From Streptomyces sp. NBC_01298 (lineage in GTDB: Bacteria; Actinomycetota; Actinomycetes; Streptomycetales; Streptomycetaceae): DNA of 64,000 nt. Where the stretch lies: positions 3,038,001 through 3,102,000 of the forward strand of contig NZ_CP108414.1 in NCBI RefSeq assembly GCF_035978755.1, read 5' to 3'. This document shows positions 1 through 64,000 of the stretch, piece by piece (positions within the stretch are counted from its first letter, which is position 1; the number at the start of each line of letters is the position of its first letter). The position numbers were made by a program, and so were the translations under genes. The notes under the pieces are model-generated. The model was not told the DNA's origin. It saw only the letters and a list, made by a program, of their open reading frames with translations, and ran no database searches.

Positions 1-1194
<1,194 letters not shown>

Positions 1195-1346
1195 CGGCCG
1201 GCCCGGGGCGGGCGCGGCGAATGGGTCAACCGCCCGCCCCTGTACGGACCATCCTGACCCGACACTCGCACACACCGGAGAAGCAACCAGCACGATCCGG
1301 GACACAATGCGCATTCTTTGACGGCCCGGGGAAAGGACGCGACGCC

Positions 1347-2804
1347 ATGTCGGAGGCTGCATCCGCCCGGGATCGGCTCACCGCCGACCGGGCCGCCGGG
1401 ATCGGGCCCGGGATCGGACTCGGTCCACTGGAGCCCATGCTGCGGGCCTGGCTGCCCGCACAGCGCTGGTTCGCCGGCAAGGGCCGCGCCATCGGACGGC
1501 TCAGGACCGTCTCGGCGGCCGAACTGCTGCCCCCCGGGTCCGCCCCCGGGCTGCTGCACCTGCTGCTGGACGTGGACGGGGACTGCTACCAGCTCCTGCT
1601 CGGGATCCGCCCGAGCCCGCTGCCGCCGGCCCTGGCGCCCGCGCTGATCGGCCACCCCGAGCAGGGCCCGTACGCCGGCCAGTCGGTCTACGAGGGCCTC
1701 GGCGATCCGCGGCTCGCCTCGCTGCTGCTGGAGCGGCTGCGCTCCCCCGGCACCCTGGGCCCGCTCCGCTTCGACCGGGACCCGGCCGTCGTGATCCCCG
1801 AGGCGCCCACCCCCCGGCCGCTGTCCGGGGAACAGACCAACTCCTCGCTGATCTACGGGGATTCGTACATCCTGAAGATCTTCAGACGGGTCGGCCCCGG
1901 GGTCAATCCCGACCTGGAGCTGCCCCGCGCCCTGGCCGCCGCCGGCTGCGCCCGGGTGCCCGCGCCGGTCGCCTGGTACGAGGCCGAGCTGCCCGGCTCC
2001 GAACCGCTGACCCTGGGCGTGCTCCAGCCGTACCTGCGCGGCTCCGACGACGGCTGGCAGCTCGCGCTGCACCGGCTGCGCACCGGCGCCGACTTCACCG
2101 CCGAGGCGCACGCGCTGGGCCGGGCCACCGCCGAGGTGCACAGCGCGCTGGCCGGCGCCCTGCCCACCGTCGCGCTGGGCCCGGAGCAGACGGCCCGGCT
2201 GGCCGCCGGGATGACGGCCCGGCTCGCCGCCACCGCCCGCGAGGTACCGGCCCTGCGGCCCTACGAGGCGGGGCTGCGCGGAGCCTTCGACGCGCTGGCC
2301 GCCTCCCGCGGGGCGGGGGTGTCCGCCCAGCGGATCCACGGGGACCTGCACCTGGGCCAGACCCTGCGCACCGTGGACGGCAGCTGGGCGCTGATCGACT
2401 TCGAGGGCGAGCCGGCCCGGCCCCTGGCCGACCGGCGCCGCCCCGAACCGGCGGTGCGGGACATCGCCGGGATACTGCGCTCCTTCGACTACGCGGCCCG
2501 CTCGCACCGGCCGTTCGCCCCCGCCTGGGCGGACGACTGCCGGGCCGCCTTCTGCGAGGGCTACGCCCGCACCACCGGCCGGGACCCGCGCGAGGACCCC
2601 GTCCTGCTGCGCGCCTACGAGACCGACAAGGCGGTGTACGAGGCCCGCTACGAGTCCCGGCACCGGCCCGACTGGCTGCACGTGCCGATGGCGGCGATCC
2701 GGCGGCTCTCGGAGCCGCAGCGTCCGCCCTCGCACCGCACGCAGCTCCCCGCCCCAGGATCCCCCACCCTCCACCCGAAGCCCCCGAGGAGGCCGCTCGC
2801 GTGA
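1347..2804 (+). CDS. mak: maltokinase
   Basis: Phosphorylates maltose to maltose-1-phosphate, the donor precursor of the GlgE pathway. The ATG at 1347 is chosen because GGGGAAAGGA lies just upstream and the protein then begins MSEAASARD; the reading frame is open further upstream but there overlaps treS. The 485-residue protein has the N-terminal [12 protein letters not shown] motif and an aminoglycoside-phosphotransferase-like kinase fold with catalytic IHGDLHLGQ (Asp about 333) and metal-binding LIDFEGEP (Asp about 351). Its stop overlaps the glgB GTG by four bases (GTGA), implying translational coupling. Also called pep2. A treS-mak fusion exists in some bacteria, but here the genes are separate. 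Confidence 0.95.
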
Positions 2805-5131
2805 GCGCCGCACGACAGCCGTCACCGACCGCCCGCGACGAAGCCAAGCCCGTCATCGGCACTGTTGAAGCCGCCGGCACCTCCGCCGAAACGGGTGTGA
2901 AGAAGCCCCGGGCTCCCAGGGCCCGGCGGGCGGCCCCGCCGCGCGGGGTCCGGCCGGTGCCGGCGCTGGACGCGGAGGAGCGGGCCCGGCTGCTGGAGGG
3001 CCGCCACCACGATCCGCACGGGGTGCTTGGAGCCCGCGCCCAGCGGGGCGGGGTGTCCTTCCGGGTGCTGCGTCCGTACGCGAAGGCGGTCACCGTCGTC
3101 GCCAAGGGACTGCGGGCCGAACTCCTCGACGAGGGCGACGGGCTGTTCTCCGGGATGCTGCCGCTGGCCGGGGTGCCGGACTACCGGCTGCTGGTGACGT
3201 ACGACAGCGACGAGGTGGAGGTCCACGACCCCTACCGGTTCCTGCCCGCGCTCGGCGAGCTCGACCTGCACCTGATCGGCGAGGGCCGGCACGAGGAGCT
3301 GTGGACGGCGCTCGGCGCGGAGCCGATGGTCCACCAGGGCGTGGCGGGCACCCGGTTCACGGTGTGGGCGCCGAACGCGCAGGGCGTGCGGGTCAGCGGG
3401 GACTTCTCGTACTGGGACTCGGTCGCCTACCCGATGCGCTCGCTCGGGGCGACCGGCGTGTGGGAGCTGTTCCTGCCCGGCGTCGGCGAGGGCGCCCTGT
3501 ACAAGTACGACATCACCCGCCCGGACGGCTCGCACACCCTGCGCGCCGACCCGATGGCCCGGCACGCCGAGGTCCCGCCGGCCAACGCCTCGGTGGTGAC
3601 GGCCTCCTCCTACGTCTGGCAGGACGCGGACTGGATGGCGCGGCGCGGGGAGCGGGCGCCGCACCAGGCCCCCTTCTCCGTGTACGAGCTGCACCTGGCG
3701 TCCTGGCGCCCCGGGCTCTCCTACCGCCAGCTGGCCGAGCAGCTGCCCGCGTACGTGACGGAGCTCGGCTTCACCCACGTGGAGCTGATGCCGGTCGCCG
3801 AGCACCCCTTCGGCGGCTCCTGGGGCTACCAGGTCACCGGCTTCTACGCGCCGACCTCCCGGATGGGCACCCCGGACGACTTCCGCTTCCTGGTGGACTC
3901 GCTGCACCGGGCCGGGATCGGGGTGATCGTCGACTGGGTGCCGGCGCACTTCCCGCGCGACGACTGGGCGCTCGCCGAGTTCGACGGGCGGCCGCTGTAC
4001 GAGCACCACGACCCGCAGCGGGCCGCGCACCCGGACTGGGGGACGCTGGAGTTCGACTACGGGCGCCGGGAGGTGCGCAACTTCCTCGTGGCCAACGCCG
4101 TGTACTGGTGCCAGGAGTTCCACGTGGACGGGCTGCGCGTGGACGCGGTGGCCTCGATGCTCTACCTGGACTACTCCCGCAAGGACGGCGAGTGGACCCC
4201 GAACGAGCACGGCGGCCGGGAGAACTTCGACGCGGTCGCGATGCTCCAGGAGATGAACGCGACCGTCTACCGGCGCTGCCCGGGCGTGGTGACGATCGCC
4301 GAGGAGTCCACGGCGTGGCCGGGCGTTACGCGGCCCACCGACGGGGGCGGGCTCGGCTTCGGCCTGAAGTGGAACATGGGCTGGATGCACGACACCCTGC
4401 GGTACGCCTCGAAGGACCCGGTGCACCGCAAGTACCACCACCACGACATGACCTTCGGGATGGTCTACGCGTTCAGCGAGAACTACGTGCTGCCGATCTC
4501 CCACGACGAGGTGGTGCACGGCAAGGCCTCGCTGGTGTCGAAGATGCCCGGCGACTGGTGGCAGCAGCGGGCCATACACCGCGCGTACCTGGGCTTCATG
4601 TGGGCCCACCCGGGCAAGCAGCTGCTCTTCATGGGGCAGGAGTTCGCCCAGGGCTCGGAGTGGTCCGAGACGTACGGCCCGGACTGGTGGCTGCTGGACT
4701 CCTCGTACGCGGCGGCCGGTGACCACCGGGGCGTACGCAGCCTCGTGGGCGACCTGAACCGCACCTACCGGGCGGCGCCCGCCCTGTGGGAGCGGGACAG
4801 CGTGCCGGAGGGCTTCGCGTGGGTGGAGGCGGACGCGGCCGAGGACAACGTCTTCGCCTTCCTCCGCTTCGCGCAGGACGGCTCGCAGCTGCTGTGCGTC
4901 TCGAACTTCTCGCCGGTGGTCCGGCACGGGTACCGGATCGGGGTCCCGGAGGAGGTTCCGCTGTGGCGGGAGGTGCTCAACACCGACCTGGAGTCCTACG
5001 GCGGCAGCGGCGTCCACCACACCCAGCCGGTGCGCCCCGAACCGGTGCCCGCTCAGGGCCGGCCGGCGAGCCTGCGCCTGACCCTGCCGCCCCTGTCGAC
5101 GGTCTGGTTCAGGCCGATGCCCCGGCGGTAG
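2801..5131 (+). CDS. glgB: 1,4-alpha-glucan branching enzyme
   Basis: GH13 branching enzyme that introduces alpha-1,6 branches into glycogen-like glucan. The GTG start overlaps the maltokinase stop. The 776-residue protein has a basic, Ala/Pro-rich N-terminal extension of about 45 residues, tandem N-terminal beta modules (CBM48-like, about 60-260), the catalytic barrel and a C-terminal beta domain. Catalytic residues are visible: Asp448 ([11 protein letters not shown]), Glu501 (TIAEES) and Asp569 ([10 protein letters not shown]). Their spacing (53 and 68 residues) equals that of the E. coli enzyme. The 3' end overlaps the convergent thioredoxin gene by 23 bases, so there is no room for a classical terminator. 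Confidence 0.96.
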
Positions 5132-5468
5132 CCGCGAGGACCCCGTCCAGCTCCTGGAGGAGCCTGCGCTTGGCGCGGGCTCCGACCAGCTGCAGGACGG
5201 GCTCGCCGTCGCGGAAGACGAGCAGGGTCGGCATGGACAGCACCCCGTGGCGCACCACCGTCTCCGGGTTGGTGTCCGCGTCGATCCGCACGACCTTGAG
5301 GCGGTCGGCCTCTTCCGCGGCGACGGCGGACAGGACGGGTGCGAGCTGGCGGCACGGGCCGCACCAGTCGGCGGTGAACTCCACCAGGACGGGCCGGCCG
5401 CGCTCGGCGAGCACCTCTGCCTCGAAGTCCGCGTCGGTCACTTCGGCCACGCCGTGGGCCTTGATCAT
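5109..5468 (-). CDS. thioredoxin
   Basis: Small 119-residue cytoplasmic thiol-disulfide reductase with the canonical WCGPC active site (Cys36 and Cys39), preceded by VEFTADWC, and the cis-Pro motif MPTLLVF. Length and motifs fit the classical thioredoxin family. It lies 30 bases downstream of a MerR-family regulator on the same strand, so the two probably form a small operon under the palindromic MerR site. Its 3' end overlaps glgB. Whether it is the main housekeeping thioredoxin or a regulator-linked accessory cannot be told from sequence; the linkage suggests the latter. Confidence 0.93.
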
Positions 5469-5498
5469 GTGCTTCCCCTCTCGTCGCGACCGGCCGGA

Positions 5499-5948
5499 TC
5501 AGCCGGTCATCTCGCATCTGGGCGGTGTCGCTCCGGCCTCGGCTCCGGCCTCGGCTCCGGCCTCGGCTCCGGCCTCGGCTTCGGCCTGGGCCTGAGCCTG
5601 GGCCTCGGCTTCGGCAAGCTGGCTCGCGACCTGGTCGCGCACCTCGCCGAGGCGGCCGATGAGGCCGTCCAGTTCGGTGAGCTTGCGCCGGTAGACGGCG
5701 AGCGAGGCCGGGCAGGAGTCGCCGGACGGGTGCCCGGCGCGCAGGCATTCCACGAACGGACGGGTCTCCTCCAGGTCGAAGCCGAAGTCCTGGAGCGTGC
5801 GGATCTGGCGGAGCAGCCGCAGGTCTTCCTCGTCGTAGGTGCGGTAGCCGTTCCCGTCGCGCCGCGCGGGCAGCAGTCCCCGCGACTCGTAATACCGACA
5901 CGTCCGGGTGCTGGTGCCCGCACGCTCCGCCAGTTCGCCGATTCGCAT
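5499..5948 (-). CDS. MerR-family transcriptional regulator with Ala/Glu/Gly repeat tail
   Basis: Starts at the ATG giving MRIGELAERAG, the canonical MerR winged-helix start; an in-frame upstream extension would run through the promoter palindrome and is rejected. The N-terminal HTH (TSTRTCRYYESRGLLP, GNGYRTY) is followed by the dimerisation helix and two cysteines in FVECLRAGHPSGDSCPA, a possible metal or redox sensor pair. The last 30 residues are a low-complexity Ala/Gln/Glu/Gly tail encoded by a 12-base tandem repeat. It is divergent from the HTH gene at 6184 and is followed by thioredoxin. Autoregulation and control of thioredoxin are inferred from the palindrome at 5964. The ligand is unknown. 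Confidence 0.9.
   Translation of the reverse strand: MRIGELAERAGTSTRTCRYYESRGLLPARRDGNGYRTYDEEDLRLLRQIRTLQDFGFDLEETRPFVECLRAGHPSGDSCPASLAVYRRKLTELDGLIGRLGEVRDQVASQLAEAEAQAQAQAEAEAGAEAGAEAGAEAGATPPRCEMTG
5530..5613 (-). repeat. 12-base tandem repeat in the MerR C-terminus
   Basis: Four perfect tandem copies of GCTCCGGCCTCG cover about 5530-5577, followed by degenerate copies to about 5613. They encode the alternating Glu/Ala/Gly then Gln/Ala tail. The period is a multiple of three, so copy-number changes would keep the frame. Confidence 0.9.
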
Positions 5949-5963
5949 GGCCCCGACGGTAAT

Positions 5964-5983
5964 CCTTGACGTCGGCGTCAAGG
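5964..5983. promoter_or_regulatory. MerR-type palindromic operator/promoter
   Basis: The arms CCTTGACG and CGTCAAGG surround a four-base centre, 16 bases upstream of the MerR start. This is the CCTTGAC...GTCAAGG style of palindrome that MerR-family activators bind within their promoter spacers. The position indicates autoregulation of the regulator-thioredoxin pair. No other gene on this side carries a copy. Confidence 0.7.
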
Positions 5984-6183
5984 CAAGGGGATCGCGCACG
6001 GGGCTATCGCCGCGGGCGGCCGGAAACGTACGCTAGGAAGTGGATCACCACTTACACCGATTACCGGACAGTCGCACGGAAAACCGTCCAAAGCCCTTAA
6101 CTTCATAGGACGTTCCTACGAGGTATGGGCTTGTTTGTTTGGTCTGTAGTCGCCACGCCTCGGCCACTCCTACGGTGTGCCAT

Positions 6184-6867
6184 GTGCACTCCAGCCCCCC
6201 CTTCAATGCCCCCGCCGCGCGTCGTCTCCGCGCGGCCCTGGGCATGGCTCCCGGTCATGTCGCCTATGGCCTGCGGGCCCAGTACGGACTGATCGTCACT
6301 CCCGAGACGGTGATGGCGTGGGAGCGCGGCGAGATTTCGCCCTCCTCCGCCGAGCTCACCGCTCTGGCGGGCGTGCTCTGGTGTTCCCCCGGCGAGCTGC
6401 TCGCCGAGCCCGTCACCCTGCGGGAGCACCGCATCGCCCGGGGCCTGGGCGCCGACGACCTCGCCCGCCGGGTCGGCGTGGAGGCGGGTGCGTACCAGAA
6501 GATGGAGGACGCCGGCCGCTGGAAGGGCAACGAGCGGCAGTCGGCCGCGCTGGCTACCGCGCTGGGGCTGACCCTGGCCCAGTTCGTGACGGCGACCGGC
6601 AAGCACGAGGAGCTGGCCGAGCTGCTGCGCAGCGCGGTGACCACGCGCTGGCAGGCGTACGGGAAGCCGCTGGCCAAACTGCTTCCGGTGCCCAAGGCGC
6701 ACCTGGAGCGGGTGCTGGAGCAGCTGCACGGCGAGTACCAGTCGCGGATGGTGGCGACCCTGAGCTGGGGCGGCGGCGGGGGCGAGGCCGCCAGCGGCGA
6801 TGCGGGACGTGAGTACCTCACCGACATCGTGGAGCGGTTCTGGACCCTCGCCGGGGGTGCGGCGTAG
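6184..6867 (+). CDS. helix-turn-helix DNA-binding protein
   Basis: Protein of about 227 residues with two XRE-like helical units. The first (ARRLRAALGMAPGHVAYGLRA...TPETVMAWERGEISPS, then LAGVLWCSPGELL) and the second (LREHRIARGLGADDLARRVGVEAGAYQKMEDAGRW) both have the HTH_3 pattern. The C-terminal half is helical and unassigned. No convincing ribosome-binding site precedes any candidate start; GTG at 6184 (MHSSPPFN) is preferred, with GTG 6175 and ATG 6139 as alternatives. It is divergent from merR and stands alone, ended by a strong hairpin. From memory it resembles a conserved Streptomyces XRE-like protein of unknown target. No regulon can be stated. Confidence 0.8.
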   Translation: MHSSPPFNAPAARRLRAALGMAPGHVAYGLRAQYGLIVTPETVMAWERGEISPSSAELTALAGVLWCSPGELLAEPVTLREHRIARGLGADDLARRVGVEAGAYQKMEDAGRWKGNERQSAALATALGLTLAQFVTATGKHEELAELLRSAVTTRWQAYGKPLAKLLPVPKAHLERVLEQLHGEYQSRMVATLSWGGGGGEAASGDAGREYLTDIVERFWTLAGGAA

Positions 6868-6897
6868 GACACATTTCGCCCGCGGGCTCCCTACGGG

Positions 6898-6941
6898 AAA
6901 GGCCCCGACCACGTCCGGACGAGGACGCGATCGGGGCCTTT
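6898..6941. terminator. bidirectional hairpin terminator
   Basis: AAAGGCCCCGA (6898-6908) pairs perfectly with TCGGGGCCTTT (6931-6941). It lies between the convergent ends of the HTH gene and pfkA. The A-run and T-run at the stem bases make it usable in both directions. Confidence 0.85.
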
Positions 6942-7068
6942 CGGCGCCCGAAGTCGGGGCGGTGGTCCCGCCCCGGGGGCCGGGTGGCCGCTCCGCCGGG
7001 CCCCGGAGGGGTGATGCGGGAAGGGCCGTTCGGCGGCGGATTCGGGACGGAGGTCCCGGCCGGGACCG

Positions 7069-8094
7069 TCAGAAGACGGACTCGGCCTCGTACATGCGGT
7101 CCTCGGGGACCGTCTTCAGCTCGGTGACGGCGTCGGCCAGCGGGGCCATGACGATGTCGGTGCCGCGCAGGGCGGTCATGTTGCCGAAGTCGCCGCGGTG
7201 GACCCCTTCGACCGCGTGCCAGCCGAAGCGGGTCGCGAGGACGCGGTCGTAGGCGGTGGGGGTGCCGCCGCGCTGGACGTGGCCGAGGATGACCGGGCGG
7301 GCTTCCTTGCCCAGGCGCCGTTCCAGCTCGACGGCGAGGCGGTTGCCGATGCCGGCGAAGCGCTCGTGGCCGTACTGGTCGATCGCGCCCTTCTCGTACG
7401 GCATGGAGCCCTCGCCGGGGTGCGCGCCTTCGGCCACGCAGATGACGGCGAACTTCTTGCCGCGGGCGAACCGTTCCTCCACCATCTTGACCAGGGCGTC
7501 CACCTCGAAGGGGCGCTCCGGCAGGCAGATCCCGTGGGCGCCGCCGGCCATGCCGGACTCCAGGGCGATCCAGCCCGCGTGCCGGCCCATGACCTCGACG
7601 ACCATGACGCGCTGGTGCGATTCGGCGGTGGTCTTGAGGCGGTCGATGGCCTCCGTGGCGACCATGACGGCGGTGTCGAAGCCGAAGGTGCGGTCGGTGG
7701 AGGAGATGTCGTTGTCGATGGTCTTGGGTACGCCGACGACCGGCATGCCGGCGTCCGACAGCATCCGGGCGGCGGTCAGGGTGCCCTCGCCGCCGATCGG
7801 GATCAGGGCGTCGATGCCGTAGCGCTTCGCCAGCTCGGCGGCGTTCTCGGCCGCTTCGTGGAGGCGTGCGCGCTCCATGCGGGCCGATCCGAGGATCGTG
7901 CCGCCACGGGCGAGGATGCCGCTGACCGCGTTGATGTCGAGGGGGCGGTAGTTGCCGTCGAGGAGGCCCTTGAAGCCGTCCTCGAAGCCGATGACCTCGT
8001 CCCCGTGCCCGACCACGGCACGGTGTACGACCGACCGGATGACAGCGTTCAGGCCCGGACAGTCGCCGCCTGCGGTGAGAACTCCGATACGCAT
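7069..8094 (-). CDS. pfkA: 6-phosphofructokinase
   Basis: Glycolytic enzyme phosphorylating fructose-6-phosphate. The ATG at 8094 gives MRIGVLTAGGDCPGLN, the family N-terminus, and a 341-residue protein of normal length. Visible motifs are GGDCPGLNAVIR (nucleotide site), GGEGTLTAA, PKTIDNDI (catalytic Asp), the MGRHAGWIA sugar-binding segment and HVQRGGTPTAYDR. The GGEGT and PKTIDND forms (Glu and Lys where the E. coli ATP enzyme has Asp and Gly) occur in actinobacterial enzymes; phosphoryl donor cannot be settled by reading, though the syntenic S. coelicolor enzyme is ATP-dependent (from memory). It is divergent from pta, which links glycolytic flux and acetate overflow genes. Confidence 0.95.
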   Translation of the reverse strand: MRIGVLTAGGDCPGLNAVIRSVVHRAVVGHGDEVIGFEDGFKGLLDGNYRPLDINAVSGILARGGTILGSARMERARLHEAAENAAELAKRYGIDALIPIGGEGTLTAARMLSDAGMPVVGVPKTIDNDISSTDRTFGFDTAVMVATEAIDRLKTTAESHQRVMVVEVMGRHAGWIALESGMAGGAHGICLPERPFEVDALVKMVEERFARGKKFAVICVAEGAHPGEGSMPYEKGAIDQYGHERFAGIGNRLAVELERRLGKEARPVILGHVQRGGTPTAYDRVLATRFGWHAVEGVHRGDFGNMTALRGTDIVMAPLADAVTELKTVPEDRMYEAESVF

Positions 8095-8393
8095 CGTGCT
8101 GTGTCTCCTGCTCCTGGTCGTACGTGACTGTTCGCGTGCGGGCGCACAGTCGACCGACGTACATATGAGATGCCGTATGAAGGGCGTATTGGTGAAGCCT
8201 GTCCGATTGTTCCACGGGCTCCGGGTGGAGCGCGCTCCGTGGCGGTCCGCCCCAGGGGTGCCGGCAGGGCCTTTCGGCCCCCTCCGGCAGGCCCTTCTCC
8301 CGGCGGGCGACCTACGGAATCGCAGGGGTATTGTCAAGAGGTCAAGCCCACATTAACTGGGACAACCGACTCGAATTGGGACGGAGAGCACGC
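8095..8393. promoter_or_regulatory. divergent pfkA-pta regulatory region
   Basis: About 300 bases without a gene. Near pfkA, GACTGT and ACAGTC arms (8126-8151) form an imperfect inverted repeat. In the pta leader a GC-rich imperfect hairpin (about 8259-8289) precedes a possible promoter with TTGTCA (8331-8336) and an AT-rich TTAACT segment near 8353. ACGGAGAG (8381-8388) is the pta ribosome-binding site. No small gene is convincing. Confidence 0.45.
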
Positions 8394-10481
8394 GTGACGC
8401 GCAGCGTGTACGTGACGGGTATCGAGCGGGGGGACGGCCGACAGGTCGTCGAGCTGGGCATCATGGAGCTCCTCACCCGCCAGACAGGCCGGGTGGGCGT
8501 GTACCGCCCCCTGTTGCACGACGGGCCCGACCGGCTGTTCGACCTCCTCAAGGGCCGGTACCGGATCGAGCAGGACGCCGCGACGGCGTACGGCATGGAG
8601 TACCACGAGGCCTCCGCCATCCTGGCCGAGAAGGGTACCGACGAACTGGTCTCCCAGCTCGTGGGCCGCTACCAGAAGGTGGCGCGCGACTACGAGGTCA
8701 TGCTGGTCCTCGGCACCGACTACGCCGACACCAACCTCCCGGACGAGCTGGCGCTCAACGCCCGCCTCGCCAACGAGCTGGGCGCGCTGGTCATCCCCGT
8801 CGTGGGCGGCACCAAGCACCCGGCCGAGGCCGTGCGCGCCGAGACCCGCAACGCCTACCGCGCGTACGAGGCCCTGGGCTGCCACGTGGGCGCGATGGTC
8901 GTCAACCGGGTGGCCGCCGAGGACCGCGAGGTGATAGCCGAGCGCCTCGCCGCCAGGCTCCCCGTGCCCTGCTACGTCCTGCCGGACGACAAGCACCTGT
9001 CCGCCCCGACGGTCGCCCAGATCACCCGGGCGCTCGGCGGCGAGGTGCTCCTCGGCGACGAGGCCGGACTCGCCCGCGACGCCCTGGACTTCGTCTTCGG
9101 CGGGGCCATGCTGCCCAACTTCCTCAACGCCCTGACCCCCGGCTGCCTGGTCGTCACCCCCGGGGACCGCTCCGACCTGGTCATCGGCGCGCTCGCCGCG
9201 CACACCTCGGGCACCCCGCCGATCGCCGGTGTGCTGCTGACGCTGAACGAGCGCCCCGGCAAGGACATCCTGACGCTGGCCTCCAAGCTGGCTCCGGGCA
9301 CCCCGGTGGTGTCGGTGGCGGGCAACAGCTTCCCGACCGCCGCCGAACTCTTCTCGCTGCAGAGCCGGCTGAACTCCGCGACCCCGCGCAAGCTGGAGAC
9401 CGCGCTCGGCCTGTTCGAACGCCACGTGGACACCGCCGAGCTGCGCGAGGTGCTCTCGGTGGCCCGCTCCGAGCGCGTCACGCCAATGATGTTCGAGAAC
9501 CAGCTGCTGGAGCAGGCCCGTGCCGAGCGCCGCCGCGTGGTCCTTCCCGAGGGCACCGAGGAACGCGTGCTGCGCGCCGCGGACGTGGTGCTGCGCCGCG
9601 GGGTCTGCGACCTCACCCTGCTGGGCGAGGAGCAGGCGATCCTGAAGAAGGCCGCCGACCTGGGCATCGACATCTCGGCCGCCCAGCTCATCGACCCGGC
9701 GACCTCCCCACTGCGGGAACGGTTCGCCGAGTACTACGCCAAGGCCCGCGCCCACAAGGGCATGACGGTCGAGCTGGCCCACGACGTGGTCACCGACGTG
9801 AACTACTTCGGCACCCTGATGGTCCAGGAGGGCCTCGCCGACGGCATGGTCTCCGGCTCGGTGCACTCCACCGCCGCCACCATCCGCCCGGCCTTCGAGA
9901 TCATCAAGACCAAGCCCGACGCGTCCATCGTCTCCTCGGTCTTCTTCATGTGCCTGGCCGACAAGGTCCTCGCGTACGGCGACTGCGCCGTGAACCCGGA
10001 CCCCAACGCCGAGCAGCTCGCCGACATCGCCGTCCAGTCGGCCACCACCGCCGCCGCGTTCGGCCTGGAGCCGCGGATCGCGATGCTCTCGTACTCGACC
10101 GGCACCTCCGGCTCGGGCGCGGACGTGGACAAGGTCCGCAAGGCCACCGAGATCGTCCGCGCGCTCCGTCCCGACCTGCTGATCGAGGGTCCGATCCAGT
10201 ACGACGCCGCCGTGGAGCCCTCGGTCGCCGCGACCAAGCTGCCCGAGTCCGAGGTGGCCGGCCGCGCGACGGTGCTGATCTTCCCCGACCTGAACACCGG
10301 CAACAACACGTACAAGGCCGTGCAGCGCTCGGCCGGCGCCGTGGCGGTCGGGCCGGTCCTCCAGGGTCTGCGCAAGCCCGTGAACGACCTCTCGCGCGGC
10401 GCTCTGGTCCAGGACATCGTCACCACCGTGGCCATCACCGCGATCCAGGCGCAGTCCCGCCCCCAGCCCACAGCCGGCTGA
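8394..10481 (+). CDS. pta: phosphate acetyltransferase
   Basis: Converts acetyl-CoA and phosphate to acetyl-phosphate and CoA. The GTG at 8394 is chosen because ACGGAGAG precedes it and the protein then begins MTRSVYVTGIERGDGR. The 695-residue length is that of long multidomain Pta proteins: an N-terminal P-loop/BioD-like domain, a central DRTGG-type regulatory domain (about 200-320), and a C-terminal PTA_PTB catalytic domain (about 370-690) with VVLPEGTEERVLRAAD, YSTGTSGSG and FPDLNTGNNTYKAVQR. ackA follows after 52 bases on the same strand, the classical Pta-AckA couple, so co-transcription is likely. Confidence 0.96.
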   Translation: MTRSVYVTGIERGDGRQVVELGIMELLTRQTGRVGVYRPLLHDGPDRLFDLLKGRYRIEQDAATAYGMEYHEASAILAEKGTDELVSQLVGRYQKVARDYEVMLVLGTDYADTNLPDELALNARLANELGALVIPVVGGTKHPAEAVRAETRNAYRAYEALGCHVGAMVVNRVAAEDREVIAERLAARLPVPCYVLPDDKHLSAPTVAQITRALGGEVLLGDEAGLARDALDFVFGGAMLPNFLNALTPGCLVVTPGDRSDLVIGALAAHTSGTPPIAGVLLTLNERPGKDILTLASKLAPGTPVVSVAGNSFPTAAELFSLQSRLNSATPRKLETALGLFERHVDTAELREVLSVARSERVTPMMFENQLLEQARAERRRVVLPEGTEERVLRAADVVLRRGVCDLTLLGEEQAILKKAADLGIDISAAQLIDPATSPLRERFAEYYAKARAHKGMTVELAHDVVTDVNYFGTLMVQEGLADGMVSGSVHSTAATIRPAFEIIKTKPDASIVSSVFFMCLADKVLAYGDCAVNPDPNAEQLADIAVQSATTAAAFGLEPRIAMLSYSTGTSGSGADVDKVRKATEIVRALRPDLLIEGPIQYDAAVEPSVAATKLPESEVAGRATVLIFPDLNTGNNTYKAVQRSAGAVAVGPVLQGLRKPVNDLSRGALVQDIVTTVAITAIQAQSRPQPTAG

Positions 10482-10533
10482 GCCCTCCACCACCGAGCCC
10501 CCGAGCCCCCACCGCAAAGGAAAGACCCTCATC

Positions 10534-11748
10534 GTGACCGCATCGCGCGTACTCGTCCTCAACTCCGGCTCCTCGTCGGTGAAGTACCAGCTGCTCGACA
10601 TGGCGGACTCCTCCCGCCTGGCGGTCGGCCTGGTGGAGCGCATCGGCGAGGAGACCTCCCGGCTCAGTCACGAGCCGCTGACCGGGCCGGGGGCCGCGGG
10701 CGGCAAGCGCGTGACGAACGGTCCGATCGCCGACCACGGAGCGGCGCTGCGCGCCGTCGCGGCGGAGCTCGCCGCCGACGGGCTGGGTCTGGACTCGCCC
10801 GAGCTGGCCGCCGTGGGCCACCGGGTGGTGCACGGCGGGACCAAGTTCACGCACCCGACGCTGATCGACGACGCCGTCCTGGCCGAGATCCGCGCCCTGA
10901 TCCCGCTCGCCCCGCTGCACAACCCGGCGAACGTGACCGGCATCGAGGTGGCGCGGGAGCTGCGCCCCGACCTGCCGCAGGTCGCCGTCTTCGACACGGC
11001 CTTCCACTCGACCATGCCGGAGCACGTGGCGCGGTACGCGATCGACACCGCGACGGCCGACAAGTACTCCATCCGGCGGTACGGGTTCCACGGCACCTCG
11101 CACGCCTACGTCGCCCGCGCCACGGCGCGACTCCTCGGCAAGGCCGAGCAGGACGTGAACGTGATCGTGCTCCACCTGGGCAACGGCGCCTCGGCCTCGG
11201 CCGTGCACGGCGGGGTCTGCGTGGAGACCTCCATGGGGCTGACCCCGCTGGAGGGCCTGGTCATGGGCACCCGCTCGGGCGATCTGGACCCCGCGGTCGT
11301 CTTCCACCTGGCCCGGGTCGGGGGCATGTCCGTCGACGAGATCGACTCGCTGCTCAACAAGAAGAGCGGTCTGCTGGGTCTGTGCGGCGACAACGACATG
11401 CGCGAGGTGCAGCGGCGGGCGGCGGAGGGCGACGCCTCCGCGCGGCTGGCGCTGGCCTCGTACATCCACCGTCTGAAGAAGTACATCGGCGCCTACTCGG
11501 CGGTACTCGGACGGGTGGACGCGGTCGCCTTCACGGCGGGCGTGGGCGAGAACTCCTCCGACATCCGGGAGATGGCCCTGGCCGGTCTGGCCGAACTGGG
11601 CCTGGCCCTCGACCTGGAGGCCAACTCGGTACGGTCTCCCGAGCCGCGCCTGGTGTCCGCGGAGTACGCGCGGGTGGCGGTGGCCGTGGTCCCGACGGAC
11701 GAGGAACTGGAGATCGCCAGCCAGACGTACGCGCTGGTTACCGGCTAG
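10534..11748 (+). CDS. ackA: acetate kinase
   Basis: Makes ATP and acetate from acetyl-phosphate, reversibly. It starts at GTG 10534 with AAAGGAAAG upstream. The 404-residue protein carries both family signatures: VLNSGSSSVKYQL at the N-terminus and YGFHGTSHAYV centrally, plus VIVLHLGNGAS, DTSMG-like VETSMGLTPLEG and FTAGVGENS. Length and motifs are normal. It is downstream of pta and 63 bases upstream of pyk on the same strand, so acetyl-phosphate metabolism and pyruvate formation sit side by side. Confidence 0.97.
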   Translation: MTASRVLVLNSGSSSVKYQLLDMADSSRLAVGLVERIGEETSRLSHEPLTGPGAAGGKRVTNGPIADHGAALRAVAAELAADGLGLDSPELAAVGHRVVHGGTKFTHPTLIDDAVLAEIRALIPLAPLHNPANVTGIEVARELRPDLPQVAVFDTAFHSTMPEHVARYAIDTATADKYSIRRYGFHGTSHAYVARATARLLGKAEQDVNVIVLHLGNGASASAVHGGVCVETSMGLTPLEGLVMGTRSGDLDPAVVFHLARVGGMSVDEIDSLLNKKSGLLGLCGDNDMREVQRRAAEGDASARLALASYIHRLKKYIGAYSAVLGRVDAVAFTAGVGENSSDIREMALAGLAELGLALDLEANSVRSPEPRLVSAEYARVAVAVVPTDEELEIASQTYALVTG

Positions 11749-11811
11749 TCACTTTGGACTTTCCGCCAGGTGGAATATTCCGCTACGAAACAAACCGATA
11801 GGATCCGCTCC

Positions 11812-13242
11812 ATGCGCCGTTCCAAAATCGTCTGCACGCTGGGCCCCGCCGTCGACTCTTACGAGCAGCTGAAAGCTCTCGTAGAGGCCGGTATGAACGT
11901 GGCCCGATTCAACTTCAGCCACGGCTCCCAGGCAGAACACCAGGAGCGGTACGACCGCGTCCGGAAGGTCTCCGAGGACACCGGGCGCGCCGTCGGCGTC
12001 CTCGCCGACCTCCAGGGCCCGAAGATCCGCCTGGAGACCTTCGCCGAGGGTCCCGTCGAGCTCGTCCGCGGTGACGAGTTCATCATCACCACCGAAGACG
12101 TCCCGGGTGACAAGTCGATCTGCGGCACGACCTACAAGGGTCTGCCGGGCGACGTCTCCAAGGGCGACCAGATCCTGATCAACGACGGCAACGTCGAGCT
12201 CCGGGTGACCGAGGTCGAGGGCCCCCGGGTCAAGACCATCGTCATCGAGGGCGGTGTCATCTCGGACCACAAGGGCATCAACCTGCCGGGTGCCGCCGTC
12301 AACGTCCCCGCCCTGTCGGAGAAGGACGTCGACGACCTCCGCTTCGCCCTGCGGATGGGCTGCGACATGGTCGCCCTCTCCTTCGTGCGTGACGCCGAGG
12401 ACGTCAAGGACGTCCACAAGGTCATGGACGAGGAGGGCCGCCGGGTCCCCGTCATCGCCAAGGTCGAGAAGCCGCAGGCCGTCGCCAACATGGAGGGCGT
12501 CGTCGCGGCCTTCGACGCGGTCATGGTCGCCCGTGGCGACCTCGCCGTCGAGTACCCGCTCGAGAAGGTCCCGATGGTGCAGAAGCGCCTCGTGGAGATG
12601 TGCCGCCGCAACGCCAAGCCGGTGATCGTCGCGACCCAGATGATGGAGTCGATGATCACCAACTCGCGCCCGACGCGCGCGGAGGCCTCCGACGTCGCCA
12701 ACGCGATCCTCGACGGCGCGGACGCGGTCATGCTGTCCGCCGAGTCCTCGGTCGGCGCCTACCCGATCGAGACCGTCAAGACGATGTCGAAGATCGTCGA
12801 GGCGGCCGAGGAGGAGCTCCTGTCCAAGGGCCTGCAGCCGCTGGTCCCGGGCAAGAAGCCCCGCACCCAGGGCGGCTCCGTCGCCCGCGCGGCCTGCGAG
12901 ATCGCGGACTTCCTGGACGGCAAGGCCCTGGTCGCCTTCACCCACTCCGGTGACACCGCCCGCCGCCTGTCGCGCTACCGCGCGAACCAGCCGATCCTGG
13001 CCTTCACCACGGACGAGGGCACCCGCAACCAGCTCACGCTGAGCTGGGGCGTCGAGTCCTACGTCGTCCCGCACGTGGACAACACCGACTCCATGGTCGA
13101 CCTGGTGGACGTGGAGATGCTCAAGCTCAAGCGGTACAACAAGGGCGACACCATGATCATCACCGCCGGCTCGCCCCCCGGCGTCCCCGGCACCACCAAC
13201 ATGGTCCGGGTCCACCACCTGGGCAGCGGCGCCCGCGACTGA
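11812..13242 (+). CDS. pyk: pyruvate kinase
   Basis: Last glycolytic step, phosphoenolpyruvate to pyruvate with ATP formation. The ATG at 11812 gives MRRSKIVCTLGPA, the family start, and 476 residues. Visible motifs include NFSHG, DLQGPKIRL, the active-site lysine region VPVIAKVEKPQAV, MVARGDLAVEYPLEKVPMVQK and VIVATQMMESM. The C-terminal effector domain is complete. The short upstream region is AT-rich for this genome (GATAGGAT at 11797-11804, possible -10), so the gene probably has its own promoter despite following ackA. A strong hairpin terminates it. Streptomyces carry more than one pyruvate kinase; synteny with pta-ackA suggests pyk1. Confidence 0.96.
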   Translation: MRRSKIVCTLGPAVDSYEQLKALVEAGMNVARFNFSHGSQAEHQERYDRVRKVSEDTGRAVGVLADLQGPKIRLETFAEGPVELVRGDEFIITTEDVPGDKSICGTTYKGLPGDVSKGDQILINDGNVELRVTEVEGPRVKTIVIEGGVISDHKGINLPGAAVNVPALSEKDVDDLRFALRMGCDMVALSFVRDAEDVKDVHKVMDEEGRRVPVIAKVEKPQAVANMEGVVAAFDAVMVARGDLAVEYPLEKVPMVQKRLVEMCRRNAKPVIVATQMMESMITNSRPTRAEASDVANAILDGADAVMLSAESSVGAYPIETVKTMSKIVEAAEEELLSKGLQPLVPGKKPRTQGGSVARAACEIADFLDGKALVAFTHSGDTARRLSRYRANQPILAFTTDEGTRNQLTLSWGVESYVVPHVDNTDSMVDLVDVEMLKLKRYNKGDTMIITAGSPPGVPGTTNMVRVHHLGSGARD

Positions 13243-13285
13243 TCTCGCACCCGCCGTACCGTGCTTGAACTCTGCCGCACAGAGA

Positions 13286-13334
13286 CCGAGGGCGGCACCC
13301 CGGATCCGATGAGGATCCGGGGTGCCGCCCTCGG
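13286..13334. terminator. strong bidirectional terminator after pyk
   Basis: A perfect 22-base stem (13286-13307 with 13313-13334) and a five-base loop lie between the convergent ends of pyk and the gene at 13368. It is one of the longest perfect stems in the window. Confidence 0.92.
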
Positions 13335-13367
13335 TGCGTCCGGCCGCGCGAGGCCGTACGTACGGGT

Positions 13368-14648
13368 CTACTCCGCCGGGCCGATGTAGTTCTTGAGGCC
13401 CGGGACGGTCAGGGTTCCGCCGAACTGGCCGGCCTGGACGACCTTGACGTTCGTGAAGAACGCGAAGGGGACGTTCAGGGGCGGCGGGCTCTTCGGGGTG
13501 AACTCGATCGGGATCAGGCCGAAGAGGTTGCCCTTGAGGCTCTCGGTGTACATCGTCACCTTGGCCCCGCGGATCTTCGAGGTGGACCCGGGACGGGACT
13601 TCAGGTGGGCGATGTTCTTGCCGGTGCCGACCGTCTGGTAGAGGTCCTTGATGTCCAGGGAGTCCGCGGTGAACTTCAGGACGGTCTTGATCTTGCCGCT
13701 CGCCGTCTTCACCTCGACGATGCCCTCGTAGTCGAGGCCGTAGAGGGTCAGCAGCGAGCTGTCCAGGTACCAGGGCTCGTCCGGGAGCAGCGGGATGCCC
13801 GGCTCCAGTTCGGCGTCGGCCAGGGCCTTGGCGTCGTAGGTCGGGCAGGGGAAGGGTTCCTTCCCGTTCTTGCCCTTGTCCTTCGGGCCCTCCGTCGCCG
13901 TTTCCGGCTCCGGCTTCGGCTTCGGCTTGGCCGTCTTGCCCGTCTCGTCCTTCGGGGTGGCCTTGGTGCCCTTGACCTCGTCGGAGAGCTCCGAGACGGT
14001 GGCGCCGGCCTGCTGGGCGGCGTCGCGGATCGCGTCCGCGGCCGGGTCCGGCGCGGGCGCGGCGGTCTTGGTCGCGGTGGTCGCGGTCGCGGTCGGGGCC
14101 GGCGCGGACGGGGTTCCCGTCAGCGGCCTGCCGAGCGCGTCGACCAGCCCCTTGACGGCGTCGCCGACGCCGAGCGGGTCCAGCGGGTTCGTCTGCTTGG
14201 CGGCGGAGCCCGCCACCGGCATGAGGCCCGGCTTCTCGGCGGGCTTCTCCGCGGTTCTCGCCACCGGCTTGCCGGCCGAGGGGCTGGCGCCCGGCGAAGG
14301 CACCGCGGTGGGCGACTTGCCCGGTGCGGGCGTCGTCCGTGGAGTCTTGGAAGGCGTCTTGGAAGGCGTCTTCGCCGACGGGGAGGCCGATTCCGCGGGC
14401 TCGTCGGACCGCGTCACGCACGGTCCGGGCGCGAAGGGGATCTCCTTGTCGTCGGCCACCGCCAGCTTCGGCGCCATGCTCATGCCGACGAACACCGCGG
14501 TCGGCATGGCGGCCAGCGCCATCGTCTTGCCGACGGGTATCTGGATCTTGGTCAGCAGCGACTTCCTGGGCGCCGCGTGGCGCGGGCCCTTCCTTTCACG
14601 GGACTCCGCACCCGGAGCCTCGCCCCGTTGCGTTTCGTCACCCCGCAC
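13368..14648 (-). CDS. secreted or anchored Pro/Ser/Thr-rich protein of unknown function
   Basis: 426 residues. GTG at 14648 is chosen because GGGAGGA sits a few bases upstream; an ATG at 14663 is possible but lacks a site. Either start overlaps the DUF6114 stop. After a basic N-terminus there is one hydrophobic segment (about 37-60, MALAAMPTAVFVGMSMAP), then a long disordered Ser/Thr/Pro/Lys stretch (about 75-250) with KTPSKTPSKTP, then a compact C-terminal domain of about 170 residues (from FPCPTYDAKAL) rich in beta strands. It is the third gene of the DUF6230-DUF6114 operon, which suggests an envelope role. I do not recognise the C-terminal domain. Confidence 0.8.
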   Translation of the reverse strand: MRGDETQRGEAPGAESRERKGPRHAAPRKSLLTKIQIPVGKTMALAAMPTAVFVGMSMAPKLAVADDKEIPFAPGPCVTRSDEPAESASPSAKTPSKTPSKTPRTTPAPGKSPTAVPSPGASPSAGKPVARTAEKPAEKPGLMPVAGSAAKQTNPLDPLGVGDAVKGLVDALGRPLTGTPSAPAPTATATTATKTAAPAPDPAADAIRDAAQQAGATVSELSDEVKGTKATPKDETGKTAKPKPKPEPETATEGPKDKGKNGKEPFPCPTYDAKALADAELEPGIPLLPDEPWYLDSSLLTLYGLDYEGIVEVKTASGKIKTVLKFTADSLDIKDLYQTVGTGKNIAHLKSRPGSTSKIRGAKVTMYTESLKGNLFGLIPIEFTPKSPPPLNVPFAFFTNVKVVQAGQFGGTLTVPGLKNYIGPAE

Positions 14649-15225
14649 TGTTCCTCCCGCCATCGGCGTGGGCAGTCGTCTCGCTCGCGTATGCCGTCGT
14701 TTCCGTCTCGCGCTGTCCCGGGAAGGCCTGGGGCATCGTCTGCTGCGTCTCCTGCGGCAGCGAACCCCCCGCGCCCTTGCCGAGGTCCACGGCCTGTGTC
14801 TGCACGGCCTCGGCCGGCCCGCCCGGCACCCAGGCCAGCGCCATGCCGCCGCCGACCAGCGCGAGGATGAACCCGACGCCGAAGCCACCGAGGTTCGACA
14901 CCGGCAGGGACACCAGCGCCAGCAGGATCGCGGCGACTCCGGCGAAGATCCGGATGCCCTGCTGGAACCAGAGCGCGAGGCCCAGGGTGAACAGCAGGAC
15001 GCCGATGATCAGTGAGCCGGCGCCGGCCGTCGTCGCCATCGCGAAGGTGACGTTGCCGAGGCGGACGTCCGCGTACGGGATGTAGCCGATCGGAATGCCA
15101 CCGAGGAGGGTGACCAGACCGGCCCAGAAGGGGCGGCGACCGCTCCAGGCGTGGAAGTAGTAGTACGCCACAGTGAGCCAGGCGTCGTCTTCGGCGCGCA
15201 CGTAAACCGGGGCCTGGGGGTTCAT
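14638..15225 (-). CDS. DUF6114 family membrane protein
   Basis: 195-residue protein; ATG at 15225 has AGGGAG nine bases upstream. The family hallmarks, recalled from Streptomyces proteins, are RRPFWAGLVTLLGGIPIGYIPYA, then TTAGAGSLIIGVLLFTLGLALWFQ, then FAGVAAILLALVSLPVSNLGGFGVGFILALVGGGMALAWVPGG in outline. Four hydrophobic helices are visible, followed by a polar Gln/Thr/Glu-rich tail from about residue 135. It lies between the DUF6230 gene (112 bases upstream) and the disordered secreted protein, with which it overlaps. Function is unknown; a membrane partner of the DUF6230 exported protein is a reasonable inference from the constant pairing of the two families. Confidence 0.88.
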   Translation of the reverse strand: MNPQAPVYVRAEDDAWLTVAYYYFHAWSGRRPFWAGLVTLLGGIPIGYIPYADVRLGNVTFAMATTAGAGSLIIGVLLFTLGLALWFQQGIRIFAGVAAILLALVSLPVSNLGGFGVGFILALVGGGMALAWVPGGPAEAVQTQAVDLGKGAGGSLPQETQQTMPQAFPGQRETETTAYASETTAHADGGRNSAG

Positions 15226-15337
15226 GGACAACAGCTCCCTGGAAACGGGTGGTACGGAGAACGATGTGGAGCCCGGACGGGCCGACGACGACGATGACCG
15301 CCGCCCCCGGCCCGTCCGGTCAGGAATGCCGGACGGA

Positions 15338-15979
15338 CTACTTCTCGTCCGGGTAGCACGGCTTGTCGCCGCTGAGCAGGCGCAGGTTGAGGTCGGGCAG
15401 GGTGAAGGTACCCGCCGTCGTCGCCCAGGCCTTCTGGCGCACCTTCGTCAGCGTGGCCGTCTTGGCCCGCTGCGAGAACAGTCCGCCGTCCGCCAGCGTG
15501 CCCGTCGCGGGCTTGGTGGCGTGGCTGCCGTCACCGGCCGCTACACCGATGTCGAGGTCGCCCAGAACGGCGTCCGCGTCGAGCTCGGCGACATCGAGGT
15601 AGATGTTCTTCGCGACGGCGGCACGGCCCTTGTGGCCCGTCTTGAGCTGCATGGTGATGTTGCCGAGCGGGGTCGCCGTCACCAGCGACTGGCACATGTT
15701 GGTGATCTTGGCTTCCTTGAAGCCGGAGATGATCACCGGGTGGTAGGACTTCTTGTCCGACCCCAGGGTCGCGCCCTGAGCCACGCTGCCGTACTGGATC
15801 ATGTCAGTGCCCTCGAGCGAGTCCGCACTGACCTTGAAGTCCTGGCCGGACACGCTGAAGGACGCCGCGAGGGCACCCTGCGCCAGGCCGACACCGACCG
15901 CCGCCGTGGCGGCGATGCTCGGCACCATGACGAGCGCGAAGCGCTTCCATCTGGTCCCGCCACGAATCTGGGAAATCAT
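15338..15979 (-). CDS. DUF6230 family secreted protein
   Basis: 213 residues. ATG at 15979 is preceded by a strong GAAGGAGGAA site. A signal-like N-terminus (KRFALVMVPSIAATAAVGVGLAQGALAAS) is followed by a beta-rich domain with SVSGQDFKVSADSLEGTDMIQYGS and two cysteines (NMCQSL and DKPCYPDEK) that could form a disulfide outside the cell. Homologues are often labelled cholesterol esterase, but no serine-hydrolase GxSxG or triad is visible, so that label is not used here. It is the first gene of a three-gene operon with DUF6114 and the 13368 gene; the 616-base upstream region holds its promoter. Confidence 0.88.
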   Translation of the reverse strand: MISQIRGGTRWKRFALVMVPSIAATAAVGVGLAQGALAASFSVSGQDFKVSADSLEGTDMIQYGSVAQGATLGSDKKSYHPVIISGFKEAKITNMCQSLVTATPLGNITMQLKTGHKGRAAVAKNIYLDVAELDADAVLGDLDIGVAAGDGSHATKPATGTLADGGLFSQRAKTATLTKVRQKAWATTAGTFTLPDLNLRLLSGDKPCYPDEK

Positions 15980-16595
15980 GTTCGTTCCTCCTTCTCGGAC
16001 GTACATCTCCGGTCCGGGCGGTGCCCGTCCTGGGATGGGAGAAGTGCTACGTCCTCGGGAAGGAGCGCGAGCGGACGAGCCGCGGCGAAACCGCGTCCGT
16101 ACACCGGCGTTCACCCCCGAGCGACAACCACTTGGCCACGCGTTCGCGCAACCTGGGGGGACAGGCCCCGCCGTGTGACGGAGACCCCCCTGTCCCACGG
16201 CCGGTGCCACTGCCACCGGCCGGCCCGGTGGGGACCCTCCACCGCGGCTCCGGATGAGCGGCTCTGCGGGAAGGACCGAGCGTCGCCGATCGTGGTCCAT
16301 TCACGGCCGGGGCACAAGGGGGTTCGTTACTGGCGGGTAACGGCCAGATAACCTGAGGGAGTCCTGCCCCTGTCGGGCAGCAACACAGGGTGTTACCAAG
16401 GGCCACGACAGAACGGCGGAAGAGCGAACACACCGGACAGTTCACGGGGTTCGATTTACTGCGAGTAACAGCGGCCGCGATTGCCAAGTTTTGGCAAAGC
16501 GCGGCCGCTGTTTATCTCCGTGTCAACAAATCACCGGTGGTGTGCCGGTGTGGTGCCGGTCTCGTGCCGGTCCGGTGCCGGTACGGGAGCAGGCG
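15980..16595. promoter_or_regulatory. long non-coding region upstream of the DUF6230 operon
   Basis: 616 bases without a convincing gene. It contains GTTAC-6-GTAAC (16327-16342, GTTACTGGCGGGTAAC), a second related palindrome TTACTGCGAGTAA (16456-16468), and the large hairpin at 16467-16512. Frames open here lack codon bias and ribosome-binding sites. The DUF6230 promoter must lie within it. Confidence 0.5.
16467..16512 (-). terminator. large hairpin downstream of the YbbN-like gene
   Basis: AACAGCGGCCGCG plus TTGCCAA pairs with TTGGCAA plus CGCGGCCGCTGTT around a GTT loop, with one or two unpaired bases in the stem. It contains two NotI-like GCGGCCGC octamers in opposite arms. The position after the stop at 16596 suits a terminator. 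Confidence 0.75.
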
Positions 16596-17603
16596 TCAGA
16601 AGAGCACCCGCGCGAGGGCCGTACGGGCCGAGGTGACGAGCGGGTTGTCCGGGCCGACCACTTCGAACATCTCCAGCAGCCGCACGCGCACCGCGTCGCG
16701 GTCCTCACCGAACGTCACCTTCACGGTGTCGACCAGCCGCCCGAAGGCGTCCGCCACGTGACCGCCGGCCAGATCCAGGTCGGCCGCGGCGATCTGCGCC
16801 GCCGGGTCCTTCGGGTTCTCGGCCGCCGCGGCACGCACCGCCTGCGGGTTCATGTCCTTGACCCGGACGAACAGCTCGGCCTGGGCCAGGCCCAGCTTGG
16901 CGTCACTGTTGGACGGATCGGCTTCCAGCACGTTCTTGTAGGCGCGCACCGCCCCGTCCAGGTCGTCGGCGTCCAGCGCCTCGATCGCCTCGTCGAGCAG
17001 CGCGTCGTACGGACCGGCCGGCTCCTCGGCGTCCTCCGCGTCCGCGCCCGGGGCGGCGGCGCCCTCTGCGCCCGGGTCCACCTCGACGCCGATGACCCCG
17101 AAGCGCTCCTCGGCGATCTGGACCAGCTGGGCCAGGACCCCGCGGACCTCGCCCTCGGAGACGAAGTCCTGGAACAGCGGCATCGCCTGACCGGCGACCA
17201 CGGCGAAGACGGCCGGGAGCGCCTGGATGCGGAACTCGCGGATGAGGTTCTGGTTGGCCGCGACGTCGAGCGCGGCCAGCGCGAGGCGGCCGTTCGCCTC
17301 GATGGTGAGCCGCTCCAGCAGCAGGCTCAGCTCCCGCCCCTGCTCGAAGCCCTCGGCGCGGAAGTCGAGGATGACCGGAACCTCGCCCGAGAGCGGGACG
17401 ACGTGGCTCTCGAAGCGGGTCTCGTCGGTGTCGAAGACGAGCGCGGACGGCGGAACGGCCCCGGCGGGCGCGGGCGCACCGCCCTGAGCGGCCTTCCGGG
17501 CCGCCTCGGCGCGGGCCTGCTCGGCCTTGGCCTTGGCCTCACCGGCCGCCTTCACCGCGGCGAGGTCGACGACGCCGCTCATGGACATGTTTCTGGGCTG
17601 CAT
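16596..17603 (-). CDS. thioredoxin-like/TPR protein (YbbN/CnoX-like)
   Basis: 335 residues; ATG at 17603 has GGGGAGGA upstream. A charged Ala-rich N-terminus precedes a thioredoxin-fold domain (about 60-165; VPVILDFRAEGFEQGRELS, NQNLIREFRIQALPAVFAVV). The CxxC active site is absent, replaced by AEGFEQG, so it cannot act as a thiol redox enzyme. The C-terminal half contains TPR-like helices (DEAIEALDADDLDGAVRAYKNVLEADPSNSDAKLGLAQ). This architecture matches YbbN/CnoX co-chaperones, which hold unfolded proteins for GroEL or DnaK; the chaperone role is inference. It is divergent from the TetR gene across a perfect palindrome, so it may be a TetR target. Confidence 0.87.
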   Translation of the reverse strand: MQPRNMSMSGVVDLAAVKAAGEAKAKAEQARAEAARKAAQGGAPAPAGAVPPSALVFDTDETRFESHVVPLSGEVPVILDFRAEGFEQGRELSLLLERLTIEANGRLALAALDVAANQNLIREFRIQALPAVFAVVAGQAMPLFQDFVSEGEVRGVLAQLVQIAEERFGVIGVEVDPGAEGAAAPGADAEDAEEPAGPYDALLDEAIEALDADDLDGAVRAYKNVLEADPSNSDAKLGLAQAELFVRVKDMNPQAVRAAAAENPKDPAAQIAAADLDLAGGHVADAFGRLVDTVKVTFGEDRDAVRVRLLEMFEVVGPDNPLVTSARTALARVLF

Positions 17604-17778
17604 GCGTACATCCTCCCCCGAGTGCGCGCGCCGACGAAAAAGATCGGCCGAAACGAACCGATCGCGGTACCTGCCGTGCTGTTCCCGCTGCGTACTGCGT
17701 CCTGACGTGTACCGCTGTGTCCTGCCGTGGCGCCGGGTCCCCACCTGGCGCCGGTAGCTCTTCGCGTGGTTGTCGCTC

Positions 17779-17801
17779 TTACGCTACGAGTCGTAGCGTA
17801 A
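17779..17801. promoter_or_regulatory. perfect palindromic operator for the divergent TetR regulator
   Basis: The 11-base arm TTACGCTACGA and its exact reverse complement flank a single central G. The site lies between the divergent YbbN-like and TetR genes, about 87 bases before the TetR start. Such a perfect, centrally placed repeat is typical of TetR operators. Confidence 0.78.
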
Positions 17802-17887
17802 CTCCCCCCGGCCGTCCGCGGGTCGTGATCTGAACCACACACCCGGGGGGCCGATCGGCCCTGCTACCGGCGGGTATGGTCTCGGCC

Positions 17888-18559
17888 ATGCGCAACCCCA
17901 GCTCGGACACCTCCTGCCCGCCCGGTCGCACCGGACGCCCGCGCAGCGCCACGGCGGACGCCGCGATCCTCGCCGCGACCAGGGACGCGCTGGTGGAGCT
18001 GGGCTGGTCGAAGCTGACGATGGGGGACGTCTCGGCGCGGGCCGGGGTCGCGAAGACCACCCTCTACCGGCGCTGGTCGGGCAAGAGCGAACTGGTCGTG
18101 GACGCCGTCGCGGAGCTCTTCGACTCCCTCGAACTCCCCGACCGGGGCTCCCTCGAAGGCGACATCGAGTACGTGGTGCTCCAGTTCGCGGCGCTGCTGC
18201 GGCGCCCGGAGGCCCGTACGGCCCTGATGGCGGTCGTCGCCGAGTCCACCCGGGACGAGGCGCTGAGGGACCGGATCCGGTCGGCGATCGTGGACCGGCA
18301 GAAACGTCTCGTCGTACTGGGGCGCGAACGCGCGCAGGCCCGGGGCGAACTCCCCTACGAGGAGGACGAGTCCCTCGCCGCCCACACCACGGACCTGATC
18401 TTCGACGTGATCGCGGGCACCGTGGTGCACCGCGCGCTGGTGAGTTCCGAGCCGGTGGACGAGCTGTGGGTGGCCACCTTCACGGCGCTGCTCATGTACG
18501 GCCTCCAGGGCTCCCCCGCCGGCCCTTCCGGCCCTTCCGGCCCCGCTCCGGCGGTGTGA
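17888..18559 (+). CDS. TetR-family transcriptional regulator
   Basis: About 223 residues; starts at 17876 or 17888 are both possible and neither has a clear ribosome-binding site. The N-terminal HTH is canonical: ILAATRDALVELGWSKLTMGDVSARAGVAKTTLYRRWSGKSEL. The C-terminal helical ligand domain (about 80-205) resembles the TetR_C type with LRDRIRSAIVDRQKRLVV, and ends in an Ala/Gly/Pro/Ser tail. It is divergent from the YbbN-like gene and faces the perfect palindrome at 17779, suggesting autorepression plus control of the neighbour. The 3' end overlaps the convergent gene at 18492 by 68 bases. The ligand is unknown. Confidence 0.92.
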   Translation: MRNPSSDTSCPPGRTGRPRSATADAAILAATRDALVELGWSKLTMGDVSARAGVAKTTLYRRWSGKSELVVDAVAELFDSLELPDRGSLEGDIEYVVLQFAALLRRPEARTALMAVVAESTRDEALRDRIRSAIVDRQKRLVVLGRERAQARGELPYEEDESLAAHTTDLIFDVIAGTVVHRALVSSEPVDELWVATFTALLMYGLQGSPAGPSGPSGPAPAV

Positions 18560-19052
18560 CCACCGCGGGCCGGCCGCCGTCCGACAGCGGCAGGAAGTCC
18601 GCGCACCAGGCCGGGGCCGACGCGGTCAGCGCGTCCGAGCGCGGGTTGTGGCCCGGCCAGGGCCTCGGCCGCCCCGGCCAGTCGGCCCAGCGCAGGCTGT
18701 CGGCCTCCTCCGGCGGCAGCAGCCCGCAGGCCACCAGGGCCGCCCGCCCGGCCTCGAGCCCGGCGAGCCGGTAGCCGTACTCGGAGGCGTCCACCTCGTG
18801 GAGGTGGGCGTCGGTGAGCAGCACCGAGGCCGCCACCCCGTCGAGGCCGCGCACGATGCCCGCCCGCACGCAGGCGGCGTACACCTCGGGCAGCCGGCGC
18901 TCGGCCGGGACGGCGTTCAGGACCTCCGTCAGCCCGCCCGGGCCGGGCGGCTCGAAGTCGGCGGCGATGTACGCGTACGGCCCGCAGTTGGTCTGCATGA
19001 GCACGCGGGCGGTCACCCCGTGCACGGGGACGGGAAGGTGGCGGCCTGTCAT
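18492..19052 (-). CDS. conserved hypothetical protein
   Basis: 186 residues from ATG 19052 (GTG 19061 is an alternative). It begins MTGRHLPVPVHGVTARVLMQTNCGPYAYIAADF and has an ordered Ala/Leu/Glu-rich core with VDASEYGYRLAGLEAGRAALVACGLLPPEEADSLRW, then a Pro/Arg/Gly-rich tail. No signal peptide, transmembrane helix or catalytic motif is seen. I do not recognise the family. Codon bias supports coding over the core, whereas the last 23 codons overlap the TetR 3' end in antisense and look like run-on low complexity. It stands between TetR and icmA; no functional inference is safe. Confidence 0.65.
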   Translation of the reverse strand: MTGRHLPVPVHGVTARVLMQTNCGPYAYIAADFEPPGPGGLTEVLNAVPAERRLPEVYAACVRAGIVRGLDGVAASVLLTDAHLHEVDASEYGYRLAGLEAGRAALVACGLLPPEEADSLRWADWPGRPRPWPGHNPRSDALTASAPAWCADFLPLSDGGRPAVVTPPERGRKGRKGRRGSPGGRT

Positions 19053-19117
19053 GGCCGCCACCTTAGGGCGTGTCCTCGCGCGTCACGGGTGACGGGCCCG
19101 CCACGCGCGACGGGCCG

Positions 19118-20818
19118 TCAGAAGCCGGGCGGCTCCGTGTACGTGCCCCACTCGTCCCGCAGCAGGTTGCAGATCTCGCCCATCGTGGCCTCGGCGCGCG
19201 CCGCGTCCAGCATGGCCGGGATCATGTTCGACCCGTCGCGGGCGGCGGCCAGCATGGCGTCCAGCGCCGCCGTCACCTTCGCTTCGTCCCGGCCGGCCTT
19301 GCGCTCCGCGAGCTCGCGGACCTGCACCTTCTCCACCTCGTGGCTGACCCGCAGGATCTCCAGGTCCCCGGTGACCGAGCCGTGGTGGACGTTGACGCCC
19401 ACGACGCGCTTGTCGCCCTTCTCCACCGAACGCTGGTATTGGAAGGCCGACTCGGCGATCTCCCCGGTGAACCAGCCGTCCTCGATGCCCCGCAGGATGC
19501 CCGAGGTGATCGGCCCGATCGGGTGCTGCCCGTTCGGGTGGGCGCGCAGACCGCGCTCCTTGATCTGCTCGAAGATCTTCTCGGCCTCGGCCTCGATGCG
19601 GTCGGTGAGCTGCTCGACGAACCAGGAGCCGCCCAGCGGGTCGGCCACGTTGGCCACGCCCGTCTCCTCCATCAGCACCTGCTGCGTGCGCAGGGCGATC
19701 TCGGCGGCCTGCTCGCTCGGCAGCGCGAGGGTCTCGTCGAGGGCGTTGGTGTGGAGCGAGTTCGTGCCGCCCAGGACGGCCGCGAGGGCCTCCACGGCGG
19801 TGCGCACGACGTTGTTGTAGGGCTGCTGGGCGGTGAGGGAGACCCCGGCCGTCTGGGTGTGGAAGCGCAGCCACATCGTCTTCTCGGACTTCGCCCCGTA
19901 CACCTCCTTCATCCAGCGGGCCCAGATGCGGCGGGCGGCGCGGAACTTGGCGATCTCCTCGAAGAAGTCGAGGTGGGCGTCGAAGAAGAAGGAGAGCCCG
20001 GACGCGAAGTGGTCCACGTCGAGCCCGCGCGAGAGGCCCAGCTCCACGTACCCGAACCCGTCGGCGAGGGTGTAGGCGAGCTCCTGCGCGGCCGTGGCCC
20101 CGGCCTCGCGGATGTGGTAGCCGGAGACGGAGAGCGGCTTGTAGGCGGGGATGCCGTTCGCGCAGTACTCCATGAGGTCGCCGATGAGGCGCAGGTGCGG
20201 CTCGGGTTCGAAGAGCCACTCCTTCTGGGCGATGTACTCCTTGAAGATGTCGGTCTGGAGCGTCCCGTTCAGGACGGCCGGGTCGACGCCCTGGCGCTCG
20301 GCGGCCACCAGGTACATGCAGAAGGCGGGGACGGCGGGCCCGCTGATCGTCATGGAGGTGGTCACGTCGCCGAGCGGGATGTCCTTGAAGAGGATCTCCA
20401 TGTCGGCGGCGGAGTCGATGGCCACCCCGCAGTGGCCGACCTCGCCGAGCGCGCGGGGGTCGTCGGAGTCGCGCCCCATCAGGGTGGGCATGTCGAAGGC
20501 GACGGAGAGCCCGCCGCCGCCGGCGGCCAGGATCATCTTGTAGCGCTCGTTGGTCTGCTCGGCGTTGCCGAAGCCGGCGAACTGCCGGATGGTCCAGGTC
20601 CGCCCCCGGTAGCCGGTGGCGTGCAGGCCCCGGGTGTACGGGTACTCCCCGGGCCAGCCGATGCGCTCGAAGCCCTCGTACGAGTCGCCGGGCCGGGGTC
20701 CGTAGACGGGATCGACGGGGTCGCCGGAGAGCGTGGTGAAATCGGCCTCGCGCTTGCGGGCCTTGTCGTACCGGGCCTGCCAGCGACGGCGGCCTTCCTC
20801 AATGGCGTCAGCGTCCAT
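19118..20818 (-). CDS. icmA: isobutyryl-CoA mutase large subunit (B12-dependent)
   Basis: 566 residues from ATG 20818 (MDADAIEEGRRRWQARYDKA), matching the length and N-terminus I recall for IcmA of S. cinnamonensis. It is a methylmalonyl-CoA mutase-type TIM barrel without a C-terminal B12 domain, so it needs a separate small subunit (IcmB), which is not in this window. Family segments include PGEYPYTRGLHATGYRGRTWTIRQFAGFG, YNNVVRTAVEALAAVLGGTNSLHTNA and DPLGGSWFVEQL in outline. It interconverts isobutyryl-CoA and n-butyryl-CoA. A perfect palindrome lies 10 bases upstream of the start. meaB, the G-protein that protects such mutases, lies further along the window. A methylmalonyl-CoA or other acyl-CoA mutase is the alternative, but IcmA similarity is strong. 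Confidence 0.93.
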   Translation of the reverse strand: MDADAIEEGRRRWQARYDKARKREADFTTLSGDPVDPVYGPRPGDSYEGFERIGWPGEYPYTRGLHATGYRGRTWTIRQFAGFGNAEQTNERYKMILAAGGGGLSVAFDMPTLMGRDSDDPRALGEVGHCGVAIDSAADMEILFKDIPLGDVTTSMTISGPAVPAFCMYLVAAERQGVDPAVLNGTLQTDIFKEYIAQKEWLFEPEPHLRLIGDLMEYCANGIPAYKPLSVSGYHIREAGATAAQELAYTLADGFGYVELGLSRGLDVDHFASGLSFFFDAHLDFFEEIAKFRAARRIWARWMKEVYGAKSEKTMWLRFHTQTAGVSLTAQQPYNNVVRTAVEALAAVLGGTNSLHTNALDETLALPSEQAAEIALRTQQVLMEETGVANVADPLGGSWFVEQLTDRIEAEAEKIFEQIKERGLRAHPNGQHPIGPITSGILRGIEDGWFTGEIAESAFQYQRSVEKGDKRVVGVNVHHGSVTGDLEILRVSHEVEKVQVRELAERKAGRDEAKVTAALDAMLAAARDGSNMIPAMLDAARAEATMGEICNLLRDEWGTYTEPPGF

Positions 20819-20827
20819 GCCACTGAA

Positions 20828-20849
20828 TTTACTAGGACGTCCTAGTAAA
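20828..20849. promoter_or_regulatory. perfect 22-base palindrome at the icmA start
   Basis: The arm TTTACTAGGAC is followed directly by its exact reverse complement. The right edge is the promoter side and the left edge lies nine bases from the icmA ATG. It would overlap the transcription start or ribosome-binding region, the expected place for a repressor of icmA. The cognate regulator is not known; the nearby MarR (22862) is a candidate. Confidence 0.8.
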
Positions 20850-20858
20850 TGTCGATGG

Positions 20859-20890
20859 CCCACCCCCGGGGAGTCCCCCCCGGGGGTGGG
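20859..20890 (-). terminator. GC hairpin downstream of the DUF3817 gene
   Basis: CCCACCCCCG pairs with CGGGGGTGGG, with extra GGG/CCC pairing in the loop. It lies between the DUF3817 gene and icmA, so icmA probably has its own promoter. Confidence 0.6.
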
Positions 20891-20931
20891 TGGATCACTC
20901 CAGGTGGATCACTCCGGGTCGATCACTCCGG
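20890..20931. repeat. three tandem 14-base repeats
   Basis: GTGGATCACTCCAG, GTGGATCACTCCGG and GTCGATCACTCCGG are arranged head to tail in the non-coding stretch downstream of the DUF3817 gene and about 70 bases upstream of the icmA start. No function is evident. Confidence 0.85.
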
Positions 20932-20964
20932 GCAGGTCGCCCGGGGTCCGTGGAGTCCCTGGGG

Positions 20965-21294
20965 TCAGGCGCGGGCGGCGGCCGGAGCGCCGACGACGAG
21001 GGGCTCCACCTCGGCGCGGACCTTGCGCTCGACGAAGAACGCGGCGAGCGGGATGGTGCCGGAGACCAGGACCCACAGGAGCTTGCCGAACGGCCACTTG
21101 GCCTTGGAGCCCAGGTCGAAGGCGAACACCAGGTAGACCATGAACAGCACACCGTGCGCCTGCGAGACCGCGAAGGTCAGGTCGGCGCCGGTGTCGAAGC
21201 CGTACTTCGCCACCATGCAGGCACACAGGATCAGGAGCATGACCGCGGTCACGTAGGCCATGACGCGGTAGCGGGTCAGCACGCTTCGTTTCAT
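20965..21294 (-). CDS. DUF3817 family membrane protein
   Basis: 109 residues from ATG 21294 (MKRSVLTRYRVMAYVTAV). Three hydrophobic segments and the family motif SQAHGVLFMVYLVFAFDLGSKAKWPFGKL, with the His and the KAKWP block, identify DUF3817 (YdzA-like integral membrane proteins of unknown function). The C-terminus is a charged tail. The IS200/IS605 element has inserted just upstream and separates this gene from the MarR gene at 22862, which in relatives (from memory) lies next to it. A second DUF3817 gene lies at 33083. A TAGGCT just upstream of the ATG could be a -10 giving a leaderless transcript. Confidence 0.88.
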   Translation of the reverse strand: MKRSVLTRYRVMAYVTAVMLLILCACMVAKYGFDTGADLTFAVSQAHGVLFMVYLVFAFDLGSKAKWPFGKLLWVLVSGTIPLAAFFVERKVRAEVEPLVVGAPAAARA

Positions 21295-21359
21295 GGCGTC
21301 GAGCCTAGCCGTCCGGTTTGCACGATCTTGACGGGGGCCGGGTTGATGCCTGGGTCTGA

Positions 21360-21512
21360 GTGGACGTGATTGTCCTCGCAGACGGCGCACATGATGCCCC
21401 CCATCTGTTTGAGGTGCGCATCGACGGACACTTTGCGCCGGTGTTTCGTCACGAAAAACATGCCTGCGTGCACACGAAGGCACAATGCGTGTCTTTCACG
21501 GATCTGGGCCAT
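21360..21512 (-). pseudogene. tnpA: truncated Y1 transposase remnant
   Basis: Reading from ATG 21512, about 51 codons match an IS200-type TnpA: HALCLRVHAGMFFVTKHRRKV, then DAHLKQMGGIMCAVCED joined directly to NHVH. In intact proteins the NHVH (HUH metal motif) lies about a dozen residues further on, so an internal deletion is evident, and everything after NHVH, including the catalytic tyrosine, is missing. The frame then runs into unrelated sequence. The product cannot transpose the element; transposition would need a TnpA in trans. Its start codon overlaps that of an alternative tnpB start on the other strand. Confidence 0.8.
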
Positions 21513-21543
21513 GCCGGTCGTTAATCGTCGGCACGATGGGGGT

Positions 21544-22827
21544 GTGAAGGCGGATGCGGGGCGTAAGTATCGTGCGTACCCCACCGGGGATCAGGACCAG
21601 GTCCTGACCGGGTGGGGTCATACGGTGCGTGCCCTGTGGAACGTGGCTCTGGAACAGCGCGTGTACCTGTGGGAGCAGCGGGCGTACACCCTGCGGTCGG
21701 CCGAGCAGTGCAGGCACCTGACGGCAGCTCGTACGGATCTTGACTGGATCGGTGACCTGCCCGCGCAGGCCGGTCAGCAGATCCTTCGCAACCTAGATCG
21801 GGCCTACGACAACTTCTGGAACCCCGAACACCCGGCACGATTCCCGGCACGGAAGAAACGCGGGCACCGCCTGTCGATCCCGTTCCCGGGCCAGGCGGTC
21901 GAGGTCCGCAAGGTGAACCGCAAGTGGGCCGAGTTGCGTCTGCCGAAGCTGGGCTGGCTGCGCTTCCGGCTCTCCCGCGCCATTGGGGGAACGATCCGTA
22001 ACGCCACCGTTTCGCGAGACGGTAACGGCTGGCACGTCTCCTTCGGTGTCCACACCAGCCGCAAGCCGGACACGCCAAACGGGAAGCCCGCGTGCGGGGT
22101 GGACTTCGGCGTCGCCGCGTCCGCGTTCGTGTCCACCGAGACCACGCCCCGGCTCATGCCGCCGACACTGACCGCCAACGAGAAGAAGCGACTCAAAGCG
22201 CTCGAACAGCGCAAGGCCCGCCAGATCACCTACACGAAGAAGCCCAACGGAGGGAAGTACAGCCACCGCCTGCGTACGACGATCGCCCAGATCGCAAGGC
22301 TCACCACCCGGCGGGCCAACCGGCGCCAGGACTTCACGCACAAACTCACCACCGACCTCGCCAAAAACCACGGCCTGATCGGCATCGAGGACCTGCGCGT
22401 GAAGAACATGACCGCCTCCGCGAAGGACAGCGTCGAAACACCGGGCAAGAACGTCCGAGCCAAGGCCGGGTTGAACCGGTCGATCCTCGACAACATCCCG
22501 GGCGAGCGGCGGCGCCAGTTTGAGTACAAGGCCCGCATATACGGGTCCGTACTCGTCGCGGTGCCGCCGTTCCACACCTCCCAGACCTGCGCCAAGTGTG
22601 GCCAGGTCGATCCCGAATCCCGCAAGGGATGCGGTCGGCTGTTCGCCTGCACCCGGTGCGGGCACGAGGACGACGCCGACCACAATGCCTCGATCGAGAT
22701 CGAGGCCCGAGCCCGCCGGACGGGCGGCTCGGATATCAACAGCACGCGCAGCACCCTCAGGGTGCGAGTCCCGGCCATCGGCCGGAGGCGGATGCGTGAA
22801 GCCCCGAAGCCCGCTCACACGAGCTAA
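21544..22827 (+). CDS. tnpB: TnpB-type RNA-guided nuclease of an IS200/IS605 element
   Basis: 427 residues from GTG 21544 (MKADAGRKYRAYPTGDQ, the usual TnpB start); ATG 21511 is an alternative. The RuvC-like triad is present: Asp187 (GVDFGVAAS), Glu282 (LIGIEDLRV) and Asp379 (DADHNAS). The four-cysteine zinc ribbon QTCAKCGQ...FACTRCGHE is intact. Family members are programmed by an RNA transcribed from the element right end and cut DNA next to a short motif. Here the protein appears complete whereas the partner tnpA is dead, so the nuclease has outlived mobility or is recently stranded. No frameshift or in-frame stop is seen. Confidence 0.93.
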   Translation: MKADAGRKYRAYPTGDQDQVLTGWGHTVRALWNVALEQRVYLWEQRAYTLRSAEQCRHLTAARTDLDWIGDLPAQAGQQILRNLDRAYDNFWNPEHPARFPARKKRGHRLSIPFPGQAVEVRKVNRKWAELRLPKLGWLRFRLSRAIGGTIRNATVSRDGNGWHVSFGVHTSRKPDTPNGKPACGVDFGVAASAFVSTETTPRLMPPTLTANEKKRLKALEQRKARQITYTKKPNGGKYSHRLRTTIAQIARLTTRRANRRQDFTHKLTTDLAKNHGLIGIEDLRVKNMTASAKDSVETPGKNVRAKAGLNRSILDNIPGERRRQFEYKARIYGSVLVAVPPFHTSQTCAKCGQVDPESRKGCGRLFACTRCGHEDDADHNASIEIEARARRTGGSDINSTRSTLRVRVPAIGRRRMREAPKPAHTS

Positions 22828-22865
22828 AAGGAATCGCCCCCAATCAAGGGGGCGAGGATCGTCAA
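22740..22865 (+). ncRNA. predicted omega (reRNA) guide scaffold at the element right end
   Basis: In IS605 elements the TnpB guide RNA overlaps the 3' end of tnpB and extends to the right end, with the guide taken from flanking DNA. The terminal hairpin (22835-22854) and the long inverted segments near the tnpB 3' end fit this. If the end lies at about 22865, the guide would begin with TTCTCCTCGAAGTCGGCC, the 3' end of the MarR gene read antisense. Boundaries are inferred. Confidence 0.35.
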
Positions 22866-23371
22866 TTCTCCTCGAAGTCGGCCGCGGCCACCCGGAGCGG
22901 GCGCAGGAGCGCGAAGATCTCCCCGCACTCCTCGGCGTCGTAGGCGCCCAGCCCGAAGTCGATCTCCATCAGCGCTTTGGTGGCCGCCTCGACCACCTCG
23001 CGGCCCTTGTCCGTGATCGACGCGAGGGTGCCGCGCCCGTCGTTCGGGTTCGGGCGGCGGGCGACGAGCCCGGACTTCACCAGCCGGTCCACGGTGTTCG
23101 TCACCGACGTCGGGTGCACCATCAGCCGCTCGCCGATCTTCGACATCGGCAGTTCCCCGGCTTTGGAGAAGGTCAGCAGCACGAGCGCCTCGTAGCGCGC
23201 GAAGGTCAGGCCGTACGGCTTGACGACCGCGTCGACCTCGCCGAGCAGGATCTGATGCGCCCTCATGATCGAGGTGATCGCGGCCATCGAGGGCACCGGA
23301 CCCCAGCGTTGCTGCCAGAGTTCGTCGGCGCGGGCGATCGGGTCGAAGGCAAGGCTGAGCGGCTTGGGCAC
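22862..23371 (-). CDS. MarR-family transcriptional regulator
   Basis: 169 residues from GTG 23371 (MPKPLSLAFDPIARADELWQQ). The winged HTH is clear: ELPMSKIGERLMVHPTSVTNTVDRLVKSGLVARRPNPNDGRGTLASITDKG in outline, preceded by the dimerisation helix LLGEVDAVVKPYGLTFARYEALVLL. The stop codon is read from GTCAA, which may belong to the right end of the IS200/IS605 element, so the last residues and stop could be altered by the insertion. It lies 21 bases from the MFS gene, which is upstream on the same strand. Proximity suggests control of DUF3817 or icmA. Ligand unknown. Confidence 0.92.
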   Translation of the reverse strand: MPKPLSLAFDPIARADELWQQRWGPVPSMAAITSIMRAHQILLGEVDAVVKPYGLTFARYEALVLLTFSKAGELPMSKIGERLMVHPTSVTNTVDRLVKSGLVARRPNPNDGRGTLASITDKGREVVEAATKALMEIDFGLGAYDAEECGEIFALLRPLRVAAADFEEN

Positions 23372-23392
23372 GCACCCGACCCTACCGGGCGG

Positions 23393-24724
23393 TCATTTGG
23401 CGGCGGGATCCGTCTCACGCCTCGGCCCGTCCGTCCGGCGCACCTCGGCGAGCAGCAGCAGGACGACCCCGGTGCCCAGGACCGCGGCCGACGCGACGAC
23501 CACGTGCACGGGCAGGAACTCCGCCGCGACCCCGGCGAGCGCCATGCCGACGCCCTGAAGGGTCATCAGCCCGGTGCTGAGCAGGGTCATCGCCCGGCCG
23601 CGCAGCTCCTCGGGCACGGCCTCGACGTACCACTGGTCGAGCCCGAGGGTGTACGCGTGGGCCAGCCCGGCCAGGACGAGCGTGCCCAGCAGGAGCGGGA
23701 GGCCGGGCCGGACGGCGTACGCGAGCAGCGGCAGCAGCGAGAGCGCCGCGAGCGGGGCCGTGATCCGCGAACGCGTTCGGGCGGTGAGCGCCGAACCCGC
23801 CCACACCTCCCCGGCGATGGCGCCGGCGGGCATCGCGCACATCAGCAGCCCGAGCCCGGCCGTGGAGATGCCCAGGCCGGTGGCGTACGGGGTCAGCAGG
23901 GCCTCGGGTACGACCACGAAGAGCGGCGGCAGCCAGGACAGCAGGGTGAGGGCCCGCAGCCGGCGGTGACCCAGGACGGCGCGCAGTCCCGCGATCGGGG
24001 AGACCCGCGCACCGGCGCCCGCGGACCGGGCGGGGCGGGCCCGGGTGCCCAGCCGCAGCAGGGCCGCGGAGCCGAGGAAACCGGCGGCCGTGAGGAGGAT
24101 CGCCCCGCGCGGGGCCAGCACGGTGAGCAGCAGCCCGCCGAGCCCGAAGCCGATGAGCTGGGCGCTCTGGGCCACCATGCGCAGCAGCGAGCGGCCCAGG
24201 ACGTACGCGTCCCCGGCGCCGAGCACGTCGGCGAGGGAGGCGCTGCGGGTGCCCTGGAACAGCGGCGCGACGAAGGCCATCGCGCAGCGCAGTACGAGGA
24301 GCAGCGCGACCGGGGTGCCGGGCGCGGCCATGGCCGCCGCGCAGGCCGCGCAGACGAGGTCGCAGCCGACGAGCACCCGGCGGGCGGGGAGCCGGTCGGC
24401 GAGCGGCGCGAGGAGCGTGCCGCCGAGGGCGTAGGGCAGGAAGCCGAGGGCGAAGGTGAGCGCGCTCATCAGGGGGGAGCCGGTGGCGCGGTAGACGAGG
24501 ACGGTGAGGGAGATCTCGGCGATGACGACGCCGAGCACGGACAGCAGGTGCGCGGCGAAGACCGGCCGGAACTCCCCGACCCGGAAGACGGCCCGGTAGC
24601 CGACGGGGGGCTGCGCGGGGGGCCGCTCGGGCGGCCCGGGGACGGTATGCGGATCGGCGGCGGGATGAGGATCGGGGACGGGATGCGGCTCGGCGGCGGG
24701 TGCGTCCTGGTTGGCGGTGGTCAT
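23393..24724 (-). CDS. MFS transporter (drug-exporter type)
   Basis: 443 residues from ATG 24724 (MTTANQDAPAAEPHP); the frame stays open far upstream across the divergent ArsR gene, but that extension is antisense shadow. After a Pro/His-rich N-terminal tail of about 40 residues there are about twelve hydrophobic helices, with LLAPLADRLPARRVLVGCDL between helices 2 and 3, the MFS loop signature. Its start region faces the ArsR gene at 24929 (204 bases apart), so that regulator may control it. It is followed by the MarR gene. Substrate cannot be predicted; export of a small molecule is the default inference for this subfamily. Confidence 0.9.
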   Translation of the reverse strand: MTTANQDAPAAEPHPVPDPHPAADPHTVPGPPERPPAQPPVGYRAVFRVGEFRPVFAAHLLSVLGVVIAEISLTVLVYRATGSPLMSALTFALGFLPYALGGTLLAPLADRLPARRVLVGCDLVCAACAAAMAAPGTPVALLLVLRCAMAFVAPLFQGTRSASLADVLGAGDAYVLGRSLLRMVAQSAQLIGFGLGGLLLTVLAPRGAILLTAAGFLGSAALLRLGTRARPARSAGAGARVSPIAGLRAVLGHRRLRALTLLSWLPPLFVVVPEALLTPYATGLGISTAGLGLLMCAMPAGAIAGEVWAGSALTARTRSRITAPLAALSLLPLLAYAVRPGLPLLLGTLVLAGLAHAYTLGLDQWYVEAVPEELRGRAMTLLSTGLMTLQGVGMALAGVAAEFLPVHVVVASAAVLGTGVVLLLLAEVRRTDGPRRETDPAAK

Positions 24725-24928
24725 ACGGTGCACCGTGGCGGCACCTAGGCTGGGGTACCAGAGATTCGCCCTCACCCGAATCACCCCTCTCCGGCACGGC
24801 AGCCGGGGAGGTTGGCCGCACACCGGCCCTGCTCTCTCCGCCCGGAGACCCGTCACCCCGACCCGCCGAGCGCCGCCCGGCATCCCGCCGCCCGCCCGGC
24901 CCGTCCCGTCCCACCCCCGGAGGGACCC

Positions 24929-25918
24929 GTGCCGTTCCACTTCCGCTTCGGCCCCGCCGACCTGCTGCGCTGCCGGTTCTCGATCTCGCCCCGCTGGGAG
25001 ACCCAGGAGGCGGTACGGGTCCTCCTGGACCAGCGCCGCCACGCCTACCACCTGCCCTGGCTCCGCGGGATCCGCACGGCGGCCGCCGGGCTGGACCTGC
25101 GGCCGCTGTGGCTGCTGATGCCGCGCACGGGGCACAATCCGGACTTTCTCAGCCCGCCGCCGACGGGCCCGTCGGTCACCTTCGAGGAGGAACTCGCGCG
25201 GGTCCGGGCCGCCGATGCGCAGGCGGCCCGGGAGGACCTGCGGCGCTCCCTCGTCTGCACCCCGGGCGCCCTGGAGAGCGCGGCCGGGCAGCGGATGCTC
25301 GCCGATCCGGAGCGGGCGGTCCAGGAGCTGGCCGACCTCTACGAGCAGGCCTGGCGGGTGCTGGTCGCCCCGCACTGGACCCGGCTGCGCGCCCTGCTGG
25401 AGGCGGACGTCCTGTTCCACTCCCGGCGACTGGCCGCGGGCGGGCTGGAGGCCCTCTTCGACGGGCTCCACCCGGATCTGCGCTGGTCGGGGAACACCCT
25501 CACCATCGCCCGCCGGGGCCACCACGACCGCTCCCTCGACGGTCAGGGGCTGCTCCTCATGCCGAGCGCCTTCGTCTGGCCGGAGGTGGTGGGCGGCTAC
25601 GACCCGCCGTGGCAGCCGACCCTGGTGTACCCGGCCCGCGGCATCGGCGCCCTGTGGACGGCCCCCGCGGGCCCGGCCCCCCGGGCCCTGGCCAGGCTCC
25701 TGGGCCGAGCCCGCGCGGACGTCCTGTGCGCCCTCACCGAGCCGGCCTCGACCACCGCCCTGGCCCACCGCCTGTCCCTGGCCCCCTCCACGGTCTCCGC
25801 ACACCTGAAGACCCTCCAGGAAGCGGGCCTCCTCATCTCGGCCCGCCACGGCCACCAGATCCTCTACGAACGCACCCCGCTGGCCATCGCCCTGACGAAT
25901 CCGGCTTCGCCGGGGTGA
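24929..25918 (+). CDS. ArsR-type winged-helix regulator with N-terminal DUF5937-like domain
   Basis: 329 residues from GTG 24929, preceded by CGGAGGGA. The long N-terminal domain (about 1-240, starting MPFHFRFGPADLLRCRFSISPRWE) resembles the DUF5937 type found fused to ArsR HTH domains. The C-terminal HTH is evident: LGRARADVLCALTEPASTTALAHRLSLAPSTVSAHLKTLQEAGLLISARHGHQILYERTPLA in outline. No ArsR metal-binding cysteine motif is present. It is divergent from the MFS exporter, the usual arrangement for local control. The 3' end runs straight into a dispersed repeat. Confidence 0.88.
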   Translation: MPFHFRFGPADLLRCRFSISPRWETQEAVRVLLDQRRHAYHLPWLRGIRTAAAGLDLRPLWLLMPRTGHNPDFLSPPPTGPSVTFEEELARVRAADAQAAREDLRRSLVCTPGALESAAGQRMLADPERAVQELADLYEQAWRVLVAPHWTRLRALLEADVLFHSRRLAAGGLEALFDGLHPDLRWSGNTLTIARRGHHDRSLDGQGLLLMPSAFVWPEVVGGYDPPWQPTLVYPARGIGALWTAPAGPAPRALARLLGRARADVLCALTEPASTTALAHRLSLAPSTVSAHLKTLQEAGLLISARHGHQILYERTPLAIALTNPASPG

Positions 25919-26020
25919 ATGCAGCCCCTCCGGCGTTTGAGGAGCGGGGGTCCGGGGGCGGAGCCCCCGAGGCGGTCCGGGCGCAGCCCGGGGAACGGAG
26001 GAAGGGCGGGTAGGGGACAG
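25919..26020. repeat. dispersed Streptomyces intergenic repeat
   Basis: The stretch after the ArsR stop contains CAGCCCCTCCGGCGTTTGAG, then GAGCGGGGGTCCGGGGGCGG, AGCCCCC and GGGCGGGTAGGGG. I recall near-identical sequence downstream of many genes in Streptomyces genomes. GGGGGCGGAGCCCCC can fold into a hairpin and may terminate transcription. The rest of the gap to 26165 is C-rich with no gene. Confidence 0.65.
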
Positions 26021-26165
26021 CACCGCGCAGCGCCACCCCCACCCCTCCCCCCTCGCCCTCCCCCCACCCGGCCGCACTCGGCAGTGTCGTACCCCACCCC
26101 AACTGCCCGTTATGTCACGATGACCCGGCCCGCAGCCGCTCACCCCTTCGCCCCGAGGAAGCCGG

Positions 26166-27197
26166 ATGCCAGCCCGCCGCCGCAGCCCCCGCAGCCGCCC
26201 CGCCACCCTCCTCACCGCAGCCCTCGCCCTCACGGCGGCAGCCGCATGCTCCCCCGCCCCCACCGCCCAGCCGGAATCCGCCCCGCCCCACCACCCGGCA
26301 GGGGTCGGCCTCGTCGACGACTCCCCGTTCTGGGTGGACCCGCAGAGCGACGCCGCCCGCCAGGTCGCCGCCTGGGAGGCGCAGGGCCGCAACAGCGACG
26401 CCCAGGTGCTGCGCCGCATCGCCGACCGGCCGATGGCCCTGTGGGGCCCGGCCGGCGACCCCGGCCCGGAGATCCGCCGGGCCGGGGCGAGCGCCCGCGC
26501 GGCGGGCCGCACGCTGGTCCTCGTCGCGTACAACATCCCGTACCGGGACTGCGGGCAGCATTCGGCGGGCGGCGCCCGGGACGCCGCCGCGTACCGGAGC
26601 TGGATCGGCGCCTTCGCCGACAACATCGCCGACACCAAGGCCCTGGTCGTCCTGGAGCCGGACGCGGTCCCGCACCTCGTGGACGGCTGCACCCAGGCCG
26701 GCCACCGCGACGAGCGGCTGCGGCTGCTCTCCGAGGCCGTCGACCGGCTCAAGCGCAACAAGAACACCAAGGTCTACCTGGACGCCGGCAATCCGGCCTG
26801 GATCCCGGACCAGCGGAAGCTGGTCGATCCCCTCTACAAGGCCGGACTCGACCGCGCCGACGGCTTCGCCCTCAACGTGTCCAACTTCCAGCCCAGCGCG
26901 GCCGGCCGGGAGTACGGCGCCGCCCTCTCCCAGGCCACCAAGGGCAAGCACTTCGTCATCGACACCAGCCGCAACGGCGACGGCCCGCTCCGGGGCGACC
27001 GCGACCAGGCCTGGTGCAATCCGCCCGGCCGGGCGCTGGGCACGCCCCCGACCGACGGTACGGGTGACCCGCTCGTGGACGCGTACCTCTGGATCAAGCG
27101 CCCCGGCGAATCGGACGGCACCTGCCGCGGCGGCCCCCCGGCGGGGAAGTGGTGGCCGGACTACGCCCTGGGCCTGGCCCGCCGCGCCACGGACTAG
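26166..27197 (+). CDS. cslZ: GH6 endoglucanase-type lipoprotein (CslZ-like)
   Basis: 343 residues from ATG 26166. A twin-arginine-containing signal ([25 protein letters not shown]) ends in a lipobox-like AAAC, so it is probably a lipoprotein. The GH6 fold is recognised by LVLVAYNIPYRDCGQHSAGG, the catalytic region LVVLEPDAVPH, DTSRNGDGPL and DAYLWIKRPGESDGTC in outline. In Streptomyces a GH6 enzyme of this kind (CslZ) accompanies cslA and glxA and is thought to trim the tip glycan. Here it is convergent with glxA and separated from it by two other genes. Substrate is inferred to be a beta-1,4-glucan. Confidence 0.85.
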   Translation: MPARRRSPRSRPATLLTAALALTAAAACSPAPTAQPESAPPHHPAGVGLVDDSPFWVDPQSDAARQVAAWEAQGRNSDAQVLRRIADRPMALWGPAGDPGPEIRRAGASARAAGRTLVLVAYNIPYRDCGQHSAGGARDAAAYRSWIGAFADNIADTKALVVLEPDAVPHLVDGCTQAGHRDERLRLLSEAVDRLKRNKNTKVYLDAGNPAWIPDQRKLVDPLYKAGLDRADGFALNVSNFQPSAAGREYGAALSQATKGKHFVIDTSRNGDGPLRGDRDQAWCNPPGRALGTPPTDGTGDPLVDAYLWIKRPGESDGTCRGGPPAGKWWPDYALGLARRATD

Positions 27198-27210
27198 GTT
27201 GGCCGATTTC

Positions 27211-27227
27211 CCCTTGTCACAAGGGGA
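27211..27227. promoter_or_regulatory. small perfect inverted repeat between cslZ and the DUF6232 gene
   Basis: CCCCTTG, TCA loop, CAAGGGG lies 14 bases after the cslZ stop and 16 before the next GTG. It could be a short terminator or an operator. A TAGATC at 27236 is a possible -10 for the following pair. Confidence 0.45.
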
Positions 27228-27242
27228 GTTGAGCTAGATCCT

Positions 27243-27770
27243 GTGTGCTACGAAACGGCACCGGGGGGGTCCGTCATATCCGGGCGAGAGGTCATCGAGG
27301 TCCGCGTCGCACGACGCATGCTCTGGGTCGGCGCCGACGCGTTCCCCGTCACCAACATCACCCGGGTCAGGGCGCTCAGCTGGGGCACCGCCCGCGGGCC
27401 GGCCGTCTCGGCCTTCGTAAGGTTCATGATCCTCCTGGTGGCCCTCACCGCCGGGGGCCTGGGCGCGTTCGGGGTGGTGCTCGTCGTCGTCGCCCCGGCC
27501 GCGACCATCGCCGTGATCCTGGTGTCACGACTGGTGTCGGTACTGCGCACCAAGACCTACTACGTCCTGGTCATCGAGACCGGCGGCGCCGCGCACCCCG
27601 CTCTGGTCAGCCTCGACATCACAGAGGTCCAAGACCTGGTCGCGAGGATCACCGACGCGATCGACGATCCGAACGCCGCCTTCGCGATCCGCATCGAGAA
27701 CCACATCGCGCAGATCGGCGACACCATCAACGTCGCCGGCACGGACAACACCGGAAAGGTGGTCGGATGA
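27243..27770 (+). CDS. DUF6232-like membrane protein with C-terminal Gly/Asn/Val motif
   Basis: 175 residues from GTG 27243. The N-terminal part (VIEVRVARRMLWVGADAFPVTNITRVRAL) and two hydrophobic helices (about 58-98) followed by a small domain (YYVLVIETGGAAHPALVSLDITEVQDLVARI) match the DUF6232 pattern as I recall it. The last 20 residues read IGDTINVAGTDNTGKVVG. Nearly the same motif opens the next protein, whose ATG overlaps this stop (ATGA). Such a short motif shared by adjacent proteins resembles bacterial amyloid-signalling pairs. The function is unknown; a membrane-linked signalling or self-assembly partner is inference only. Confidence 0.78.
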   Translation: MCYETAPGGSVISGREVIEVRVARRMLWVGADAFPVTNITRVRALSWGTARGPAVSAFVRFMILLVALTAGGLGAFGVVLVVVAPAATIAVILVSRLVSVLRTKTYYVLVIETGGAAHPALVSLDITEVQDLVARITDAIDDPNAAFAIRIENHIAQIGDTINVAGTDNTGKVVG

Positions 27771-28114
27771 CCGGCGAGGAACCCCTCTGGAGGGTCAACC
27801 ACATCGGCGACAGGATCGACGTCTCCGGTACGGGCAACATCGGGAAGGTGGTGAACAGCCACCACGCACCCCAGGTCCAGTCCGCGGCCCTCCAGGACGT
27901 GATCAGACTCATCGAGGTCCTGCGCGGCCAGGTCTCCGGGGACGACCTCGCCGACATCGACGCGTCCCTGGAGACCGTCCGCGAGGGCGAGGCCGCGGGC
28001 CCCGGCGCCGTGCGCCGGGCGCTCGACACCGTCCAGCGGATCGCCGCCGTGGTCGGTGAGGTCGGACTCCCCGTGCTCACCGCGATCACCCAGTTCCGCG
28101 CCCTGTCCGCCTGA
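27767..28114 (+). CDS. small helical protein with N-terminal Gly/Asn/Val motif
   Basis: 115 residues from ATG 27767, overlapping the previous stop by four bases. Residues 11-30 read NHIGDRIDVSGTGNIGKVVN, matching the C-terminus of its neighbour (IGDxI-V-GTxNxGKVV). A linker (NSHHAPQVQSAALQ) leads to a helical domain (about 40-115) with VIRLIEVLRGQVSGDDLADIDASLETV and RRALDTVQRIAAVVGEVGLPVLTAI in outline. Similar helical domains follow beta-rich repeat motifs in many Streptomyces proteins of unknown function. The pair sits between cslZ and glxA, which run convergently. No enzyme motif is seen. Confidence 0.78.
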   Translation: MTGEEPLWRVNHIGDRIDVSGTGNIGKVVNSHHAPQVQSAALQDVIRLIEVLRGQVSGDDLADIDASLETVREGEAAGPGAVRRALDTVQRIAAVVGEVGLPVLTAITQFRALSA

Positions 28115-28145
28115 CGGGATCCAGGCCGGGTCCACGGCGGGCGCC

Positions 28146-30167
28146 CTAGCTCAGCCACCCGTCCCGCGACGCCGCCGGCGGTGGCGGCTTCGGCGCCGCC
28201 GGCTCCGGAGCCGGCCGCACCCGCACCCACTTCGCCACCGACGGGGTTCCGTCCGCGTCCGTCACGAACAGCATGTACCAGCCGGGCGGCACCAGTGTCG
28301 GGTCGGCCGGCACGGTCACCGTCACCGTGTCCGCCGTCTTCTCCAGCCCGAGCTCGATCGACCGCTGCTCCACGTCGGTGGTGTGCGTGACCGCGCTCGG
28401 ACGCATCAGCCGGGCCCGCTGGATCCGCTCCGCCTTCGGTGCCCGGAAGGTGGCGCGGCCGCCGGGCCCGACCTCCTGGGGCCCCTCCCCCAGCACGGGC
28501 CGCAGCGCCGGGTCCCGGTACAGGTACGGCGGGCTGTAGACCTCCAGCCGGTGTTCGAACCGGCCCAGCCTGGTGTTGTCCTTGTCGGCGAAGAGCGGGT
28601 CGGAGCCGAAGGTCGCCACCCGCCCGTCGGGCAGCAGCAGCGCCTCGGAGTGGTAGTTGCGCCCGACCTTGGGGGCAGCGGCGGCCACGAAGGTGTCGGT
28701 GCGCGGGTAGTAGAACTGCGCCTTGCGGATGTCGCTGGCGCCCCGGCCCCGGTAGTCGGCGGAGCCGCCCGTGGTGAAGACGGAGTCGTCGGGCAGCAGC
28801 ACGCTGCTGAGGTAGCGCACGCCCTGCGGCAGCCGGGCCGTCGACCGGAAGACCGGCACCTCCGCCTTGAGGTCCACGACCGCCGTCCGGTCCGTGGACA
28901 GCCGGGACTCGCCGACTCCGCCGCCGCCGAGCACCATCACCTTCTGGTCCTGGGCCGGGGGCAGCAGGACCGACGAGGAGGTCTCCAGCTGGTCGGCGTC
29001 GGCCAGTCCGCCGACCTTGCGGTACTGGTTCGTCGCCAGGTCCCACACGCCCGGCTCGCGCCCCTTGCCCTTGGGCCCGTAGCCCGCGTTGGAGCCGGTG
29101 TAGAGCAGTTTGCCGCCCTGGGTGAGGAAGAGCGCGGGGTAGGTCGGGAAGTAGCGGAAGGGCCCCTTGGACCACTTCTTCGTCTTCGGGTCGTAGTACT
29201 CGTTGTCGCCGGGGACCACGTCGCCCACGTCGTTGAGCCCGGACACGGCGAGGACCCGCCCGTCCTGGAGCCCCACCAGGGTCGGGTACCAGCGGGCGTC
29301 CCTCATCGGGTCGACCGGTACGTACTTCTCCGCCACCGGGTCGAACTCGTAGGCGGACTTGATGCCCTGGAAGTCCTGCTTGTCGGCGCTGAGCCGCTCC
29401 GCGAGCCCGTAGACGTCGGCGGCGTCCTTGCCGGTGAGCCCGGCCACCGCGTACTGGGCGGCCTGGGTCGTCAGTCCTGCGGCGCCCTCCCGGACCGCCT
29501 CCACGAAGACGCGCGCCTCCGCGGCGACCACCTTGGTCTTCCACGGCATCATCTGCCCGCCGCGCCCGTAGGCGATCTCGAACCGCCGGGTGGCCTTGGG
29601 GACGGTGACGGCGAACCTCGACACGTACTCGACGCCGGACGGGGACCGGAAGACGGTGCCCTTCGGCAGGGTGACCGCCTTGTCGGGGCTCTCGTTCTTG
29701 ACCCGCATGCCGCCGCCGGCCCGGGTGACCTTCCCGCCGAGCACCTCGTAGCGCGCGGTTCCGCCGGCCACCAGGAGCTGTCCGTCGGGGAGCTGGCTGT
29801 GGCCGGAGCAGAAGAAGTCCTCCGGGGTCGGGATCCTCTTGAAGCTGTCGTCCTTGGGGTCCCACAGGACGGTGGAGAAGGTGCCCTTGTCGAAGTTGCG
29901 CTGGTCGTTGCCGGAGCCGGCGATCAGCAGCACCTTGCCGGTGCGCAGCAGCGCCGCGTGCATGGCGTTGATCCGGTACTCCTCGGGGAGGGCGGTCAGC
30001 CCCCACGAGCCGTACTGCGCGCGGTAGCCGGCCTGCCCGATCTTGTACGAGTGGTAGCGGTCCCCGGCGAAGGAGAGCGCGGCGGGCGCGTTGAGCGCGA
30101 GCAGCAGGGCCGCCGCCGAGGCGCCCAGGGCCGTCTTCTTGAACTGCTTCGAAGGCCGGTAGTCCAT
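28146..30167 (-). CDS. glxA: copper-radical oxidase of galactose-oxidase type (GlxA)
   Basis: 673 residues from ATG 30167, only three bases after the cslA stop. The N-terminus has one hydrophobic segment (TALGASAAALLLALNAPAA), a membrane anchor or uncleaved signal. A seven-bladed kelch-type propeller follows, with the Cys of the Cys-Tyr cofactor in EDFFCSGHSQLPDG (Cys120), RWYPTLVGLQDGR and NYHSEALLLPDGR, a copper-ligand His. A C-terminal DUF1929-like beta domain ends at VRVRPAPEP. S. lividans GlxA, the known relative, is needed for hyphal tip glycan deposition together with CslA. Coupling to cslA is tight. Oxidation of a glycan produced by CslA is established for relatives, inferred here. 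Confidence 0.94.
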   Translation of the reverse strand: MDYRPSKQFKKTALGASAAALLLALNAPAALSFAGDRYHSYKIGQAGYRAQYGSWGLTALPEEYRINAMHAALLRTGKVLLIAGSGNDQRNFDKGTFSTVLWDPKDDSFKRIPTPEDFFCSGHSQLPDGQLLVAGGTARYEVLGGKVTRAGGGMRVKNESPDKAVTLPKGTVFRSPSGVEYVSRFAVTVPKATRRFEIAYGRGGQMMPWKTKVVAAEARVFVEAVREGAAGLTTQAAQYAVAGLTGKDAADVYGLAERLSADKQDFQGIKSAYEFDPVAEKYVPVDPMRDARWYPTLVGLQDGRVLAVSGLNDVGDVVPGDNEYYDPKTKKWSKGPFRYFPTYPALFLTQGGKLLYTGSNAGYGPKGKGREPGVWDLATNQYRKVGGLADADQLETSSSVLLPPAQDQKVMVLGGGGVGESRLSTDRTAVVDLKAEVPVFRSTARLPQGVRYLSSVLLPDDSVFTTGGSADYRGRGASDIRKAQFYYPRTDTFVAAAAPKVGRNYHSEALLLPDGRVATFGSDPLFADKDNTRLGRFEHRLEVYSPPYLYRDPALRPVLGEGPQEVGPGGRATFRAPKAERIQRARLMRPSAVTHTTDVEQRSIELGLEKTADTVTVTVPADPTLVPPGWYMLFVTDADGTPSVAKWVRVRPAPEPAAPKPPPPAASRDGWLS

Positions 30168-30170
30168 GGC

Positions 30171-31946
30171 TCAGTTCCCTCCTGCGGTGGTCGCGAACGC
30201 CTGCTCCGGCTCCTCGCCCGGCTCGTCGCCCGGCTCGGAGCCCGCGCCGGGCGCGCCCCGGGCCGCCTTGGCGCGCAGCTCCGTCACGGCCCATACGGCC
30301 GGCGGGGCGAGGGTGACGGCCAGGGCGAGCACCGCCCAGATCCGCATGGCCGCGTGGGTGTGCTCGTAGCGCACGGAGGCCGCGAGGGAGACGAGGAGGA
30401 CGGCGGCCCAGAAGAGGTGGATGCGGAAGGTCGCGGGCAGGTCGGGGCTGGCGGTGCCGCCCTTGGGGGTGACGACGAAACGGCCCCGGGTGCGCAGCAC
30501 CGCCGAGCCGAGCGACATCAGGTAGACCGGCGCGCAGACGGCCGACATCGCCATGCCGGCGAGCCCGCCGGAGCCCTCCGGCTCGTGGGGCGAGACGTTG
30601 TGGCGGCGGTTCCACAGGTACAGGCCGACCTGGAGGGCGGCGGCGTCGGTGTAGAGCATCAGCCAGACCTCGGAGGAGACCTGGGTGCCGGAGGCGCCGA
30701 ACCACAGGAACAGCACGCAGCTGAGGACGCCGAGGAGCCAGTTGACGGCGGTCATCGGGTAGTAGACGAGCATCAGGGTGTAGTTGAGCCAGCGGCCCGG
30801 GGGCATCCGCAAGCAGCCGCGCCAGTACTGCCGCAGGAGGGTCTCGTACGTCCCCCTCGACCAGCGCAGCTGCTGCGTGAAGAAGTCGGTCCAGGTGTTC
30901 GGCCCCTCTCCCACGGCGAGCACGTCGGGGGTGTAGACGGAGCGCCAGAACCGGCCGGTCGCGGGGTTGCGGCTGCGGTGCAGCTCGAAGCCGGTGGCCA
31001 TGTCCTCGGTGAGGGAGTCGTAGAGCCCGCCGACCTGGCGCAGGGCGCTGATCCGGACGGCGTTGTTGGTGCCGACGAACATGGGGGCGCCGTAGCGGTT
31101 GCCCGCGCGCTGGATCAGCGCGTGGAAGAGGTACTGCTGGGACTCGGCGGCCTTGGTGACCGAGGAGGTGTAGTTGCCGTAGACCTGCGGGCCGACGACG
31201 AAGGCGATGTCGGGGTCGCGGAAGAAGCCGAGCATCCGCTCCAGGTACTGCGGGAGCGGCACGTGGTCGGTGTCCACGGAGGCGAGGTAGTCGTAGTCCC
31301 CGCCGTGCCGGGCCAGCCAGGAGTTGTAGTTGCCGTGCTTGGTCCTCGCCCGGTGCGCCCCCTTCGCCGTGTTCCACTCGGGTACGCCCTTGCGGGTGAA
31401 GTGGCGCACGCCGAGGGCCGCGCACAGCTCCCTGGCCGCGGGGTCGTCGCCCTCGTCGAGAAGCCAGACGTCGAGCGGCCCGTCGTGGCGGACGGCCACG
31501 GCCCCGCGCAGGGTGGCGGCCGCCATGGAGAGCGGTTCCTTGCCGGGCACGTAGGTGGTGAGGAAGGCGACGCGGGTGCCGGGCTCGGCGGGGACCGGGA
31601 CGGGGTCCCGGGCGACCATCGTGGCGTGGGCGATGGAGACCACGTTGACCACCATGAAGAGCATGATCAGGGCGACGGATCCGAGCATCACGCCGTCGAG
31701 CCGCACGAGCCAGCCCTCGCCGCCCTCCCGGACGGTGCGGTGCGTGGGCCAGAGCAGGTAGAGCAGCAGCCCGGTGGCGGCGACGGGGGCCAGGGTCATG
31801 AGCGCGACGGCCCGTATTCGGGTCCGGAGGTCCTCGCGCGCGAGCAGGGAGCGGTACCGCACGCGGTAGGCGACGGCGGGGTCCGGCTCCTCGAGGGGGC
31901 CGGCCAGCCCGCTGTGGGTCTCGTAGTCGAAGGCTTCCTGCCGCAC
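30171..31946 (-). CDS. cslA: cellulose synthase-like GT2 glycosyltransferase (CslA)
   Basis: 591 residues from GTG 31946 with GGAGGAAA upstream. Two N-terminal helices, a cytoplasmic GT2 domain, then four or more C-terminal helices. The processive GT2 motifs are present: VWLLDEGDD, ASVDTDHVP (DxD), SLTEDMATG (catalytic Asp) and QQLRWSRG (QxxRW). CslA in Streptomyces makes a beta-glucan at growing hyphal tips and interacts with the polarisome. It is the first gene of the cslA-glxA operon. Upstream (31947-32092) is a short non-coding stretch with the promoter. The C-terminus is a Glu/Ala-rich tail. Confidence 0.95.
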   Translation of the reverse strand: MRQEAFDYETHSGLAGPLEEPDPAVAYRVRYRSLLAREDLRTRIRAVALMTLAPVAATGLLLYLLWPTHRTVREGGEGWLVRLDGVMLGSVALIMLFMVVNVVSIAHATMVARDPVPVPAEPGTRVAFLTTYVPGKEPLSMAAATLRGAVAVRHDGPLDVWLLDEGDDPAARELCAALGVRHFTRKGVPEWNTAKGAHRARTKHGNYNSWLARHGGDYDYLASVDTDHVPLPQYLERMLGFFRDPDIAFVVGPQVYGNYTSSVTKAAESQQYLFHALIQRAGNRYGAPMFVGTNNAVRISALRQVGGLYDSLTEDMATGFELHRSRNPATGRFWRSVYTPDVLAVGEGPNTWTDFFTQQLRWSRGTYETLLRQYWRGCLRMPPGRWLNYTLMLVYYPMTAVNWLLGVLSCVLFLWFGASGTQVSSEVWLMLYTDAAALQVGLYLWNRRHNVSPHEPEGSGGLAGMAMSAVCAPVYLMSLGSAVLRTRGRFVVTPKGGTASPDLPATFRIHLFWAAVLLVSLAASVRYEHTHAAMRIWAVLALAVTLAPPAVWAVTELRAKAARGAPGAGSEPGDEPGEEPEQAFATTAGGN

Positions 31947-32092
31947 GGTTTCCTCCAGCGCTCGAAACCGGGGTACCTATCCCAACGAAAGGGGAGATAC
32001 CTCAGGCTGTCGAACGGGATGCACCCGACCGGGCGGTTCCGTTCCGTGCCCCGGCGGACGGGGCCGAACGGGTCATCCGGGGCCGGCGCCCC

Positions 32093-32719
32093 TCAGCCGG
32101 CGCGGCCTGCAAGCAGGACGCCGCGACCGGCGTAGAAGCGGTCCAGCTCCGCCCAGGGGACGGGCGCGTACGCTTGCGAACCGTCGGGGAAGCCGGAGGG
32201 ATTGTGCACCAGGACGGCGTCCTCGGTGGCGCCGACGGCGAGCACCAGGTGACCGCCCCGGGCCGCCCCCGCGGGGACCAGGGTGCGGATCGACCAGTGG
32301 ACGGACAGCATCGCCAGCCCGCCCCCGGCGAGCACGTCCCGGACGGTGCCGTGGTCCAGCCGGGGCTCCGAGCGCGCGTCCAGGCCCCAGCGGGCGTTCA
32401 CGTACTCCGCGAAGGGCTGGTAGATCAGCCCCTGCACGGCGTCCCCGTCCCGCACGTACGCCCCGGCCGCGCAGAGCTCCTTCACGAGCTCCACGGAAGG
32501 CGGTACGGGGAGCCCCAGGCGGCCCAGCGCCATCCGCAGACAGGCGACTCCGCACATGCGGGGCGCCCAGAAGGCGTACTCCTCGGGGGAGTCGGCCCCG
32601 GACCCGGCCCACAGGGGATCCCCCGCCGCGTCGGCGCCCTCGACGAACCCGGGCACGAGGGCGGCGGACTCCCACTGGGAGTAGTAGGGGACGGCGTGCT
32701 TGATCGTGGAGGCGCTCAT
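32093..32719 (-). CDS. C39-like cysteine peptidase-fold protein
   Basis: 208 residues from ATG 32719 (MSASTIKHAVPYYSQWESAALVPGF). The papain-like C39 fold is indicated by YYSQW at the start, PRMCGVACLRMAL (nucleophile Cys56 preceding a helix), RGGHLVLAVGA (catalytic His) and VLVHNPSG (Asn/Asp position). No signal peptide is seen, so it is probably cytoplasmic. C39-like proteins outside bacteriocin exporters have mostly unknown substrates. It is a single gene followed at its 3' end by the cslA promoter region and preceded by a terminator from the next operon. Confidence 0.85.
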   Translation of the reverse strand: MSASTIKHAVPYYSQWESAALVPGFVEGADAAGDPLWAGSGADSPEEYAFWAPRMCGVACLRMALGRLGLPVPPSVELVKELCAAGAYVRDGDAVQGLIYQPFAEYVNARWGLDARSEPRLDHGTVRDVLAGGGLAMLSVHWSIRTLVPAGAARGGHLVLAVGATEDAVLVHNPSGFPDGSQAYAPVPWAELDRFYAGRGVLLAGRAG

Positions 32720-32742
32720 GCGTCCGAAGTCTGCTCTACGGG

Positions 32743-32765
32743 AGGCCGCCCGCCCCGGGCGGCCT
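32743..32765 (-). terminator. hairpin terminator of the thiamine-binding protein operon
   Basis: AGGCCGCCCG (32743-32752), CCC loop, CGGGCGGCCT (32756-32765): a perfect 10-base stem between the stop at 32790 and the C39-like start. Confidence 0.8.
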
Positions 32766-32789
32766 TGGCGGGGGCCCGCCGGTGGTGGC

Positions 32790-33086
32790 TCAGCCCCCGG
32801 CGAGGTGGCGTTCCACCGTTTCCATCTTGGACGTCATGCCGTCCGTGACTCCGGGGCGGATGTCGGCCTTGAGGATGAAGGAGACCCGCGGGGCGCGCTC
32901 CTCGACGGCGGCCACCGCGCGCTTGACCACGTCCATCACCTCGTCCCACTCTCCCTCGATGGTGGTGAACATCGCGTCCGTGTGGTTCGGCAGCCCCGAC
33001 GCGCGGACCACGCGGACCGCGTCCGCCACGTACTCGCCGACCTCTTCACCGACGCCCAGCGGGGTCACCGAGAACGCGATCATCAT
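32790..33086 (-). CDS. MTH1187-family thiamine-binding protein
   Basis: 98 residues; ATG 33086 overlaps the stop of the upstream DUF3817 gene. The sequence ([60 protein letters not shown] in outline) is the ferredoxin-like MTH1187/YkoF (DUF77) family. Relatives bind thiamine or its pyrimidine and form tetramers; a transport or storage role is not proven. The overlap with DUF3817 argues for co-translation. A second ATG directly follows the first. Confidence 0.88.
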
Positions 33087-33427
33087 GCGCGGGCCGCCTC
33101 ACGGGCACGGGCGGCGAGCACGCCGGCCGTCTCGTCACGCTTGAGCAGGCGGTCGCCGTAGAGCCCGCCGAAGGGGATCAGAGCCAGCAGGAAGAACAGC
33201 ACGACCTTCTTCAGCGGCCACTTCGCCTTGAACCAGACGTCCAGCAGGAAGACGCCGTAGATGACGAACAGGATCCCGTGGATGACGCCGAGCGGCATCA
33301 TCAGGTAGTCGATGTCCGAGATCCGGCTCAGCACCGAGCCGAAGAGCAGCAGCGCCGGGAACGAGAGCGCCTCCGGTACGGAGATGAGGCGCAGTCGGTG
33401 CAGGGCGGAAGCGGTCTTGATGTCCAC
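33083..33427 (-). CDS. DUF3817 family membrane protein (second copy)
   Basis: 114 residues from GTG 33427. Three hydrophobic segments with [32 protein letters not shown], the conserved His and KAKWP block of DUF3817. It resembles the 20965 protein in layout but not closely in sequence, so they are paralogues rather than a recent duplication. It is coupled (ATGA) to the thiamine-binding protein gene. Function unknown; a small integral membrane protein. Confidence 0.9.
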
Positions 33428-33584
33428 GTGGAACCTTCGGGGTGGATGCCGGGGGTCCGTCCCAGTGTCTCAGCCGCCCCGGGCGATCTTGGCGCGGGGC
33501 CCGGGGTCCCCGCGGACCGGGGCGGACCGTGCCGAACCGTGACGCATATCGGCCAACGGGCCCTGTTCGGTGCCGCCCGCTGCG

Positions 33585-33601
33585 GATAACGTCTTCCCGT
33601 G
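33585..33601 (+). promoter_or_regulatory. possible leaderless promoter of the AIM24 operon
   Basis: GATAAC (33585-33590) lies eight bases before the GTG start at 33599, and no Shine-Dalgarno sequence is present. Transcription from this -10 would start at or next to the GTG. The -35 is not obvious. Confidence 0.35.
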
Positions 33602-34237
33602 GCTCAGTTCCGACTCCAAGGCAGCAAGGTGCTCGCCGTCGACCTGACCGGGGACGCCGTGAAAGCGAAAAACGGCGCCATGGTCGCGTACGACGGCCAG
33701 ATGGCCTTCAAGAAGATGACCGGCGGCGGCGAAGGCCTCCGCGGAATGGTGACCCGGCGGCTCACCGGCGAGCAGATGACCGTGATGGAAGTGCAGGGTC
33801 ACGGCACCTGCTTCTTCGCCGACCGGGCGAGTGAGATCAATCTGGTCAATCTGCGCGGCGAGAAGCTGTACGTCGAGTCCAGCAACCTGCTGTGCACCGA
33901 TGCCGGCCTGCGCACCGGCACCACCTTCACCGGTCTGCGGGGGGCTACGACGGGCAACGGCCTGTTCACCACCACCGTCGAGGGCAACGGGCAGGCGGCG
34001 ATCACCTCCGACGGCCCGGCCGTCGTGCTGCGCGTCAGCTCCCAGTACCCGCTCTCCGTGGACCCGGGCGCGTACATCGCGCACACCGGGAACCTCCAGC
34101 AGTCCTTCCAGTCCGGCGTGACCTTCCGCACGCTGATCGGCGAGGGTTCGGGCGAGGCGTTCCAGATCCGCTTCGAGGGCGAGGGCCTGGTGTACGTACA
34201 GCCCAGCGAGCGCAACACCATCGGGGGCGACGTCTGA
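33599..34237 (+). CDS. AIM24 family protein, copy 1
   Basis: 212 residues from GTG 33599 (MAQFRLQGSKVLAVDLTGDAVKAKNGAMVAY). The sequence has the AIM24/TIM-barrel-unrelated double-psi-like beta fold pattern: repeated LYVESSNLLCTDAGL, GNGLFTTTVEGNGQAAI and LSVDPGAYIAHTGNL blocks, ending GEGLVYVQPSE. AIM24 homologues in bacteria are of unknown function; the yeast namesake is mitochondrial. It is the first of three tandem homologues coupled by overlapping stop/start codons. No signal or membrane segment is seen. Confidence 0.9.
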   Translation: MAQFRLQGSKVLAVDLTGDAVKAKNGAMVAYDGQMAFKKMTGGGEGLRGMVTRRLTGEQMTVMEVQGHGTCFFADRASEINLVNLRGEKLYVESSNLLCTDAGLRTGTTFTGLRGATTGNGLFTTTVEGNGQAAITSDGPAVVLRVSSQYPLSVDPGAYIAHTGNLQQSFQSGVTFRTLIGEGSGEAFQIRFEGEGLVYVQPSERNTIGGDV

Positions 34238-34887
34238 TGCCGTTCCGCGAGATCAACTCGAAGATGGTCGAGGCCCAGGTGATCCCGGGCCAGAAGATGT
34301 ACAGCCAGCGCGGCGCGATGCTCGCGTACCGCGGCGAGGTCTCCTTCACCCCGAGCCTGACCGGCGGCCAGGGCGGCGTGATGGGCATGATCGGGCGCCG
34401 CGTGGCGAACGAACAGACCCCGCTGATGGAGGTCGAGGGCAGCGGCACCGTGATGTTCGGCCACGGCGGCCACCACATCCAGGTCATCAGCCTCACCGGC
34501 GAGACGCTCTACGTGGAGGCCGACCGGCTGCTCGCCTTCGACGGCACCCTCCAGCAGGGCACGATGTTCATGGGCGCGCAGGGCGGGGTCATGGGCATGG
34601 TGCGCGGCCAGGTCACCGGCCAGGGCCTGTTCACCACCACCCTCAAGGGCCACGGCTCGGTGGCCGTGATGGCCCACGGCGGGGTCATCGAGCTGCCGAT
34701 CACCCCGAACCGCCCGATCCACGTGGACCCGCAGGCCTACGTCGCCCACCACGGCGAGGTCCGCAACAAGCTGTCCACGGCGCTGGGCTGGCGCGACATG
34801 GTCGGGCGCGGCTCGGGCGAGGCGTTCCAGCTGGAGCTGTCCGGCCAGGGCGCGGTGTACGTACAGGCCTCGGAGGAGAAGCTGTGA
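34237..34887 (+). CDS. AIM24 family protein, copy 2
   Basis: 216 residues from ATG 34237, which shares one base with the previous stop (TGATG). It carries the same blocks as copy 1: GAMLAYRGEVSF, LYVEADRLLAFDGTL, GQGLFTTTLKGHGSVAV, IHVDPQAYVAHHGEV and GQGAVYVQASE. It has an internal duplicated GGVMGMIGRR / GGVMGMVRGQ motif, rich in Gly and Met. Tight coupling implies that the three proteins are made in a fixed ratio and may assemble together, an inference. Confidence 0.9.
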   Translation: MPFREINSKMVEAQVIPGQKMYSQRGAMLAYRGEVSFTPSLTGGQGGVMGMIGRRVANEQTPLMEVEGSGTVMFGHGGHHIQVISLTGETLYVEADRLLAFDGTLQQGTMFMGAQGGVMGMVRGQVTGQGLFTTTLKGHGSVAVMAHGGVIELPITPNRPIHVDPQAYVAHHGEVRNKLSTALGWRDMVGRGSGEAFQLELSGQGAVYVQASEEKL

Positions 34888-35711
34888 CTTACCAGCCTGG
34901 ACCGAGTGGTCCCGTGACCGGCGGACCGGGTGGTCCGACCGTCTTCGACCCGTACACCCTGCCGTCCGACGACAACGTCAACGCCTACACCTTCTGCGTG
35001 GAGCTCAAGGGGAGCCAGTGGTTCCTGCAGAAGGGCAAGATGATCGCCTACTACGGGCGCATCGAGTTCAACGGCATCGGCCACGGCCGGTTCGACCGGC
35101 TGCTGCGCACCAGCTTCCATTCGCCGCTGCACGCGAGCGACTGGGTGGTGGCCGAGGGCCAGGGCAAGATGCTGCTGGCCGACCGGGCCTTCGACGTGAA
35201 CTCGTACGACCTGGACAACGGCAACCTGACCATCCGGTCGGGGAACCTGCTCGCCTACCAGCCCTCGCTGGCGCTGAAGCAGTCGATCGTCCCGGGCTTC
35301 CTCACCCTGATCGGAACCGGGAAGTTCGTGGCCGCCTCCAGCGGTCCGGTGGTGTTCATGGAGCCGCCGCTGCGCGTGGACCCGCAGGCGCTGGTGGGGT
35401 GGGCGGACTGCCCTTCCCCCTGCCACCACTACGACCACGGGTACATGTCGGGCGTGCTCGGCGGCCTGCGCTCGCTGACGGGCATCGGGGGCTCCTCGGG
35501 CGAGGAGCACCAGTTCGAGTTCGTGGGCGCGGGTACGGTCCTGCTCCAGTCCTCGGAGATGCTGATGCCGGAGCAGGCGATCGGGGCGGTGGGTCCCGGG
35601 GCGGCCACGGGCCAGGCGCAGGGCGTGCCCGGGCAGGGTCCGCTGGGGCAGCTCGGCGTACCGCGCATGCCGGGGCAGCTGGGTGATCTCCAGAGGCGCT
35701 TCGGGCTGTAG
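34884..35711 (+). CDS. AIM24 family protein, copy 3 with extended tails
   Basis: 275 residues from GTG 34884, overlapping the copy 2 stop by four bases. The N-terminal 30 residues are Gly/Pro-rich (PGPSGPVTGGPGGPT) and the C-terminal 50 are Gly/Gln/Pro-rich, flanking an AIM24 core (GKMIAYYGRIEF, LTIRSGNLLAYQPSL, LRVDPQALVGWADCPSPCHHYDHGY). The core contains a CPSPCHH cluster not in the other copies, a possible metal site. It ends the operon; a MarR gene with its own promoter follows after 60 bases. Confidence 0.88.
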   Translation: MTYQPGPSGPVTGGPGGPTVFDPYTLPSDDNVNAYTFCVELKGSQWFLQKGKMIAYYGRIEFNGIGHGRFDRLLRTSFHSPLHASDWVVAEGQGKMLLADRAFDVNSYDLDNGNLTIRSGNLLAYQPSLALKQSIVPGFLTLIGTGKFVAASSGPVVFMEPPLRVDPQALVGWADCPSPCHHYDHGYMSGVLGGLRSLTGIGGSSGEEHQFEFVGAGTVLLQSSEMLMPEQAIGAVGPGAATGQAQGVPGQGPLGQLGVPRMPGQLGDLQRRFGL

Positions 35712-35735
35712 GAAACCTCTCACCTCCCCGCATTT

Positions 35736-35774
35736 TTGTACGTAATTCAACTTCTTAGGTAGAGTTCTTTCATG
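35736..35774 (+). promoter_or_regulatory. sigma70-like promoter of the MarR gene, probably leaderless
   Basis: TTGTAC (35736-35741), an 18-base spacer and TAGAGT (35760-35765) put the transcription start at about the ATG at 35772. No ribosome-binding site is present. CAACT and AGAGTT flank the spacer as an imperfect inverted repeat that could be the MarR operator. Confidence 0.6.
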
Positions 35775-36257
35775 GAGACCATCGAGACCGAGACGGCCAC
35801 CCGCTGGCTGACCGACGCCGAGCAGTGCGCCTGGCGCACCCACCTGGACGTCAGCAGACTGCTGTCGCACCAGCTGGAAAAGGACCTCCAGCCTTTCGGG
35901 CTCACCAACAACGACTACGAGATCCTCGTGAACCTCTCCGAATCCGAGGAACACCGGATGCGGATGAGCGATCTCGCGACCTCGACGCTGCAGTCCAAGA
36001 GCCGGCTCTCCCACCAGATCACCCGCATGGAATCGGCGGGCCTGGTCCGCCGTGTGAACTGCGAGTCCGACCGCCGCGGGCTCTACGCCGTCCTCACGCC
36101 CGAGGGCATGGAGACCATGCGCAAGGTCGCCCCGCACCACGTGGCGTCCGTCCGCCGGCACTTCATCGACCTGCTCCCCCCGGACGCCCTCGCCGCGCTG
36201 CGCGCCGCGCTGACACCCGTCGCCGAGCACCTGCGCGCGGGCCGCGGCAAGGCCTGA
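35772..36257 (+). CDS. MarR-family transcriptional regulator
   Basis: 161 residues from ATG 35772. The winged HTH is typical: LTNNDYEILVNLSESEEHRMRMSDLATSTLQSKSRLSHQITRMESAGLVRRVNCESDRRGLYAVLTPEG in outline. The C-terminal dimerisation helices follow (LRAALTPVAEHLRAG). It has its own AT-rich promoter with an inverted repeat overlapping the core elements, so autorepression is likely. It lies between the AIM24 operon and a PepSY gene; either could be a target. Ligand unknown. Confidence 0.92.
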   Translation: METIETETATRWLTDAEQCAWRTHLDVSRLLSHQLEKDLQPFGLTNNDYEILVNLSESEEHRMRMSDLATSTLQSKSRLSHQITRMESAGLVRRVNCESDRRGLYAVLTPEGMETMRKVAPHHVASVRRHFIDLLPPDALAALRAALTPVAEHLRAGRGKA

Positions 36258-36381
36258 GGCCCGGGTCGCTCGACGCGCCCATCACGGCGGATCACCGGAC
36301 AATGGTGGGTGGCAACGCACTCGCAGCCGGCCCTCGCCGAGCGACCGTAGGCGCACGTGGCCGGCCTGAGGAGGTCCAGTC

Positions 36382-36948
36382 ATGCAGCGCAATACATACG
36401 TTTCGGCGGCCGCGGCCGTGGTCCTGGCCCTGGGGGGGCCGGTGGCGGCCGCGGCGACGGCAGCCGCCGCCCCGACGGCCCTGACCGCGGCCACCGCCGC
36501 GCGCGCCGACGTGACCGCCGAGGCGGCGGCCCAGGCGGCCCTGAAGGCCAACCCCGGAGTCATCGAGTCCCTGGACCGCGACGGCGCGGTCTGGCACGTG
36601 GACGTCGTCAGCAAGGACGGCACCCACTCGGAGCTGGAGGTGGACGCCGCGAGCGGCAGCGTCACCAAGGAGAACCAGGACGACGACCAGAAGGCCGACG
36701 ACTACGCCTCGCTGCTCGCCGCGAAGGTGACCGCCGAGCAGGCCATGAAGACGGCCGTGGCCGCCCACCCCGGCAAGGTCTGGTCGGTGGAGTGGGATGA
36801 CGACGACGACAACGGCCGCGCCGCCACCTGGAACGTCGAGGTCAAGACGACCGACGGGAAGACCCAGAACGTCCACGTGGACACGGCCACGGCGAAGGTC
36901 GTCTCGTCCGACGCGGACGACGACGACAGCGACGACGGGAACAACTGA
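36382..36948 (+). CDS. secreted PepSY-domain protein
   Basis: 188 residues from ATG 36382 with GAGGAGG upstream. A signal peptide (YVSAAAAVVLALGGPVAAAATAAAA) precedes two PepSY repeats: about 43-95 (TAEAAAQAALKANPGVIESLDRDGAVWHVDVV) and about 112-175 (TAEQAMKTAVAAHPGKVWSVEW). It ends in an Asp-rich tail (DADDDDSDDGNN). PepSY proteins are often periplasmic or cell-surface inhibitors or companions of peptidases. It is a monocistronic gene ended by a long hairpin. The acidic tail may bind cations. Confidence 0.9.
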   Translation: MQRNTYVSAAAAVVLALGGPVAAAATAAAAPTALTAATAARADVTAEAAAQAALKANPGVIESLDRDGAVWHVDVVSKDGTHSELEVDAASGSVTKENQDDDQKADDYASLLAAKVTAEQAMKTAVAAHPGKVWSVEWDDDDDNGRAATWNVEVKTTDGKTQNVHVDTATAKVVSSDADDDDSDDGNN

Positions 36949-36958
36949 GCCCCGCGGA

Positions 36959-37010
36959 CCACACGCACCGAAGCCGCACCCCGTGGAGGGGGTGCGGCTT
37001 CCGTGTGTGG
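36959..37010. terminator. bidirectional terminator between PepSY and bL37 genes
   Basis: CCGAAGCCGCACCCC and GGGGTGCGGCTTCCG pair around a GTGGA loop, with further CCACAC/GTGTGG pairing at the base. It serves both converging genes. Confidence 0.85.
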
Positions 37011-37023
37011 TCTGTGCTCACGG

Positions 37024-37098
37024 TCAGCTGTTGGGACGCTTTCCGTGGTTGGCCTTCTTCTTCTTGCGGGCTCGCTTCTTGTTGCCGCGCTTCGCCAT
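37024..37098 (-). CDS. 50S ribosomal protein bL37 (24 residues)
   Basis: A 24-codon gene from ATG 37098 to TGA 37024, preceded by the strong site AGGGAGG. The peptide starts MAKRGNKKRARKKKKAN and ends HGKRPNS, 13 of 24 residues Lys or Arg. It matches from memory the actinobacterial ribosomal protein bL37 found in mycobacterial 50S structures, which starts MAKRGRKKR and ends ANHGKRPN followed by one residue. It would bind 23S rRNA. The gene is too short for normal gene calling and is easily missed. It faces the PepSY gene and shares its terminator; meaB follows upstream on the same strand side. Confidence 0.9.
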   Translation of the reverse strand: MAKRGNKKRARKKKKANHGKRPNS

Positions 37099-37201
37099 GA
37101 AACCTCCCTGCGTTGGGGCATTCCGGGCGTTCGCCAGTCTATGACCGGCCCGCGGGCTCCGCATCCGGTTCCGGTGGATCCACCCGATCCACCGGATCGA
37201 C

Positions 37202-38179
37202 CTATTCCGTCGGATCCGCCGGTTCCGTCAGCGTCGCCAGCAGCGCGTCCGAGGCCGCGTACGGATCCAGCTCGCCCGCCGCCACCCGCCCGGCCAGCGC
37301 GTCCAGGCGGGCGTCGCCGTGCACGTCGGCCAGCCGGGCCCGCAGCGCGGTGATCGCGATGGTCTCCACCTCGCGCGCGGCCCGGGCCGTACGCCGCTGC
37401 GCCAGCACCCCGCGCTCGTCCATCCACGCCCGGTGCTTCTCCAGCGCCTCGACCAGCTCGTCGATGCCGGTACCGCGCGCCGCGACCGTCTTCACGATCG
37501 GCGGCCGCCAGTCGCCCTTGCCCCGGGACTCCCCCAGGCTCAGCATGTGGTTCAGCTCCCGGGCGGTGGCGTCCGCGCCGTCCCGGTCGGCCTTGTTCAC
37601 CACGTAGACGTCGCCGATCTCCAGAATGCCCGCCTTCGCGGCCTGGATCCCGTCGCCCATCCCGGGGGCCAGCAGCACCACCGAGGTGTCCGCCTGCGCC
37701 GCGATCTCCACCTCCGACTGCCCGACCCCGACGGTCTCGACCAGGATCACCTCGCAGCCGGCCGCGTCCAGCACCCGGATCGCCTGCGGGGCGGCCCATG
37801 CGAGCCCGCCCAGGTGGCCTCGGGTGGCCATGGAGCGGATGTAGACCCCCGGGTCGGAGGCGTGGTCCGACATCCGCACCCGGTCGCCCAGCAGGGCGCC
37901 CCCGCTGAACGGCGAGGACGGGTCGACGGCCAGGACGCCGACCCGCTTGCCGGCCTGCCGGTACGCGGAAACCAGCGCCGAGGTCGTCGTGGACTTGCCG
38001 ACGCCCGGGGAGCCGGTGAGGCCCACCACGTACGCGGTGCCCGTGAGCGGCGCCAGCGCCGCCATCACCTCGCGCAGCTGCGGGGACGCCCCCTCGACCA
38101 GCGAGATCAGCCGGGCGACCGCTCGCGGCCTGCCCTCACGGGCCTGGGCCACCAGCTGGGGGACGTCCACCACCGTCAT
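37202..38179 (-). CDS. meaB: methylmalonyl-CoA mutase-associated GTPase
   Basis: 325 residues from ATG 38179 (MTVVDVPQLVAQAREG). G3E-family P-loop GTPase with Walker A GSPGVGKS (56-63), VGVLAVDPSSPFSGGALLGDRVRM, ETVGVGQSE (switch) and VVNKAD (base specificity). MeaB-type proteins gate adenosylcobalamin loading and protect B12 mutases from inactivation. Adjacent thiolase and mce genes support a propionyl/methylmalonyl-CoA context, and icmA in the same window is a possible client. The gap to the thiolase gene is 77 bases on the same strand, so co-transcription is likely. Confidence 0.95.
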   Translation of the reverse strand: MTVVDVPQLVAQAREGRPRAVARLISLVEGASPQLREVMAALAPLTGTAYVVGLTGSPGVGKSTTTSALVSAYRQAGKRVGVLAVDPSSPFSGGALLGDRVRMSDHASDPGVYIRSMATRGHLGGLAWAAPQAIRVLDAAGCEVILVETVGVGQSEVEIAAQADTSVVLLAPGMGDGIQAAKAGILEIGDVYVVNKADRDGADATARELNHMLSLGESRGKGDWRPPIVKTVAARGTGIDELVEALEKHRAWMDERGVLAQRRTARAAREVETIAITALRARLADVHGDARLDALAGRVAAGELDPYAASDALLATLTEPADPTE

Positions 38180-38256
38180 ACGTGCTGCGCTCCTCGGTTC
38201 TCTTACGGGTAACGGGTACGAGCGGGGGTGCGGGCGGCCTTCCGGCCGCCCCTCCC

Positions 38257-39453
38257 CTACGGGACGCGGACGATCAGGGCGTCGCCCTGCCCGCCGCCGC
38301 CGCACAGGGCGGCCGCGCCGACCCCGCCGCCGCGGCGCTTGAGCTCCAGCGCCAGGTGCAGCACCACGCGGGCGCCGGACATGCCGATCGGGTGACCCAG
38401 GGCGATGGCGCCGCCGTTGACGTTCACCTTTTCCGGGGTCACTCCGAGGTCCTTCATCGACTGCACGGCGACCGCCGCGAAGGCCTCGTTGATCTCGATG
38501 AGGTCGAGGTCCTCGACGCCGAGGCCCTCCTTCTTCAGGGCGTGCAGGATCGCGTTGGAGGGCTGCGACTGGAGCGAGTTGTCCGGGCCCGCCACATTGC
38601 CGTGGGCGCCGATCTCGGCGAGCCACTCCAGGCCGAGCTCCTCGGCCTTGGCCTTGCTCATCACGACCACGGCGGCGGCGCCGTCGGAGATCTGCGAGGA
38701 GGTGCCGGCCGTGATGGTGCCGTCCTTGGCGAAGGCGGGACGCAGCTTGCCGAGGGACTCGACCGTGGTCTCGGCCCGGATGCCCTCGTCCTGCGAGAAC
38801 ACCACCGGCTCGCCCTTGCGCTGCGGGATCTCGACCGGGGTGATCTCGGCCTCGAAGACGCCGTTCTTCTGCGCGGCGGCGGCGCGCTGGTGGGAGGTGG
38901 CCGCGAAGGCGTCCTGCGGGGCCCGCTCGATGCCCAGACGGGTGTTGTGCGTCTCGGTGGACAGGCCCATCGGGATGTTCTCGAAGGCGTCGGTGAGACC
39001 GTCGTAGGCCATCGCGTCGAGCATCTCGATGGCGCCGTACTTGAAGCCCTCGCGGGACTTCGGCAGCAGGTGCGGGGCGTTGGTCATGGACTCCTGACCG
39101 CCCGCGACCACGATGTCGAACTCCCCGGCGCGGATGAGCTGGTCGGCCAGGGCGATGGCGTCGAGGCCCGACAGGCACACCTTGTTGATGGTGAGCGCGG
39201 GAACGTTCATCGGGATCCCGCCCTTGACGGCGGCCTGGCGCGCGGGGATCTGACCCGCTCCGGCCTGCAGCACCTGGCCCATGATCACGTACTGGACCTG
39301 GTCGCCGGAGATCCCGGCGCGTTCCAGCGCGGACTTGATGGCGAAGCCGCCGAGGTCGGCACCCGAGAAGGACTTCAGCGAGCCGAGCAGTCGCCCCATG
39401 GGCGTGCGGGCCCCGGCGACGATCACTGACGTGGAGTTGTTCGTTCCGGACAT
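38257..39453 (-). CDS. acetyl-CoA C-acetyltransferase (thiolase)
   Basis: 398 residues from ATG 39453. Biosynthetic-type thiolase with nucleophile Cys93 ([10 protein letters not shown]), the [12 protein letters not shown] motif, His in [16 protein letters not shown] and the second Cys in [14 protein letters not shown]. It condenses two acetyl-CoA to acetoacetyl-CoA or the reverse. It is upstream of meaB and divergent from mce. With the 3-hydroxybutyryl-CoA dehydrogenase at 56738 it could feed butyryl-CoA and ethylmalonyl-CoA-type chemistry, an inference. Confidence 0.95.
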
Positions 39454-39588
39454 GGAGCACAGCCCCTTGAGATGAGGAGTGAACGAGGGTTTACCCGAAT
39501 GTACTGAGCGGTACCCGTGCCGTCACCGGCACGTCAGTGTGATCGCGCGCACGTTGCGTAACCGCGCCGCTGGCGCTGCACTGTGTCC

Positions 39589-40017
39589 ATGCTGACAAGA
39601 ATCGACCACATCGGGATCGCCTGCTTCGACCTGGACAAGACGGTTGAGTTCTACCGTGCCACGTACGGGTTCGAGGTGTTCCACTCCGAGGTCAACGAGG
39701 AGCAGGGCGTCCGCGAGGCCATGCTGAAGATCAACGGGACCTCCGACGGCGGAGCCTCCTACATCCAGCTCCTGGAGCCCACCCGCGAGGATTCCGCGGT
39801 CGGCAAGTGGCTGGCCAAGAACGGCGAGGGCGTCCACCACATCGCCTTCGGCACCGAGGACGTCCTGGGCGACTCGGAGGCCATCCGAGGCAAGGGCGTC
39901 CGCGTCCTCTACGACCAGCCCCGCACCGGCTCGATGGGCTCCTCGATCACCTTCCTGCACCCCAAGGACTGCCACGGCGTCCTCACCGAACTGGTCACGA
40001 GCAGCCCCGAGCACTGA
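39589..40017 (+). CDS. mce: methylmalonyl-CoA epimerase
   Basis: 142 residues from ATG 39589; a GTG two codons earlier is possible. VOC-fold enzyme that interconverts the (R) and (S) isomers of methylmalonyl-CoA. The metal ligands are visible: His7 (RIDHIG), His84 (VHHIAFG) and Glu134 (VLTELV). It is divergent from the thiolase-meaB pair and upstream of scy, the order I recall in S. coelicolor. A CCCCGGCCG...CGGCCGGGG hairpin follows the stop. Confidence 0.95.
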   Translation: MLTRIDHIGIACFDLDKTVEFYRATYGFEVFHSEVNEEQGVREAMLKINGTSDGGASYIQLLEPTREDSAVGKWLAKNGEGVHHIAFGTEDVLGDSEAIRGKGVRVLYDQPRTGSMGSSITFLHPKDCHGVLTELVTSSPEH

Positions 40018-40027
40018 TGTCCCGTTT

Positions 40028-40062
40028 CCCCGGCCGGTAGAGTGGCTTTGGCTCGGCCGGGG
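40028..40062 (+). terminator. hairpin after mce
   Basis: CCCCGGCCG (40028-40036) pairs with CGGCCGGGG (40054-40062) across a 17-base loop that contains TAGAGT, a possible -10. It may both end mce and mark the start of the scy promoter region. Confidence 0.6.
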
Positions 40063-40198
40063 TTCGGTGCGGGGACGGGGTCGGGGCCTGTATCGCCCGA
40101 CCCGGGATCTGACACCATTCCCCGGGGGCGTCGTTCAGCGGGCGGACGGCGCTCGTTTGGGATCGGGCTTGCGACCAGGGGACGGATGGGACCGCGCT

Positions 40199-43100
40199 GT
40201 GCGGGGCTACGAAAGCCAGGAGAGCCATCAGGCCGAGGCCGACCATCTCTCGCGCTTCGAAGCCGAGATGGAGCGGCTGAAGAAGGAACGCGGGAAGGCC
40301 GTCCAGCACGCCGATGACCTGGGGTACCAGGTCGAGGTGCTGCGCGCCAAGCTCCACGAGGTACGCCGCAACCTGGCGTCCCGCCCCGCCTACGACGGCG
40401 CGGACATGGGGTATCAGGCGGAGCAGCTGCTCCGTAATGCCCAGATCCAGGCCGACCAGATGCGTTCCGACGCCGAGCGCGAACTGCGCGACGTACGGGC
40501 GCAGACCCAGCGCATCCTCCAGGAGCACGCCGAGCACCAGGCACGGCTCCAGGCCGAGCTGCACGCCGAGGCCGTCAACCGCCGCCAGCGCCTGGACCAG
40601 GAGCTGAGCGAGCGCCGCCAGACGGTGGAAGCCCACGTCAACGAGAACGTGGCCTGGGCCGAGCAGTTGCGCGCCCGCACCGAGGCCCAGGCCCGCCGGC
40701 TCATGGACGAGTCCCGCGTCGAGGCCGAACAGACCCTGAACACCGCGCGCGCCGAGGCCGCCCGGGTCGCCTCCGAGGCCACCCGCCGGCTCGCCTCGGA
40801 GAACGAATCCGCCCGCGCCGAGGCCGAGTCGACGCTGCTGCGCGCCCGCAAGGAGGCCGAGCGGCTGCTGACCGCCGCCTCCGCGCAGGCCCAGGAGGCC
40901 ACCGAGCACGCGGAGCGGCTGCGCTCCACCACCTCCGCGGAGGCCGAGCAGACCCGTCGCCAGACGATGGATCTGGGCCGGGTCGCCGAACAGCGCACCC
41001 AGGAGGCCGAAGGGGCCCTGCGCGAGGCGCGCGGGGCCGCGGAGAAGCTGCTCGCGGAGGCCAAGGAGAGCGCCGCGCGGCAGCTCGCATCGGCGGAGTC
41101 CGTCAACGAGCAGCGCACCCGTACGGCCAAGGAGCAGGTGGCCCGGCTGGTCGGCCAGGCCAACAAGGAGGCCGAGACCCTCAAGGCCGAGGCCGAGCAG
41201 GCGCTCGCCGATGCCCGCGAGCAGACCGAGCGGCTGCGCAAGGAGGCCGGCGAGCAGGCCCGTACCGCCGCGGCCGAGGACACGGCGGCCCAGCTGGCGA
41301 AGGCGGCCCGCACCGCCGAGGAGGTCCTGAACAAGGCCTCGGAGGACGCCCGCGCCACCACCCGGGCGGCGTCGGAGGAGGCCGAGCGGATCCGCGGCGA
41401 GGCCGAGGCGGAGGCCGAGCGGCTGCGCGCCCAGGCCGCGGCCACGGCCGATGAGCTCAAGGGCGCCGCGAAGGACGACACGGAGGAGTACCGGGCCCGT
41501 ACGGTCGAACTCCAGGAGGAGGCCCGCCGGCTGCGCGGCGAGGCCGAGCAGCTGCGCGCGGAGGCCGTCGCCGAGGGCGAGCGGATCCGCGGCGAGGCCC
41601 GCCGCGAGGCGGTCCAGCAGATCGAGGAGGCGGCCCGCACCGCCGAGGAGCTGCTGGGCAAGTCCCGGGCCGACGCCGACGAGGTGCGCTCGGCGGCGAA
41701 CACGGAGAGCGAGCGGGTCCGCGGCGAGGCCGTCGAGCGGGCCACGACCCTGCGCAAGCAGGCCGAGGAGACCCTGGAGCGGACCCGCGCCGAGGCCGAC
41801 CGGCTGCGCGCGGAGGCCGAGGAAGAGTCCGAGTCGGTACGCGCCGAGGCGGACGCCGCGGCCGCCGTGCGGCGCGAGGAGACCGAGCGGGCGCTGGCGG
41901 CGAAGCGGGCGGAGGCCGACGAGGAGCTCGTCCGGCTGCACACCGACGCCGAGGGCCGCCTGACGACGGCCGAGCAGACGCTGCGCGACGCCCGGGCGGC
42001 CGCGGAGAGCATCCGCAAGGAGACCACCGAGGAGAGCGACCGGCTCCGCGCGGAGTCCGCCGAGCGGATCCGCGCGCTGCAGGCGCAGTCGGAGGCGGAG
42101 GCGGAGACGCTGCGCACCGACGCCGCCGAGGACGCCGGCCGGGTCCGCGCGGAGGCCGAGCAGAACGCGGTACGGCTGACCGGCGAGGCCGAGGCGGAGG
42201 CGGAGCGGCTGCGCTCCGAGGCGCAGGAGACCGCGGACCGGCTGCGCGCGGAGGCCAAGGCCGCCGCCGAGCGGGTCGCGCAGGAGGCCGCCGAGGCGCT
42301 GGCCGCCGCCCAGGAGGAGGCCGCCCGGCGCCGCCGGGAGTCCGAGGAGACTCTGGCTTCGGCGCGTACCGACGCGGAGAGCGAGCGCGCCCAGGCCCGG
42401 GAGGAGAGCGAGGAGCTCCTCGCCCAGGCCCGCAAGCGGTCCGAGGAGGCCACGGCCGAGGCCGTCTGGCTCACCGAGGAGGCCGAGCGGCGCGCGTCCG
42501 AGGTGGTCGCGGCGGCCGAGGCCACCGCCCAGCAGGTGCGCGAAGCCGTGGCCGGACTGCACGAGCAGGCCGAGGAAGAGGTCGCGGGGCTGCGCAGCGC
42601 GGCCGAACACGCGGCGGAGCGTGCGAAGACGGAGGCCGAGGAGGAGTCCGGCCGGGTCCGCGCCGACGCCTACGCGGAGCGGGAGCGGGCCACCGAGGAC
42701 GCCAACCGGATCCGCAGCGAGGCGCGCACGGAGACGGACGCGGCGAAGGAGCTGGCCGCGCGCACGGTCGGCGACGCGATCGCCGAGGCCGAGCAGCTGC
42801 GCACGGACACGGCGGAGTACGCGCAGCGGGTGCGTACGGAGGCCACCGACGCGCTGGCCGCCTCCGAGCGCGATGCGGCCCGTACGAAGGCCGACGCCCG
42901 CGACGACGCCAACCGGATCCGCGGCGAGGCCGCGGAGTCCCTGGAGGCCGCCCGCACCGAGGGCGGCCGGATCGTGGCGGAGGCCACGGCCGAGGCGGAA
43001 CGCCGCACCGAGGAGACCCGCGCGGCCACCGAGGCCACGGTCGCCGCGGCCGCCGCGGAGGCGGCGCGGCTCACGGCAGAGGCCGAGGCAGCCGCCGAGG

Positions 43101-44788
43101 CCACCCGCGACGAGGCCGCGGGCACCCTGGACGAGGCCCGCTCCGAGGCGAACCGGCTGCGGACGGAGGCGGCCGAGCAGGCGGACCGCCTGATCACCGA
43201 GGCGGCGGCGGAGGCCGTGCGGCTCACCGAGGAGACCCGCGCGGCCAACGCGCTGACCGTGGGCGAGGCCGAGGCCGCGGCCGAGGCGCTGCGGGCCGAG
43301 GCGGCCGCCACCCTGGACGGGGCGAAGGCGGAGGCGGAGCGGCTCACGGAGCAGGCCGCGCAGACGCTGGCCGGGGCCGAGCGGGACGCGACGGGCATCC
43401 TCATCGACGCGCGCACCGAGGGCGACCGGCTCGTCGAGGAGACGCGCAAGGCCAACGAGGCCACCGTCGGCGAGGCCGCCGCGGAGGCGGACCGGCAGCG
43501 CGCCGAGGCGGCGCGCACGCTGGACGACGCCCGCGCGGAGGGCGGCCGGATCATCGGCGAGGCCACCGCGGAGGCGGACCGGGTCACGGTCGCGGCGAAC
43601 GAGACCCTGGCCGGGGCCGAGCGGGAGGCCGAGCGGACCCTGGACGAGGCGCGCGCCGAGGCGGGCCGGATCCGTACCGAGGCCGCCGAGCAGGCGGACC
43701 ACCTGGTCGGCGAGGCCGTCGCGGAGGCGGACCGGCTCACCGAGCAGACCCGCAAGGACACCGAGCGCACGGTCGGCGAAGCGGCGAACGAGGCCGAGCG
43801 GCTGCGCGCCGAGGCGTCCGAGGCGCTGTCCTCGGCGCAGGAGCACGCGACCCGTACCCGGTCCGAGGCCGAGCGGGTCAAGGCCGAGGCCGCCACCGAG
43901 GCGGAGCGGATCCGTACCGAGGCGCGCACCGCGTCGGAGCGGGTGCTGGACGAGGCCCGCGAAGAGGCCAACAAGCGCCGCAGCGAGGCCGCGGCCCAGG
44001 TCGACCGGCTCATCACGGAGGCCTCCTCGGAGGCCGAGAAGCTCACCGGGGACGCGCAGAAGCAGGCACTGGCCGCCACGACGGCGGCCGAGGAGCAGGC
44101 GGACGCGATGGTCGACGCGGCGCGCAAGGAGGCCGCGCGGATCACCTCGGAGTCGACCGTGGAGGGCAACTCCCTTGTGGAGAAGGCCCGTACGGACGCC
44201 GACGAGCTGCTGGTCGGAGCGCGCAGCGACGCCGCCGCCATAAGGGATCGGGCGGAGGAGCTGCGCGGCCGCGTCGAGGCGGAGGTCGAGGAGCTGCACC
44301 AGCGGGCCCGCCGGGAGTCGGCCGAGCAGATGAAGTCGGCCGGCGAGCGCGTGGACAAGCTGGTGCGGGCGGCGACCGAGCAGAGCGTCGAGGCCGACGC
44401 GAAGGCCAAGGAGCTGGTGTCGGACGCGAGCAGCGAGGCGAGCAAGGTCCGCATCGCCGCGGTGCGCAAGGCGGAGGCACTGCTCAAGGAGGCCGAGCAG
44501 AAGAAGGCCGAGCTGGTGCGGGTCGCCGAGGGCAAGCTGGCGGAGGCGACGGCGGAGGCCGAACGGCTCGTCGACGAGGGCCGGCGCGAGCTGGAGGTCC
44601 TCGTGCGCAGGCGCGAGGACATTCAGGCGGAGATCTCCCGTGTCCAGGACGTTCTTGAGGCGTTGGAATCATTCGAGGCACCTTCGGGTGGCGGAAAGCC
44701 CGGGGTCGGCGGCCAGGGCGCGGGGGGCGTGAAGGCCGGTGCGACAGCGGGTTCCACTCGATCGGGTGGCAAGACGTCAGAGGGCTAG
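40199..44788 (+). CDS. scy: polarisome scaffold coiled-coil protein Scy
   Basis: 1529 residues from GTG 40199 (MRGYESQESHQAEADHLSRFEAEMERLKKER), the N-terminus I recall for S. coelicolor Scy. The short DivIVA-like start and heptad segment are followed by a very long Ala/Glu/Arg coiled coil with hendecad-type repeats (units like EAERLRAEAEETLERTRAEADR, cut short here), then a Gly/Lys-rich tail from about 1495. Scy organises DivIVA and FilP at hyphal tips and controls branching. The S. coelicolor protein is about 1326 residues as I recall, so this one is about 200 longer. filP follows after 200 bases. The repeats make the frame robust but the assembly risky. Confidence 0.93.
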   Translation: MRGYESQESHQAEADHLSRFEAEMERLKKERGKAVQHADDLGYQVEVLRAKLHEVRRNLASRPAYDGADMGYQAEQLLRNAQIQADQMRSDAERELRDVRAQTQRILQEHAEHQARLQAELHAEAVNRRQRLDQELSERRQTVEAHVNENVAWAEQLRARTEAQARRLMDESRVEAEQTLNTARAEAARVASEATRRLASENESARAEAESTLLRARKEAERLLTAASAQAQEATEHAERLRSTTSAEAEQTRRQTMDLGRVAEQRTQEAEGALREARGAAEKLLAEAKESAARQLASAESVNEQRTRTAKEQVARLVGQANKEAETLKAEAEQALADAREQTERLRKEAGEQARTAAAEDTAAQLAKAARTAEEVLNKASEDARATTRAASEEAERIRGEAEAEAERLRAQAAATADELKGAAKDDTEEYRARTVELQEEARRLRGEAEQLRAEAVAEGERIRGEARREAVQQIEEAARTAEELLGKSRADADEVRSAANTESERVRGEAVERATTLRKQAEETLERTRAEADRLRAEAEEESESVRAEADAAAAVRREETERALAAKRAEADEELVRLHTDAEGRLTTAEQTLRDARAAAESIRKETTEESDRLRAESAERIRALQAQSEAEAETLRTDAAEDAGRVRAEAEQNAVRLTGEAEAEAERLRSEAQETADRLRAEAKAAAERVAQEAAEALAAAQEEAARRRRESEETLASARTDAESERAQAREESEELLAQARKRSEEATAEAVWLTEEAERRASEVVAAAEATAQQVREAVAGLHEQAEEEVAGLRSAAEHAAERAKTEAEEESGRVRADAYAERERATEDANRIRSEARTETDAAKELAARTVGDAIAEAEQLRTDTAEYAQRVRTEATDALAASERDAARTKADARDDANRIRGEAAESLEAARTEGGRIVAEATAEAERRTEETRAATEATVAAAAAEAARLTAEAEAAAEATRDEAAGTLDEARSEANRLRTEAAEQADRLITEAAAEAVRLTEETRAANALTVGEAEAAAEALRAEAAATLDGAKAEAERLTEQAAQTLAGAERDATGILIDARTEGDRLVEETRKANEATVGEAAAEADRQRAEAARTLDDARAEGGRIIGEATAEADRVTVAANETLAGAEREAERTLDEARAEAGRIRTEAAEQADHLVGEAVAEADRLTEQTRKDTERTVGEAANEAERLRAEASEALSSAQEHATRTRSEAERVKAEAATEAERIRTEARTASERVLDEAREEANKRRSEAAAQVDRLITEASSEAEKLTGDAQKQALAATTAAEEQADAMVDAARKEAARITSESTVEGNSLVEKARTDADELLVGARSDAAAIRDRAEELRGRVEAEVEELHQRARRESAEQMKSAGERVDKLVRAATEQSVEADAKAKELVSDASSEASKVRIAAVRKAEALLKEAEQKKAELVRVAEGKLAEATAEAERLVDEGRRELEVLVRRREDIQAEISRVQDVLEALESFEAPSGGGKPGVGGQGAGGVKAGATAGSTRSGGKTSEG

Positions 44789-44990
44789 TCAGCGCACTCG
44801 ACTCTGTGCTCCTGATGGAGGTTCAGGCGAACGAGTGACAAGCATTCTGTCGCCTTGCCACTCAAAAGGGGTGTCATTGTCCAGATCAAACGCGGATTGA
44901 CTCGATGACACGCCGTCTTGGCGCCTAGGATTCCCCTTAACACCTAACACCCCGCGTAGCACCTCATCGGTCTCATTCGACAGGAACCCC

Positions 44991-45929
44991 ATGAGCGACA
45001 CATCCTCCCCCTTCGGCTTCGAGCTCGTGCGGCGTGGTTACGACCGCGGTCAGGTGGACGACCGCATCACCAAGCTGGTCTCCGACCGTGACAGCGCCCT
45101 CGGACGTATCAACTCTCTGGAAAAGCGGATCGAGGAGTTGCACCTCGAGACGCAGAACGCCCAGGCTCAGGTGAACGACGCCGAGCCGTCGTACGCCGGC
45201 CTCGGCGCCCGGGTCGAGAAGATCCTGCGCCTGGCCGAGGAGGAGGCGAAGGACCTCCGTGAGGAGGCCCGTCGCGCGGCCGAGCAGCACCGCGAGCTCG
45301 CCGAGTCGGCCGCCCAGCAGGTGCGCAACGACGCCGAGTCGTTCGCCGCCGACCGGAAGTCGACCGCCGAGGACGAGGGCGTCCGGATCGTCGAGAAGGC
45401 CAAGGGCGACGCCGCTTCGCTGCGCACCGAGGCCCAGAAGGACGCCGCCTCCAAGCGCGAGGAGGCCGACGCGCTCTTCGAGGAGACCCGCGCCAAGGCC
45501 GCCCAGGCCGCCGCGGACTTCGAGACCAACCTGGCCAAGCGCCGCGAGCAGTCCGAGCGCGACCTCGCGGGCCGTCAGGCCAAGGCGGAGAAGCGTCTCG
45601 CGGAGATCGAGCACCGCGCGGAGCAGCTGCGCCTGGAGGCCGAGAAGCTCCGTACGGACGCCGAGCGCCGCGCCCGCCAGACCGTGGAGACCGCGCAGCG
45701 CCAGGCCGAGGACATCGTGGCCGACGCCAACGCCAAGGCCGACCGGATCCGCAGCGAGTCCGAGCGCGAGCTGGCGGCGCTCACCAACCGCCGCGACTCG
45801 ATCAACGCGCAGCTCACCAACGTCCGCGAGATGCTCGCGACGCTGACGGGTGCCGCGGTCGCCGCCGCCTCCGCTCCGATCGACGACGAGCCGGTCACCC
45901 GCGGCGTTCCGGCGCAGCAGAGCCGCTAG
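44991..45929 (+). CDS. filP: filament-forming coiled-coil protein FilP
   Basis: 312 residues from ATG 44991 (MSDTSSPFGFELVRRGYDRGQVDDRITKLVSDRD). The N-terminal GFELVRRGYDRGQVD block is the DivIVA/Wag31-like start shared by FilP and Scy families, followed by a coiled coil to about 290 and a short tail. FilP forms intermediate-filament-like networks behind the hyphal tip and gives mechanical rigidity. It is adjacent to scy as in S. coelicolor. A TAGGAT at 44926 in the upstream region is a plausible -10, so it has its own promoter. A double hairpin follows. Confidence 0.95.
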   Translation: MSDTSSPFGFELVRRGYDRGQVDDRITKLVSDRDSALGRINSLEKRIEELHLETQNAQAQVNDAEPSYAGLGARVEKILRLAEEEAKDLREEARRAAEQHRELAESAAQQVRNDAESFAADRKSTAEDEGVRIVEKAKGDAASLRTEAQKDAASKREEADALFEETRAKAAQAAADFETNLAKRREQSERDLAGRQAKAEKRLAEIEHRAEQLRLEAEKLRTDAERRARQTVETAQRQAEDIVADANAKADRIRSESERELAALTNRRDSINAQLTNVREMLATLTGAAVAAASAPIDDEPVTRGVPAQQSR

Positions 45930-45937
45930 TCGCGGAA

Positions 45938-46021
45938 GGCTTCCGGCACCAGCGGTCGGAAGCCAACAATCCGCTTCGACACCGAGGCCCTTCGTCACCT
46001 GTGAGAGGTGGCGGAGGGCCT
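45938..46021 (+). terminator. two consecutive hairpins after filP
   Basis: GGCTTCCG with CGGAAGCC (45938-45964) and AGGCCCTTCG...CGGAGGGCCTT (about 45985-46021, a longer stem with two mismatches). Both lie before the ABC transporter start at 46044. Confidence 0.75.
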
Positions 46022-46043
46022 TCGCGCGTTCTAGCGTGGCGTA

Positions 46044-47066
46044 ATGATCGAGCTTGAGGGCCTTACGAAACGATTCGGCGCGAAGACCGCCGTGAACAAC
46101 CTCAGCTTCCAGGTCAAACCGGGGGTGGTCACCGGCTTCCTCGGCCCCAACGGGGCGGGGAAGTCCACGACCATGCGCATGATGCTCGACCTCGACAATC
46201 CGACCAGCGGTACGGTCCGGATCGACGGGAAGCACTACCGGGACCTGCCGGAGCCACTGAAGTACATCGGGGCACTGCTGGACGCGAAGGCGATGCACGG
46301 CGGCCGCAGCGCGTACAACAACCTGCTCTGCCTCGCCCAGTCGAACGGGATCCCGCGCAGCCGGGTCTCCGAGGTGCTGGACCTGGTCGGCCTGACTGCC
46401 GTGGCGAAGAAGAAGTCGAAAGGATTTTCGCTGGGTATGGGCCAGCGGCTCGGTATCGCCTCCGCGCTGCTCGGCGACCCGGAGATCCTGATGTTCGACG
46501 AGCCCGTCAATGGTCTGGACCCGGAGGGAATTCTCTGGATCCGCAATCTGATGAAGGGGCTCGCGGCGGAGGGAAGAACGATCTTCGTTTCTTCCCATCT
46601 GATGAGCGAAATGGCCCTGACGGCGGAGCATTTGGTCGTCATCGGACAGGGAAAGCTGCTGGCCGACCTGTCCATGGCGGATTTCATCCAGCAGAACTCC
46701 CGCAGTTACGTGCGCGTGCGCACGCCGCAGCAGGAACGACTGAAGGACCTTCTGCACGAGGCCGGGATCGACGCGATCAGCGTCCCGGCCACCGGCGCCC
46801 TGGAGATCGACGGCGTGGAGTCGGAGCGGCTCGGCGAGCTGGCCGCCCAGCACCAGATCGTGCTGCACGAACTCAGCCCGCAGCGGGCTTCACTGGAGGA
46901 AGCGTTCATGCGCATGACGGCGGACTCCGTCGAGTACCACGCCCACGCACCGGGGGCGGGCGGGCTCCCGCCGGCACCCGGCATGTCCCCCGACAATCCG
47001 GCCCGGCCGGCCGACGTACCCGCGTGGGGCGCCGGCTTCGAGGCGAAGCGCAAGGGCGGCGAGTGA
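46044..47066 (+). CDS. ABC transporter ATP-binding protein
   Basis: 340 residues from ATG 46044. Walker A GPNGAGKS (34-41), signature SLGMGQRL (129-136) in place of LSGGQ, Walker B EILMFDE (147-153) and the H-loop SSHLMSEM. The C-terminal domain is Pro/Gly/Ala-rich. This belongs to the DrrA/NatA-like group for export of lipids or drugs, or for bacitracin-type resistance. The permease gene follows after two bases, then a second pair. Substrate is unknown. The adjacent cytoskeletal genes do not tell its role. Confidence 0.92.
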   Translation: MIELEGLTKRFGAKTAVNNLSFQVKPGVVTGFLGPNGAGKSTTMRMMLDLDNPTSGTVRIDGKHYRDLPEPLKYIGALLDAKAMHGGRSAYNNLLCLAQSNGIPRSRVSEVLDLVGLTAVAKKKSKGFSLGMGQRLGIASALLGDPEILMFDEPVNGLDPEGILWIRNLMKGLAAEGRTIFVSSHLMSEMALTAEHLVVIGQGKLLADLSMADFIQQNSRSYVRVRTPQQERLKDLLHEAGIDAISVPATGALEIDGVESERLGELAAQHQIVLHELSPQRASLEEAFMRMTADSVEYHAHAPGAGGLPPAPGMSPDNPARPADVPAWGAGFEAKRKGGE

Positions 47067-47068
47067 TC

Positions 47069-47845
47069 ATGGCTTACTCCGCCGTCCTCCAGTCCGAGTG
47101 GACCAAGATCCGCACGGTCGCCTCCACCAGCTGGACCCTCGCCGTCACCTTCCTCGTCACCGTCGGACTCAGCGCCGGATTCTGCGCCCTGGCCAGCGCG
47201 ACCTTCGGCGACCTGAACGAGGTCGAGAAGGCCACCTTCGACCCCACCCTGCTGAGCTTCACCGGAATGGGGCTCGGCCAGCTCGCCATGATCGTCTTCG
47301 GCGTGATGGTCGTCAGCACCGAGTACAGCTCGGGCATGATCCGCACCTCGCTGGCCGCCGTGCCCCGGCGCGGCTCCTTCCTGGCGGGCAAGTTCGCCGT
47401 GGCCACGGCGCTGGCCCTGGTGGTCGGGCTGCTGACCAGCTTCGTGTCCTTCTTCCTCGGCCAGGCGATCCTGGGCGACCTCGGCATCGGCATCGGCGAG
47501 GACAACGTCCTGCGGGCGGTCGTCGGAGCCGGCCTGTACATGGCCCTGCTCGCCCTGTTCACCATGGGCGTGGCCACCATGCTGCGCAGCTCGGTCGCCT
47601 CGATCAGCATCCTGATCCCGTTCTTCCTGATCGTCTCGAACCTCCTCAGCGGTTTCGAGGCCACCCGCAAGTACGGCCAGTACCTGCCCGACAAGGCCGG
47701 ATCCAAGATCATGCAGGTCGTACCGGAGGCCTTGGGCAGCTCCGAGACCCCCTACGGCCCCTGGGGCGGCCTCGGGATCATGCTGCTGTGGGTGGCCGCC
47801 TCGGTCATCGGCGGCTACCTGGTCCTCAAGAAGAGGGACGCCTGA
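47069..47845 (+). CDS. ABC transporter permease
   Basis: 258 residues from ATG 47069 (MAYSAVLQSEWTKIRTVASTSWTL), a typical ABC2-type permease start with the SEWTKIRT motif. About six hydrophobic helices are visible (e.g. LAVTFLVTVGLSAGFCAL, GLGQLAMIVFGVMVV, LALVVGLLTSFVSFFL). It partners the preceding ATPase. Membrane-bound. The 136-base gap to the next ATPase contains no clear gene and may hold a promoter. Confidence 0.9.
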   Translation: MAYSAVLQSEWTKIRTVASTSWTLAVTFLVTVGLSAGFCALASATFGDLNEVEKATFDPTLLSFTGMGLGQLAMIVFGVMVVSTEYSSGMIRTSLAAVPRRGSFLAGKFAVATALALVVGLLTSFVSFFLGQAILGDLGIGIGEDNVLRAVVGAGLYMALLALFTMGVATMLRSSVASISILIPFFLIVSNLLSGFEATRKYGQYLPDKAGSKIMQVVPEALGSSETPYGPWGGLGIMLLWVAASVIGGYLVLKKRDA

Positions 47846-47981
47846 CGTACTACGGGGGATCCCCGGGTCGAACCTCAGGGGTAGCTCAGGGTCCGGGACG
47901 ACGTGGAACCGCAAGGGACTGGATATCCTCTTAACCCTTACGCGGGCGAGAGTCGTCCCGGCCTGGCAAGGGGCAGCAAAG

Positions 47982-49166
47982 ATGATCGAGGCAGTCGGCC
48001 TGACCAAGCGCTTCGGCGCGAAGACCGCTGTCGACGACCTGTCCTTCCAGGTCAAGCCCGGTCACGTGACGGGATTCCTGGGGCCCAACGGCTCCGGGAA
48101 GTCCACCACGATGCGCATGATCGTCGGCCTGGACCGGCCCACCGCCGGCCGGGTCACGATCAACGGCCTGCCCTTCCGCGAGCTCCCGAACGCCCAGCGG
48201 CACGTAGGGGCCCTGCTCGACGCCAAGGCCGTCCACGGCGGCCGCCGGGCCCGCACCCACCTGCTGTCGATCGCCCAGCTCTCCGGGATCCCGGAGAAGC
48301 GGGTGGACGAGGTGCTGGGCGTCGTGGGCCTCCAGGACGTGGCCCGGCAGCGCGCCAAGGGCTTCTCGCTCGGCATGGGCCAGCGGCTCGGCATCGCGAC
48401 CGCCCTGCTCGGCGATCCCCAGGTGCTCCTCTTCGACGAGCCGGTCAACGGACTCGACCCCGAGGGCATCCTCTGGGTCCGCAATCTGATGCGCCGGCTC
48501 GCCTCCGAGGGCCGCACCGTCTTCGTCTCCTCGCACCTCATGAGCGAGATGGCGCTGACCGCAGACCACCTGATCGTGATCGGCCGGGGCCGGCTGCTCG
48601 CCGACATGGGCACCCAGGACTTCATCACCCACAACTCGGCCGGATTCGCCCGGGTCCGCACGGCCGACACCGACCCTGGCGGCTGGGACACCCTCGGCTC
48701 GGTCCTCACCAGGGCGGGCGGCCGGGTCCTGCGGGAGCCCGACGGAGCGCTGCGGGTGACCGGGCTGGAGCTGCCGCGGATCTCCGACCTCGCGCACGCG
48801 GCCGGCGTACGGCTGTGGGAGCTGTCGCCGCACCGGGCCTCGCTGGAGGAGGCGTACATGCGGATGACCCAGTCCTCCGTCGAGTACACCTCCACCGAGG
48901 ACCCGCGCAACGAACTGTGGGAGCCCGAACCGCTGAGCGTGCCGAAGTGGGACGAGGAAGCGGCCGCCGAGGCCCTCCAGGTCCCGCAGGCGGGCTTCTT
49001 CGCTCCCCCGCCGCCCGGGACCGGCGACCGGCCGTTCCTGATGCCCGGCAGCCCCGGCGAGCTCGCCGGGCCCGGGGCCGCGTCCCCCGGGGCCGCGTCC
49101 CCCACGGCCGAGCCCTCCCCCGACCCCGTGCGCACCCCCGCGCAGAAGCCCGAGGACTCCCGATGA
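47982..49166 (+). CDS. ABC transporter ATP-binding protein, second copy
   Basis: 394 residues from ATG 47982. It is closely related to the 46044 ATPase through the whole nucleotide domain (GLTKRFGAKTAV, FQVKPG, GPNGSGKS, SLGMGQRLGIA, LFDEPVNGLDPEGILW), so the two pairs arose by tandem duplication. The C-terminus is longer, with an acidic/Pro-rich tail of about 90 residues (residues 300-394). It overlaps the following permease start by four bases (ATGA). Transport role inferred to be parallel to the first pair; substrate unknown. Confidence 0.92.
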   Translation: MIEAVGLTKRFGAKTAVDDLSFQVKPGHVTGFLGPNGSGKSTTMRMIVGLDRPTAGRVTINGLPFRELPNAQRHVGALLDAKAVHGGRRARTHLLSIAQLSGIPEKRVDEVLGVVGLQDVARQRAKGFSLGMGQRLGIATALLGDPQVLLFDEPVNGLDPEGILWVRNLMRRLASEGRTVFVSSHLMSEMALTADHLIVIGRGRLLADMGTQDFITHNSAGFARVRTADTDPGGWDTLGSVLTRAGGRVLREPDGALRVTGLELPRISDLAHAAGVRLWELSPHRASLEEAYMRMTQSSVEYTSTEDPRNELWEPEPLSVPKWDEEAAAEALQVPQAGFFAPPPPGTGDRPFLMPGSPGELAGPGAASPGAASPTAEPSPDPVRTPAQKPEDSR

Positions 49167-50026
49167 CCGCCCCGACCACCGCGACCGCCGGGGAGCGGGG
49201 CCCGGCGGGCAACACCTCGCCGCTGCCGACCCCCCGGCCGCACCTGGGGCACGCGCTGGCCTCGGAGTGGACCAAGCTGACCTCGGTGCGCTCCACGATG
49301 TGGACGCTCGGCTCGCTCGTGCTGCTCGTCGTCGGCATCGGCGGCCTGGTCATCGTGCAGACCCGGGACGTGGACTACGAGCAGATGCCCTTCATCGCTC
49401 CCGCCCTCTTCGGACTGCTGGTCGGCCAGCTCGCGGTGATGGTGCTCGGGGTGCTGACGATCACCTCCGAGCACGGCACGGGCCTGGCCCGCACCACCTT
49501 CACCGCGGCCCCCGACCGGTACCGGGTGCTCACCGCGAAGTACCTCGTCTTCGGCCTCACCGCGTTCCTCACCACGGCCGGCTCGGTCTGCCTGGTCGGG
49601 CTGACCGCATCGATCCTGCGCGACGGCGCCGAAGCCGGGCCGCACCCGGCTTCCGAGTGGGCCTCCGGGCTGGTGGGCAGCCTGTACGTCACCCTGCTCG
49701 GCGTCCTGGCCCTGGCGATCGGGGCGCTGGTGCGGCACTCGGCGGGGGCGATCGCCGTGATGCTCGGCGTCGTCACGCTGCCGCCGGTGATAGGGGCGGT
49801 GCTCAGCATCTGGGAGGCCGTCGCCCCGGTCGGCCGGCTGCTGCTCCAGTACAACGTGCCGGTGGCGATGATGGAGCTGTTCGGCATGCCGACCAACGCC
49901 GCCGACCCGTCGTCGGGCGCGAGCATGGCGCTCCCGGGCGGCCTGAACCACATGGCGCTGATCCTGCTGGTGACGGGCGCCGCGATCGTCGGCTCGTACG
50001 TGGTGGTCGGCCGCCGGGACGTCTAG
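49163..50026 (+). CDS. ABC transporter permease, second copy
   Basis: 287 residues from ATG 49163. A Thr/Pro/Gly-rich N-terminus of about 30 residues precedes LASEWTKLTSVRSTMWTLGSL, the ABC2 permease start, and about six helices (e.g. LVLLVVGIGGLVIVQT, LVGQLAVMVLGVLTI, VTLLGVLALAIGALV). It is paralogous to the 47069 permease but diverged more than the ATPases. Translationally coupled to its ATPase. It ends 37 bases before a convergent gene, without an obvious hairpin. Confidence 0.9.
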   Translation: MTAPTTATAGERGPAGNTSPLPTPRPHLGHALASEWTKLTSVRSTMWTLGSLVLLVVGIGGLVIVQTRDVDYEQMPFIAPALFGLLVGQLAVMVLGVLTITSEHGTGLARTTFTAAPDRYRVLTAKYLVFGLTAFLTTAGSVCLVGLTASILRDGAEAGPHPASEWASGLVGSLYVTLLGVLALAIGALVRHSAGAIAVMLGVVTLPPVIGAVLSIWEAVAPVGRLLLQYNVPVAMMELFGMPTNAADPSSGASMALPGGLNHMALILLVTGAAIVGSYVVVGRRDV

Positions 50027-50063
50027 CCGGGACGTCCGGTACGGCGCCACTCGCCGGGGGCGG

Positions 50064-50417
50064 CTAGTACTTGGGAGCGTTGCGGGACCGCTGCACCTTG
50101 GAGGTGCGGCGGTCCTTCGCGTTCCAGCAGGCCTTGTGCCAGTGCCGGCGGTCGTCGACCCCGCCGTACTCGGGCCAGGCCACCAGGTGCGGGGTACCGG
50201 AGGGGATCTCCTGGTCGCAGCCGGGGCAGCGGTAGCGCTTGCCCGCGGCGCTCGCGCCCGCGACGTGCCGGACCTTCCAGTCCTCGCCCTGGTACTCCTC
50301 CGTGCGCTCCAGGCCGTACCTGTCCAGACCTCCCGCTCCCGCTCCCGGGCCCGAGCCCTGGTCCGAACGATCGGCTGGATTCTCGCCGCCCCTGGGGCGG
50401 TTGTGGCGCGGTGACAC
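50064..50417 (-). CDS. small zinc-ribbon-like hypothetical protein
   Basis: 117 residues from GTG 50417 with GAGGT upstream. The N-terminal 45 residues are polar and Gly-rich; the C-terminal part has RCPGCDQEIPSGTPH and HWHKACW, a CxxC...H...HxxC arrangement that could bind one zinc, followed by a basic tail (RRTSKVQRSRNAPKY). It resembles the conserved Streptomyces proteins labelled ATP/GTP-binding, but no nucleotide motif is visible. Nucleic-acid binding is possible from the basic tail and zinc ribbon; this is inference. Confidence 0.78.
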   Translation of the reverse strand: MSPRHNRPRGGENPADRSDQGSGPGAGAGGLDRYGLERTEEYQGEDWKVRHVAGASAAGKRYRCPGCDQEIPSGTPHLVAWPEYGGVDDRRHWHKACWNAKDRRTSKVQRSRNAPKY

Positions 50418-50659
50418 GTATACCTCACGGATGGGCGGACGGCAGTGACTTTCTCCCAGACTACGCGCAGCGAGACCGGGTACCCGCAGGGTGGCCGAAG
50501 GGCGACCACCGTACTGAGCGGCCGGTTGGCGCGACTGGCCTGACAATCCCAATAACCTTCCGGTGAGGCCGTGCCTTTGGCACGTGTCAGACGTTGTTGC
50601 CGATGAGGAAAACGGTCCGCCTGGGGGAGGCCGCGTCAGCCGCGAGGAGGCTAAAGGCG

Positions 50660-51694
50660 ATGCGCGTAGGAGCTTTTGTACTGGCGGCCCAGTTCCCGGG
50701 CCAGGGACAGGGCGAGGCACTGCACCGGGCGGTGCGGACCGCCGAGGTGGCCGAGGAGGCCGGGCTCGACTCGGTCTGGCTCGCCGAGCACCACTTCGTC
50801 CCGTACGGGGTCTGTCCGTCCGCGGTGACGCTGGCGGCCCTGATGCTGGGCCGCACCCGGCGGCTGCGCGTGGGGACGGCGGTGAGCGTGCTGCCGAGCA
50901 CCCACCCGGTGGCCCTGGGCGAGCAGGCGGCCCTGCTGCACCTGACCTCGGAGGGGCGGTTCACCCTGGGGGTGGGCCGGGGTGGTCCCTGGGTGGACCT
51001 GGAGGTCTTCGGCGGCGGGCTCGACGCGTACGAGAACCGCTTCCCCGAGGACCTGGACCTGTTGCGGCGCTGGCTGGCCGAGCCGCGCGTGGGGACGCCG
51101 GCGGGGGCCGCGGCCGGCGGCCGGTACGGCTTCCGCGAAGTGGCCGTCGTACCGCGCGCTTCGGAGGCGCTGCACGGCGACGGGACGGGGCCGGAACTGA
51201 TCGTCGCCTGCACCTCCCCCGGCTCGGTTCGGATGGCCGCGGAGCGCGGACTGCCCATGCTGCTGGGCATGCACTGCGGTGACGAGGACAAGGCCGCCAT
51301 GGTCGAGCTGTGGCGGCGTACGGCGCGGGCCGCGGGCCATTCGCCCGAGGCGGGCCACGTATCGGCCGGGGTCTGCCAGCTGGCGGACCGGACGGCGGAC
51401 GCCCGCGAAACGCTGCTGAAGGCGATGCCGGGCTGGCTCAAGCAGGGCCTGGACGCGCACGTCACGGTGGACGGACGGCAGCGGGCGATGCGGGACCCGG
51501 TCGCGTACACCGAGCTCCTGTGCGATCTGCATCCCGTGGGCACACCGGAGCTGGCGGCGGACCGGCTGGCGGCCACGTCGGAGCGTACGGGCATCACGCG
51601 GTTCGCCCTGCTGACGGAGGGATCGGGCGATCTCGCCTCGACCGAGGAGAACGTCCGGCGTCTCGGCGCCGAGGTGCTGCCCCGGCTCGGATAA
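50660..51694 (+). CDS. LLM-class flavin/F420-dependent oxidoreductase
   Basis: 344 residues from ATG 50660 with GAGGAGG upstream. Luciferase-like monooxygenase TIM barrel: MRVGAFVLAAQFPGQ, then RTAEVAEEAGLDSVWLAEHHF, LRVGTAVSVLPSTHPVALGEQAALL and GRFTLGVGRGGP. The AEHH motif and order are typical of the bacterial luciferase/F420 group. Whether it uses FMN or F420 cannot be told by reading. It stands alone between the zinc-ribbon gene (divergent) and the 51849 gene (convergent), with its own terminator. Confidence 0.9.
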   Translation: MRVGAFVLAAQFPGQGQGEALHRAVRTAEVAEEAGLDSVWLAEHHFVPYGVCPSAVTLAALMLGRTRRLRVGTAVSVLPSTHPVALGEQAALLHLTSEGRFTLGVGRGGPWVDLEVFGGGLDAYENRFPEDLDLLRRWLAEPRVGTPAGAAAGGRYGFREVAVVPRASEALHGDGTGPELIVACTSPGSVRMAAERGLPMLLGMHCGDEDKAAMVELWRRTARAAGHSPEAGHVSAGVCQLADRTADARETLLKAMPGWLKQGLDAHVTVDGRQRAMRDPVAYTELLCDLHPVGTPELAADRLAATSERTGITRFALLTEGSGDLASTEENVRRLGAEVLPRLG

Positions 51695-51702
51695 GACCAG
51701 GG

Positions 51703-51731
51703 CTGCCGCTCCGTTGGCACCGGAGCGGCAG
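51703..51731. terminator. hairpin after the LLM oxidoreductase gene
   Basis: CTGCCGCTCCG (51703-51713) pairs perfectly with CGGAGCGGCAG (51721-51731) across TTGGCAC. It lies nine bases after the stop. Confidence 0.87.
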
Positions 51732-51740
51732 CGAGGTACC

Positions 51741-51840
51741 GGTCGTGCGGTGGTACGGCGGTGCGGAGTGCGGTCGTACGGAGGTGCGGTGGTTCCGAGG
51801 TGCGGTGGTGCGGTCGTACTGGTTGTACTGGTCGTGCGGA
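51741..51840. repeat. degenerate GTGCGGTNGT repeats
   Basis: About 100 bases built of variants of GGTGCGGTGGT and GTGCGGTCGTAC, ending GTACTGGTTGTACTGGTCGT. The period is irregular at about 9-12 bases. It is non-coding, between the LLM terminator and the 51849 gene. Confidence 0.7.
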
Positions 51841-51848
51841 TCTTCCGG

Positions 51849-52241
51849 CTAACAGTCGCGCATTTCGGGCGACTGGTTGAGCAGCTGACCACGGATCGAA
51901 GTGAACTTGGCCAGCCGGTCGTCCACCGAGGAATCGAGCGGGAACACCGCTACCCGGTGGCAGTTCTGGAATGCCAGGCGCACTCCGAAGTGGCGTTGCA
52001 GCGCACCCCGTATCGCGTCACTCGCGAGGGCGCGAAGCAGCTGGCCACGCGCCTGCTCGTCCGGCGGCGGCGTCTGGTTGTCGGCGAACTGTCCGCCGTC
52101 CACCTTGAGCTGGGCCACCAGCGAGCTGATCATCTCCCATGCGTAGGGCAGGGAGGTCCGGACGCAGTCGACGAAAGCCGCTTCGTCGACCTCGCCTCGC
52201 TCGGCCTGTTCGAGTAGGGCCGGTGAGACGTCGAGCGACAT
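51849..52241 (-). CDS. conserved actinobacterial hypothetical protein
   Basis: 130 residues from ATG 52241 with GAGAGGAGAA upstream (MSLDVSPALLEQAERGEVDEAAFVDCVRTSLPYAWEMI). All helical by appearance, without signal, membrane or catalytic motifs; it has four cysteines. From memory the neighbour of nucS in S. coelicolor (SCO5389) is of this kind, widely conserved in Streptomyces. It is divergent from nucS. Conservation next to a DNA-repair gene is the only clue to its role. Confidence 0.85.
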   Translation of the reverse strand: MSLDVSPALLEQAERGEVDEAAFVDCVRTSLPYAWEMISSLVAQLKVDGGQFADNQTPPPDEQARGQLLRALASDAIRGALQRHFGVRLAFQNCHRVAVFPLDSSVDDRLAKFTSIRGQLLNQSPEMRDC

Positions 52242-52461
52242 GGGTTCTCCTCTCGCGACTCCGGCCGATTGGGTTGCCGGAGCCTTACGGGCAGGGAGGG
52301 AGATCGCGACGCAGCGTGCACGCTTCGCAACCTCCCGCTCACCACGGTAGGCGCCCGCTGGGTACCGCACCAGGAGAATGCGCATACAACGCGCCATCCG
52401 CGAAGGGGGCTTTCGGGGGCGAATCGCGTGCAGGCCTTCTCGTCGAGTAGCGTTGCCGACC

Positions 52462-53133
52462 ATGCGTCTCGTCATTGCCCGCTGCTCCGTCGATTACGCG
52501 GGCCGGCTCACCGCCCATCTGCCCTCGGCACCCCGTCTGATCCTCGTGAAGGCCGACGGCAGTGTCTCGATCCACGCGGACGACCGAGCGTACAAACCGC
52601 TCAACTGGATGTCGCCGCCGTGCACCCTCAAGGAGGGGAGCGGTGATGAGGCCGGCGTCTGGACCGTCGTCAACAAGGCGGGCGAGAAGCTCATCATCAC
52701 CATGGAGGAAGTCCTCCACGACTCCTCGCACGAGCTGGGCATCGACCCGGGTCTGATCAAGGACGGGGTCGAGGCCCATCTGCAAGAGCTTCTGGCCGAC
52801 CGGATCGAGACCCTCGGCGAGGGTTACACGCTGATCCGCCGCGAGTACATGACCGCGATCGGACCCGTCGACATCCTGTGCCGGGACGCCTCCGGCGCGA
52901 CGGTGGCGGTGGAGATCAAGCGCCGCGGCGAGATCGACGGCGTGGAACAGCTCACCCGCTACCTGGAGCTGCTGAACCGCGATCCGCACCTGGCGCCGGT
53001 CAAGGGCGTCTTCGCGGCCCAGGAGATCAAGCCCCAGGCCCGCGTCCTGGCGAACGACCGCGGCATGGACTGCGTCGTCCTCGACTACAACGCGATGCGC
53101 GGCATCGAGGACGACAAGCTCCGCCTGTTCTGA
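52462..53133 (+). CDS. nucS: mismatch-specific endonuclease NucS (EndoMS)
   Basis: 223 residues from ATG 52462 ([20 protein letters not shown]). NucS replaces MutS/MutL mismatch repair in actinobacteria, cutting both strands at mismatches. The N-terminal beta-sandwich DNA-binding/dimerisation domain is followed by a RecB-like nuclease domain with Asp137 (GPVDIL), Glu151 and Lys153 ([20 protein letters not shown]). The C-terminal KLRLF matches the sliding-clamp-binding end known in the family. Length is normal. It is convergent with the 53138 gene, four bases between stops. Confidence 0.96.
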
Positions 53134-53137
53134 GCCG

Positions 53138-56011
53138 TCAGGGGGTCGCGGTCTCCGTCTCGCCCTCGGCATCCGTGGGGGGATTCGGCGGCCCGGTCGT
53201 CGGCCCGGTGTGCGTGGGAGACGCCGTCGCGGACGGGGACACGGAGCCGGACGGGCTCGGGGAAGCCGGTGGGCTGCTCACCGGCGGGGGCGAGCTCGAC
53301 ACCGGCGGCGAAGGCGGTACCACCGAGGTCGACGACGACGGAGTCGGCGTCGGGCTCGGCGTCCCCGAGGGGGACTTGCTCGGCGGCGGGGTCGTCCCCG
53401 GTGCCTGCGACGTCGGGGACGAGGCCGACGGCTCCGGCGAGGGATCGCTTCCGCTCGGATCCCCCGTACTCGGCTGCGGCTGCGCCTCCTCCGAGCTCGG
53501 GGCCGTGGAGACCGCCGGCGCCTGCACGGGTGGCTTCTTCTCGTCGGTGGTCATCGCCAGGGCGACCACCGTGCCCAGCACCACGACGGTCACCGCCCCG
53601 GCAGCGGCGAGCAGCAGCGGCTTGCGGCCGGGCCTCGGCTTCGGCTCGGGCAGCGCACGGGGCGCCGGGGCCGGCTCGGGAGTGAGGGGGAAGGCGTCCT
53701 CGAACACCTCGGCCAGGGTCGCGGGCGCGACGGAGCCCGGCGGCGCCACCGCGGGCACGACCGTCGTGAAGCCGTCCGGAACCCGCGCCGCCGCACGCTC
53801 GGGTCCGGGGGCGGCCCCGGAGCCCGCCTCGGGCAGGGCCGCGAGGGCCTTCGACAGGGTCGCCGGAGTTACGGGAGCCGAGGGGGCCACCGGAGCGGAC
53901 GCCGCCCCGGCAGCACTACGAGCCCCACGAGCCCCGGGAACCAACGCCGTCCCGGCAGCACCGGCAGCACCGGCAGCACCGGCAGCACCGGCAGCCAACG
54001 GGCTCCCCGCGGCTCCGGACACACCAGCCGCACTGGCGGCACCAGCCGCACCAGCCGCACCAGCCGCACCAGCCGCACCAGCCGCACCAGCCGCCAACGC
54101 GCTCCCCGCGGCAGCGGAAACACCGGCGGCGCCCGGAACCCCAGGAGACCGCGGCGCCCCGGCGCCCCCGGGGCCGAAGGAAGACCCCGGAGCTCCGAGA
54201 AGTGCGGGGAACTGCGGCTTCGGGCCGGTCTGGGGAAGCACGGGAGGACCGGGAAGCCCGGCGAGCCCGGCGAGCCCGGCAGCCAGGGGACTCCCGGAAG
54301 CACCCGGAGCCGCCGGAGCACCGGGACCCGGCAGGGCCCCCGGACCACCCGGCGCCGCCGGCGGAGCCAGTCGCAGGGGCGGCGAGGCCGGGGTCTCCGC
54401 CGCCTCCCGGTCGGTGACCAGGGCCAGGGCCCGCCGTCCCGACACGGTCCCCCGCTTGTCGGCCAGCGCTCCGCGCAGCCCGGTCGAGGCCTCCAGCTCG
54501 GCACGTGCCCGGTCGAGCCGGCCCTCGCACAGGGCCAGTACGCCCAGTTCGTGGTGGAAGTACGCCTGCTCCGCGACCTCGCCGGCCTTCCGCGCGGCCT
54601 CCGCGCCCGCGCGCAGCACCCGCTCCCAGGCCTCCCAGTGCAGCGAGGCGGCGAACGCCGGTGCCGCCGTCCGCGCCAGCATGACCGCGGCCACGACATC
54701 GGCCCCGGCCAGCGCCGCGAGCACCGCGTCGGCCTCCGCCGCGACCCGCTCGGGACTGACGGAGGTGTGCCCGGTCCACCAGGCGTAGTGCCGGGCGGCC
54801 GTACGGGCCTCCTCGGCCGCGGTGTCCCCGTAGCCGATCTCCTCCAGCTGCCGCACGACACCGGCGGCCAGCTGGTAGCGGGGCCCGACGGGGGTCAGCA
54901 GCCCGCAGTCGAGCAGCTCGGCGACGGCCGTGTCGGCGTGCGTGTCGCCGACCAGCGCGGGCAGGTGCGCGTGGTGCGGCAGCTCCCCGCCCAGCGCGCA
55001 GGCGATCCGCAGCGCGGCGCGCGCCGACTCGCTGACCCGGGAGGCGAGCAGTTCCGCCGGGGCGGCGCCCTCGGCGAGCGTCGGCAGCGGCACGAACACG
55101 GTGTCGCGCGGCTTCTCCTCGAAGACGCCGGGCTCCTCGCCCTCGTCGGCCTCGTCGTCGGAGCCGGTGCGGTTGAGCGCGTCGCGCTGTCGCAGCAGCG
55201 CGGCCGCCTGGACGAAGCGCAGGGGCAGTCCCTCGGAGGCGAAGCTCAGGTCGGCCGCCCAGGCCGTTTCCTCGTCGGTGAGCGCCCGTCCGGCGCCCGT
55301 TTCGAGCAGGGCCACGCAGTGGGCGCGGGACAGCCCGCCGAGGAAGACCTCTTCGAGGTGGGAGTCGTCGGAGGGGGCCTTGCTTTCGGGGGTGGCGGCC
55401 AGCAGGTACGCGCACTCGGGCGTGGCCCGCAGCAGGTCGTCGAGGGCGGTGCCGCCCATGTCGAGGTCGTCGATCACGACGACGGCGCCTATCTCCGCCA
55501 CCCGGGCGAGGAGCACGGCCCGGTCGGGGCGTTCGGCCGGAGCCTCGTACACGGTGGCGTAGAGCGCCTGGAGCAGCTCGCCGGGCTGCTGGTGGCCCTG
55601 GGCGCTGAGCCGTACGACGCCGTCGGGGGCGAGGTCCGCGCAGGCCTCGGCGACCGCGTCGAGCAGCGCCGTGCGCCCGGATCCGGACGGACCGGTCAGC
55701 CGTACGGAGCGGCCGCGCGCGAGGAGGCGTACGAGGCGCTCGCGCTCCTCCTCCCGGCCCAGCAGGGTCCGCGCACCGGCCGGGGCGCCCGGCGGTACGG
55801 GCGGCCGCACGGCGGCCGCCGCGGAGGCGCGGGCGGCGGGGGCGCGCTTGACGGGGGTGGGGGCGGGCTCGCCGCCGGGGCGGTGCGTGCGGACGATCTC
55901 GCTGCCGTCGACGGGGTTCACGGTGAGGGTGAAGTCCCCGGACGTGAGCGTCACCACGCGCGCCGGCGGTTCCACCGGATCGGGTTGCCCCTGTGTGCTG
56001 CTGCGGTCCAT
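53138..56011 (-). CDS. large ATPase with collagen-like repeats and single transmembrane helix
   Basis: 957 residues from ATG 56011. An N-terminal NTPase domain has Walker A GPSGSGRT (about 106-113) and Walker B VVVIDDLD (about 178), followed by helical TPR/LuxR-like regions (e.g. ARLADKRGTVSGRRAL). A low-complexity region (about 560-780) carries Gly-Ala-Ala and Gly-X-Y runs. One transmembrane helix (about 797-822, LLLAAAGAVTVVVLGTVVALA) is followed by a Pro/Ser/Thr-rich extracellular tail of about 130 residues. This would be a membrane-tethered STAND-like ATPase with its ATPase inside. No known family name is certain. It is upstream of the STAS gene, 242 bases away, same strand. Confidence 0.85.
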   Translation of the reverse strand: MDRSSTQGQPDPVEPPARVVTLTSGDFTLTVNPVDGSEIVRTHRPGGEPAPTPVKRAPAARASAAAAVRPPVPPGAPAGARTLLGREEERERLVRLLARGRSVRLTGPSGSGRTALLDAVAEACADLAPDGVVRLSAQGHQQPGELLQALYATVYEAPAERPDRAVLLARVAEIGAVVVIDDLDMGGTALDDLLRATPECAYLLAATPESKAPSDDSHLEEVFLGGLSRAHCVALLETGAGRALTDEETAWAADLSFASEGLPLRFVQAAALLRQRDALNRTGSDDEADEGEEPGVFEEKPRDTVFVPLPTLAEGAAPAELLASRVSESARAALRIACALGGELPHHAHLPALVGDTHADTAVAELLDCGLLTPVGPRYQLAAGVVRQLEEIGYGDTAAEEARTAARHYAWWTGHTSVSPERVAAEADAVLAALAGADVVAAVMLARTAAPAFAASLHWEAWERVLRAGAEAARKAGEVAEQAYFHHELGVLALCEGRLDRARAELEASTGLRGALADKRGTVSGRRALALVTDREAAETPASPPLRLAPPAAPGGPGALPGPGAPAAPGASGSPLAAGLAGLAGLPGPPVLPQTGPKPQFPALLGAPGSSFGPGGAGAPRSPGVPGAAGVSAAAGSALAAGAAGAAGAAGAAGAAGAASAAGVSGAAGSPLAAGAAGAAGAAGAAGTALVPGARGARSAAGAASAPVAPSAPVTPATLSKALAALPEAGSGAAPGPERAAARVPDGFTTVVPAVAPPGSVAPATLAEVFEDAFPLTPEPAPAPRALPEPKPRPGRKPLLLAAAGAVTVVVLGTVVALAMTTDEKKPPVQAPAVSTAPSSEEAQPQPSTGDPSGSDPSPEPSASSPTSQAPGTTPPPSKSPSGTPSPTPTPSSSTSVVPPSPPVSSSPPPVSSPPASPSPSGSVSPSATASPTHTGPTTGPPNPPTDAEGETETATP
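53952..54094 (-). repeat. 9-base tandem repeats encoding collagen-like Gly-Ala-Ala runs
   Basis: Five copies of CCGGCAGCA (53952-53996) and six of ACCAGCCGC (54041-54094) are tandem. Both encode Gly-Ala-Ala triplets on the minus strand. The period is nine bases (three codons), so changes in copy number keep the frame. Confidence 0.9.
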
Positions 56012-56253
56012 GACCAAGTCCCCCGTATCGCGCCGTGCGCCCTCGTCTCGCCCGGCCTTCGCTCACGCCGCTGTCGCTAGTGGTCCGGTTTCCGCCCGAA
56101 CCCTAGACCGTGCCCGGTGGGGCGTGAACCGCAGGGGTGCCTTCACCACCGGACCGTTACGTTTGCGACGGCCCTGTGGAGCGGGGCGCACATCCTCCGC
56201 ATGCGGACCGCGCGCGGAGCCGCGTCCGGACCGCGTACGGGGGTCGTACGGGG

Positions 56254-56577
56254 TCACGCGCGCGGCAGCGACTCCGCTTCCAGCCCGCCCTCGATCGCGA
56301 GGATCCGGTGCAGCCGGGTGGCCACGAGCAGCCGCTGCATCTGGGGCGGGACTCCGCGCAGGACGAGCCGCCGGCCGGTCCGGCCGGCCCTGCGGTGGGC
56401 GCCCATGATCACGCCGAGGCCCGTCGCGTCCCAGGAGTCGAGCCCGGTGAGGTCCAGCACGAGGTCGCCGTGACCGTCGTCGAGGGCGGTGTGCAGGACC
56501 GTACGGGCGTCCGCCGCGCTGCGCACGTCGAGGCGACCCCCGACAGCGAGTTCGGCGTGGTCGCCCCTGATGTGCAT
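56254..56577 (-). CDS. STAS-domain protein (anti-sigma factor antagonist-like)
   Basis: 107 residues from ATG 56577, chosen because GGGAGT precedes it; an upstream in-frame start (56637) lacks a site. STAS fold: MHIRGDHAELAVGGRLDVRSAADARTVLHTAL, DLTGLDSWDATGLGVIMGAHRRAGRTGRRLVLRGVPPQMQRLL in outline. The usual phosphorylated Ser is in the DSSG position of antagonists; here DATGL carries a Thr. Members oppose anti-sigma kinases. No partner kinase is adjacent, so the sigma pathway is unknown. Confidence 0.88.
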   Translation of the reverse strand: MHIRGDHAELAVGGRLDVRSAADARTVLHTALDDGHGDLVLDLTGLDSWDATGLGVIMGAHRRAGRTGRRLVLRGVPPQMQRLLVATRLHRILAIEGGLEAESLPRA

Positions 56578-56737
56578 GTGTACTCCCGGCAGCGCGGTAC
56601 TGATTGCGTATGGTCCGACTGGTTCGTTGGTCGGCAACTCTCACTGCAACTGACTGCCTCGGGGGCGGGGAAGTTGCCGACCGTGAGCGAACCGATACCT
56701 AATTCACCCTGTGGGGTGCAGGTATTCGAACGTGTGC

Positions 56738-57586
56738 TCAGTGCTTGTAGAAGCCCTGGCCGCTCTTGCGACCGATGTCGCCCGCGTCCACCATGCGGCG
56801 CATAAGCTCCGGCGGCGCGAACTTCTCGTCCTGCGACTCCGTGTAGATGTTGCTGGTGGCGTGCAGCAGGATGTCGACGCCCGTGAGGTCCGCGGTGGCC
56901 AGCGGGCCCATGGCGTGCCCGAAGCCGAGCTTGCAGGCGATGTCGATGTCCTCGGCCGACGCGACGCCCGATTCGTACAGTTTCGCGGCTTCGACGACCA
57001 GCGCGGAGATGAGACGGGTCGTCACGAAGCCGGCGACGTCGCGGTTGACGACGATGCAGGTCTTGCCGACGGACTCGGCGAACGCCCGGGTGGTGGCGAG
57101 GGTTTCGTCGCTCGTCTTGTAGCCGCGCACGAGCTCGCACAGCTGCATCATCGGGACCGGCGAGAAGAAGTGCGCGCCGACGACCCGCTCCGGACGCTCC
57201 GTCACGGCCGCGATCTTGGTGATCGGGATGGCGGAGGTGTTGGAGGCGAGGATCGCGTCCTCGCGCACGATCTTGTCGAGGGCGCGGAAGATCTCGTGCT
57301 TGACCTCGAGCTTCTCGAAGACGGCCTCGACGACGATGTCGGCGTCGGCGACCGCTTCCAGCTCGGTGGTCGTGGTGATGCGGGCGAGCGCCGCCTCGGC
57401 GTCCTCGGCCGTCAGCTTGCCCTTGGAGACGAACCGGTCGTACGAGGCCTTGATCCCGTCGGTGCCGCGCGTCAGAGCGGCATCGGTGACATCGCGCAGC
57501 ACGACGTCCCAACCCGCTTGAGCGGAGACCTGCGCGATTCCGGAACCCATCAGTCCGGCACCGATGACGGCGAGCTTCCCAGCCAC
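56738..57586 (-). CDS. 3-hydroxybutyryl-CoA dehydrogenase
   Basis: 282 residues from GTG 57586 (MAGKLAVIGAGLMGSGIAQVSAQAGWDV). Rossmann dinucleotide motif GAGLMGSG (9-16), then catalytic His/Glu in GAHFFSPVPMMQLCELVRG, and C-terminal dimer domain with GFVTTRLISALVVEA and GHAMGPLATADLTGVD. It is the short, single-function type, reducing acetoacetyl-CoA. In Streptomyces it supplies butyryl-CoA precursors or ethylmalonyl-CoA pathway intermediates. It is divergent from the adenosyltransferase gene, and the thiolase is 17 kb away. Confidence 0.94.
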   Translation of the reverse strand: MAGKLAVIGAGLMGSGIAQVSAQAGWDVVLRDVTDAALTRGTDGIKASYDRFVSKGKLTAEDAEAALARITTTTELEAVADADIVVEAVFEKLEVKHEIFRALDKIVREDAILASNTSAIPITKIAAVTERPERVVGAHFFSPVPMMQLCELVRGYKTSDETLATTRAFAESVGKTCIVVNRDVAGFVTTRLISALVVEAAKLYESGVASAEDIDIACKLGFGHAMGPLATADLTGVDILLHATSNIYTESQDEKFAPPELMRRMVDAGDIGRKSGQGFYKH

Positions 57587-57781
57587 TGCACACCCCACGT
57601 TCTTCTAGGACACGGCCTCAGATACGGCACAGCCTCGTTCGTTCTCCGGCGGAGACTAGCGTCCGCGAGGGGCCCAGTGACCGCGAAGTAACACGCGTCA
57701 CGTCTCAGATGACGGACATCACACCGGGACGGCCCAGCAGTGCGGCGGGGGCCCGTAGTTGACCCGGACTAGGGTGGCGGC

Positions 57782-58354
57782 ATGGTGAACCTCACGCGCA
57801 TCTACACCCGTACCGGCGACAAGGGCACGACCGCGCTCGGCGACATGAGCCGCACGGCCAAGACCGATCTGCGGATCTCGGCGTACGCCGACGCCAACGA
57901 GGCCAACGCGGCCATCGGAACGGCCATCGCGCTCGGCTCGCTGCCCGCCGATGTCGTGAAGGTCCTGGTCCGTGTGCAGAACGACCTGTTCGACGTGGGC
58001 GCCGACCTCTGCACCCCGGTCGCCGAGAACCCCGAGTACCCGCCGCTGCGCGTCGAGCAGTTCTACGTGGACAAACTGGAGGCCGACTGCGACCTCTTCA
58101 ACGGCGAGCTGGAGAAGCTCCGCAGCTTCATCCTCCCCGGCGGCGCTCCCGGCGCGGCCCTCCTGCACCAGGCCTGCACGGTGGTCCGGCGCGCCGAGCG
58201 CTCCACCTGGGCGGCCCTGGAGGCGCACGGCGAGGTCATGAACCCGCTCACGGCCACCTACCTCAACCGCCTCTCCGACCTCCTCTTCATCCTGGCCCGC
58301 ACGGCCAACAAGGAGGTCGGCGACGTCCTGTGGGTCCCGGGCGGCGACCGCTAG
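57782..58354 (+). CDS. ATP:cob(I)alamin adenosyltransferase (PduO type)
   Basis: 190 residues from ATG 57782. It makes adenosylcobalamin, the cofactor of IcmA and methylmalonyl-CoA mutase. Motifs: YTRTGDKGTTALGD at the N-terminus (ATP site), RISAYADANEANAAIGTA, LPGGAPGAALLHQA, RRAERS and NRLSDLLFILAR. TAGGGT at 57770 ends seven bases before the ATG, so a leaderless transcript is possible and no Shine-Dalgarno is seen. It is convergent with the 58351 gene (four-base overlap). The cofactor link to icmA and meaB is biochemical, not positional. Confidence 0.95.
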   Translation: MVNLTRIYTRTGDKGTTALGDMSRTAKTDLRISAYADANEANAAIGTAIALGSLPADVVKVLVRVQNDLFDVGADLCTPVAENPEYPPLRVEQFYVDKLEADCDLFNGELEKLRSFILPGGAPGAALLHQACTVVRRAERSTWAALEAHGEVMNPLTATYLNRLSDLLFILARTANKEVGDVLWVPGGDR

Positions 58355-58917
58355 GGCGTGTCCGCAAAGTCGCGCAGGCCGGACTTCGCCGGAGCCCGCT
58401 TCGGCCACACCGTGTAGGTGACGGCGATCAGGGCGTGGATGGCGACCATCCGCAGGGCCGTGAGCTGCCAGCCGCGCAGCACCGCGGTATCGCCCGAGGC
58501 GCCGACGTACCAGATCGCGGCCTGCAGCAGGCCGGCCGCGACGGCCGCCGCGAGGACGGTCCGCGCGACCAGCTTCCACTCGTGGACGGCCCGCGCCCCG
58601 CCGTAGCCGACGCCGGCCGGCTTCGGGCCGCCGGCCAGCCGGTACGCGGCGTGGCCGTCGAGCCAGCGCACGGTGTAGTGCCCGTAGGCGACGGTGTAGC
58701 CGAGGTAGAGCGCGGCGAGCCCGTGCTTCCAGTCCGGCTCGGCGCCGCCGCGCAGGTCCACGGCGGTGGCCACCAGCAGCACCAGTTCCAGGAGCGGCTC
58801 GCACAGCAGGACGGCCGCGCCGGTCCTGGGCATCCTCGCGAGGTAGCGCAGGGCCAGACCGCCGGCCAGCAGGACCCAGAAGCCGACTTCACAGGCGATG
58901 ATCAGGGTGACGAGCAC
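58351..58917 (-). CDS. integral membrane protein of unknown function
   Basis: 188 residues from GTG 58917 with GGAGAC upstream. Hydrophobic segments at about 2-24, 35-52 and further ones near 65-85, 110-130 and 145-170 give four or five helices, with polar loops containing DGHAAYRLAGGPKPAG and a C-terminal KSGLRDFADTP. I do not recognise the family. It is divergent from the sensor kinase with about 180 bases between starts, so the two-component system may regulate it. Confidence 0.8.
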   Translation of the reverse strand: MLVTLIIACEVGFWVLLAGGLALRYLARMPRTGAAVLLCEPLLELVLLVATAVDLRGGAEPDWKHGLAALYLGYTVAYGHYTVRWLDGHAAYRLAGGPKPAGVGYGGARAVHEWKLVARTVLAAAVAAGLLQAAIWYVGASGDTAVLRGWQLTALRMVAIHALIAVTYTVWPKRAPAKSGLRDFADTP

Positions 58918-59097
58918 GGGAGTCTCCGTTCCTGTGGTGGGGGGGATGCCTCCAGCTTCCCGCCCGCCGCGCGCCGTTTCCTCGTCGCCAGTGACGAATG
59001 CCGGCCGGCCGCCCTGCATCCTTCGATGTACGGGCCCGTCCGAAAAGGCGGCCTCGATGGCGACGCCCGCCCCCGCCGCAGCCTGTTGGATGGGCCC

Positions 59098-60309
59098 GTG
59101 ACCCTCAAGATCCCGCCACCGCACCGCCACGACGTCCTGCTCGCCGTGATCAGCGTGGCCGCCGGCCTGCTCCTGTGGTCGCTCGGGGTGTACAGCTCCC
59201 CCACCCGGGACCTGCTCCCGGCCTGGGCCGCCCTGGTGCCGCTCCTCGCCCTCGGCGCGATGGAGCTGCTGCGCCGCAGCCTGCCCCGGGTGACCCTGGC
59301 GGTCGGCACCGCCGGGCTGATCGCCGACCAGTTCACGGTGGGCAATCTGGCCACCATCCTGATCTTCACCGACCTGATGTACGCGGCCGTCGTCTACGGC
59401 AAACCCGCGATGGCCCGCCGCCTCCCGGTCACCACCGGCCTGATCACCATCGCCGTCACCATCGCCTCCGTCGCCTGGCTGCGCACCCCGCAGGCCCTGA
59501 TGATCGGCGTGATCACCGGCATCGTCAGCTTCGGTCCGGCGCTGACCGGGGCCACCCTGCGCAACCACCGCGAGGCCGCCATCGCCGCCCGGCTGCGCGC
59601 CGAGCAGACCGCGCTGCTGGCCGAGATGGACCGGTCGCAGGCGGTCGTCGCCGAGCGGGCCCGGATGGCCCGCGAACTGCACGACATGGTGGCCAACCAC
59701 CTCTCCGCCATCGCCATCCACTCCACCGCGGCGCTCTCCATCGACTCCCCCGCCACCAGCCGCGAGGCCCTCGGGGTGATCCGCGAGAACAGCGTCCAGG
59801 GACTGGCCGAGATGCGCCGGCTGATCGGGCTGCTGCGGGACGCGGGCGCCGGGGAGGAGGCCGTCGCCACGCCCTCGCTGGACGGGCTGGACGCCCTGCT
59901 GGAGCAGGCCCGTACGAACGGGGCCGCGAGCGGGCTGGACTTCGTACTCCGTGACGCCCGGCCGTCCGGGGAGCCCCTGCCCGCCCCGGTGGAGCTGGCG
60001 GCGTACCGGATCGTCCAGGAGTCGGTGACCAACGCCCTCAAGCACGCCGCCCCCGGCACGGTCACCGTCCGCCTGGCCCGCGACCGCCCCGCGGGCGGGG
60101 GCCGGGCCGGGGCCGGCGCGCTGCGCGTGGCGGTCGACTCCCCCTACGGGGAGCGCCCCGGCCCCCGCGCCCCCGGCTCCGGCGCCGGTCTGATCGGCAT
60201 GCGCGAGCGGACGGAACTGCTCGGCGGAACTTTCGAAGCGGGCCGCGCGGACGCGGTCTGGCGGGTCCGGGCGACGCTGCCCGTGGAAGAAGAGGCGGTA
60301 CGGACGTGA
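59098..60309 (+). CDS. sensor histidine kinase (NarL-type partner)
   Basis: About 403 residues from GTG 59098; the start is uncertain and the frame is open far upstream. Four or five N-terminal helices (about 10-135) precede HisKA_3 with phospho-acceptor His195 (ARELHDMVANHLSAIAIHS) and a HATPase domain with YRIVQESVTNALKHA and GSGAGLIGMRERTELLGG. The segment before the G box (VAVDSPYGERPGPRAP) is atypical of the usual DDG motif. It overlaps the response-regulator start (GTGA). Stimulus unknown; divergent membrane gene and following chitinase suggest envelope or nutrient sensing. Confidence 0.9.
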   Translation: MTLKIPPPHRHDVLLAVISVAAGLLLWSLGVYSSPTRDLLPAWAALVPLLALGAMELLRRSLPRVTLAVGTAGLIADQFTVGNLATILIFTDLMYAAVVYGKPAMARRLPVTTGLITIAVTIASVAWLRTPQALMIGVITGIVSFGPALTGATLRNHREAAIAARLRAEQTALLAEMDRSQAVVAERARMARELHDMVANHLSAIAIHSTAALSIDSPATSREALGVIRENSVQGLAEMRRLIGLLRDAGAGEEAVATPSLDGLDALLEQARTNGAASGLDFVLRDARPSGEPLPAPVELAAYRIVQESVTNALKHAAPGTVTVRLARDRPAGGGRAGAGALRVAVDSPYGERPGPRAPGSGAGLIGMRERTELLGGTFEAGRADAVWRVRATLPVEEEAVRT

Positions 60310-60947
60310 CGATCAGGGTCGTGGTGGCGGAGGACCAGAGCGCGGTACGGGCCGGGCTGGTCCTGATCCTGCGCAGCGCCGGCGACATCGAGGTGGCGGG
60401 CGAGGCCGCCGACGGGGAGGAGGCCGTGCGCCTGGCCCGCGAGCTGCGGCCCGACCTGGTGCTCATGGACGTGCAGATGCCCCGCCTGGACGGGGTGTCG
60501 GCGACCCGCCAGGTGGTCGCGGAGGGCCTGGCCGACGTCCTCGTGCTCACCACCTTCGACCACGACGAGTACGTCTTCGGCGCCCTGCGCGCGGGCGCGG
60601 CGGGCTTCCTGCTGAAGGACGCGGACGCGGCGGAGCTGATCGGGGCGGTACGGACCGTCGCGCGCGGGGAGGGCCTGATCGCCCCGGCGGTGACGCGGCG
60701 GCTGATCGCGGAGTTCGCGGACCCGCGGCCCGTACGGGTGCCCGTACCGGCCACGGTGGAATCGCTGACCCCGCGCGAGCGGGAGGTGCTGGGGTGCCTG
60801 GGCGAGGGGTTGTCGAACGCGGAGATCGCGGTGCGCCTGGAGATGGCGGAGGCCACGGCGAAGACCCACGTCAGCCGGGTGCTGGCCAAGCTGGAGCTGC
60901 GCAGCCGGGTCCAAGCGGCAGTTCTGGCACAGGAGTTGGGGCTCTAG
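60306..60947 (+). CDS. NarL/LuxR-family response regulator
   Basis: 213 residues from GTG 60306, coupled to the kinase. Receiver domain with acidic pocket (VVVAEDQ) and phospho-acceptor Asp55 (LVLMDVQMPRLDG), TTFDHDEYVFGALRAGAAGFLLKDA, then a LuxR HTH (LTPREREVLGCLGEGLSNAEIAVRLEMAEATAKTHVSRVLAKLELRSR in outline). It directly precedes the chitinase promoter region; in S. coelicolor a related system lies close to chiC. Target promoters are not visible here. Confidence 0.93.
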   Translation: MTIRVVVAEDQSAVRAGLVLILRSAGDIEVAGEAADGEEAVRLARELRPDLVLMDVQMPRLDGVSATRQVVAEGLADVLVLTTFDHDEYVFGALRAGAAGFLLKDADAAELIGAVRTVARGEGLIAPAVTRRLIAEFADPRPVRVPVPATVESLTPREREVLGCLGEGLSNAEIAVRLEMAEATAKTHVSRVLAKLELRSRVQAAVLAQELGL

Positions 60948-60985
60948 CCAAGTCCGGCCGGAAATAAATCCGAGGCCGCTACGGG

Positions 60986-61027
60986 AGGTCTGGACCTCTT
61001 GACGGTTGGTCCAGACCTTTCTACTCT
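60986..61027 (+). promoter_or_regulatory. chitinase promoter with two dre-like 12-mers (DasR-type control)
   Basis: AGGTCTGGACCT (60986-60997) and TGGTCCAGACCT (61007-61018) lie 21 bases apart, flanking TTGACG (-35, 60999-61004), with TACTCT (-10, 61022-61027) 17 bases on. TGGTCTAGACC-type 12-mers are the known chitinase direct repeats and DasR-responsive elements, so GlcNAc-controlled repression is expected. Confidence 0.85.
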
Positions 61028-61148
61028 CACGCACAACTGTGGTGAGCGTGCCATGACAAAAAGTCACGGTCGCGCTCACGGGCGGCGCAGGTCCCACCCC
61101 CATGCAGCGGCCGTCCCCACGTCCGCTGCGGACCTCGGAGGAGCACCC

Positions 61149-63008
<1,860 letters not shown>

Positions 63009-63036
63009 CCCCTGACCGCACGGCCCGGTGAAAGAC

Positions 63037-63080
63037 GAAGCCGGGGAGACGGGGTCCGCCCCCCCGTCCTCCCCGGCTTC
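63037..63080. terminator. strong terminator after the chitinase gene
   Basis: GAAGCCGGGGAGACGGGG (63037-63054) pairs with CCCCGTCCTCCCCGGCTTC (63062-63080) with one bulged base, then a T-rich run. It separates the chitinase from the convergent DUF2550 gene. The rest of the gap to 63185 is GC-rich with a small CCGGACTCCGTCCGG hairpin. Confidence 0.87.
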
Positions 63081-63185
63081 TCCTTCTTCGCGCGCCGCTC
63101 GCACGGCTCGGCCCCGGGGGCCTCCCCGGCTTCGCGCCGCCGCGCCGGACTCCGTCCGGCGGGGACGACCCGGCGCCACCGGCCC

Positions 63186-63635
63186 TCAGGCCACGTTCAC
63201 CCGTTGCCCGGGAGGCGCGGCCTCCAGCCAGGCCAGGAAACCGGTCAGCGCGTCATCGCTCATCGCCAGCTCCAGACGGGTGCCGCGATGCGCGCAGCAC
63301 AGTACGACGGCGTCGGAGAGCAGGGCCAGCTCCTCCTCGCCCTCGGGCGCACGGCGGGCGACGACCTCGATGGAGGACCGCTCCAGCAGCCGGCGCGGCC
63401 GCGGGGAGTAGCTGAAGACACGGAACCAGTCGATGCGGTCACCGCTGTAGCGCGCGACCCCGTAGACCCAGCCCTTGCCGGAGACGTCCGGTTCCTCGGA
63501 CACGCCCCAGCGCATGCTGCAGTCGAAGGTGCCGCCGGAGCGCTGGATCAGCCTGCGGCGCAGCCCGAACACAAAGAGCCCGATCACCACCAGGGCTACG
63601 ACGACCAGGCCGCTCACAAGCAGAGCGAGGAGCAT
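63186..63635 (-). CDS. DUF2550 family protein
   Basis: 149 residues from ATG 63635. One N-terminal transmembrane helix (LLALLVSGLVVVALVVIGLFVFGL) followed by a cytoplasmic or extracellular beta-rich domain with TFDCSMRWGVSEEPDVSGKGWVYGVARYSGDRIDWFRVFSYSPRPRRLL in outline. DUF2550 proteins are conserved immediately downstream of the ATP synthase operon in actinobacteria. Function unknown. The hairpin at 63717 separates it from atpC, so it may have its own promoter. Confidence 0.92.
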   Translation of the reverse strand: MLLALLVSGLVVVALVVIGLFVFGLRRRLIQRSGGTFDCSMRWGVSEEPDVSGKGWVYGVARYSGDRIDWFRVFSYSPRPRRLLERSSIEVVARRAPEGEEELALLSDAVVLCCAHRGTRLELAMSDDALTGFLAWLEAAPPGQRVNVA

Positions 63636-63716
63636 CTTTCACCGACCTCCTCGCTCATCGAATAAACCCGGACGACAGCGTTCCTACCAGACGGAGTCTG
63701 GTGCGGACCCGCATCG

Positions 63717-63766
63717 CCTCAGCCGCGACCCGGTCCGGAAAATTCCGGAACAGGCCGCGGCTGAGG
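63717..63766 (-). terminator. complex palindrome downstream of atpC
   Basis: CCTCAGCCGCG pairs with CGCGGCTGAGG (63717-63766), enclosing a second inverted repeat, TCCGGAA with TTCCGGA. A further stem, CCAGAC-GGA-GTCTGG (63687-63701), lies beyond it. It ends the ATP synthase operon. Confidence 0.8.
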
Positions 63767-63792
63767 TTTGAAACTCTTAACAGTACCGGGGC

Positions 63793-64000
63793 TTAGCGCC
63801 CCGAAACCGCGCGCAGCCGGACATCGGCGCGACGCTCGGAGACCGAGTCGGTCTCCGACTTCGCGCGCTCCAGTGCCCGCTCCGCCCGCTCGACGTCGAT
63901 CTCGTCGGCAAGCTCGGCGATCTCGGCCAGCAGCGACAACTTGTTGTCCGCGAACGAGATGAATCCGCCGTGCACCGCGGCGACAACAGTGTTGCCCCCG
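63793..64000 (-). CDS. atpC: F0F1 ATP synthase epsilon subunit, C-terminal part (5' end outside window)
   Basis: About 68 residues are visible, in frame from the window end to TAG-side stop at 63793. The sequence VVAAVHGGFISFADNKLSLLAEIAELADEIDVERAERALERAKSE (in outline) is the end of the epsilon beta sandwich plus the C-terminal helices. The epsilon subunit couples F1 rotation and inhibits ATP hydrolysis. The start and the rest of the atp operon lie beyond the right edge. DUF2550 follows after the terminator, the usual actinobacterial order. Confidence 0.93.
   Translation of the reverse strand, partial: GGNTVVAAVHGGFISFADNKLSLLAEIAELADEIDVERAERALERAKSETDSVSERRADVRLRAVSGR

Follow-up and report, generated by a model that had tools for sequence, protein, structure and literature searches.

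A DUF6232 membrane protein and its small neighbour share a cassette-specific, prion-like motif: a candidate NLR-independent signalling module in Streptomyces

In the window, the whole 64,000-nucleotide stretch of Streptomyces DNA analysed here, we found two overlapping genes that share a short Asn/Gly/Tyr-rich motif, located at the C-terminus of a DUF6232 membrane protein and at the N-terminus of its small downstream partner. The pair, the gene order, the overlap and the motif on both sides recur in related loci, and at the sequence level the two motifs co-diverge between cassettes and are specific for each other within a genome. Based on these patterns, we consider it rather probable that the cassette is a two-protein, NLR-independent module for signalling or recruitment, which would act via like-with-like assembly, probably of amyloid beta arches. 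A first-pass annotation of this DNA had proposed a matched prion-like motif joining a membrane protein and a small partner within the csl locus. The motif-matched pair held up in our analysis, whereas its membership of the csl locus did not.

Both open reading frames, the ATGA overlap and the common motif are present as first described. The cassette consists of the following features:

27243..27770, + strand: gene 1 (P0001), DUF6232 membrane protein of 175 aa, predicted from a GTG start codon at 27243
27402..27530, + strand: hydrophobic stretch of gene 1 (about residues 54-96), with borders drawn by eye
27714..27764, + strand: C-terminal motif of gene 1, IGDTINVAGTDNTGKVV (residues 158-174), defined by its similarity to the start of gene 2 and by a motif profile match
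27767..27770, + strand: ATGA overlap of the gene 1 stop and the gene 2 start, 4 nt shared
27767..28114, + strand: gene 2 (P0002), small partner of 115 aa
27803..27853, + strand: N-terminal motif of gene 2, IGDRIDVSGTGNIGKVV (residues 13-29), defined by its similarity to the end of gene 1 and by a motif profile match
27878..28111, + strand: core of gene 2 (residues 38-115), interpreted as helical and DUF5955-like

P0001 is a member of DUF6232 (PF19744), a family listed as of unknown function. It matched the Pfam profile with 53.8 bits against a cut-off of 27.4 (E 3.1e-14, profile positions 1-117 of 117), and no other Pfam family was found at E<=5. The hydrophobic stretch is present in all 56 non-redundant relatives of gene 1 and may form a transmembrane hairpin with both ends in the cytosol. 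The mean charge of the flanking residues is +3.1 before and 0.0 after this stretch, which leaves the proposed topology tentative. The ATGA overlap presumably couples the translation of the two genes. For P0002, no Pfam or NCBIfam family was matched at E<=5 and searches of PDB sequences gave nothing convincing; judged from its residues, the core is probably helical. Most small partners resemble DUF5955 (PF19380), with 41 matches at E<=1 among the 58 that were aligned (best 1.1e-6). P0002 itself showed no PF19380 match at E<=5, and the gathering cut-off was not reached.

Residues 155-174 of P0001 and 10-29 of P0002 align without gaps and are identical at 12 of 20 positions. The local score of this alignment is 60, compared to a mean of 20.1 (sd 4.1) and a maximum of 49 in 20,000 shuffles of the P0002 N-terminus, and to at most 46 for the other C40/N40 combinations in the window (n=2,304, from 49 mechanically called ORFs). 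When the whole genome was searched with profile A7, which was built with the window motif sequences included, the motifs of gene 1 and gene 2 were found with E-values of 4.6e-7 and 2.4e-7, respectively. The same genome harbours a second cassette on contig C1 (~4.0 Mb, minus strand), with its own version of the motif on three consecutive proteins: FGDSVNINGGVGNSGVV and IGDTANINGSGNIGVV end two DUF6232 proteins and YGDKVTVNGSGNIGIV starts a small protein.

Compared to the rest of both proteins, the motif is enriched in Asn (6.9-fold), Tyr (4.3-fold) and Gly (3.0-fold), with His and Met also increased, and it is depleted in Leu, Glu, Ala and Pro. This Asn/Gly/Tyr-rich, low-charge make-up is that of prion-like stretches. 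The profile search suggested in the first-pass annotation tied the motif to this gene pair: in 199 genomes, three motif-type profiles, made from these same cassettes, matched only DUF6232 and small-partner genes at E<1e-3, two of them fused (L256 and L019). The idea that unrelated proteins share the motif was therefore rejected for these genomes at this threshold, as no match lay outside the DUF6232 genes, the small-partner genes and the fusions. Seven weaker matches that we examined lay within other long frames, and one of these is P-loop-like.

Within the genus, DUF6232 was found over its cut-off in 48 of 199 genomes and relatives of the small partner in 38 of 199 by single-sequence search, the window genome being included in both counts. 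A DUF6232-pattern search of named genomes yielded 70 loci, mostly from Streptomyces and Kitasatospora, and also from Streptacidiphilus, Actinophytocola, Sinosporangium, a strain named Microtetraspora and one uncultured actinomycete. Searching with the small protein led to nine loci in other genera of this family, all with the same gene order; eight carry the matched motif, and in the ninth (L296) the frame is broken at the motif. In a scan of the phylum, PF19744 was matched in 16 of 396 genomes, over the cut-off in three and weakly in 13.

In the pooled loci, the small partner is encoded directly downstream of 118 of 129 distinct DUF6232 domains, a count that is biased upward where loci had been fetched via the small protein. 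The less biased DUF6232-pattern set gave 67 paired domains out of 72 (70 loci), with a query alignment taken from paired cassettes and with near-identical strains kept. The gene overlap is 4 nt in 100 of the 118 pairs, although this number leans towards overlap because the first possible start codon was taken. Among the 11 unpaired domains of the pooled set, L009 and L104 are upstream members of tandem DUF6232 pairs, L067 and L103 lie at contig ends, L016 has a frame break, L019 is a fusion, and L089 and L091 lack a matched neighbour; the others are L120, L166 and L170. These last three also account for part of the five unpaired domains among the 72, together with L124 (frame break as in L016) and L175 (fusion as in L019). 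Solitary DUF6232 as a common state was considered and rejected: 12 seemingly unpaired loci, among L088, L090, L092-L096, L098, L100-L102 and L097, gained a partner by profile search that the single-sequence search had missed. L089, L091 and L103 were still without a partner after the profile search.

Sorted by simple patterns, the motifs fall into nine classes, for instance GDxVNMYGGxGNxG, GDxIxQYGxxNxGK, IGSMRDFYNASGxGxVGR, YNGPVFxQxGxxNxGI and FGGNQxNQSGxAKSG. The motif co-occurs in adjacent genes, a check that the first-pass annotation had proposed: its class is the same on both sides in 111 of the 118 neighbouring pairs, a figure obtained after the patterns had been tightened in light of the misses, the first and looser patterns having given 83 of 118. 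The seven pairs that differ in class were inspected for loci that keep both proteins and lose the matched motif, which would speak against a paired motif. L126, L139 and L194 are pattern artefacts (downstream NYGP match), L013, L161 and L174 are frame breaks or lost motifs, and L009 is a GG versus G variant. A tree of 115 rows requires 10 changes of class for either side, and a test on independent pairs had too few events.

A comparison of alignment scores led to the same picture. Using 56 non-redundant pairs (no more than 70% identical outside the motif, and including L161 and L174 with scores of 18 and 13), the mean motif score was 74.4 with the own partner and 42.2 with other partners (z 16.9, 20,000 permutations). 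The own partner was the best or tied in 21 of the 56 pairs and within the top tenth in 43. In the 54 pairs that score at least 40, the aligned motif has a mean length of 20 residues and a mean identity of 65%. The DUF6232 domain and the small core, on the other hand, showed no own-partner excess (26.8 vs 26.3), and the correlation of the motif distances persisted after the distances of both domains had been removed (partial Mantel 0.28, p 2e-4).

The matching also holds within single genomes. Two or three scored cassettes are present in each of 13 genomes or records, and there the own partner scored better than the partners of the sister cassettes in 29 of 29 comparisons, which are not all independent since three of the groups (G524, S. 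mutabilis and CB02414) carry near-identical cassettes. In G014, G076, G097, G102 and G191 the second cassette has been broken, fused or cut or lacks its pairing, and these genomes were left out of this scoring. Such matching is the pattern that would be expected of insulated, self-specific pairs. Covariation per column was tested three ways and is weak under the strictest. For sister pairs in two classes the count was 40 against 22.9 expected when only column rates were kept (p 5e-5), and against 34.4 expected when the divergence of each pair was kept as well (p 0.03). Given the latter value, coevolution residue by residue is only suggested.

Several loci show what can follow the motif. L166 (S. 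fulvoviolaceus) is a single open frame composed of DUF6232 (E 3.3e-18), two consecutive motif copies and a CHAT protease domain (E 1.3e-17). The partner in L170 (Sinosporangium siamense; downstream of 6480) carries the motif twice, followed by a hydrophobic segment that replaces the helical core, and in L120 (S. monomycini) the downstream protein has a matched motif and a divergent core. These three loci indicate that the downstream slot takes different outputs while the motif stays. L256 (G187) is an in-frame deletion fusion in which the DUF6232 tail continues, by way of the motif, into the small core, which is how recombination between the two motif copies would look, and in L019 the DUF6232 start runs directly into motif and core.

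Genes without the usual neighbour were also found. A solo small partner with the motif FHFGDRVTIHGGSDNIGIV is present in G074 (L029/L304), a genome that has other cassettes; there is no adjacent DUF6232, and the upstream ORF is one we take to be sigma-factor-like. L091 encodes a DUF6232 protein without motif and partner. G395 (L302, L303), from another family of the class, has three DUF6232-like genes, including a tandem pair; none carries the motif, and no small core was found in the flanks examined. The DUF6232 protein of L089 is solitary and divergent; its C-terminus is VHGDVVMGDKAGRDQYKMSGSGNRS, a repeat-like tail of another kind that resembles other BASS-type stretches, and no matched neighbour was seen. 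In L083/L306 (G054 contig 2), an ORF of 488 residues has a small-core-like domain at its end, after GDTYNVHGGAYGSAFGPHAQAHN, another Asn/Gly-rich stretch, and there was no DUF6232 match in the stretch examined around it.

The first-pass annotation had placed the cassette within the csl locus, and we follow it in calling two genes of this locus glxA-like and cslZ-like. This assignment was not borne out. We found 20 glxA-like loci in 14 other genomes, and a cslZ-like gene is also present in 16 of them (12 genomes); none of these 16 has the cassette between the two genes. The glxA-like and cslZ-like match ends are 7-213 nt apart in 15 of the 16 loci, the remaining match being a piece of a split gene, and the 16 include some second copies (52-59% identity). 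At the same place in G074 (L105), a deleted remnant was found, in which gene 1 keeps residues 1-76 and gene 2 its final 28. The cassette may thus have been inserted beside the csl genes and have decayed in a relative. In other genomes it sits in other surroundings, and one cassette is located on a linear plasmid, ~0.4 kb from an IS1380 transposase gene. The window itself also contains an IS605 OrfB/TnpB-like gene ~4.4 kb upstream of the cassette (21370-22827, + strand; Pfam OrfB_IS605 E 7.5e-16, Cas12f1-like_TNB E 1.8e-18).

No third gene that travels with the pair was found by ORF clustering of 70 loci (best 25 clusters), so that there is no hint of the signal. With the cassette and its antisense frames set aside, the largest clusters cover 14, 12, 11 and 10 loci; they may reflect shared synteny or large paralogous families. 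Viral copies were found neither in viral_contigs (one pattern) nor in phages (one query). Among the PADLOC models, P0001 had no match, and the matches of P0002 (E 0.012 and 0.03) were taken as chance. A patchy distribution, decay and carriage on a plasmid are in keeping with an accessory module of the conflict type, and the pair may act in conflict or in regulated cell death; no known defence model matches convincingly.

We propose the following mechanism. The gene 1 product would be anchored in the membrane by its DUF6232 domain, with the short Asn/Gly/Tyr-rich motif exposed at the C-terminal end. A signal at the membrane may then cluster or alter this protein, upon which the motifs would stack, most likely into an amyloid-like, cross-beta assembly made of beta arches. 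Through direct contact, this stack would template the matching N-terminal motif of gene 2, and the helical domains of gene 2 (or another output) would be gathered at the membrane and act there. Having its own motif version would keep each cassette apart from the others in the same cell.

This arrangement resembles the bacterial amyloid signalling sequences (BASS), in which a short motif ends one protein and starts its neighbour, is matched within pairs and diverse between them, and occurs in filamentous actinobacteria (as described in PMC7889193, PMC9815663 and PMC8086366). According to the account in PMC8086366, BASS1-10 were identified in neighbouring proteins, at the C-terminus of Bell and the N-terminus of the NLR, and PMC7889193 mentions CHAT domains among the reported partners of BASS motifs. 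PMC9815663 describes a foci assay in Podospora for the BASS3 motif of Streptomyces atratus, in which proline substitutions served as negative controls. Unlike BASS with an NLR partner, the cassette has no NLR; by Pfam its proteins are DUF6232 and, for relatives of the small partner, DUF5955. Neither P0001 nor P0002 matched NACHT or NB-ARC in Pfam, and no NLR core domain was present among 25 of the 29 families to which the 58 aligned small proteins showed weak similarity; one of the 58 weakly matches a NACHT N-terminal helical domain (E 0.01). Because the search for BASS1-10 was confined to Bell/NLR neighbours, pairs like the DUF6232 cassette would fall outside it. With the same placement and matching and the NLR absent, the cassette would work like a BASS pair, the likeness being one of placement and matching only. 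A short motif templated from receptor to effector, as we propose for the cassette, is also described for fungal HET-S-type and PP/RHIM signalling in PMC12881547, although the domains of the cassette are unrelated to those systems (Pfam).

Part of the evidence bears on whether the motif acts as protein at all. A repeat at the DNA level, arising by tandem duplication, gene conversion or recombination or serving as a regulatory site, would need no protein role, and the in-frame deletion fusion at the motif in L256 would agree with it. Identical residues are encoded by the same codon slightly more often in own pairs (475/680, 0.70) than in other pairs (9,257/14,356, 0.645; pairs scoring at least 40). 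However, across nine motif classes the residues match while the codons are largely as in unrelated cassettes, which indicates that the match is kept mainly as protein sequence, with gene conversion possibly contributing. On this comparison we reject a DNA-level repeat as the main cause, and we regard the explanation as a whole as extremely improbable. A common tag for a third partner such as a chaperone, protease or ligand, without mutual contact through the motif, would also account for the similarity, with nothing specific in its favour. It is hard to reconcile with motif types that co-diverge cassette by cassette inside one genome (29/29) and with the lack of a third gene travelling with the pair, and we consider it very unlikely.

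The other two explanations are still unlikely in our view, but deserve more weight. Signalling might run in the opposite direction, with DUF6232 as a membrane effector that is seeded by the small protein as a cytosolic sensor or trigger. This is a main rival because Bell effectors likewise hold their BASS at the C-terminus, while their NLR partners hold theirs at the N-terminus (according to PMC7889193). The near-universal presence of DUF5955 in the genus also agrees with it, in that a relative of this domain need not be toxic alone. What follows the motif points the other way: L166 has a CHAT protease domain, a reported BASS partner, and L170 has a hydrophobic segment. We lean towards gene 1 to gene 2 as the direction. 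Equally doubtful to us is a like-with-like contact of a non-amyloid kind, for instance a finite beta-roll or a swapped beta sheet by which a membrane complex would be kept stably together. The own-partner scores, the class match and the 29 of 29 within-genome comparisons serve it just as well, whereas the composition is that of low-charge Asn/Gly/Tyr stretches and, as we see it, a finite heterodimer would need no near-identical sequences on both sides. Amyloid-like templating from the membrane protein to its small partner is the reading that we prefer.

We found no paper that names DUF6232 or DUF5955 in a search that covered few subscription papers, and no title on such a cassette among the literature matches listed. 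DUF5955 occurs in 175 of 199 genomes of the genus, with no match at E<=0.001 in the genome of the window. No motif was seen in the 14 DUF5955 loci examined out of 30, and no DUF6232 among the ORFs listed for two of the 14. Tentatively, and with somewhat less confidence than for the signalling module itself, we suggest that the cassettes represent an NLR-free prion-like family. In such a family each cassette would have a self-specific amyloid address (nine classes), insulated from its sisters, and exchangeable outputs (DUF5955-like, CHAT or membrane segment) would be placed behind a DUF6232 hub that is anchored in the membrane.

A review from the BASS group (PMC7889193) poses as an open question whether bacteria have signalling amyloids that work independently of NLRs. 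The cassette offers a concrete and testable candidate for one, made of two small proteins and available in many natural variants: 118 pairs (56 non-redundant), fusions, and genomes with two or three seemingly insulated versions. It could supply self-assembly tags that are orthogonal to one another, and it could give DUF6232 its first function.
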